The position numbers and the translations under genes were made by a program. The notes beneath the pieces were generated by a model. It had not been told where the DNA came from. It saw nothing but the letters and a program-made list of their open reading frames with translations, and did not search any database. From Chlorobium sp. (GTDB taxonomy: Bacteria; Bacteroidota; Chlorobiia; Chlorobiales; Chlorobiaceae): a stretch of DNA of 33,831 nucleotides. Below, piece by piece: positions 1 to 33,831 of this stretch. The DNA lies in the NCBI GenBank assembly GCA_005843805.1, contig SZXY01000098.1, positions 1 to 33,831 of the forward strand. The letters are read 5' to 3'. Position 1 is the stretch's first letter. The number at the start of each line of letters is the position of its first letter.

Positions 1-382
1 ATAAACCGATCCTGCCTGGCAAAATTTATAATACCGGACTGGAGAAGTTTGAGGACGAACGACAAGACGCACTTCCGGAATGTGGCCGCCCGTTAACATC
101 CATGTTTTAAGCATGAAAGGACATGAGCCCGAAAAACTGTACTTTAAAAGTATCCGGTTTTTGTAGAGGGGGCAAACAACAATAAAGCAAATTTACTTAA
201 AAAATCGCTTGGAGCTGCGATTTCCTACGCAAAGAAAATATTTGGATGCTCATATTACCTTGGCGTATTTTCCATAAAGGTAACTACAAGACCTTGGAGC
301 TGTGTTGCGTTGCGGTGGCAAACCCGTCCTGAAATTACTATGATTTAGAAAAATCATTAAAACTTAAAACAAAGAAATGCGC

Positions 383-1990
383 TTAATTTACACTCACACA
401 GAACGAGATATAAGTCACTTTACGAGGACGAGTTTGAGTGGGACCAACACGTCTGAAAGCAAGTTGAGCAAGATCATCAGCCTCCTGAACGCTAATCTTG
501 GTAAGATCAAAAAATGAATCAAGAACTGCTGGAGTCTTCCACATTAATCGACGATCTTCCATCGTAAGATGAAAATCTCTCTCTTTCTTTTGAGTCATCT
601 CGAAGCCAGCTTGAATGACATTACGTTCAATATCTTCCAAAAAAAGTGATGGTTTGGAACCTCTTAGAATCTGAGGAGAGTGATTATTTGCGATCGAAAG
701 TAACTCCATTCGAAAAGGATCATTCCAATTTGTATTTGCTGTTGATAATGCATTATCGTGAATGGCAAAAAGAAGTCTTCCTTCATTATTTAATCGTTCA
801 CGAGCCCAATTAGCCAATGTCAATACTTCATCAAGGGTAGATGCAATGGCCGGTATGCCTTGATGAACAACTATTACATCAAAAAATTTACCCTTAATAT
901 CTATATCCTCTAAAGAAAAGGAAGGAATACTGCACAGAGCAAAAGTCACTCTCGCATCTTCTCCGATATATGATTTCGCTCTCATCAACATTTGGGGTGA
1001 TTTATCAACAACAGTCAACGTTGCAAGATCCTCATTTAACAGAAGTATCGAAGTTTCGCCCGAACCACACCCCAAGTCAAGCACATGTTTCCCTTTAAAA
1101 GAACAGATATCACGATTAATTTCGATAAGCCCTGACATCTCTGCTTTGGGAAGTTTCGAATTTTGACAAAAATACTGCCATGCTTCCACACTCTCATTCC
1201 ATCTTGATGATGGCTCAAACTTTCCCAAATCAACTCTCGAGTCAGAAATCATTTTCAATGCGTAACGATAATGGTACAAGGCTATTGAGTGCGCACTACT
1301 CAGCGCGTCACTACCATCAGCAGCTATGCTAAACGTCAAAGCATTCTTGGTTTCATATTGACTATAAGCAAGTGATTGGACTATGTAGATCTTATCTGGA
1401 TCTGAGGCCAGGTCTTTACAATAAAAACTGCCAGTGAAACCGACAGGATTTTTGCATTGAAAAAAAGATATCTTTTGAAGATCTGGCAACTGTATTTTAC
1501 TGCTAGACGAAAGGAGCATTGTTGCAATTTCTTGCCTGGCTTTTTTTACAGTTGGCAAGAACGAATTCTCTCTATATATTGATCCAAGCTGATCACATGC
1601 GAAGTAAACATCGATATGCGTCCATTGGTATTTCTGGTTATTTGCAAGTACTTCTTCAAAATATTGTTTCAAACTTTCTTGAGTTATACCAACAAATATC
1701 AAATACTTATAATTTTTCCATGTTCCCAACATAATTGGTTTAACTTGATCACGATAAAGATACCAAGTAACTAATGGCTGATCAGAAACAAGAATTTTTA
1801 GTCTACGAAAAATATTCCTGAGCCTGCTCACTGGATTAAAAAACATCAATAAAATCAACAAGAAGACTACGATAAAACAAAATATAGCAACCAATGAGGT
1901 AGTCTGGATCAAGAACATGATTATAGAAAAAATAGCGATTACTGCCGCAGTAATTTCGATGATTTTTTTTAATAACAATTTAATCTTCAT
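383..1990 (-). CDS. Membrane-anchored protein with C-terminal class I SAM-dependent methyltransferase domain
   Basis: 535-aa ORF; two hydrophobic segments at N-terminus; methyltransferase motif I 'GKHVLDLGCGSGETSILLL' followed by 'LTVVDKSPQML' and 'FFDVIVVHQGI'. Confidence 0.75.
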   Translation of the reverse strand: MKIKLLLKKIIEITAAVIAIFSIIMFLIQTTSLVAIFCFIVVFLLILLMFFNPVSRLRNIFRRLKILVSDQPLVTWYLYRDQVKPIMLGTWKNYKYLIFVGITQESLKQYFEEVLANNQKYQWTHIDVYFACDQLGSIYRENSFLPTVKKARQEIATMLLSSSSKIQLPDLQKISFFQCKNPVGFTGSFYCKDLASDPDKIYIVQSLAYSQYETKNALTFSIAADGSDALSSAHSIALYHYRYALKMISDSRVDLGKFEPSSRWNESVEAWQYFCQNSKLPKAEMSGLIEINRDICSFKGKHVLDLGCGSGETSILLLNEDLATLTVVDKSPQMLMRAKSYIGEDARVTFALCSIPSFSLEDIDIKGKFFDVIVVHQGIPAIASTLDEVLTLANWARERLNNEGRLLFAIHDNALSTANTNWNDPFRMELLSIANNHSPQILRGSKPSLFLEDIERNVIQAGFEMTQKKERDFHLTMEDRRLMWKTPAVLDSFFDLTKISVQEADDLAQLAFRRVGPTQTRPRKVTYISFCVSVN

Positions 1991-2080
1991 CGCTTTTCTT
2001 ATTTATCTTTTGAATTTTTTTTCAAAAAAAATTGAGCTATTGCAATAAAACGATGTCATAAAAAAAATAAGTCGCCGCCT

Positions 2081-2914
2081 TCAATAACTTTCGTCGGGGG
2101 ATGGGAAACTTTTCTGGCGGACGTCCTGGACGTACTGGCGGGCAGCATTTTCAATGTCGGTATTCAGATCGGCGTAACGACGCACAAATCGAGGGTGAAA
2201 TTCCCGGTTGAGACCGAGAATGTCGTTGATGACAAGCACCTGGCCATCACACTCTATGCCTGCACCTATGCCGATGATGGGAATGGTCAGAGAACGGGTG
2301 ACTGAGGCGGCAAGCGCAGAAGGTATTTTTTCAAGGACAATGGCAAAAGCCCCCGCCTGTTCTATAATTCTGGCATCTTCAAGCAGTTGTTCGGCCTCTC
2401 TCTCCTCCTGTGCCCTCACCCTGTAACTGCCGTACTTGTAAATGGACTGCGGCATCAGACCAAGATGGCCCATGACGGGAATACCGACATCGGTAATTCT
2501 CTTGACGGTATCGGCAATAACCCTGCCTCCTTCAAGCTTGACGGCATCACACTCATGTTCTTTCATTATTTTACCGGCGTTGCGTAAAGCCTCCTCTCCG
2601 GAAAGCTGGTAGCTCATGAAGGGCATGTCGATCACCACCATGGCCCTGCCGCTCTCGTCATGCACTCCCCTTACAACGGCTTTTGCATGATAGATCATCT
2701 CTTCAATGGTAATCGGCAAGGTGGTACTGTGGCCGGAAAAAACATTGCTTGCAGAATCTCCTACAAGAAGCACATCGACACCAGCCCGATCGAGAATTCT
2801 GGCCATGGTATAGTCGTAAGCCGTCAGCATCGATATTTTTTCACCATTCTGTTTCATGTCGAGCAACCTTCTGGTGGTGACATGGGATGCTTTCTGCTGA
2901 ACGCTTCTGTTCAT
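2081..2914 (-). CDS. panB: 3-methyl-2-oxobutanoate hydroxymethyltransferase
   Basis: 277-aa ORF with '[58 protein letters not shown]' and '[23 protein letters not shown]', typical PanB. Confidence 0.96.
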
Positions 2915-2926
2915 GGTATTATCTGC

Positions 2927-3748
2927 TTAATGGATTGAATGTTCATGTCCTTCAAAAATATCCGACAATTCGGCTGGGTTAATCTCAACGGCTTCGACTC
3001 CGAGCAAGGTTCCAACTGCACTCCGCATCAGTTCTACAAGTCGGGAATACTCTGGAATGTAACCGAGAATCTCTTCAAGAGAGATGGTTTTCCGCTCCAT
3101 TTCATCTCTGGTCTCCTCAAATCCGTTCCCTGCCGAAAAAGCAATCAACCGGCAAAGCTCTTTGTGCCGTCCTGAGAGTGGCAAAGAACCATGCTGCAAA
3201 AGGACGTTGCGTGTCCTGCGCTGGGCTGATCCAACCATTTTCCGACCATCAACCTGAAGTTCGTTCCGGGCTGATGAGGTAAAACAACTCACGGCACCTG
3301 GCACAGGCGATCCCTGTGGCCTCGAAAGGGTTGAGCGACAGAACTCCGCATGAATGCCAAGAGTTTCAAGGGCAAGCCTGATCACCTCGTGCACCATCCG
3401 GTAAAGCACGGAATTCTGCTCTGGAGAGTCGGCAAAAAAACTGTAGGTAAATTCAGCGGCATGGAATACCGCCCTGCCACCCGTAGGCCTTCTGACAACA
3501 TCGATTCCGGCAGAGTTGCACTTGGCAATATCGATATCCGAACTCTCCTGGTTGTAGCCAAGGGTAACAGCATAGGGTTCCCAGGCATAAAAACGCCAGA
3601 GACAACTCTCTTGACCATACCGCCTCTGAAAACTGCCGTCAAGGAATGCCGCCATAAGACGACGGTCAAACTCCATGTTTTCCTCGCCGGTATGCAGGCC
3701 TGTATCGACAAAATAGACTCTTGAAAAAAGATAGCTCACAACACCCAT
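2927..3748 (-). CDS. Lipoate/biotin protein ligase family protein (LplA-like)
   Basis: 273-aa ORF; 'VRRPTGGRAVFHAAEFTYSF' and 'GRKMVGSAQRRTRNVLLQHGSLPL' match the BPL/LplA/LipB catalytic fold. Confidence 0.9.
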   Translation of the reverse strand: MGVVSYLFSRVYFVDTGLHTGEENMEFDRRLMAAFLDGSFQRRYGQESCLWRFYAWEPYAVTLGYNQESSDIDIAKCNSAGIDVVRRPTGGRAVFHAAEFTYSFFADSPEQNSVLYRMVHEVIRLALETLGIHAEFCRSTLSRPQGSPVPGAVSCFTSSARNELQVDGRKMVGSAQRRTRNVLLQHGSLPLSGRHKELCRLIAFSAGNGFEETRDEMERKTISLEEILGYIPEYSRLVELMRSAVGTLLGVEAVEINPAELSDIFEGHEHSIH

Positions 3749-3944
3749 CCTCCCTCACAGAGAGAATCAGAAAGTGTGATACAATATTTTTCAATCACTT
3801 GCAGCAAAATCTGTATCATTGGTAAAAATTGCAAAACCTCTCTTGTCGCCACATATCCGGGACAAGATAGTTGAAAAGGATATTGCAACAAAAAAAGAGG
3901 GAGAAAAGCCATAAGAGAGCCGGATAAGTGCGTCGCCCCGCACT

Positions 3945-4547
3945 TCACCTCTGTTTTTTCAGTGGACAGAAGCGCTCGATCATTTCCGATACCGCATGAT
4001 CGACACTTTCCCGCATGGAGTTGTCGTTTCCATACTCCCTTACAACACCTCGGGACGCTGCCCTCCATAAAGGTTTGTGAAGGAGTGCATCGGTAATATC
4101 GATCACAAGGATTCCATCCTCATGGTAACTGACCCATGTTTGTGGCCAGAAAGGATCCCTCCATGCATAACCCCTGAAGTTGTGTCCTCTGTAATATCCA
4201 CCAGGATAAAACAATGGGTCATGCACGATGGTGCCGACCACAAAGGTTTCCGTATGCGCGTTGACAATGAAATCCACAGGGCCATTGTTTTTCAGCACGT
4301 ACCCTCGTGCGGCAAGCTCCCGATCAACCGCTCTGCGTACCCAGCTTTTGAAAAACGGGTTTTGAACGTTCCCACCAACCGCATCACTACCTTCCGGCGT
4401 AGCTGACCAGGTATAAAAAAAGTACCTGGAAGGGTCAAACGAAGCATCATGACAGGAAGAGACCGAAAGATTATAACAGCCTCCAAGAAATAAAAGCAGA
4501 CAAAAGCTCAAACAACAGATAACTCTCTTTGTAATCACCACGATCAA
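3945..4547 (-). CDS. DUF4136-type lipoprotein
   Basis: 200-aa ORF with lipobox-like 'CLLLFLGGC' and DUF4136-like 'FDPSRYFFYTWSAT...VDFIVNAHTET...GILVIDITD...LWRAASRG'. Confidence 0.75.
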   Translation of the reverse strand: MIVVITKRVICCLSFCLLLFLGGCYNLSVSSCHDASFDPSRYFFYTWSATPEGSDAVGGNVQNPFFKSWVRRAVDRELAARGYVLKNNGPVDFIVNAHTETFVVGTIVHDPLFYPGGYYRGHNFRGYAWRDPFWPQTWVSYHEDGILVIDITDALLHKPLWRAASRGVVREYGNDNSMRESVDHAVSEMIERFCPLKKQR

Positions 4548-4615
4548 CCTCCTTCTGCTTTGAACGAAAAGTTAACCTTACAGCGAGTTCAAAATCAAAA
4601 ACAGCTTTATCAATA

Positions 4616-4632
4616 ACGAAACCTCGTTTCGT
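4616..4632. other. Short perfect inverted repeat (ACGAAAC-ctc-GTTTCGT)
   Basis: 7-bp arms with 3-nt spacer in the intergenic region between divergent genes. Confidence 0.4.
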
Positions 4633-4799
4633 TTCTTTTCGTTTCAGCCAGGAGTGATTTCATAAAAGAGAGGACTCCACCAGCAGAGAGAAAACTCATT
4701 TTCTGACTATTTTTCACCCGTGCATTGTTTGTGTCATGCCATACGGGTATTTTGCCTGAAAAATCAACGATCAATAACCTCGGTCTGATCCTCTTTTCA

Positions 4800-5213
4800 A
4801 TGGAGACAATGTCCATACAGGAAATCCTTGCTTCGTTCCGCCACATTGCCGTTGTAGGACTGTCCGGCAACCCGGAACGCCCAAGCAACAGCGTTGCGCA
4901 CTATATGATGCAGCAGGGATATACCATTTACCCGGTCAATCCAGCTCTTCCAGAGGTATTCGGTCTCCCCTGTTACCCTTCGCTTGTATCTATGCCACCT
5001 GAGGTCAGCAAAACAATTGAAATTGTCAATATTTTTCGCAAATCTGACGATATACCTCCTGTTGTCGACGAAGCAATTGCTATCGGTGCGAAGGTGATAT
5101 GGATGCAGTCAGGAATCGCCAACGAATCAGCAGCAGAAAAAGCACGCAACGCAGGACTCATTGTGATTGAAAACCGCTGTATCGCAGAAGAACACAAGCA
5201 CCTTTTTCAGTAA
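4800..5213 (+). CDS. CoA-binding domain protein (YccU-like)
   Basis: Rossmann-like 'HIAVVGLSGNPERPSNSVAHYMMQQGYTIYPVNP' and 'VIWMQSGIANESAAEKARNAGLIVIENRCIAEEHK'. The listed ORF starts at 4725; ATG at 4800 (or 4809) is a more plausible start. Confidence 0.88.
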   Translation: METMSIQEILASFRHIAVVGLSGNPERPSNSVAHYMMQQGYTIYPVNPALPEVFGLPCYPSLVSMPPEVSKTIEIVNIFRKSDDIPPVVDEAIAIGAKVIWMQSGIANESAAEKARNAGLIVIENRCIAEEHKHLFQ

Positions 5214-5246
5214 AAAAATTCTTTAAAACCCGTCACAAACGAACTC

Positions 5247-6353
5247 ATGTCACTTATCACTGTTGCTCTCATTTTTGGAGGCAGGTCAGCAGAACACGAA
5301 ATATCGATCATCTCGGCGAAATCAATAGCCGCCAACATAAATCCTGAACGCCACAGGGTTATTCCAATCTATATAACTCATGAAGGTGTATGGTTTTGTG
5401 ACGGTATTGCCCGCAAGATTCTCGAACTCGATCTTTCCGCTCTTTTGAGAACGGCATCAGTTGAAGCGGCAGCGACAACCCTCTGCGAGATGGTTCGGCA
5501 ATCGGCAGAAAAACCATTTGACCGTGATTTCAGAGCAGCAGGCATCGATGTCGCATTTCTGGCGCTTCACGGAACTGGCGGAGAAGATGGTCGCATCCAG
5601 GGTTTTCTGGATACCTGTGACCTGCCTTATACCGGCAGTGGCGTTCTGGCCTCGGCGCTCACCATGGACAAGGCTCTCACCAAACTCTGCGTTGCCGATG
5701 CAGCTCTTGATGTAGCGCCATCCATAACGCTTTTGAGCGCAGATTACCATGCCAGCCCTGAAACAACACTCTCCAGGATCGTCCAGGAGTTTGAATACCC
5801 GATATTTGTTAAACCGGCAAGCCTCGGCTCTTCGGTGGGAATCTCAAAAGTGCATAACGCCGACGAACTGCCTCTGGCCCTCGATACCGCCTGCTCGCTT
5901 GACTCGAAAGTTCTGGTCGAAAAGGCAATCAAAGGAAGGGAAATCGAGGTCGCCGTGCTCGGAAATGATAGGCCAATAGCCTCGGTATGTGGAGAAATCG
6001 AACCTGGAAGTGACTTTTACGACTATGAGGACAAGTACATTCACAACTCGGCAAAACTTTTTATTCCTGCCCGCATTCCCGAACAACTCCAGGAAGAGGT
6101 CAGAAATGCAGCGCTCAGGGCATACAAGGCTCTGGGATGCCAGGGTATGTCCCGAATAGATTTTTTTGTTGATGACGAGAGCGAAAGCATTGTCCTCAAT
6201 GAGGTCAATACAATTCCCGGTTTCACCGATATCAGCATGTACCCGAGACTCATGGAAGCAACCGGTATCCCTTTTCCAGAACTTGCAGAGCGCCTGATTC
6301 AACTCGCCCTGGAAAAGAGGAAACAGTCCAGTTCTTCGGGTCAGCGATCCTGA
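5247..6353 (+). CDS. ddl: D-alanine--D-alanine ligase
   Basis: 368-aa ORF: '[22 protein letters not shown]', '[19 protein letters not shown]', '[25 protein letters not shown]'. Confidence 0.97.
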
Positions 6354-6393
6354 TCCTTACATTTTTTACCCCGGTGACGAAAGTGACAGTGCC

Positions 6394-6972
6394 ATGATCA
6401 ACGATCCATATCTTTTTTTTGCGGAAGTTTCACTTGATATTTCAAGAAGACAGTTCCAGGCAGCAATCGACAAACTCACATTGTGTGGGGAGCATTTTAC
6501 AGATTCATATCTTTTTCATCTGCTCTATGCAAAAGCTCTCAGGGGTCTGAACAACTTCTCGCTTGCCAGCGACTATTTACGAAAGTGCTGCGCCATTGCC
6601 CCTGCAAACCAGGTCGCATGGATGGAACTCGTTGAGTTACAGGCTTCAGGAAATACGGAGACTCAAGGCATTTCGCAATCCAGCGTCTTTGATTCGGTCA
6701 CTGACGAGCTGGAACAACTCACAGCGGCTCTCATGAATTTTGAACCGGTTAAAACTTCGGAAAACGCCGATCCAACCCCAATCCTTGAACAAAAACAGCC
6801 TTTTTCTGACGACACAACCATTGCAGTTCCCACAGAAAGCCTGGCCAATCTTTTTACGGCACAGGGTGCTTTCAAAAAAGCCATAAAAATCTATACGATT
6901 CTCATCCAGTTGAAACCGCATAACGCTGAACACTACCAGCAAGAGATAGACTCCCTTCTTGATCGCCTTTAA
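6394..6972 (+). CDS. Tetratricopeptide-repeat-like protein
   Basis: 192-aa ORF with TPR-like helices 'LFHLLYAKALRGLNNFSLASDYLRKCCAIAPANQVAWMEL' and 'LANLFTAQGAFKKAIKIYTILIQLKPHNAEHYQQEI'. Confidence 0.75.
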   Translation: MINDPYLFFAEVSLDISRRQFQAAIDKLTLCGEHFTDSYLFHLLYAKALRGLNNFSLASDYLRKCCAIAPANQVAWMELVELQASGNTETQGISQSSVFDSVTDELEQLTAALMNFEPVKTSENADPTPILEQKQPFSDDTTIAVPTESLANLFTAQGAFKKAIKIYTILIQLKPHNAEHYQQEIDSLLDRL

Positions 6973-7097
6973 GCGCAGACAAAAAGCATGGATGAAACTA
7001 TTTAAGCAACCAGAATATTATAGACTGAGAATTCGTTATATTTGAGCCATGACCAGATAGCAATATTCGACACTTTAACCAGTTAGATCAAAATATC

Positions 7098-8483
7098 TTG
7101 TTTTTCAGACTCTTTTCATATTTCCTCATTGCTGCTTTTTTTTTCGTTTGCCCCTCAACCGGAACAAGCGCTGAAACGGCAGAGAAAAAGTTTTCTCTTG
7201 CCCGCTGCATTGAGATAGCTCTTAATAACTCGACTTCGGCCAGGAAGGCCCAAAATACCCTGAAGCTTCAGGGTTCCGATGTACTGAGAAGTTACGGCAG
7301 CTTCCTTCCCCGACTCTCAGCCTCTGCCAGCTATTCTCCCTATGTTTTGAGCCGCAGTTATACGCAAGACAACTCAGGAATAACAAGCCTGAAATCAGAG
7401 AGTAAATCGCTTGATCTGATTCTGACCAGCTCCCTCAATCTTTTTAATGGATTCCGTGATTACGCTTCCCTGCAAGCTGCACTGAAAACAGAGGATGCTG
7501 CTCGATACTCCCTTTCGAGGGCACTGCAAACCATCGTTTTCGACGTTACCCAATCCTATTATCAGGTACTCCTGAACCGCGAACTGTTTGAAATTGCTCG
7601 TGAAAACCTTCTTCTTTCCCGCGATCAGTTGACGCTCACTAACCGGCAGTTTCAGATTGGCCTCAAATCCATAATAGATCGCGACCAGCAGCAGGCTGAC
7701 GAAGCCGAAACCCGCCTCTCGGTCATCAAGGCAGAAACCCGCCTTCAACAAAGCATGCTCGAACTGGTGCGCCGCATGCAAATCGACCCCACGACAAAGT
7801 TCAGCCTTGAAGCTCTCCCCGACAGCCTCAACACACCTGTTTCGGCACAACCCGACCCGGAATCTCTTGTTACGATTGCCTTTCAGCGACGCAGTGATCT
7901 GAAAAGCAGGGAGCTGGCCGTGAAAGCGGCAACATGGCAGGTCACCCAGGCAAGGTCGCCCTTCTATCCGCGTCTTGATCTGAACTTCAACGTCAGCACA
8001 GGAGGTATCGATTATCTTCACCAGAGCATAGGCAATGTTCCTTTCATCTATTCCTACCCTCCTCTCTCGAATCAGCTTTCAAACTCAATCGGATATTCGG
8101 TTGGACTGAACCTCAGTTGGACGATTTTTGACGGATTCCAGACTCGTTACAATATAGAATCGGCAAAAATCAACAATATCAACCAGCAGCTCGATTACGA
8201 GGATCTTAAAAACTATATCTTCATCGATCTTCATCAGGCAGCAAAAGAGTACACTTCAGCATGGATGCAGATTGAAACTGCCAAAATAAGCCTGAAAGCA
8301 GCACAATCGGCTTTTGATGGCATCAAGAGAAAATATGACCTTGGAGCGACAAGTTTTATCGAACTCAGCTCTGCTCGAGCCTCACTTTTCAATGCCCGAT
8401 CCAACCTCTCCCAGGCGACCTACAATCTCGCACTGCAGAAAAACATTCTTGACTTCACGACAGGCAACATAACCCTGCCATAG
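7098..8483 (+). CDS. TolC-family outer membrane efflux protein
   Basis: 461-aa ORF with signal peptide and OEP repeats ('SLARCIEIALNNSTSARKAQNTL', 'LTLTNRQFQIGLKSIIDRDQQQADEAETRL', 'KYDLGATSFIELSSARASLFNARSNLSQATYNLALQKNILDFTTG'). The true start may be an upstream alternative codon. Confidence 0.93.
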   Translation: MFFRLFSYFLIAAFFFVCPSTGTSAETAEKKFSLARCIEIALNNSTSARKAQNTLKLQGSDVLRSYGSFLPRLSASASYSPYVLSRSYTQDNSGITSLKSESKSLDLILTSSLNLFNGFRDYASLQAALKTEDAARYSLSRALQTIVFDVTQSYYQVLLNRELFEIARENLLLSRDQLTLTNRQFQIGLKSIIDRDQQQADEAETRLSVIKAETRLQQSMLELVRRMQIDPTTKFSLEALPDSLNTPVSAQPDPESLVTIAFQRRSDLKSRELAVKAATWQVTQARSPFYPRLDLNFNVSTGGIDYLHQSIGNVPFIYSYPPLSNQLSNSIGYSVGLNLSWTIFDGFQTRYNIESAKINNINQQLDYEDLKNYIFIDLHQAAKEYTSAWMQIETAKISLKAAQSAFDGIKRKYDLGATSFIELSSARASLFNARSNLSQATYNLALQKNILDFTTGNITLP

Positions 8484-8508
8484 TAACCAGAATCCGGTAG
8501 ACCATCCG

Positions 8509-9762
8509 ATGAGCAAAAAACAACCCTTTCTGAAACGAAAATCCATACTGATCACCCTTGCCGCTCTCCTGCTTGCAGGAGGAGTTGCCGTTACACTGCT
8601 AAAGTTAAGGGAAAAGCCCGTTGAGGTAACCACCGAAAAGGTGTTCAGCAAAGAGGTTGTTCATATCGTTACAGCAACCGGAAAAATAGAACCGGAACTG
8701 GTAGTGGCAATGTCGCCAGACGTTTCCGGAGAAATTATAGAACTCCCTGTCAAGGAGGGCCAGAGTGTGCGACAAGGAGAGTTGCTGTTTAAAATTCAGC
8801 CCGACCTCTACGTCAACCAGGTGGAACAGAGCCTTGCACAGCTCAATCTGGCAAAATCCCAAAGCCTTGAGACGCAGTCCAGAAAACTCAAGGCGGAAGA
8901 TGATTTCCGCAAGGCTTCGCTGCTTTACAAGGAAAAGCTGATCTCCGAATCCGATTTCATCGCATCAAGAACCATTGCAGAGGCTGCAGAAGCCTCTTAT
9001 AATGCATCTCGCTATACCATAGAACAAAACCGAAGCCTGCTTCAGCAGAACCAGGACAGGATGAAAAAAACCGTAGTTCGAGCACCCATCAGCGGTTCCA
9101 TCATAGCCCTGAACAGCAAACCAGGTGAACGTGTTGTCGGCACAGGCCAGTTTCCTGGCACAGAGGTACTGCGGCTTGCCAACCTTGACAGTATGCAGGT
9201 TAAAGTCGAGGTCAATGAAAACGACATTGTCAATGTCAGAATCGGCAATCCAGTTTCAATCACAGTAGACGCTTATGGTGATCGAATCTTCAAGGGAGTC
9301 GTCCATGAAATCTCCAACTCGGCCATATCGAAAGCGGCTGGCACACAGGAAGAGGTCACAAATTTTTCGGTAAAGATCCGCATCGTCAACCACGAACGGT
9401 TGCTGAAACCAGGAATGAGTGCAACGGCAGATATTGAATCGCAAAGGGTAAAAAACGCCCTTGTGGTTCCCATTCAAAGTGTGACCATCAGAACTGCTTC
9501 AGGCAGTGTCGATAGTGAAAAACATGAGAAAACAGCTCTAACCATTTCCTCTGCAGGCAAGGCGATTGAAAGCAGGCAGGGTGTTTTTGTGATCAAATCA
9601 GGCAAGGCAACTTTCCGGCCAGTCAAAACCGGCATCACCGACAATACCCATATCGTGGTTACCGAAGGGGTCAATAAAGGAGAAGAGGTTGTGTCAGGAA
9701 GCTACACCGCCATTACCAGCCAGCTCAAGGAAGGAAGTCAGGTCAAACAGCAGCAAAAATAG
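8509..9762 (+). CDS. MacA/HlyD-type periplasmic adaptor (membrane fusion protein)
   Basis: 417-aa ORF; N-terminal TM, '[32 protein letters not shown]' lipoyl-like half motif, '[20 protein letters not shown]', '[11 protein letters not shown]'. Confidence 0.93.
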
Positions 9763-9769
9763 CCCCGGT

Positions 9770-10459
9770 ATGCCCGCAAACTCTGTCATCTCAATGCAAT
9801 CGCTCTGCAAATTCTACGAAATGGGCGATCAGGTTGTACGGGCACTCGACTCTATCAATCTTGAGTTCAGGCTGAACGACTATGCCGCAATCATGGGACC
9901 ATCCGGCAGCGGCAAGTCAACACTCATGAATATTATCGGATGTCTCGATACGCCAACCTCCGGCACCTATGAACTCAACGGCCAGAATGTTGCGAAAATG
10001 GATGATGATGACCTTGCCCGCATCAGAAACAAGGAGATCGGGTTCGTCTTCCAGACCTTCAACCTTCTTCCACGCCTCAACTGCCTGCGTAATGTCGAAC
10101 TCCCGCTGATCTATGCCGGAGTCTCTCCAAAGGAGCGGGAAGAGCGTGCTGCGGAAGCCCTTGTCAAAGTTGGACTCGGCGACCGTATTACACACAAGCC
10201 TTCCGAACTTTCCGGTGGTCAGATTCAAAGGGTAGCCATAGCGAGGGCACTCATCAACAAGCCCTCAATCATCCTTGCCGACGAGCCAACCGGAAACCTC
10301 GATACCGCAACCAGCCGCGACATCATGGATATTTTCGGAGCACTCTCCGCAGCAGGCAACACCATTATCCTCATCACCCACGAAGAGGACATTGCCCGCT
10401 ACACACGCCGTATAATCCGGCTCCGGGACGGTAAAATTGAAAGCGACACCAGGCAATAA
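9770..10459 (+). CDS. MacB/LolD-type ABC transporter ATP-binding protein
   Basis: Walker A '[23 protein letters not shown]', signature '[32 protein letters not shown]'. The listed ORF begins at 9689 inside the upstream gene; ATG at 9770 gives the expected N-terminus. Confidence 0.94.
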
Positions 10460-10523
10460 CATTGCATTATCATGATTTATTTCAGAACTTAAATCATGTT
10501 TACCCTTTAAAAAAAATGATGCC

Positions 10524-11630
10524 ATGCTGCAAGAGCTCTATGTCAACAATTATAAATGCCTGGTAAATTTTACCTTGCCAATAAAAAACATCAATCTGGT
10601 TCTTGGTCGTAACGGCACAGGAAAATCAACCGCGTTTGAAGTACTTTCCAGACTGCAAAGTTTTATTGCCGGGAATGAACGGCTAACCAGGATTTTCCCG
10701 CCTGATACGCTGACAATATGGCTAAAAAGTCAGCTCCAGCATTTTGAACTCCGACTTAATGTTGAGGACAGAGCTTATCATTACAAACTTATCCTTGAAC
10801 ATAACAGCAATAAAGTGCTTTGCAGGGTTCAACTCGAACAATTGACAATTGACGGAAATCTTCTTTTTGAATTTGAAAACGGAACGGCCCGACTTTTTCA
10901 CGATGATTTCACCAAAGGCCCGGAATATCCGTTCGACTGGTCACAATCAGGATTGGCAACATTACAATCACGCCCGGACAATCAACTGCTGACCTTATTC
11001 AAACAGCAGATCAATGGTATGGTGATTATAAAACCAAATCCAGCCATGATGATCAGTGAAAGCACCAGCGAGGAAAATTTCCTTTCCATCGACTGCACTA
11101 ATTTTGCATCCTGGTACCGTTTTCTGTCACAGGAAAATCAAGCTGAAATCTTTGAACTTACCCATAAACTCCGGGAAGTTATCGATGGATTTTACTCTTT
11201 CAAACTGATGCAGTCAGGAGAAGAAACCAAATCTTTGCAGGTTGGCTTTATCTCAGAAAACAATGAGCTTATTCATTATCGATTCAAAGAACTCTCAGAT
11301 GGACAGCGCATCATCATTCTGCTTTACACATTGCTCTATGTTATCAATCGGAAAGGTGCTTGCCTTTGTATTGATGAACCGGAAAATTACCTTGCATTAC
11401 CGGAAATCCAGCCTTGGCTGATAACATTGTTCGATATCTGCCAGGAACGTAACATTCAGGCTATCATTGCCTCTCATCACCCGGAGATCATAGATTACCT
11501 TGCTGCGGATTCAGGACAGTGGTTTGAACGCTTTCCAAACAGCCCGACACGAGTCCGGCAAATCAGTGAAAATGGCGACTTTGGAATTAAAATATCAGAA
11601 CTTGTAGCAAGAGGATGGATTAATGAGTAA
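10524..11630 (+). CDS. AAA-family ATPase (OLD/RecF-like, AAA_15/AAA_21 type)
   Basis: 368-aa ORF; 'LQELYVNNYKCLVNFTLPIKNINLVLGRNGTGKST' (Walker A), 'LSDGQRIIILLYTLLYVINRKGACLCIDEPENYLALPEIQPWL' (signature and Walker B), 'IIASHHPEIIDYL' (H-loop). Confidence 0.88.
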   Translation: MLQELYVNNYKCLVNFTLPIKNINLVLGRNGTGKSTAFEVLSRLQSFIAGNERLTRIFPPDTLTIWLKSQLQHFELRLNVEDRAYHYKLILEHNSNKVLCRVQLEQLTIDGNLLFEFENGTARLFHDDFTKGPEYPFDWSQSGLATLQSRPDNQLLTLFKQQINGMVIIKPNPAMMISESTSEENFLSIDCTNFASWYRFLSQENQAEIFELTHKLREVIDGFYSFKLMQSGEETKSLQVGFISENNELIHYRFKELSDGQRIIILLYTLLYVINRKGACLCIDEPENYLALPEIQPWLITLFDICQERNIQAIIASHHPEIIDYLAADSGQWFERFPNSPTRVRQISENGDFGIKISELVARGWINE

Positions 11631-12162
11631 CGAAAGCTCAATGGTGATAATTCTATGCGAAGACTCACAACAAGAAGCATTTCTTCGGCGCTTTCTGAAA
11701 AAACGCAATATTGTCGGCAAAAAGATAAGGGTTGTCAAAAATCCTGCAGGGAAGGGTTCTGGAGAGCATTTCGTCAGAAAAGAGTTCCCCATGCAATTAA
11801 ATGCACTCAGAAAACGATCGGCTAAAACAGATTTGATCGTAGCCATTGATGCGGATCTCTCAGAAGTCACTCAAATCAGGCAAAAACTGGAAACCGCATG
11901 TTCAGAACAACAGATAGATCGGAGAGCAGAAAAAGAACGAGTATCCTTTATAATTCCGAAAAGAAACATTGAAACCTGGATACATTATTTGAATGGGAAT
12001 GAAGTAAATGAACAATCTGTATACCCAAAACTGCAAAAAGAATCCGACTGTCAATCCGCAGTCGATTATTTATACGAAATTTGTTCTGTCAGCAAATCGT
12101 CTGCCGGATTTCCCGACTCTCTGCTCGATGCTTGTCATGAATACAAAAAAATTGAACGGTAA
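11623..12162 (+). CDS. TOPRIM-like / DUF4276- or RloB-like partner protein
   Basis: 179-aa ORF overlapping the upstream ATPase ORF by 8 nt; 'MVIILCEDSQQEAFLRRFLKKR' (acidic after beta-1), 'LIVAIDADLSEV' (DxD) and 'IIPKRNIETWIHYL' resemble DUF4276/RloB/TOPRIM-type partners. Family call is by motif only. Confidence 0.6.
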   Translation: MSNESSMVIILCEDSQQEAFLRRFLKKRNIVGKKIRVVKNPAGKGSGEHFVRKEFPMQLNALRKRSAKTDLIVAIDADLSEVTQIRQKLETACSEQQIDRRAEKERVSFIIPKRNIETWIHYLNGNEVNEQSVYPKLQKESDCQSAVDYLYEICSVSKSSAGFPDSLLDACHEYKKIER

Positions 12163-12168
12163 CAGGCA

Positions 12169-13434
12169 ATGAACCTGAACTACCGACAGTTTCGCTATGA
12201 AACCGAAGAAAGCCTCAAAATTGCCCTCTTCCAGATCAGGGCAAATAAAACGCGCTCCTTTCTGACTGCACTCGGCGTCATTATCGGCATTGTTGCAATT
12301 ACCATGATGGGCACCGCTATCAACGGCATTGACCGGGGATTTGAAAAAAGCCTCGCCATGCTTGGCTACGACGTAATCTATGTTCAGAAATCCTCATGGA
12401 CAACCATGGGCCAATGGTGGCTCTACCGTAACCGTCCCGATCTGAAAACACAATATGCCGACCAGATAAACCGGATCATTGCCGACAATCCCCGTTCCGA
12501 GCTTCTCATAGCCGTGCCGCAGATGTCAACCTATATGGCATCGGCTAAATACAAGGATCAGATTCTGGAACAGGTTTTTTCTCTTGGCACAAACCACGAG
12601 TACCTGCAGACCGCATCAGGCAACATAACCGCCGGACGGTTCTTTACCCCTGGAGAATCAGCCAGCAGCGAAATGGTCTGTGTCATCGGCGACGATATTG
12701 CCGTGGGGCTCTTTCCCAATGAGCCAGCTCTTGGCAAGTCACTCCAGATCAAGAATTATAAATGCCGGATTATCGGAATTTTCAAAAAACAGGGAAAATT
12801 CCTCGGGCTTTTCAGCTTTGACAACCAGATCATAATGCCGCTTGGTGCCTTTGAAAAGGTATACGGCAAAAACATGTTCATCACCATCAGGGTGAAAATC
12901 AGGGAGCAGACTCATATTGCAGAAGCAAAGGAGGAGCTGCTCGGGCTGATGAGAAGAATCCGCAGACTTCCTCCAGGCAAGGAAGAAAACTTCTCGATCA
13001 ACGAACAGCAGGCATTCAAAAGCCAGCTTGATCCAATCAAAAACGGCATTGCGGTAGCAGGTATATTTATCACCGGCATGTCACTCTTTGTCGGGGCTAT
13101 CGGCATCATGAACATCACCTTCGTCAGCGTCAAGGAACGCACCAGGGAGATTGGACTGCGCAAGGCGCTCGGCGCAAGACGGCGTACCATTCTTTTGCAG
13201 TTTCTCATCGAATCGGTGATGATCTGCCTTATAGGAGGGTTTATCGGGCTTGCCACCTCCCTTTTCATTACCTTTTCCATTGAAAAAATCATGCCTGACT
13301 TTCCAGTCCAATTCTCACCAGACCTGGTACTGGCAAGTCTTGCTGTTTCAGTCATCACCGGCATTATCTCAGGCCTTGCTCCGGCAGTTACCGCTTCGAA
13401 GCTCGACCCGGCAGACTCACTTCGTTATGAATAG
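12169..13434 (+). CDS. MacB-like ABC transporter permease (FtsX family)
   Basis: 421-aa ORF: 'KTRSFLTALGVIIGIVAITMMG', 'GIMNITFVSVKERTREIGLRKALGARRRTILLQFLIESV', 'KLDPADSLRYE'. Confidence 0.94.
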   Translation: MNLNYRQFRYETEESLKIALFQIRANKTRSFLTALGVIIGIVAITMMGTAINGIDRGFEKSLAMLGYDVIYVQKSSWTTMGQWWLYRNRPDLKTQYADQINRIIADNPRSELLIAVPQMSTYMASAKYKDQILEQVFSLGTNHEYLQTASGNITAGRFFTPGESASSEMVCVIGDDIAVGLFPNEPALGKSLQIKNYKCRIIGIFKKQGKFLGLFSFDNQIIMPLGAFEKVYGKNMFITIRVKIREQTHIAEAKEELLGLMRRIRRLPPGKEENFSINEQQAFKSQLDPIKNGIAVAGIFITGMSLFVGAIGIMNITFVSVKERTREIGLRKALGARRRTILLQFLIESVMICLIGGFIGLATSLFITFSIEKIMPDFPVQFSPDLVLASLAVSVITGIISGLAPAVTASKLDPADSLRYE

Positions 13435-13442
13435 GAGTACCC

Positions 13443-14678
13443 ATGCTGCTGCGTGAAACCATAACCCAGGCGATCTACTCCCTGGCAGTCAACAAGCTCC
13501 GCTCATGGCTCACCGTCATGGGTGTTGCCGTAGGTGTCTTTTCCATCATTGCCGTCATGACCGCTCTCGATGCCATCGACAAAAGCGTCGAGTCAGGTTT
13601 GACAAGCCTCGGAGCAAACACCTTCCAGATACAGAAAAATCCTGCGACAGTCTTCGGCGGCGGGCACAACAGAAACATGTATGCAAACCGCAAGGATATC
13701 ACCTACAAGCAGGCACTCTTTTTCCGGAAAAACATGGAAGCATCTGCCAGGAATATCGGGTTCATAATTTCCAGCCGAACAAACCAGGCAAAATATGCCA
13801 CCCAGACCACCAATCCCGATGTCACCCTTAGCGGTGGAGACGATAACTTTTCCGCATCGAGCGGCTACTCCATAATGACAGGACGCAATCTTGCTGAGGG
13901 AGATATCCGGTATGCAAGAAATACCGCTGTTCTTGGAAACGAAGTTGCCACAACGCTCTTCGCTTCCAACGAAAACCCGCTGAACAAATCCATCAAGGTT
14001 AATGGAGAGGTTTATACCATCATCGGTGTTTTTGAAAAAAAGGGAGCAGCGTTCGGCCAGAGCCAGGATAACTTTGTGCTTATTCCAATTACCCGATACC
14101 TCGATCATATCAACGAAAAGAGCAGCCTGAGCATAACGGTTGAAGCGCTCTCCCGCAAAGATTATCCGTTTGCCATAGACCGGGCTATCGGAGCCATGAG
14201 ACTTGCCCGTGAGCTGACCGTCAAGGAACCCAACGATTTCGAAATCAGAACAAACGAATCCCTTATCGACTCTTTCCGTGATATAAAGCGGGCCATCAGT
14301 ACTGGAGCCTTCATCATCAGCTTTATGGCCCTCCTGACTGCAGGTGTCGGCATCATGAACATCATGCTGGTCAGTGTCACTGAACGGACAAGGGAGATCG
14401 GCATCAGGAAATCAGTTGGAGCCCCGCGCAACACCATCCTGCGCCAGTTTCTCTTTGAATCGTTTTTTCTCTCGCTTGCAGGCGGCCTTATAGGAGTAAT
14501 TGTCGGCATCGTAGCCGGCAACGCCGTAGCCTTGAAATTCAACCTGCCACCCATATTTCCCCTGCTCTGGATAACCGTTTCCATGGTTGTCTGTTCAATT
14601 ATCGGCATGGCCTTTGGACTCTTCCCGGCATGGAAAGCCGCCAACCTCAACCCGGTGGAAGCCTTGAGACCGAAGTAA
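13443..14678 (+). CDS. MacB-like ABC transporter permease (FtsX family), second copy
   Basis: 411-aa ORF: 'KLRSWLTVMGVAVGVFSIIAVM', 'GIMNIMLVSVTERTREIGIRKSVGAPRNTILRQFLFES', 'NLNPVEALRPK'. Confidence 0.94.
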   Translation: MLLRETITQAIYSLAVNKLRSWLTVMGVAVGVFSIIAVMTALDAIDKSVESGLTSLGANTFQIQKNPATVFGGGHNRNMYANRKDITYKQALFFRKNMEASARNIGFIISSRTNQAKYATQTTNPDVTLSGGDDNFSASSGYSIMTGRNLAEGDIRYARNTAVLGNEVATTLFASNENPLNKSIKVNGEVYTIIGVFEKKGAAFGQSQDNFVLIPITRYLDHINEKSSLSITVEALSRKDYPFAIDRAIGAMRLARELTVKEPNDFEIRTNESLIDSFRDIKRAISTGAFIISFMALLTAGVGIMNIMLVSVTERTREIGIRKSVGAPRNTILRQFLFESFFLSLAGGLIGVIVGIVAGNAVALKFNLPPIFPLLWITVSMVVCSIIGMAFGLFPAWKAANLNPVEALRPK

Positions 14679-14840
14679 GAAATATGAATGGGTTACTCAC
14701 CCGGCCTGTGGATTTTTTCAGCCGAAATATGTGTTCTTCTCTTCATACCTCCTGAAAGAGAAGATCCAAAACTTCAGGAGATCTGACTGAGCTATAGCAG
14801 ACTTTGACTCTAACCCTTCATATAACGAGGAGGCACAATA

Positions 14841-15194
14841 ATGGAGACCCAACAGTTAATTGAAAGCTATCACCAGGCCTGGACAAACGGCGATTTTGCA
14901 ACAGCTCGCAGATGCCTTGCTGATGATCTCGATTTCCGAGGTTCTATCGACACCTTTTCGAAGGCTGACGATTTTATTGCCGCATTATCGCAGTTCCGTC
15001 AGATGGTTCGCAGCGTCACCCTCCTGCAAAGCTTTTATGGCAAAGAAGGCGCCGCACTTCTTTATGACTGCGATACACCAACTCCGGCAGGAGTCATCCG
15101 CACTGCTGAATTTTTCACTGTTTCAAAGGAGAAAATTTCTGCCATCCGTCTGGTCTTCGATGCTACTGAATTAAGAAAATCCATGCCGGGCTGA
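14841..15194 (+). CDS. NTF2-like / SnoaL-type small protein
   Basis: 117-aa ORF: 'LIESYHQAWTNGDFATARRCLADDLDFRGSIDTFSKADDFIAAL' typical of the NTF2-like superfamily; preceded by 'gaggagg'. Confidence 0.78.
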   Translation: METQQLIESYHQAWTNGDFATARRCLADDLDFRGSIDTFSKADDFIAALSQFRQMVRSVTLLQSFYGKEGAALLYDCDTPTPAGVIRTAEFFTVSKEKISAIRLVFDATELRKSMPG

Positions 15195-15221
15195 GCCATC
15201 AAACACTGAATTCGCAACAAA

Positions 15222-16487
15222 ATGGTTCAAGCCTCCATGAAGTCAGCAACAACCAGGAAAAAAGGGTTCCCCCTCAAAACCCTTCTCGGTTTTCTGGGGC
15301 CGGGCTTTCTTGTTACTGTGGGTTTTGTCGATCCCGGAAACTGGGCTACAAATATCGAAGGCGGCTCACGTTTCGGCTATGAACTGCTCTGGGTGGTCAC
15401 TCTTGGCACCATCATGCTCATCATTATCCAGCACATGGCGGCCAAACTCGGCATTGCGACGGGAAAATCACTCGCAGTCAATATCCGTGAATTTTTTCCA
15501 AAACCGGTAGCAACCTTTCTTGGTTTTACCGTTCTGCTCGCCTGTATCGCCACCGATGTAGCCGAGCTTCTGGGTGGCGGCATCGGCTTCAGCCTGCTTT
15601 TCGGCATACCGCTCTGGTGCGGCGCCCTCCTGACGATTCTTCTCGAGATATTCCTTATCATCAGCCAGAGATATCACCGGATAGAAACAATCATTGTGGG
15701 TTTCCTCGGTATAATCACCTTTTGCTACCTCATCGAACTTCTTATCGTCCAGCCGGACTGGTCGGCAATCGCACCAGCGCTTGTTGTGCCGAAAGTTAAC
15801 AAAAACAGTATCTATGTCGCCATGGCCATTCTTGGAGCACTGGTGATGCCTCACAACATCTTTCTGCACTCAAACGTCATTCACAGCAGAAAATGGGGAA
15901 TTTCCGAGAATGAAAAGATGGCGCAGCTCCGGTACGAAAAAATAGACACTCTGTTTGCCATGATTCTCGGATGGGTAGTGAACTCATCGATGATCATCGT
16001 GGCTGCGGCTGTATTTTTTCACAACCAGGTTACGGTCAGCACTATTGAAGAGGCATCTGCAACGCTCAAACCACTTGCAGGACCATTTGCCGGTCTGCTT
16101 TTTGCCATTGCCCTCGTTTTTTCCGGTATCGGCTCTTCCATGACCTCCTCCATGGCAGAAGCAAACGTCATCACAGGCTTTCTTGGAAAACCCGAAGACC
16201 CGAGAACAGCGCTCTACAGGCTGGCCGTTTTTTTAACAGCCATTCCTGCTTTCATTGTGATAGTGTTCAGCATCGACACCTTTCGCATCCTGATTTTAAG
16301 CCAGGTGATGCTGAGTATTCAGTTACCCTTTACCCTGGTGCCACTCCTGATACTCTGCCGTAACGTGAAAGTCATGGGTGCATTCAGAAGCCGAAACATC
16401 GAGTTTGCTGCCGCTTCAGTAATTTCCGGAGTGGTTATCCTGCTCAACCTCTATTTTTTCTATACCACATTGACCGGGGGAAAGTGA
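15222..16487 (+). CDS. NRAMP-family divalent metal ion transporter (MntH-like)
   Basis: 421-aa polytopic ORF: 'GPGFLVTVGFVDPGNWATNIEGGSRFGYELLWVV' (NRAMP DPGN motif) and 'GALVMPHNIFLHSNVIHSR' (MPH motif). Confidence 0.95.
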   Translation: MVQASMKSATTRKKGFPLKTLLGFLGPGFLVTVGFVDPGNWATNIEGGSRFGYELLWVVTLGTIMLIIIQHMAAKLGIATGKSLAVNIREFFPKPVATFLGFTVLLACIATDVAELLGGGIGFSLLFGIPLWCGALLTILLEIFLIISQRYHRIETIIVGFLGIITFCYLIELLIVQPDWSAIAPALVVPKVNKNSIYVAMAILGALVMPHNIFLHSNVIHSRKWGISENEKMAQLRYEKIDTLFAMILGWVVNSSMIIVAAAVFFHNQVTVSTIEEASATLKPLAGPFAGLLFAIALVFSGIGSSMTSSMAEANVITGFLGKPEDPRTALYRLAVFLTAIPAFIVIVFSIDTFRILILSQVMLSIQLPFTLVPLLILCRNVKVMGAFRSRNIEFAAASVISGVVILLNLYFFYTTLTGGK

Positions 16488-16488
16488 G

Positions 16489-16899
16489 ATGCGACTTTAC
16501 AGAAAAATCCTCGTTGCCATCGACTGCTCAGCGGTTGACGAGACCATTATGGAACATGTATCGGCACTCGCACTTCAGCTTGGGGCCAGCCTGCATCTGC
16601 TGCATGTCGTTCATTCCCACACCCTCGACCAGGAGCGGATTCTTCGCGAAGAGTCCGCCATCATCCTTAACCGTTACCGCGACAAACTGCAGAATGAGGG
16701 GATCGATGTAAAGATTATTCTAAGAAGCGGTGAACCCGAGAAAGAGATACTCGGTGAAACTGGGGAAAACTCCTACGATCTCCTCGCAATGGCGACCCAT
16801 GGTCACAGTTTACCTGAAAGAATTCTCTTTGGCAGCGTTTCAAGGACTCTTCGACAAAAAATCACGATACCGCTGCTCCTTATCCAGCCGGATCATTGA
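16489..16899 (+). CDS. Universal stress protein (UspA family)
   Basis: 136-aa ORF: 'KILVAIDCSAVDETIMEHVSALALQLGASLHLLHVV' and 'YDLLAMATHGHSLPERILFGSVSRTLRQKITIPLLLI'. Confidence 0.93.
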   Translation: MRLYRKILVAIDCSAVDETIMEHVSALALQLGASLHLLHVVHSHTLDQERILREESAIILNRYRDKLQNEGIDVKIILRSGEPEKEILGETGENSYDLLAMATHGHSLPERILFGSVSRTLRQKITIPLLLIQPDH

Positions 16900-16963
16900 G
16901 TGAAAAATGGAAATTTTGTATTTTTCAGAATTGAGCTTCCAGGAACTTAAACATTGATTAATT

Positions 16964-17653
16964 ATGACATCCATGCATAAGCTTTTAAAACCTGTCGCAC
17001 TTCTTCTCATTCTTGCAATGACCACCCTTACCTGGGGCTGCGAGACGACAACCAGGACGGGTCGGGGTGCAGGTATCGGCGCCTCTGCCGGAGGCGTTAT
17101 CGGCGGTATTATCGGCAGCAGGTCGGGCAGTTGGGCCAAAGGAGCAATCATCGGTGCAGTCATTGGCGGAGCTGCAGGAGCAATGATCGGCAATTACATG
17201 GACAAGCAGGCGGCTGAAATCGACCGGGATGTGCAAGGCGCAAAAGTGGAACGGGTGGGTGAAAGCATCAGGGTTGTTTTTGATTCCGGCCTTCTCTTCT
17301 CGACCAATTCAGCAACACTGACATCGACCAGCAGATACAACATTGAAAAACTTGCACGAATTCTCAACCGCTACAACGACACCAACATGGTGATTGAAGG
17401 CCATACCGACAGTATCGGCAGCGAAGCCGAAAACCAGTCGCTCTCTGAAAGAAGGGCTGAAGCTGTGGCAAACCTCCTCAAAGCTTATGGCGTTGCTTCC
17501 CACAGACTCTCTCCCGTCGGATACGGCGAAACACGCCCTGTTTCATCCAACGAAACAGAGCCCGGTCGCAAGCTTAACCGCCGTGTTGAAGTGCTGATCT
17601 ATGCAAACGATGACCTCCAGCGCCAGGCTGCATCCGGTGAGTTGAGAATGTAA
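16964..17653 (+). CDS. OmpA-family lipoprotein with glycine-zipper segment
   Basis: 229-aa ORF: lipobox-like 'TTLTWGCE', glycine-rich 'GAGIGASAGGVIGGIIGSRSGSWAKGAIIGAVIGGAAGAMIG', OmpA peptidoglycan-binding 'VIEGHTDSIGSEAENQSLSERRAEAV...GYGETRPVSSN...NRRVEVLI'. Confidence 0.93.
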   Translation: MTSMHKLLKPVALLLILAMTTLTWGCETTTRTGRGAGIGASAGGVIGGIIGSRSGSWAKGAIIGAVIGGAAGAMIGNYMDKQAAEIDRDVQGAKVERVGESIRVVFDSGLLFSTNSATLTSTSRYNIEKLARILNRYNDTNMVIEGHTDSIGSEAENQSLSERRAEAVANLLKAYGVASHRLSPVGYGETRPVSSNETEPGRKLNRRVEVLIYANDDLQRQAASGELRM

Positions 17654-17687
17654 ATCCTGCATCAAAAAAAAATTTCTCCCCATAAAA

Positions 17688-17722
17688 AAAAGCCTGAATG
17701 CAAGCGCGTTCGGGCTTTTTTT
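17688..17722 (+). terminator. Rho-independent terminator downstream of the OmpA-family gene
   Basis: AAGCCTGAATGC-aagc-GCGTTCGGGCTT stem (two G.U wobbles) followed by a T-run. Confidence 0.75.
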
Positions 17723-17793
17723 GCTAACAAAGAAAACTGAAAAAAAGCTTACATTTCGGGCCATTGAGGTCAGCCTTTCATGCCTGGTTGTAA

Positions 17794-18231
17794 ATGGCTG
17801 GCAGAAAAACACAGGGAAAACAAAACATGCACACCATGCTGTATTTCAAAAATGCCGAAGAGGTTCTGTTTCAATGGGTTTCACGGGTCTGCAGCGGTAG
17901 TCCGGAAGAGATTGCCGCGCTTTACAATGAATCTGCAGTCCTTATTCCTACATTTTCTCCCCACACCGTCATAGCCCCTGAAGGGGTCAACGGATACTTC
18001 GGACAACTCGCATCAAGAGACGGGCTTGGTGTTCGTCTGCACAGCAAGGCGCTCAGAAAACAGTCGCTGAGCGAAAATCTGCATACCCTGAGTGGCATTT
18101 ACTCTTTTGAGTTTGAGGTTGACCAGGTACTCCTCTCCTTCCCTTCACGATTTACCTTTGTGATGGACATCTCGCTTCCCAAACCTATTCTTCACCACCA
18201 CTCATCGCAGGTACCAAGAAATCTCTCATAA
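17794..18231 (+). CDS. NTF2-like / DUF4440-type (SgcJ/EcaC-like) protein
   Basis: 145-aa ORF; 'QWVSRVCSGSPEEIAALYNESAVLIPTFSPHTVIAPEGVNGYFGQLASR' and 'SGIYSFEFEVDQVLLSFPSRFTFVMD'. Start may be the internal ATG near 17827. Confidence 0.7.
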   Translation: MAGRKTQGKQNMHTMLYFKNAEEVLFQWVSRVCSGSPEEIAALYNESAVLIPTFSPHTVIAPEGVNGYFGQLASRDGLGVRLHSKALRKQSLSENLHTLSGIYSFEFEVDQVLLSFPSRFTFVMDISLPKPILHHHSSQVPRNLS

Positions 18232-18242
18232 ACCCTGCCCAG

Positions 18243-18276
18243 GGGGCAATGCCAACCTGAACGGAAGGCATTGCCC
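18243..18276. other. Strong inverted repeat between convergent genes
   Basis: GGGCAATGCC ... GGCATTGCCC, 10-bp perfect arms, between the convergent NTF2-like gene and lpxD; no clear T-run, so terminator role uncertain. Confidence 0.5.
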
Positions 18277-18318
18277 TTGAAGAATTAAACCATTACAGCA
18301 CACTGCAAAAAGGGCAAC

Positions 18319-19371
18319 CTACCCCTCCTTGAGCTTTTTCAGTTCAGATTCAAGCCGATCGAGTTTTTCCTTCATGGCGCCAAGGTTGCGCAGCATCGCC
18401 TCATGCTTCAACTGGTCGCGCATGGGCTGCGCCGGATATCCCCGGAGCGAAATACCGGACTGAAGAAAAGATTTCGAAATACCAGCCTGGGCGGCAACAT
18501 TGATGCGGTCGGCAAGTTCAAGATGACCGGCAAATCCTGCCTGTCCACCAATCATACACTGCCGGCCTATCGTTACACTTCCGGAAATACCAGCCTGGGC
18601 GGCAATAACCGTATCTTCGCCAATCCTGCAGTTATGGGCAACCTGAACGAGATTGTCAATCTTGGCCCCCCTGCCTATCACGGTACTCCCCAGGGTTGCC
18701 CTGTCAATGGTGGCATTTGCGCCAATCTCCACATCATCACCAATTTCAACGATACCCATCTGGGGAATCTTCACGTAAGATCCATCACTCTGCGGGGCAA
18801 ACCCGAAACCATCCGCCCCAATGACACATCCCGAATGCATGACCACCCTGCACCCCACAACAGTGCCATTGTAACAGGTCACATGGGGAAAAAGAATTGA
18901 ATCAGCACCAATGGAGACATCCTGAAAGAGAACGGTATGAGCACCAATGACAACATTGCTGCCAATCGAACAGCGATCGCCGATAACCGCGTACTCTCCA
19001 ATCGAGACACCTTCACCAACAGAAACTCCTTCACCGATAACCGCAGTCGGAGCTATACCTTTGGCAGCAATGGTACGGGGCGGAGCAAATTTCTGCAGAA
19101 GAAAAACAAATGCGGAATAGGGATCACCAACTTTAATAAACGATCTCTGATCAATAAACTCATCGACACACATTGAACGATGAACGATAACCAGCGATGC
19201 CTCGGTTACAGCAAGAAACCGGATATATTTCTCGTTGGCAATAAAGCTTACCTGCCCCTGATGTGCGGTTTCGATCTTTGCCGGACCGGAAATCTCAACG
19301 TCACCATTTCCAGCCAGTTCAACAGAATCAAAAAACCGCCCAAGGTACTCTCTGATCTCCTGAATAGTCAT
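18319..19371 (-). CDS. lpxD: UDP-3-O-(3-hydroxymyristoyl)glucosamine N-acyltransferase
   Basis: 350-aa ORF with hexapeptide repeats and '[83 protein letters not shown]'. Confidence 0.97.
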
Positions 19372-19539
19372 ATTTTTTCAATAAATAGCCACGCTTTAGA
19401 AAGAGGAAAAAATTAGTTAATTTTTATACCTTTTTGATTATATTTGGCATCATAATTCTGTTCATCTCAGAAAAAAGGATAGAAGATAATCCGGAGCTGA
19501 GAAAAAACTGCCTTATAATATAACCCCTTTCATCCGAAT

Positions 19540-20523
19540 ATGCAGGACACGATGGCAAAACCAATTAAAATTTTCGCAGGGCGCAGTAATCCAGCCCTTG
19601 CCGAAAAAATTGCCGAGTACCTCGACATGCCCCTTTGCAACGCAAAGGTCGAAAACTTCTCCGACGGAGAAATTTCGGTAAACTATTTCGAATCTATTCG
19701 GGGATCGGATCTCTTCATTATCCAGTCGACCAACCCTCCTGGCGACAACCTTATGGAACTGCTCATCATGATTGACGCAGCCAGAAGGTCTTCAGCCGCG
19801 AGAATCACCGCAGTCATGCCCTATTACGGCTATGCCCGCCAGGACAGAAAAGATCGCCCACGCGTTGCCATTACGGCCAAGCTCGTAGCGAACCTTCTCA
19901 CCCAGGCAGGTGCCAACCGCATTCTGACCATGGATCTTCATGCTGCCCAGATTCAGGGATTTTTCGATATTCCATTTGATCACCTCTACTCCAGTGTAGT
20001 ACTGATCAACGACATCCGTCACAGAGAGTTCCGCGACAACCTCGTCGTAGCATCTCCTGATGTGGGCGGTGTCAAGCTTGCAAGAAAATTTGCCGAAGAA
20101 CTCGGCACCGATCTGGTCATTGTCGACAAACGTCGTCCCGCAGCCAACGTAGCCGAAGTGATGAACATTATCGGCGACGTCAAAGGCAAAAACGTCCTGC
20201 TCGTTGACGACATGATCGATACAGCAGGAACCATTGTCAACGCAGCAAAAGCTATCCGTGAAGCAGGCGGCCTTAAAATCTATGCCGCAGCAACGCACCC
20301 GATTCTCTCCGGCCCGGCCATCGACAGAATCAACGCATCAGTGCTTGAAAAACTGATTGTAACCGACTCGGTTATAACGAGTCACGCATTCTCGCCTAAA
20401 ATCGAGACCGTTTCTGTCAGCAACCTCATCGGTGAGGCCATAAAACGTATTTACGAAGATGATTCTGTCAGTTGCCTGTTCGACAGCAAAAATATCATCG
20501 AAAAACTTACGAACCTTCATTAA
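19540..20523 (+). CDS. prs: Ribose-phosphate pyrophosphokinase
   Basis: 327-aa ORF: 'KIFAGRSNPALAEKIAEYLDMPL', 'MPYYGYARQDRKDRPRVAITAKLVANLL', 'VLLVDDMIDTAGTIVNAAKAI'. Confidence 0.97.
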   Translation: MQDTMAKPIKIFAGRSNPALAEKIAEYLDMPLCNAKVENFSDGEISVNYFESIRGSDLFIIQSTNPPGDNLMELLIMIDAARRSSAARITAVMPYYGYARQDRKDRPRVAITAKLVANLLTQAGANRILTMDLHAAQIQGFFDIPFDHLYSSVVLINDIRHREFRDNLVVASPDVGGVKLARKFAEELGTDLVIVDKRRPAANVAEVMNIIGDVKGKNVLLVDDMIDTAGTIVNAAKAIREAGGLKIYAAATHPILSGPAIDRINASVLEKLIVTDSVITSHAFSPKIETVSVSNLIGEAIKRIYEDDSVSCLFDSKNIIEKLTNLH

Positions 20524-20555
20524 TACACAAGCGATAAAAGAGATAAAGGAAGAGC

Positions 20556-21155
20556 ATGGAAACAATTGTATTAGGTGTAGAACCTCGCGTTATCAAAAAG
20601 AAAGAGGCTGAAAAGCTCCGCAAGAACGGTATAGTACCAGCAGTTATCTACCATAAGGGCGAACAGACCATCCCGGTAAGCATCAATGAAATCGCACTGA
20701 AAAAGCTGGTTCACTCCGCTGAATCACATATTATCGATCTTCAGTTCCCGGACGGCAAAATCAAGCGCTCGTTTATCAAGCAGGTACAGTTCCACCCGGT
20801 AACCGACCGGATCATCCATACCGACTTTCAGCTCTTCTCGGCTGACGAGATCATCGAGCTCGAAGTACCAGTCGCCATGGCGGGTGACAGCATAGGCGTT
20901 GAAAAGGGCGGCAAGCTGCTCATTATCCGCCACGCACTCACCATCAAAGGCAAACCGGAAGATATGCCCGATCACCTCATCGTTGATGTCACGAAGCTTG
21001 AAATCGGTCACACCATCCATGTCAAGGAGATCCCGATGGAAGCCTACACAGGCCTCACCATCATGGATGATCCCGACACTCCGGTCATTACCGTGCTCGC
21101 ATCGAAGAAAGAAGCAGATGCCACTGCCGAAGCAGAAGAATCAACAGCAAGCTGA
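20556..21155 (+). CDS. rplY: 50S ribosomal protein L25/general stress protein Ctc
   Basis: 199-aa ORF: 'RKNGIVPAVIYHKGEQTIPVSINEIALKKLVHSAESHIIDL', 'HTDFQLFSADEIIELEVPV', acidic/Ala C-terminal tail. Confidence 0.95.
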   Translation: METIVLGVEPRVIKKKEAEKLRKNGIVPAVIYHKGEQTIPVSINEIALKKLVHSAESHIIDLQFPDGKIKRSFIKQVQFHPVTDRIIHTDFQLFSADEIIELEVPVAMAGDSIGVEKGGKLLIIRHALTIKGKPEDMPDHLIVDVTKLEIGHTIHVKEIPMEAYTGLTIMDDPDTPVITVLASKKEADATAEAEESTAS

Positions 21156-21195
21156 TAGTCCTTCAACCTTCTCTGTTGACCAACTGTTTTCTCAC

Positions 21196-21238
21196 TTTGC
21201 AAAGCTGCTTTTCTCCCAGGGAAAAGCAGCTTTTTTTT
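21196..21238 (+). terminator. Rho-independent terminator downstream of rplY
   Basis: AAAGCTGCTTTT-ctcccaggg-AAAAGCAGCTTT followed by T-run. Confidence 0.85.
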
Positions 21239-21273
21239 ATGACCCGAAAGTTCAACGAATAGCCACCCGAAGC

Positions 21274-22737
21274 TTGAAAAAAGACACTGGCAACCCCATA
21301 TCCCTGCTGAAGCACAAACCCGGCACAGCATCGATTCTGTTACAGAAAAAAGGAGTGACCCTTTTTCTGCTGATCTCTTTTGTTGCCTTTCTGCTCATCC
21401 TGCTCATCCAGGCAGACCTTGTGTTTGTCAGTTTCCGCTCACTGGTTACCGCAACTGCACTCTTTGTATCTGCGCCGGAAACATTCAGGGAAATTTTCAC
21501 CCCCGACATCCTTGAATTCTGGATCGGGGCCCTCTACCTTGTTGCCATACCCATCATGCTCGGGCTCATTGCCCGCAACTCATTCCGCCAAAAAGAGGCC
21601 AAACAAAATGAACCACCCGCAAAAGAGCTTAGCCTCGGCAGAATAAGTCTCAGAGCTTTCATGCGCCATACCATAGCGCTCTACGCCTCATCCATAATTT
21701 TCATCCTCTACTCGGCAGCATTCCTTGCGCCCTTCATTGCACCATTCAGCCCCTATGACCAGCAAGACTTTCTGGTCACGGCCTACCAGCCGCCCTTTTC
21801 CCGACTCAATGCGCTGATACTCAAACAACCAAAAAACCTCATCATACCACTGCAAAGCGGCACAGGAACAACGGTAAAGCTTGCCAACAGCCTCATCAGC
21901 GACTTCCAGACACTGAAAACGCGCAACGAACCAAACGCCATCCGCTTTGTCAACGAATACCGAGTTGAAGGCTCACAAGTCATCTACCGTCAAGGCATAC
22001 GCACCAAAACCATCGCCCTCGGAGAACTTGCAGGAACCAGCAAAAACAACATCGCCGTAACACGTACCTTCATTCTCGGCACAGACCAGTACGGGCGTGA
22101 CATTCTCAGCCGGGTCATCTACGGCTCCAAAATATCGCTCTCCATTGGATTTCTCGTTGTCCTCATCTCCGTCACCCTCGGCACCATCATCGGAGTCTCC
22201 TCAGGCTACTTCGGCGGCTGGATCGACGCCATCATGATGAGGATTGTCGATGTGCTCATCGCCTTCCCGGCGCTCTTTCTCATTCTCATCATCATAGCCA
22301 CCTTCGGCAACTCCATCTACCTCATCGTCATCACCCTCTCCTTCACCGGATGGATGGGAGTAGCCCGAATTGTCCGAAGCCAGGTACTCTCGCTCAAAGA
22401 GCAGGAGTTCATTCTTGCGGCCAAATCACTTGGCCTCTCAAACATGAGAATCATCTTCCGCCACCTTGCGCCCAACACCCTCACTCCGGTCATCATAGCC
22501 GCAACACTCCGAATCGGCAGCATAATCCTCACCGAAGCCGGACTCTCATTTCTCGGCCTCGGCGTTCAGCCGCCCACCCCAAGCTGGGGCAACATCATCA
22601 ACGAAGGAAGAGACAGCCTGCTCAACTACTGGTGGATATCAACCTTCCCCGGCATCGCCATCCTCACCACAGTTGTCTGCTTCAACCTCGTAGGAGACGG
22701 AGTCCGCGACGCCCTCGACCCAAGAATGAGAGGATAA
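21274..22737 (+). CDS. OppC/DppC-type ABC transporter permease with long N-terminal extension
   Basis: 'LGTDQYGRDILSRVIYGSKISLSIGFLVVLISVTLGTIIGVSSGYFGGWIDAIMMRIVDVLIAFPALFLILIIIATFG' and 'LTEAGLSFLGLGVQPPTPSWGNIINEGRD'. The listed ORF 20899 start lies inside rplY. The first in-frame candidates after the terminator are TTG at 21274 or GTG at 21355; exact start uncertain. Confidence 0.85.
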   Translation: MKKDTGNPISLLKHKPGTASILLQKKGVTLFLLISFVAFLLILLIQADLVFVSFRSLVTATALFVSAPETFREIFTPDILEFWIGALYLVAIPIMLGLIARNSFRQKEAKQNEPPAKELSLGRISLRAFMRHTIALYASSIIFILYSAAFLAPFIAPFSPYDQQDFLVTAYQPPFSRLNALILKQPKNLIIPLQSGTGTTVKLANSLISDFQTLKTRNEPNAIRFVNEYRVEGSQVIYRQGIRTKTIALGELAGTSKNNIAVTRTFILGTDQYGRDILSRVIYGSKISLSIGFLVVLISVTLGTIIGVSSGYFGGWIDAIMMRIVDVLIAFPALFLILIIIATFGNSIYLIVITLSFTGWMGVARIVRSQVLSLKEQEFILAAKSLGLSNMRIIFRHLAPNTLTPVIIAATLRIGSIILTEAGLSFLGLGVQPPTPSWGNIINEGRDSLLNYWWISTFPGIAILTTVVCFNLVGDGVRDALDPRMRG

Positions 22738-22775
22738 GTTGACCCGGAGCTGAACACCAAAAAAGAGGAAAGCTC

Positions 22776-23048
22776 ATGAAAAAAACAGCACAACTCACCC
22801 TGCTTGAAACCACCATAAAAGAGCTTGGCTACACACTGCGCTACGAAAAAGGCAACTTCCTCGGAGGAGAGTGCCGTCTCAGGGAAGACAACGTCGTTGT
22901 CGTCAACAAATTCATCCCACTCGAAGGCAAAATCTACACCCTCGCGCTTGTCATCAGCAACATCAACCCCCCCGGCCTCTCCCCCGACATCCGGAAAATC
23001 ATCGACAACCTCATCCCCAACACCCTCTTCGCCAGGGAAAACCGGTAA
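22776..23048 (+). CDS. Conserved small hypothetical protein
   Basis: 90-aa ORF with plausible RBS ('aagaggaaagctcatg'), 'LLETTIKELGYTLRYEKGNFLGGECRLREDNVVVVNKFIPLEGKIYTLALVI'. Confidence 0.65.
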   Translation: MKKTAQLTLLETTIKELGYTLRYEKGNFLGGECRLREDNVVVVNKFIPLEGKIYTLALVISNINPPGLSPDIRKIIDNLIPNTLFARENR

Positions 23049-23060
23049 CCCGCATCCGGG

Positions 23061-23084
23061 AAAGGCGGAGCTCCAGCTCGGCAA
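23061..23084. repeat. Palindromic intergenic repeat copy (GCGGAGCTCCAGCTCGGCA-type)
   Basis: 'aaaggcggagctccagctcggcaa'; similar to 24768-24791 and related to the GCAGAGCCCCAGCTCTGCA element at 28138-28156. Confidence 0.55.
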
Positions 23085-23235
23085 TCATTCCCCTGATTCG
23101 GTGACAAACATCTTACGGGAAAATCAAATAAAAAGTGGGGTTTTATAGCCGTGCAATCATCATGCATTCCCAACGAGAATTAAAATAGAAACTCAAAGGC
23201 GACATCAAGAAAAAGCTGCACCAACCACTGAAATA

Positions 23236-23502
23236 CTATATGCCCCTGTAGACATCGCGACGATGACGAATATATTGAATGACAATCTGTTTAAGTTGGG
23301 AATCTACTTTATACAAAATGCGATAATCCCCTGCCCTTATGCGATAAAACTGCTCTCCACCAGTAAGTTTTATGGATTAGTGCGGGAATGGCTCTGACGT
23401 CAACCCTTCTATTCGCTCAAAAATAAGATCAATCACCACATCCGGTATTTTCCGCAAATCTTTTTCAACAGATGGCTTGAAGATTACACTATACTTGCTC
23501 AT
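23236..23502 (-). pseudogene. RelE/ParE-family toxin with one in-frame stop codon
   Basis: Minus-strand translation MSKYSVIFKPSVEKDLRKIPDVVIDLIFERIEGLTSEPFPH*SIKLTGGEQFYRIRAGDYRILYKVDSQLKQIVIQYIRHRRDVYRGI*; reading frame maintained across a single TAA (codon 42, plus-strand 23377-23379). Confidence 0.8.
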
Positions 23503-23686
23503 GAGATTGTAGCCTCCGTTTCATCTCTTCAAGCGTAACCGGAGATTCATCTCTACGGGCAGCAATAACACTTAGGTCATGCAAGTCTTCCAGGAGTTGC
23601 TGATATTGTTTTAAAGGTAAAAGCACACCTGTCTTTTTTCCTTTGGAATTAACAATATATTGGCCCTGAGGTAGAGTGGTTTCCAT
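23489..23686 (-). CDS. Phd/YefM/RelB-like antitoxin
   Basis: 65-aa ORF 'METTLPQGQYIVNSKGKKTGVLLPLKQYQQLLEDLHDLSVIAARRDESPVTLEEMKRRLQ'; overlaps the start of the RelE-like ORF by 14 nt, as is common in TA operons. Confidence 0.8.
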   Translation of the reverse strand: METTLPQGQYIVNSKGKKTGVLLPLKQYQQLLEDLHDLSVIAARRDESPVTLEEMKRRLQSHEQV

Positions 23687-23869
23687 GTACTATCTCCCGT
23701 TTATACTGTATTGTTCTTTAATGATAAGCACAATACATCATTAAAACAATCAATTCATAAGCTCCTGTCAGAACACGCTTTCAGGAACGAGACAGAAACT
23801 GTTTCTGGACTGTCATCGCTGCTGAAGGGTGTGTATTTCGCATCCACTCCATCCACCTCTCAGCACCCG

Positions 23870-24163
23870 TCAAAGTGACGAAAACACCATCCCTGCCAGC
23901 ACAAGCAAAAACGCAACTATCGACTTTTTCCAGGGGTATCGTTCAATTGACAATTGACAATTGACAATGATTAACGACAATATAGAGAGGTGGCGATGAC
24001 ACCCTGAAGCCCACTGTCGATCTCTTCCCATTGCAAATCAGCCGCAGCTTCCTGAAACGGCAAATATTTCATGGCAACCAGATTCGTGTACGCCATTATG
24101 AGTGAAAATATAGCCCACAGCGCCATACAGAAGCGAGCTTGCAACCAGAAACAGAGAGGTCAT
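23870..24163 (-). pseudogene. Decayed small membrane protein gene (frameshifted, interrupted by heptamer repeat)
   Basis: Minus-strand pieces: 'MTSLFLVASSLLYGAVGYIF' shifting into 'ALWAIFSLIMAYTNLVAMKYLPFQEAAADLQWEEIDSGLQGVIATSLYCR*', then after the repeat 'RYPWKKSIVAFLLVLAGMVFSSL*'. Hydrophobic helices across frames suggest a degraded gene. Confidence 0.4.
23944..23970. repeat. Heptanucleotide tandem repeat (GACAATT)n
   Basis: 'caattgacaattgacaattgacaatga'. Confidence 0.8.
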
Positions 24164-24732
24164 TGTGCATCTCCCGTCAAGCCGGTTTCAGCCTCTCTGA
24201 CAGCCTCGATGATTTTATGAGCCGCCTGGGTTGGATCAAGCCCGGCGATATCGACCTGCAAATCAGCACGCTTGTAACTGCTGCGAAAATAAGAGATATC
24301 CTTCTTTATCTGGCGCAGATACAACTTCTTCTCTATCTCCGTAAGCTGTTTTTCAAGTAGACGGGAATCAATGTCATAAAACCGGATCCTCTCCAGAATA
24401 TTCTCCGGCCTGTCGGTAATCACCACCTTGACACCCTTGTTCTCCTTCAGCGCCTTCAGGTACCCTCCCATCAGACCACTCGGAGGCAACGCAATGACAC
24501 ACTCTTCGCTCTCCGGACGACTCAAGAGATGCACAAGAGCCTTGGCCGCCTCATTGCGATAATCATGCATGGTAAGAAACCTGCCCTGAAGACGCTCAAT
24601 GGTGGTTCCAAAAAAAGCCTCGATTTCAAGACCCAGATCAAAAAAATTAATCCCGAGAACTTCCCCGATTATCTTCCCAATCGTCGTCTTCCCGACACAA
24701 CCGACACCTGTCAATAAAATTTGCTTTGCCAT
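24160..24732 (-). CDS. Shikimate kinase-like P-loop kinase
   Basis: 190-aa ORF: 'ILLTGVGCVGKTTIGKIIGEVLGINFFDLGLEIEAFFGTTIERL' (Walker A and SK-like region), 'VIALPPSGLM', 'VVITDRPENILERIRFYDIDSRLL'. Confidence 0.75.
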   Translation of the reverse strand: MAKQILLTGVGCVGKTTIGKIIGEVLGINFFDLGLEIEAFFGTTIERLQGRFLTMHDYRNEAAKALVHLLSRPESEECVIALPPSGLMGGYLKALKENKGVKVVITDRPENILERIRFYDIDSRLLEKQLTEIEKKLYLRQIKKDISYFRSSYKRADLQVDIAGLDPTQAAHKIIEAVREAETGLTGDAQ

Positions 24733-24767
24733 AACTCATTTGATTGTTAAACTTCCCCTCCCTTAGG

Positions 24768-24791
24768 AGCGCCGAACTCCAGCTCGGCATA
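24768..24791. repeat. Palindromic repeat copy (GCGCCGAACTCCAGCTCGGCA)
   Basis: 'gagcgccgaactccagctcggcat'; on the minus strand reads ATGCCGAGCTGGAGTTCGGCGCTC, beginning at the point where avd coding sequence would start by comparison with 28337. Confidence 0.6.
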
Positions 24792-24799
24792 TTGAAAAA

Positions 24800-24821
24800 A
24801 TTGACAATGGACAATGGACAT
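24800..24821. repeat. Heptanucleotide tandem repeat (GACAATG)n, short
   Basis: 'attgacaatggacaatggacat' downstream of the first NACHT-FGE gene. Confidence 0.7.
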
Positions 24822-24863
24822 TTCCCCAACTCCATTGCACCCTCAAAAATCCTTTTCAGAGTG

Positions 24864-27857
24864 TCAGATGGACAGATTTTCAGAGTCTCCGAAAGATAAA
24901 GAATGACTGGGCCGAACCACCCGAAAACCAACATCGTAGTACCAGTAGCTCACCGGATGAATGCTGAGCCGGAAGGAGCAACGCAGATAATCAGAAGCGT
25001 AGCCCCAGGAACCGCCGCGCACCGAGCGGGCGGGATTCAAATCTTTTTTTGGCGTATTTTCATCGTAAAGGCTTTCTGTCCACTCCCACACATTGCCTGC
25101 CATATCGTAAAGTCCTTCCGGTGTTGCGCCTTCGGGATAACGACCAACAGGTGTCGTTGCGCCAACATTGTTTCCGAAATTAGCCAATTTTGAGCTTGGA
25201 GCCCCCCTCTTTTTAGGCCAAGGATAATCTCGAACTTTCTTGCCGACTGTTCCTTGCTGGCCCCCTGCTACCCACTCCCACTCAATCTCGGTGGGAAGCC
25301 GGTAAAGCGCTTTATCTCCTTCAAGCAACGAGAGCCAAAGGCAATAGGCTTGGGCAGCATACCATGTTACCGCAACCACGGGTTGATCCTCCCCGTCAAA
25401 TTTGCGTTCTTCATCATAGCCCGATCGAAACAGAGCGGCATTGTTTCCATTACCTTTCTCAAGGTAGTTACCAAACCCGGGCCCCCATGTATTGTTGTTT
25501 GCAATGGTATTCAGCTCTGCACACAATGCGGAGTCCTTTGCCTGTAACGAAGCAATGAAAGAACGGTAGAGCTTGTTGGTTACAGGATACTTGGCAACAT
25601 AGAGATCCTCGACCTGCTCCTTCTTTTCTTTATACGAGTAGATATAGCTTCCGCCTGATATCCTTATATACTCCGCATTATGCTCATTCGGGTTGCGAAA
25701 AGAAGGCTGACGATCTTTCAGGATAATCCGGGAAACAGTAACGACCGAAGAGATTTTTTCCCCGCTTTTGGTTTTTTGCAGTTCAGATGCCCGCTTCAGG
25801 TCAACCAGAGCAAGCAACACCTCTTCAGCCCGATCAGCAATATCCTTGTTTTTCGCAAGACCATCCACCCGGAATTGCTGCAGGGCGTTGAGGGCAGCAG
25901 GTTCCCCTATTGCTTTAAGACAATCGAGTATCACCCGCTGGCGACCAGCCTTGTTTGAGCCATCCTGAAGTTTTTTACATAAAGCATCAACCTTCTTGAG
26001 GGGTGCTTCCTCAATGATACTCTGCAGCAGCGACTGCTGCTCTGACGTCAACTCTTCGCTCTGCGGAGAGTTGAGAAGCTTTTCCATAAAAAGATCGAAT
26101 ATCTCCTCATCTTCCTGGGCTATAAAAAATTTAATCGGTTCATTCCACCAGTCAACTCCAAAAACGGAAACAAGCTTATCGAGAGAGCCTGTGGTTCTCG
26201 CCACTTTTTTGACAAGTTGAACACCTGCAAGATATTCCCGAAATGATTTATGTCTGAATTCATAAAAATCCACATCTTCATTTATCAACAAGCCAGCTCT
26301 TTTTACAAGAAAATCGCAGAAGGCTTCAGCAGAAAGTGGCTGAGCGGAAATAATGTACTGAAGTCGCTCCTGCATTTTTTGATGCATAGCCCCTTTCTCT
26401 GCCTTGTCTGTATTCAACTCCTCCTGCATCCAAAGAGAAACTGGGCCAAGCACCTTTCGAGCGTCATCTGCCGGAAGAATGGCGGGAATCCCTCTGCGCT
26501 CATCCCTCAGTTCCAGCAAATAATCAAGTACAGCATTGTAAAGTTTTACCCTGCTCTTGGGCAGGAATTCCCGCTCTTTCCAGAGAATTGCCATGATCTG
26601 CAAAATCATCGGCACTGCGGCAAGTTGTCGCAACCCCTTGTTTTTATCTTCCTTCAGGTGCGCAACAATCTTTCTGGTTTGTTCTTCTGCTTTAGCCTTC
26701 TGCTGCCGTTGCCACTCTTTTTTGTCAATCTGTTTCTCACTGGGTTCTTTCAGAAAAACCGCTGTGAACCAATTCTTTAAAAATCGCTCCTGCTGTTGAG
26801 GCGTAAAGTCTTTTACATCGGCCCGTTCGTATTCAGCCGCAATCTCAATTCGTTCATCTTTATTATATCCTGTTGCTCGGGATGTTACCACAAAATAGGC
26901 ATCGCTGAACCCGCTCCAGGCGGTATCAATCCACTTGCACGCTTCTCTTCTTTCGGCAGTATTGCTGATTTCATCAAGCCCGTCAAGTAAAACAAGGGAG
27001 GTTCCTCTATGAAGCCACTCTTCGAAAAGCTCCTCCTGAATTGTCTGGTGATGCTTTTTTGCCCAGCGAGCAAGATTGGTTGGCAACGAATCATAACAGC
27101 CTTTTGCATCACGGACAAGGTCGCGCAACGGAAGATAAAAAACGCTGACTGGCCCGGAAAAACCAAGCCTCGTGAGGTGCTTCTGCTTGAGGGCACACAT
27201 TGCATAATACTTTAGCAACGTTGTTTTTCCTGCACCAGGATCACCAATAACCAGCAGCATCCGGCGCTGCTCTTTAAACGCCTGCTGCATAACATTGTCA
27301 GGAGTCATTGGCAGTTCACCCTCGTGCGCTATCTTGCTACCACCCTCTCCATAATCCTTGTCCAGACCTTGACTCCGAAAAAAACTAAGCGGTACAAAGG
27401 TATCGTCGTCAAGGTTGACCTGAACATTCTCAACACCCGGCAAGCCAAGCATTCGGATGTAACCCAACTCTTTTCTTAAAGTTTCATGGTACCTTTTTTT
27501 CTTTTTGCCCGTGTCACAGTAACGTCGCCATTCGGGGTAGATAAATTTAACAACAGCCCATATACCTCCTCCTGTAACAACAAAGATTGTACCAAGAAGC
27601 TTTAGTGTGTCTCCCATGCTCATACCTGCGGCAACACTCTGAACATCAGCATTGTTTTGTTGTTTACCCCTCAAACCTTGCCCGGCAAGCGAATCCGACT
27701 TGTTGCCCGGTTGAACTCCGCCAGATACCACCGCTGGCTCAACCCCGGTACTCTTCGCACCAACCTCTTTTCCATAACCGACACCAACAGTGACTGCATA
27801 AATGAACAGGCCGAGCCAGAGCACCCTCACTATCCTCGCAAAAGAAGTAACTCTCAT
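24864..27857 (-). CDS. Membrane-anchored NACHT NTPase with C-terminal FGE-sulfatase (C-type lectin) domain; putative DGR target protein
   Basis: 997-aa ORF; signal/TM 'VLWLGLFIYAVTVGVGY' plus TM 'LKLLGTIFVVTGGGIWAVVKFIY'; NACHT 'MLLVIGDPGAGKTTLLKYYAM', 'TSLVLLDGLDEISN', 'YFVVTSRATGY'; FGE 'YPVTNKLYRSFI...YRLPTEIEWEWVAGG...GLYDMAGNVWEWTE...SVRGGSWGYASDYLRCSFRLSIHPVSYWYYDVGFRVVRPS'. Confidence 0.92.
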   Translation of the reverse strand: MRVTSFARIVRVLWLGLFIYAVTVGVGYGKEVGAKSTGVEPAVVSGGVQPGNKSDSLAGQGLRGKQQNNADVQSVAAGMSMGDTLKLLGTIFVVTGGGIWAVVKFIYPEWRRYCDTGKKKKRYHETLRKELGYIRMLGLPGVENVQVNLDDDTFVPLSFFRSQGLDKDYGEGGSKIAHEGELPMTPDNVMQQAFKEQRRMLLVIGDPGAGKTTLLKYYAMCALKQKHLTRLGFSGPVSVFYLPLRDLVRDAKGCYDSLPTNLARWAKKHHQTIQEELFEEWLHRGTSLVLLDGLDEISNTAERREACKWIDTAWSGFSDAYFVVTSRATGYNKDERIEIAAEYERADVKDFTPQQQERFLKNWFTAVFLKEPSEKQIDKKEWQRQQKAKAEEQTRKIVAHLKEDKNKGLRQLAAVPMILQIMAILWKEREFLPKSRVKLYNAVLDYLLELRDERRGIPAILPADDARKVLGPVSLWMQEELNTDKAEKGAMHQKMQERLQYIISAQPLSAEAFCDFLVKRAGLLINEDVDFYEFRHKSFREYLAGVQLVKKVARTTGSLDKLVSVFGVDWWNEPIKFFIAQEDEEIFDLFMEKLLNSPQSEELTSEQQSLLQSIIEEAPLKKVDALCKKLQDGSNKAGRQRVILDCLKAIGEPAALNALQQFRVDGLAKNKDIADRAEEVLLALVDLKRASELQKTKSGEKISSVVTVSRIILKDRQPSFRNPNEHNAEYIRISGGSYIYSYKEKKEQVEDLYVAKYPVTNKLYRSFIASLQAKDSALCAELNTIANNNTWGPGFGNYLEKGNGNNAALFRSGYDEERKFDGEDQPVVAVTWYAAQAYCLWLSLLEGDKALYRLPTEIEWEWVAGGQQGTVGKKVRDYPWPKKRGAPSSKLANFGNNVGATTPVGRYPEGATPEGLYDMAGNVWEWTESLYDENTPKKDLNPARSVRGGSWGYASDYLRCSFRLSIHPVSYWYYDVGFRVVRPSHSLSFGDSENLSI
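24909..25034 (-). repeat. Putative DGR variable region VR1 (3' end of the 24864-27857 CDS)
   Basis: 126-nt segment (codons 942-983) aligned with 28489-28614: 15 substitutions, all at codon positions 1/2, none at position 3; 24-nt adenine-free 3' end GTTGGTTTTCGGGTGGTTCGGCCC. Confidence 0.85.
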
Positions 27858-28109
27858 AAATATTTCCAGTCAACCGTTAACAATGTTTTTTTCCTTGTTT
27901 CACTTCTGATTCCCAACGAGCGCAAAAGGTTGCGGGTATCGGCCTGCCGGGCAATTGTCATCTCTACAAGCATTACAGAGGTGAAAGAAACGTAAAGAAA
28001 TATAGCACAATCAATCAAAAACAAAAAAATAACTTGGGACGTTGTTCAATAGCATCAATAAATCACTAAAAGAATTCAGTCGAATATGCTTTTTGGCAAA
28101 TCTTCCGAG

Positions 28110-28337
28110 TCACAGTAAATGAAAAAAATGCTCAATTGCAGAGCTGGGGCTCTGCATTCCCGGCCTGCTCCAGAACTTATTGGCAACCCCCAACAGCTCG
28201 GTAAACTCCAGCACTGCATTTTCAAGCCGAACAGCAATGCTGAACCGGTAGCTTTTCGGAAATTTCCCCGTATGACACAGCAGCCATTTCGAAAAATCAT
28301 AGGCCCTTTTGATAATCAGCATTTCGTGATGCGGCAT
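28110..28337 (-). pseudogene. avd: Truncated DGR accessory protein Avd (four-helix bundle family)
   Basis: 'MPHHEMLIIKRAYDFSKWLLCHTGKFPKSYRFSIAVRLENAVLEFTELLGVAN' resembles the N-terminal half of Avd/bAvd ('YD...W......FP+S.RF......E....+..E.L'); the rest (from about 28178 down) is unrelated, with a palindromic repeat, and stops at 28110. Confidence 0.7.
28138..28156. repeat. Palindromic repeat inside the avd remnant (TGCAGAGCTGGGGCTCTGCA)
   Basis: 'gcagagctggggctctgca': near-perfect palindrome, related to the AGCTCCAGCT elements at 23061 and 24768. Confidence 0.5.
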
Positions 28338-28349
28338 GGCGAAAAAATT

Positions 28350-28396
28350 GACAATGGACAATGGACAGTGGACAGTGGACAGTGGACAGTGGACAA
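28350..28396. repeat. Heptanucleotide tandem repeat (ACAATGG)2(ACAGTGG)4
   Basis: 'gacaatggacaatggacagtggacagtggacagtggacagtggacaaaag' between the second NACHT-FGE gene and the avd remnant. Confidence 0.9.
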
Positions 28397-28452
28397 AAGA
28401 CATTTCCCGCCCGACTTTGCTCAAAAAAAATCTTTTTCAGAGTTTCAGATGG

Positions 28453-31400
28453 TCAGATTTTCAGAGTTTCCGAAAGATAAAGAAGACTGGGCCGAACCAC
28501 CCGAAAACCAACATTGAAGTTCCAGTTGCTCTCCGGATGATAGAAGTCCCGGAAGGAGCAACGCAGATAATCAGAAAGGTTGTCCCAGGAACCGCCGCGC
28601 ACCGAGCGGGCGGGTTTCCAAAACTCATCTGACGTATTTTCATCGTAAAGAGTTTCCGTCCACTCCCACACATTGCCCGCCATATCGTAGAGCCCTTCCG
28701 GTGTGGCTCCTTCGGGATAACGGCCAACAGGTGTCGTTGCGCCTTCATGTTCATTATAGTTGGCAAGCAATTTTGACGGTTCTTTCTCTCCCCAAGGATA
28801 GCTTCTGTTCTCTTTTCCGGCGGCGGCATATTCCCACTCCATTTCCGATGGCAAGCGGTATAGGTCACAACTATTATTCTCCAGCAAAGAGAGCCATAGA
28901 CAATAGGCTTTTGCAGCATACCATGTTACACCCATCACTGGCTGATCATCTTTATTGAATCGTTTGTCGTTATTGTAATAAGATGTAAAAAGATTTGCTA
29001 TGTCTTTTTCACCCTTCAAATAACCACTGAATCCCGTGTCACTCTCTGCCATTGCAAGCAAGCGCTGTTTATAGCTTTCCAGAGGCAATGCATAATCGCC
29101 GGACGTTTTTCCTGTGTGCAGGTAACTGATGAATTGACGGTAAAGCCTGTTGGTCACCGTATATTTAGCCACATAGAGGTCGGGTAACGTTTCCTGTTGC
29201 TTCGTCACTGAGTAGGTGAAGGTGCCGCCTTTGATGAGAATATATTGATCGCCAAGTGTGTCCGAGAGCACTTCCGCAGAGCAGGGCAAATCCGTGGTTC
29301 CGGTGATCTCGCAGGCAAGACGCTGCATATCGGCCTCTTCGGTAATACCAGCATCAGAGAACTTTCGAACCGCTTCAAGGGCTTCGGGTTTGCCGATGGT
29401 TTTGAGGCATGAGAGAATGTAGCGCTGCCGGTTGGTTGTTGTCAGGGTATTCAGCAGCTTCTTTTGCAATGCTGTAATCTTCTTCTGAGGAGCTTCGTTT
29501 ATGATGGTAACGAGCAGATCCTGCTGCTTTTGCGTGAACTCCTTGCTGACCGGAGAGTCAAAAAGCTTTTGCATAAAGGCATCAAAAAGTCCGGCATCCG
29601 CCTGCCCGATAAAAAACCGGAGCGGTTCTTCCCACCAGTCGTCGCCGAAATGCTTGACCAAAGCGCCGAGAGAACGGGGGTTTGAGTTCATTTTTTTCTC
29701 GAGCTGAACTCCAGCCATGTACTCCCTGAATGATTTATGCCGGAAGAGGTACTCCCTTTCGCCATACTCGACAAGCAGCCCTGCACGGTCAACAAGGTTT
29801 TGGCAAAACTCCGGTGCAGTGGGTGCCTCTTTGAGCGTATCCAGCTCCTGCTGCATCTGTTGCTGCATCCCGCTTCTGGAAGCTTCATCTTTTTTCAGTT
29901 CCTCCTGCATCCAGAGCGAAACCGGCGTCAGCACCCGCCGTGCATCTTTGGCGGAAAGCAGTGGGAAAAGCTCCTTTTGACGGTCACGATAGTCAAGGAT
30001 ATAGTTCAGTGCTGCGTCATAAAGCTCCACACGAGTTAACGGCAGATATTGACGCTCTTTCCAGAGAATGGCCATAATCTGCAGGAGCATGGGCACGGCG
30101 GCAAGTAACTGCAGGCTCTTGTTCTCCTCTTTTGCCAAAAAGGCAATAATAGTTTCGGCTTTTTTTCGGGCTTTTCCCTGCTGCCGGGCTTCCCACTCCT
30201 CATGAGTTAATTTTGAAGAAGGCAGTTCACGCAGAAAGGCTGCCTGAAACCACTTCTCCAGAAATTCCGCCTGCTGCTCCTGCGTAAAGTCCATGATATC
30301 GGCCCGAACATGGCGCGACCTCAGCTCGATGCCATCTCCTTTCCTGTACCCCGTACTTCGGGAGGTTACCACTACGCATGCTTTCGTAAATCCGGTAACA
30401 ATCCGGTCAATCCAGTCACACGCCTTTATTCTCGCTGCGGGATCACTGATTTCATCGAGCCCGTCAAGCAAGACCAATGTTACCCTGTGATGCAGCCAGT
30501 CGGAAAAAAAGGAGTCCGAAACACCGAGCGCACGCCCCTCAGACCACGCCGACAAGTTCTTCGGCAGTGAGTCGTAGTCGCCACTTGCGGTTGTAATGAG
30601 CTCGCGCAACGGAAGGTAGAGCACCACCACAGGCTTGCTGAAACCAAGCTTTTTATACCCCTCGTTTTCAAGGCAAGAGAGCGCGTAATGCTTCAGGAGT
30701 GTTGTTTTTCCTGAACCAGGATCGCCAACCACAAGCAGAAGCCGGTTCTTCTTAAACACCAGACTCATCACCTCTTCAGGAGAGCGACTTTGCGACTCCT
30801 TTTGCCATTCATGCAAAGCTTCCGGCATGAATCGCTTCTCGCCACGCCATGTATCAGAAAGATGCAACGAGACAAAGGTATCGGTCAAGGTGACCGGAAT
30901 GCTCTCGAGCGCATGGGTACCGAGAAGGCTTGTTGTGCCAAGTTCCTCCTCAAGAGCACTCTGGTATCGCTCTAAAGCTTCTTCGGCACTCAACGGCACC
31001 ACAACCTCTTCAACGCCTTCCCCACCGCTACCAGAACAAAACCACCTGCGCACCTGCATATCGAGATGATGAACAAGCTTGTCTCGAAACTGGTGGCAAT
31101 CATCATACTCCACAACCAGTGCACGCTTTTGTATCGATGCCCTGAACTTTTCAAGCTTCGTTTCCTGCTTTTTATCAACCTTTTTTCGCGAAATGGGAGC
31201 ATTGGAAAAATAAAGCATCACCTTTTTGCCCATTGTCAACATCCGCTGCACCTCCTCAACCGCACCACCGGGAGCTACACCGGTAGGAGTACCAATCTTC
31301 GTCCAGAAAATACCGATGGCAAAATCACAGTTATCGACAATCTGGCGATTGATAATCCCCTGCGTCCGATCCCCGGAATCAGGAGCGGTATGCGATTCCC

Positions 31401-31530
31401 ACAGCACCGCATCCAGCGTCAATTGCCGCTCCTCACTGTTGCGAATATTCCACTCCTTGATCACCGTTTCAGCAATCAGCCGCTCATCAGCAACATCAGA
31501 GGGCGACGCAATGAGAACCTTTATTTTCAT
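28453..31530 (-). CDS. DUF4062/TIR-like - NACHT NTPase - FGE-sulfatase (C-type lectin) protein; putative DGR target protein
   Basis: 1025-aa ORF; N-term 'MKIKVLIASPSDVADERLIAETVIKEWN...VDNCDFAIGIFWTKIGTPTGVAPGGAVEEV' (DUF4062-like); NACHT 'LLLVVGDPGSGKTTLLKHYAL', 'VTLVLLDGLDEISD', 'ACVVVTSRSTGY'; FGE 'YTVTNRLYRQFI...YRLPSEMEWEYAAAG...GLYDMAGNVWEWTE...SVRGGSWDNLSDYLRCSFRDFYHPESNWNFNVGFRVVRPS'. Confidence 0.92.
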   Translation of the reverse strand: MKIKVLIASPSDVADERLIAETVIKEWNIRNSEERQLTLDAVLWESHTAPDSGDRTQGIINRQIVDNCDFAIGIFWTKIGTPTGVAPGGAVEEVQRMLTMGKKVMLYFSNAPISRKKVDKKQETKLEKFRASIQKRALVVEYDDCHQFRDKLVHHLDMQVRRWFCSGSGGEGVEEVVVPLSAEEALERYQSALEEELGTTSLLGTHALESIPVTLTDTFVSLHLSDTWRGEKRFMPEALHEWQKESQSRSPEEVMSLVFKKNRLLLVVGDPGSGKTTLLKHYALSCLENEGYKKLGFSKPVVVLYLPLRELITTASGDYDSLPKNLSAWSEGRALGVSDSFFSDWLHHRVTLVLLDGLDEISDPAARIKACDWIDRIVTGFTKACVVVTSRSTGYRKGDGIELRSRHVRADIMDFTQEQQAEFLEKWFQAAFLRELPSSKLTHEEWEARQQGKARKKAETIIAFLAKEENKSLQLLAAVPMLLQIMAILWKERQYLPLTRVELYDAALNYILDYRDRQKELFPLLSAKDARRVLTPVSLWMQEELKKDEASRSGMQQQMQQELDTLKEAPTAPEFCQNLVDRAGLLVEYGEREYLFRHKSFREYMAGVQLEKKMNSNPRSLGALVKHFGDDWWEEPLRFFIGQADAGLFDAFMQKLFDSPVSKEFTQKQQDLLVTIINEAPQKKITALQKKLLNTLTTTNRQRYILSCLKTIGKPEALEAVRKFSDAGITEEADMQRLACEITGTTDLPCSAEVLSDTLGDQYILIKGGTFTYSVTKQQETLPDLYVAKYTVTNRLYRQFISYLHTGKTSGDYALPLESYKQRLLAMAESDTGFSGYLKGEKDIANLFTSYYNNDKRFNKDDQPVMGVTWYAAKAYCLWLSLLENNSCDLYRLPSEMEWEYAAAGKENRSYPWGEKEPSKLLANYNEHEGATTPVGRYPEGATPEGLYDMAGNVWEWTETLYDENTSDEFWKPARSVRGGSWDNLSDYLRCSFRDFYHPESNWNFNVGFRVVRPSLLYLSETLKI
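28489..28614 (-). repeat. Putative DGR variable region VR2 (3' end of the 28453-31530 CDS)
   Basis: 126-nt segment (codons 973-1014) aligned with VR1; retains several AAC/AAT codons (e.g. AAC TGG AAC TTC AAT) where VR1 has TAC/TAC/TAC/GAT. Confidence 0.85.
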
Positions 31531-31785
31531 ATAGGGGACGTTGTTCGATAGGATAAGAAGTCAAAGAGTAAATGTTCTTGCACGTATACCAAAAACGATG
31601 AAAGAAAAGTATTTTAATATACAACAATCGCCACATAACAGAAAATCCCCAAAGTATGGGACGATCTTCATTTCACTCAGTTGCACATTTTTCAGGCAGA
31701 AAAAATCTTCCGCTCTCACTCAGAAAGCCACATTTCTAATCAATATACCTCTCTAAATGTTTCTGTCCGTTCACCAAAGACCAGG

Positions 31786-32421
31786 TTATTCCTGCACCAT
31801 AGAAGGTACCGAACGCTTAAAGTGGCAGTAAATAAACTTTTGAGCTGCTCCGGCAGGCGTATGGTGCTCCTCTCTTTCATGCTTGACCAAAGTAAATGCC
31901 TTGCCCAACTCTGCCTGAAGTTCTGATAGGGAGTAACGTCTCACCGGCAAACCACTGCACTGAAGCGGACCATCCTCTGCAAAAGTGGCAATAATAAGCT
32001 GCCCTTCCGGTTTGACTGCACGAAGAAGCAAAGAGAGATATGCCTTTCGCTCTTGCTCTGTGGTCAGAAAATGAAAAACTGCACGATCGTGCCAGAGATC
32101 ATAAGCATGGGCTGGCAGGGTGATGTCGGTGATATTTGCTTCAATCCAGGTAACGTTTTCAGCCCGTTCACCAAGTCGCACCTTCGCCTGAGAAAGGGCT
32201 GAAGCGGAAAGGTCAAGCACCGTCAACGATGAATAACCTTCGCGAAGCAGGTCATCAACCAGAGTAGAAGCACCTCCGCCCACGTCAATAATTGAAGCGC
32301 CAAGCGGCAAACCAGCCTCCCTGACAAGACGAAGTGAGAGATCTGCATGTTCCTGATACCAGCTTACCGCATCAGCAGGTTTGGTGGCATAGACTTTTTC
32401 CCAGTGCTCTTTGGGCTGCAT
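31786..32421 (-). CDS. Class I SAM-dependent methyltransferase
   Basis: 211-aa ORF: 'MQPKEHWEKVYATKPADAVSWYQEHADLSLRLV', 'SIIDVGGGASTLVDDLLREGYSSLTVLDLSASAL', 'YDLWHDRAVFHFLTTEQERKAYL'. Confidence 0.93.
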   Translation of the reverse strand: MQPKEHWEKVYATKPADAVSWYQEHADLSLRLVREAGLPLGASIIDVGGGASTLVDDLLREGYSSLTVLDLSASALSQAKVRLGERAENVTWIEANITDITLPAHAYDLWHDRAVFHFLTTEQERKAYLSLLLRAVKPEGQLIIATFAEDGPLQCSGLPVRRYSLSELQAELGKAFTLVKHEREEHHTPAGAAQKFIYCHFKRSVPSMVQE

Positions 32422-32473
32422 TGTGACTCAATTGGGTTAAAGGCAACTTCTTGAGGGATTAACCTTTACGCAG

Positions 32474-33091
32474 TTACATCACCGACGGATTGAGATCGAT
32501 ACGACGACCAGTGCTTTCTTCCTCAAATACTATCTGATTGATTTTCCACTTCCCAAGTTCTTTCACAGCATCCAGATAAACCGTTCCCTTGCCTTTTGGG
32601 CCTTCGACACTGAAAGAGAGTTTTGCGCTGCCACTTGGGCCAGTGATTTCAAAACTTCCCATCGGCATACCTGTTGTGAGTGGCTTTCCAAGTATCTGCG
32701 AAACCTCCTGGCTTGACTCTAACCTTGTCACTGCCATTTTGATAGCTTCTGAGTCCTTGAGTGACGACGAAACCGAAAAGAAGAGTCCTCCAAACAGCAC
32801 AGCACTGGCTGCATAAACAATCAGTGCCCACTTGGTCCATTTTCGTTGAACCGCCTTGAATTGCTCAACGCTTTCCCACCTCTTGTTTCGCCAGGCCCAT
32901 TCACTTCCCTTGACGCCAAGCACAAACATCATGATGACGCCTGCAAAAGGAATAAACATCAGAAGAGCAATGAAGGTGTTGTTTCCGACACCCCATATCC
33001 AGTTCAAGAGAAAGGCTCCCCAGTTCCATCGGTCAACCTCGGCTGGAACAATTGCTGATGGGCCTTGTCCCGATGAATTCAAATCATCCAT
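32474..33091 (-). CDS. Membrane protein with Coa1/Tim21-like C-terminal domain
   Basis: 205-aa ORF; TM segments 'GVGNNTFIALLMFIPFAGVIMMFVLGV' and 'WALIVYAASAVLFGGLFFSV', then 'GSFEITGPSGSAKLSFSVEGPKGKGTVYLDAVKELGKWKINQIVFE', resembling the cytochrome c oxidase assembly factor Coa1 family. Confidence 0.65.
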   Translation of the reverse strand: MDDLNSSGQGPSAIVPAEVDRWNWGAFLLNWIWGVGNNTFIALLMFIPFAGVIMMFVLGVKGSEWAWRNKRWESVEQFKAVQRKWTKWALIVYAASAVLFGGLFFSVSSSLKDSEAIKMAVTRLESSQEVSQILGKPLTTGMPMGSFEITGPSGSAKLSFSVEGPKGKGTVYLDAVKELGKWKINQIVFEEESTGRRIDLNPSVM

Positions 33092-33682
33092 ATTTTCTCC
33101 GGTTGGTCATGTGATCTAAAAATTAATTTGAGTGAATACTCTCTTCCTCTCACTCTCTTTTTGGCTTGAAGGTCATAGCTTGCACCAGAGAAGGCGCCAC
33201 AAAAAAGAGGCTGAACGTATGGCTGCCAGCAAGGTTGATAAAATCTGCCCGGTGAATAGCTTTTTTACTGCTTGATGAAAAACCGCCTCATGACTATGAC
33301 GCCATCCCTTTTTCAGTGGCTTTCATGTTCAGCGGTTCGATTCTTTAACCAGCGCTTTCTCGGCGTCAAGCGCAGAATAGTAAAAAAAATGATTACGCTT
33401 CTTCAGTACCGTTGATGCTGTCAAGGCAGCTTGGTGCTGCGAAGAGTAACTACAGAAGTTCAGGGGTATGATTCGTTAAGGGAAATTTGCGGCATATCCG
33501 CGTTCATGTTGCTTATGAGCCTATGCATTGCTCATCAATAAAACCAACTTTATAAAGTTAAAAAACAGATCGGGGTTATCCAAAAATTCAGGATAAAACC
33601 AACAACAATTACATCGGCTTGAAAAAGAGATGTTTTCATTCGGCAAACTCAACATTTCTGTATCCGATGGCAATTTTTACAA

Positions 33683-33831
33683 TTAGCGAATAACCACCTG
33701 CCTGGTTTTGGTGCGGATTTCGAGTTCTGGATGGGCAGCGGCAAAGCGGTGCATCACTGCAAGATGGGTTCGTGGGAGAAATGAACCGGGTATGAGAATG
33801 CAGCGCTTTGGGCGTGCGTAGTTTAGCCACG
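33683..33831 (-). CDS. C-terminal fragment of a CDS truncated by the window edge (unknown product)
   Basis: Open minus frame ending at TAA (33683-33685): 'LNYARPKRCILIPGSFLPRTHLAVMHRFAAAHPELEIRTKTRQVVIR*'; more protein-like than the overlapping listed ORF 33636..33830. Confidence 0.4.
   Translation of the reverse strand, partial: WLNYARPKRCILIPGSFLPRTHLAVMHRFAAAHPELEIRTKTRQVVIR

Follow-up and report, generated by a model that had tools for sequence, protein, structure and literature searches.

The stretch of DNA analysed here (the window) is the whole of one Chlorobium contig, C181, of 33,831 bp, from an assembly of 2.38 Mb in 208 contigs. It was compared with same-genus (Chlorobiaceae) genomes, those with public names being Chlorobiaceae MAGs. 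The features of interest lie on the minus strand and are collected in Table 1. They include two large target genes (T1 and T2), the first part of an avd gene of a diversity-generating retroelement (DGR), here avd', and a short piece of a DGR reverse-transcriptase (RT) gene (RT'). Because RT' lies downstream of avd', the order of the locus is target 2 - avd' - 225-bp insert - RT' - target 1.

Table 1. Coordinates of the features at the avd' locus
Feature	Coordinates	Strand	Description	Basis
T2	28453..31530	-	target 2, 1025 aa: DUF4062-like N-terminus, NACHT, C-terminal FGE-sulfatase/C-type-lectin domain	ORF, Pfam
VR of T2	28480..28600	-	approximate bounds	core motif 28533-28566
avd'	28179..28337	-	53 codons of avd, helices 1 and 2	Pfam and NF033474 profiles, DNA/protein comparison, model of intact relative
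Continuation of avd' ORF	28110..28178	-	in frame to the stop codon, unrelated to Avd, peptide KFWSRPGMQSPSSAIEHFFHLL	
Insert	27954..28178	-	225 bp between avd' and RT', mostly AT-rich	
Palindromic repeat	28137..28160	-	dispersed, 24 bp, GGAATGCAGAGCCCCAGCTCTGCA	arms 28137-28144 / 28149-28156
RT'	27854..27953	-	3' end of DGR RT gene, ARQADTRNLLRSLG...	DNA match to relatives' RT ends
T1	24864..27857	-	target 1, 997 aa: hydrophobic N-terminus, NACHT, FGE domain	ORF, Pfam
VR of T1	24900..25020	-	approximate bounds	core motif 24953-24986

The avd fragment and what follows it

The avd' reading frame begins with an ATG at 28337, with an in-frame TTG start further upstream at 28424, and ends at a stop codon at 28110-28112. 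It lies 115 bp downstream of T2, whose stop codon is at 28453, and has the same orientation. An earlier note, made from the sequence alone, had described this ORF and its peptide, and both are as it gave them. The note had also taken the peptide to be Avd-like, which the profile searches bear out. The first part of the peptide (MPHHEM...GVAN, 28337-28179) matches positions 1-49 of 104 in NF033474 (NCBIfam DivGenRetAVD, E=3.4e-9) and positions 1-49 of 107 in the Pfam bAvd family PF22296 (E=1.8e-4), both under the curated cut-off (for PF22296 the gathering score), as half a domain would be. At the DNA level, about 170 bp of avd' align at 85-87% identity with the intact avd genes of three genomes of the genus; its protein is 79-85% identical to the intact Avds of same-genus genomes. 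A profile search of the contigs found no other member of the Avd family in the genome. Beyond 28179 there is no further similarity and the ORF runs into unrelated sequence, as the note had it. The contrary case that it named, a full-length small protein conserved as is, is ruled out by the 105-112 residues of the Avds of close relatives and by truncated copies that each end differently.

To judge the structural extent of the fragment, the intact Avd of Chlorobium sp. L227-S-6D was modelled with AlphaFold2 (27-sequence alignment, pLDDT 92); in Foldseek the model matches the solved Avd structure of BPP-1 (4dwl) and that of a DGR ribonucleoprotein (8ub7). The helices of this model span residues 3-23, 28-53, 59-81 and 87-109, thus residues 1-53 of avd' are exactly helices 1 and 2 of the four, and the "first two helices" of the earlier note were an exact description. 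Half of the four-helix bundle is missing, going by the relative's model. In BPP-1, editing drops to background when any one of Avd, RT and the template repeat (TR) is inactivated (PMC12875486). Since each of them is needed there, a half-Avd would be expected to be non-functional, and avd' without two of its four helices is probably inactive. The same four-helix fold is found in the 23S rRNA intervening-sequence protein family (PF05635; 2gsc, Foldseek), which matches other loci of this genome, but not avd'. Compared with its two nearest intact relatives, avd' has a dN/dS of 0.16-0.25, which is mildly raised over the 0.13 between those two relatives and the 0.04-0.13 of most other avd pairs. So mild a rise points to a recent truncation or to a test without enough power.

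RT' is short, with a strong match of about 42 bp and about 100 bp overall. Over 41 bp it shares 98% identity with the RT end in G020:C36, and over the whole stretch 73% with G003:C4:537480-537592, where the alignment runs on into the start of the next target. Its TGA overlaps the ATG of T1. The insert that separates RT' from avd' holds a palindrome with 8 copies in the same genome (up to 3 mismatches), compared to 0 for the reversed control, and with further copies across the genus. A blastn search of the 225 bp against all collected loci returned only this palindrome and two short matches to target leaders. These matches, in the AT-rich part at 27954-28134, are short and weak, and are to the 5' leaders of T2 (31535-31563) and of a paralogous target on contig C134. 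Going by these matches, part of the insert may be a new leader gained by T1. A scan of 27840-28500 for sigma-70 promoters and terminators found none on the coding strand. Tandem GTCCACT/GTCCATT heptamers are present at 28357-28410, upstream of avd', and a similar spacer at 24785-24820, downstream of T1; related copies are dispersed in the genus.

Target genes and their variable repeats

The Pfam E-values of T2 are 1.6e-46 for the FGE domain (PF03781) and 5.7e-15 for NACHT, and only 0.044 for DUF4062; its N-terminus shares 42-66% identity with the corresponding part of relatives' targets. The C-terminal FGE domain of T1 matches PF03781 with 2e-41, and the first 130 aa of T1 resemble both targets of a Chlorobium sp. 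L227-S-6D locus (L067). In both genes it is this C-type-lectin/FGE fold that bears the variable repeat (VR).

The C-terminal VRs of T1, T2 and the C134 paralogue differ from each other at 22-23 of about 118 columns. As an independent guide to the template adenines of these VRs we used the TR of another species. The template has an A at 21 of the 22 testable variable columns versus 11 of the 95 constant columns (Fisher 3e-14), and the single variable column that is not an adenine falls outside the VR. Variable columns are found at codon position 1 in 12 cases, at position 2 in 9 and at position 3 in one, as expected for AAC codons. The other 95 columns, including 18 fourfold-degenerate sites, are identical in all three genes, while the DNA 100-600 bp upstream is only 58-73% identical. 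On the strength of this adenine pattern, T1 and T2 are genuine DGR targets, and a single TR wrote the VRs of T1, T2 and the C134 paralogue, recently relative to the divergence of the genes. The non-adenine sequence of these VRs was seen in those three VRs only and in 0 of 60 other genus genomes, and neither the window nor the assembly contains a TR for them. In BPP-1 a stem-loop follows directly after the VR. A 7-bp stem can be drawn at the corresponding place in both T1 and T2; it is no better than in shuffled sequences, and there is no perfect inverted repeat.

Probable loss of the cassette core, and the machinery elsewhere in the genome

Intact DGRs with the order target - avd - TR - RT are present in at least 10 related loci, and a second target comes next where the contig continues. 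The target-avd order and the synteny with relatives that the earlier note had brought up are both found, with T2 upstream of avd' on the same strand and intact target - avd - TR - RT - target loci in related genomes. In the window, avd' stands between a VR-bearing target and the RT side, with the TR absent and about 100 bp of the RT 3' end in place of an intact RT. The DGR origin that had been proposed is supported by the Avd match, the RT remnant and the adenine-restricted VR differences of T1 and T2. The proposed loss of the avd 3' half, the TR and the RT holds for the first two, but has to be amended for the RT, given that its 3' end remains.

Among the closest known counterparts are the DGR cassettes of Chlorobiaceae with NACHT-FGE targets, for instance that of Chlorobium sp. 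L227-S-6D (SZXV01000002, L067/L124), which has the order target-avd-TR-RT-target, an Avd of the same family (83% over the fragment), a common RT 3' end and similar VRs. Unlike that cassette, the locus described here has an avd cut after helix 2, no TR and only the 3' end of the RT. The same gene order in intact relatives, together with an RT tail in the expected place, supports a lost cassette, and we consider it very probable that avd' is the 5' half of a DGR avd left after loss of the target2-avd-TR-RT-target1 core, with both targets kept. In the history we propose, an ancestral RT-Avd complex would have copied TR RNA with errors at adenines (the adenine pattern is observed, and the biochemistry is carried over from BPP-1), and this copy would then have been written into the VRs of T2 and T1. 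A deletion/insertion would have removed avd helices 3-4, the TR and all but the last RT codons, with both NACHT-FGE sensor genes retained through the deletion. The RT tail was probably kept because it carries the region just before the T1 start codon.

T1 and T2 might instead always have been remote targets, with target and partial avd copied here and a complete cassette never present. Targets without an RT of their own are common in this setting (C134, C89 and the L134 pair with partial avds). However, an RT 3' end is found between avd' and T1, where an intact cassette would have it, and the similarity extends up to the T1 start codon. A copied target and partial avd would not bring an RT end with them, which argues against remote targets and makes this history very unlikely.

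The search for an intact cassette elsewhere, which the earlier note had suggested, was successful only for the RT. The assembly has no intact avd or TR of the lost type. It does have an intact RT of that type on contig C170 (L008, 3085-4248), 77-83% identical to the full-length RTs of relatives. This contig stops about 80 bp before the TR would be expected, thus the avd and TR beside this RT are unassembled. Just behind the RT is a small gene pair (664-954 and 951-1301 in L006 coordinates) that we take, by eye, to be RelE/Phd-type toxin-antitoxin-like. Contig C94 (L009) of the same genome carries at 18-3290 a complete DGR of an unrelated type, made up of an HRDC-like accessory gene, RT, TR (about 1475-1612) and a target of TIR-like/FGE type. 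The TR has an adenine at each of the 16 positions where it differs from the VR, and the contig ends inside the VR. A second VR family, distinct from that of T1, T2 and C134 and closer to the TRs of relatives, is found on contigs C89 (L019) and C177 (L022). The C177 copy is frame-disrupted, and contig C77 probably continues into C177.

After the proposed loss, the VRs of T1 and T2 would now be frozen, unless a TR that fits them survives in the assembly gap by the C170 RT, in which case they could still be rewritten, though only in trans. If the TR there matched the T1, T2 and C134 VRs, these would be served in trans; if it matched the C89/C177 family, T1 and T2 would be frozen.

An assembly error could be another source of the observed arrangement, the avd-TR-RT being in the cell and dropped or collapsed by the assembler. 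Several of the 208 contigs do break at or near VR/TR sequence (C94, C89, C170 and C177), and neither the avd nor the TR that should precede the C170 RT is in the assembly, but the junction is a 225-bp insert with a genome-wide palindromic repeat and not a direct VR/TR or avd/RT join, it lies inside a 33.8-kb contig, similar scars are seen in other assemblies, and the colinear gene order argues against a chimeric junction even though the basis is one assembly, all of which leaves this explanation highly improbable.

Similar scars in Chlorobiaceae and their meaning

Several other Chlorobiaceae loci carry comparable scars. Codon 51 of avd is joined to RT residue 305 in G042:C160, and about codon 60 to about RT residue 337 in G020:C69, where the start region is lost. 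In the second copy of G014:C3, 62 codons of avd come before a palindrome, a remnant of the RT leader and the tail of the RT. The avd of G028:C108 is joined in frame to an FGE domain, and in both L064 and L097 an avd piece runs directly into RT 3' sequence. At G042:C224 (L066, about 5100-5346, minus strand) avd breaks off at codon 76, where the spacer that lay behind the TR takes over; the TR is gone, and an intact RT without TR or full Avd is left between two targets. L147 has a full-length but frameshifted avd with the RT reduced to its tail. A Chlorobaculum sp. MAG (L134, JAAXWU010000011) has two targets, each followed by an N-terminal avd part (2318-2680 and 5992-6345) fused in frame to a C-terminal fragment, presumably of a DNA alkylation repair protein from its looks. 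We judged the independence of these events from their differing junctions, and by this comparison the loss of the DGR core with retained targets is a repeated one.

Some further candidates were not carried forward. We claim no hot spot for breaks in avd: about seven copies break at codons 51-63 but others elsewhere (L150/L152 near codon 38 and G042:C224 at 76, with L147 full length), and some of the copies depend on each other. Also set aside were truncated Avd-like matches in G012, G035, G037 and G042:C51, which are of a different type (MALYYDLPVYRDVY...) with no adjoining target. The join of G020:C69 holds the run TTTCAGGG, which is also present at a relative's RT end; the matching avd side could not be shown, and microhomology at this junction stays a hint.

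A short Avd could also be functional. The two-helix protein would then be produced and maintained by selection, perhaps because it regulates or inhibits the RT-Avd complex that remains. The cut of avd' exactly at the end of helix 2, the several other truncated copies that end at codons 51-63 and the low dN/dS of avd' would all fit with this. Taken further, truncation at or shortly after helix 2 (about seven copies) would itself be selected, and a mini-Avd would regulate or block RT-Avd complexes, leaving T1 and T2 deliberately frozen or controlled in trans. However, the tails after the cut are all different, the junctions differ among genomes and some copies are broken (G020:C69 without its start region, L147 frameshifted), on which grounds a conserved short Avd was rejected. 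The avd pieces of L064 and L097 continue into the RT as expected from deletion, and where members of the genus carry an avd of this type, it is in most cases full-length. We thus find a functional short Avd hard to credit, and the selected mini-Avd equally so, and return to loss of the core as the preferred reading.

Compared with the BPP-1 DGR (Avd 4dwl), the intact relatives have the same Avd family and fold, and adenine-specific VR/TR differences are common to both; BPP-1 differs in having a phage tail-fibre target and a complete cassette. Decay that spares the targets is known already from Thiohalocapsa PB-PSB1, where MITE-like arrays replaced the RT of DGR 4 and 5 and the TR of DGR 7, and where the DGR 4 and 5 targets are explained by trans activity of DGR 2 (PMC10907252). 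RT or TR were lost there with MITE-like repeats in their place, and the STAND/CLec targets stay, some of them diversified in trans. That lineage is a different one; its repeats match the terminal repeats of intact IS elements, and population reads show which of its targets are active (PMC10907252). The Chlorobium locus is a new case of this known kind of decay, in a different phylum.

The finding gives independent confirmation that the two window genes are DGR targets though no RT or TR stands beside them. This DGR would have lost its engine, yet two diversified NLR-like, immune-sensor-like genes were kept. Whether such sensors without an engine are frozen specificities or are still rewritten from another locus is a question that can now be tested. 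From the way these scars recur among relatives, DGR cores seem to be commonly gained and lost around persistent NACHT-FGE targets in Chlorobiaceae.
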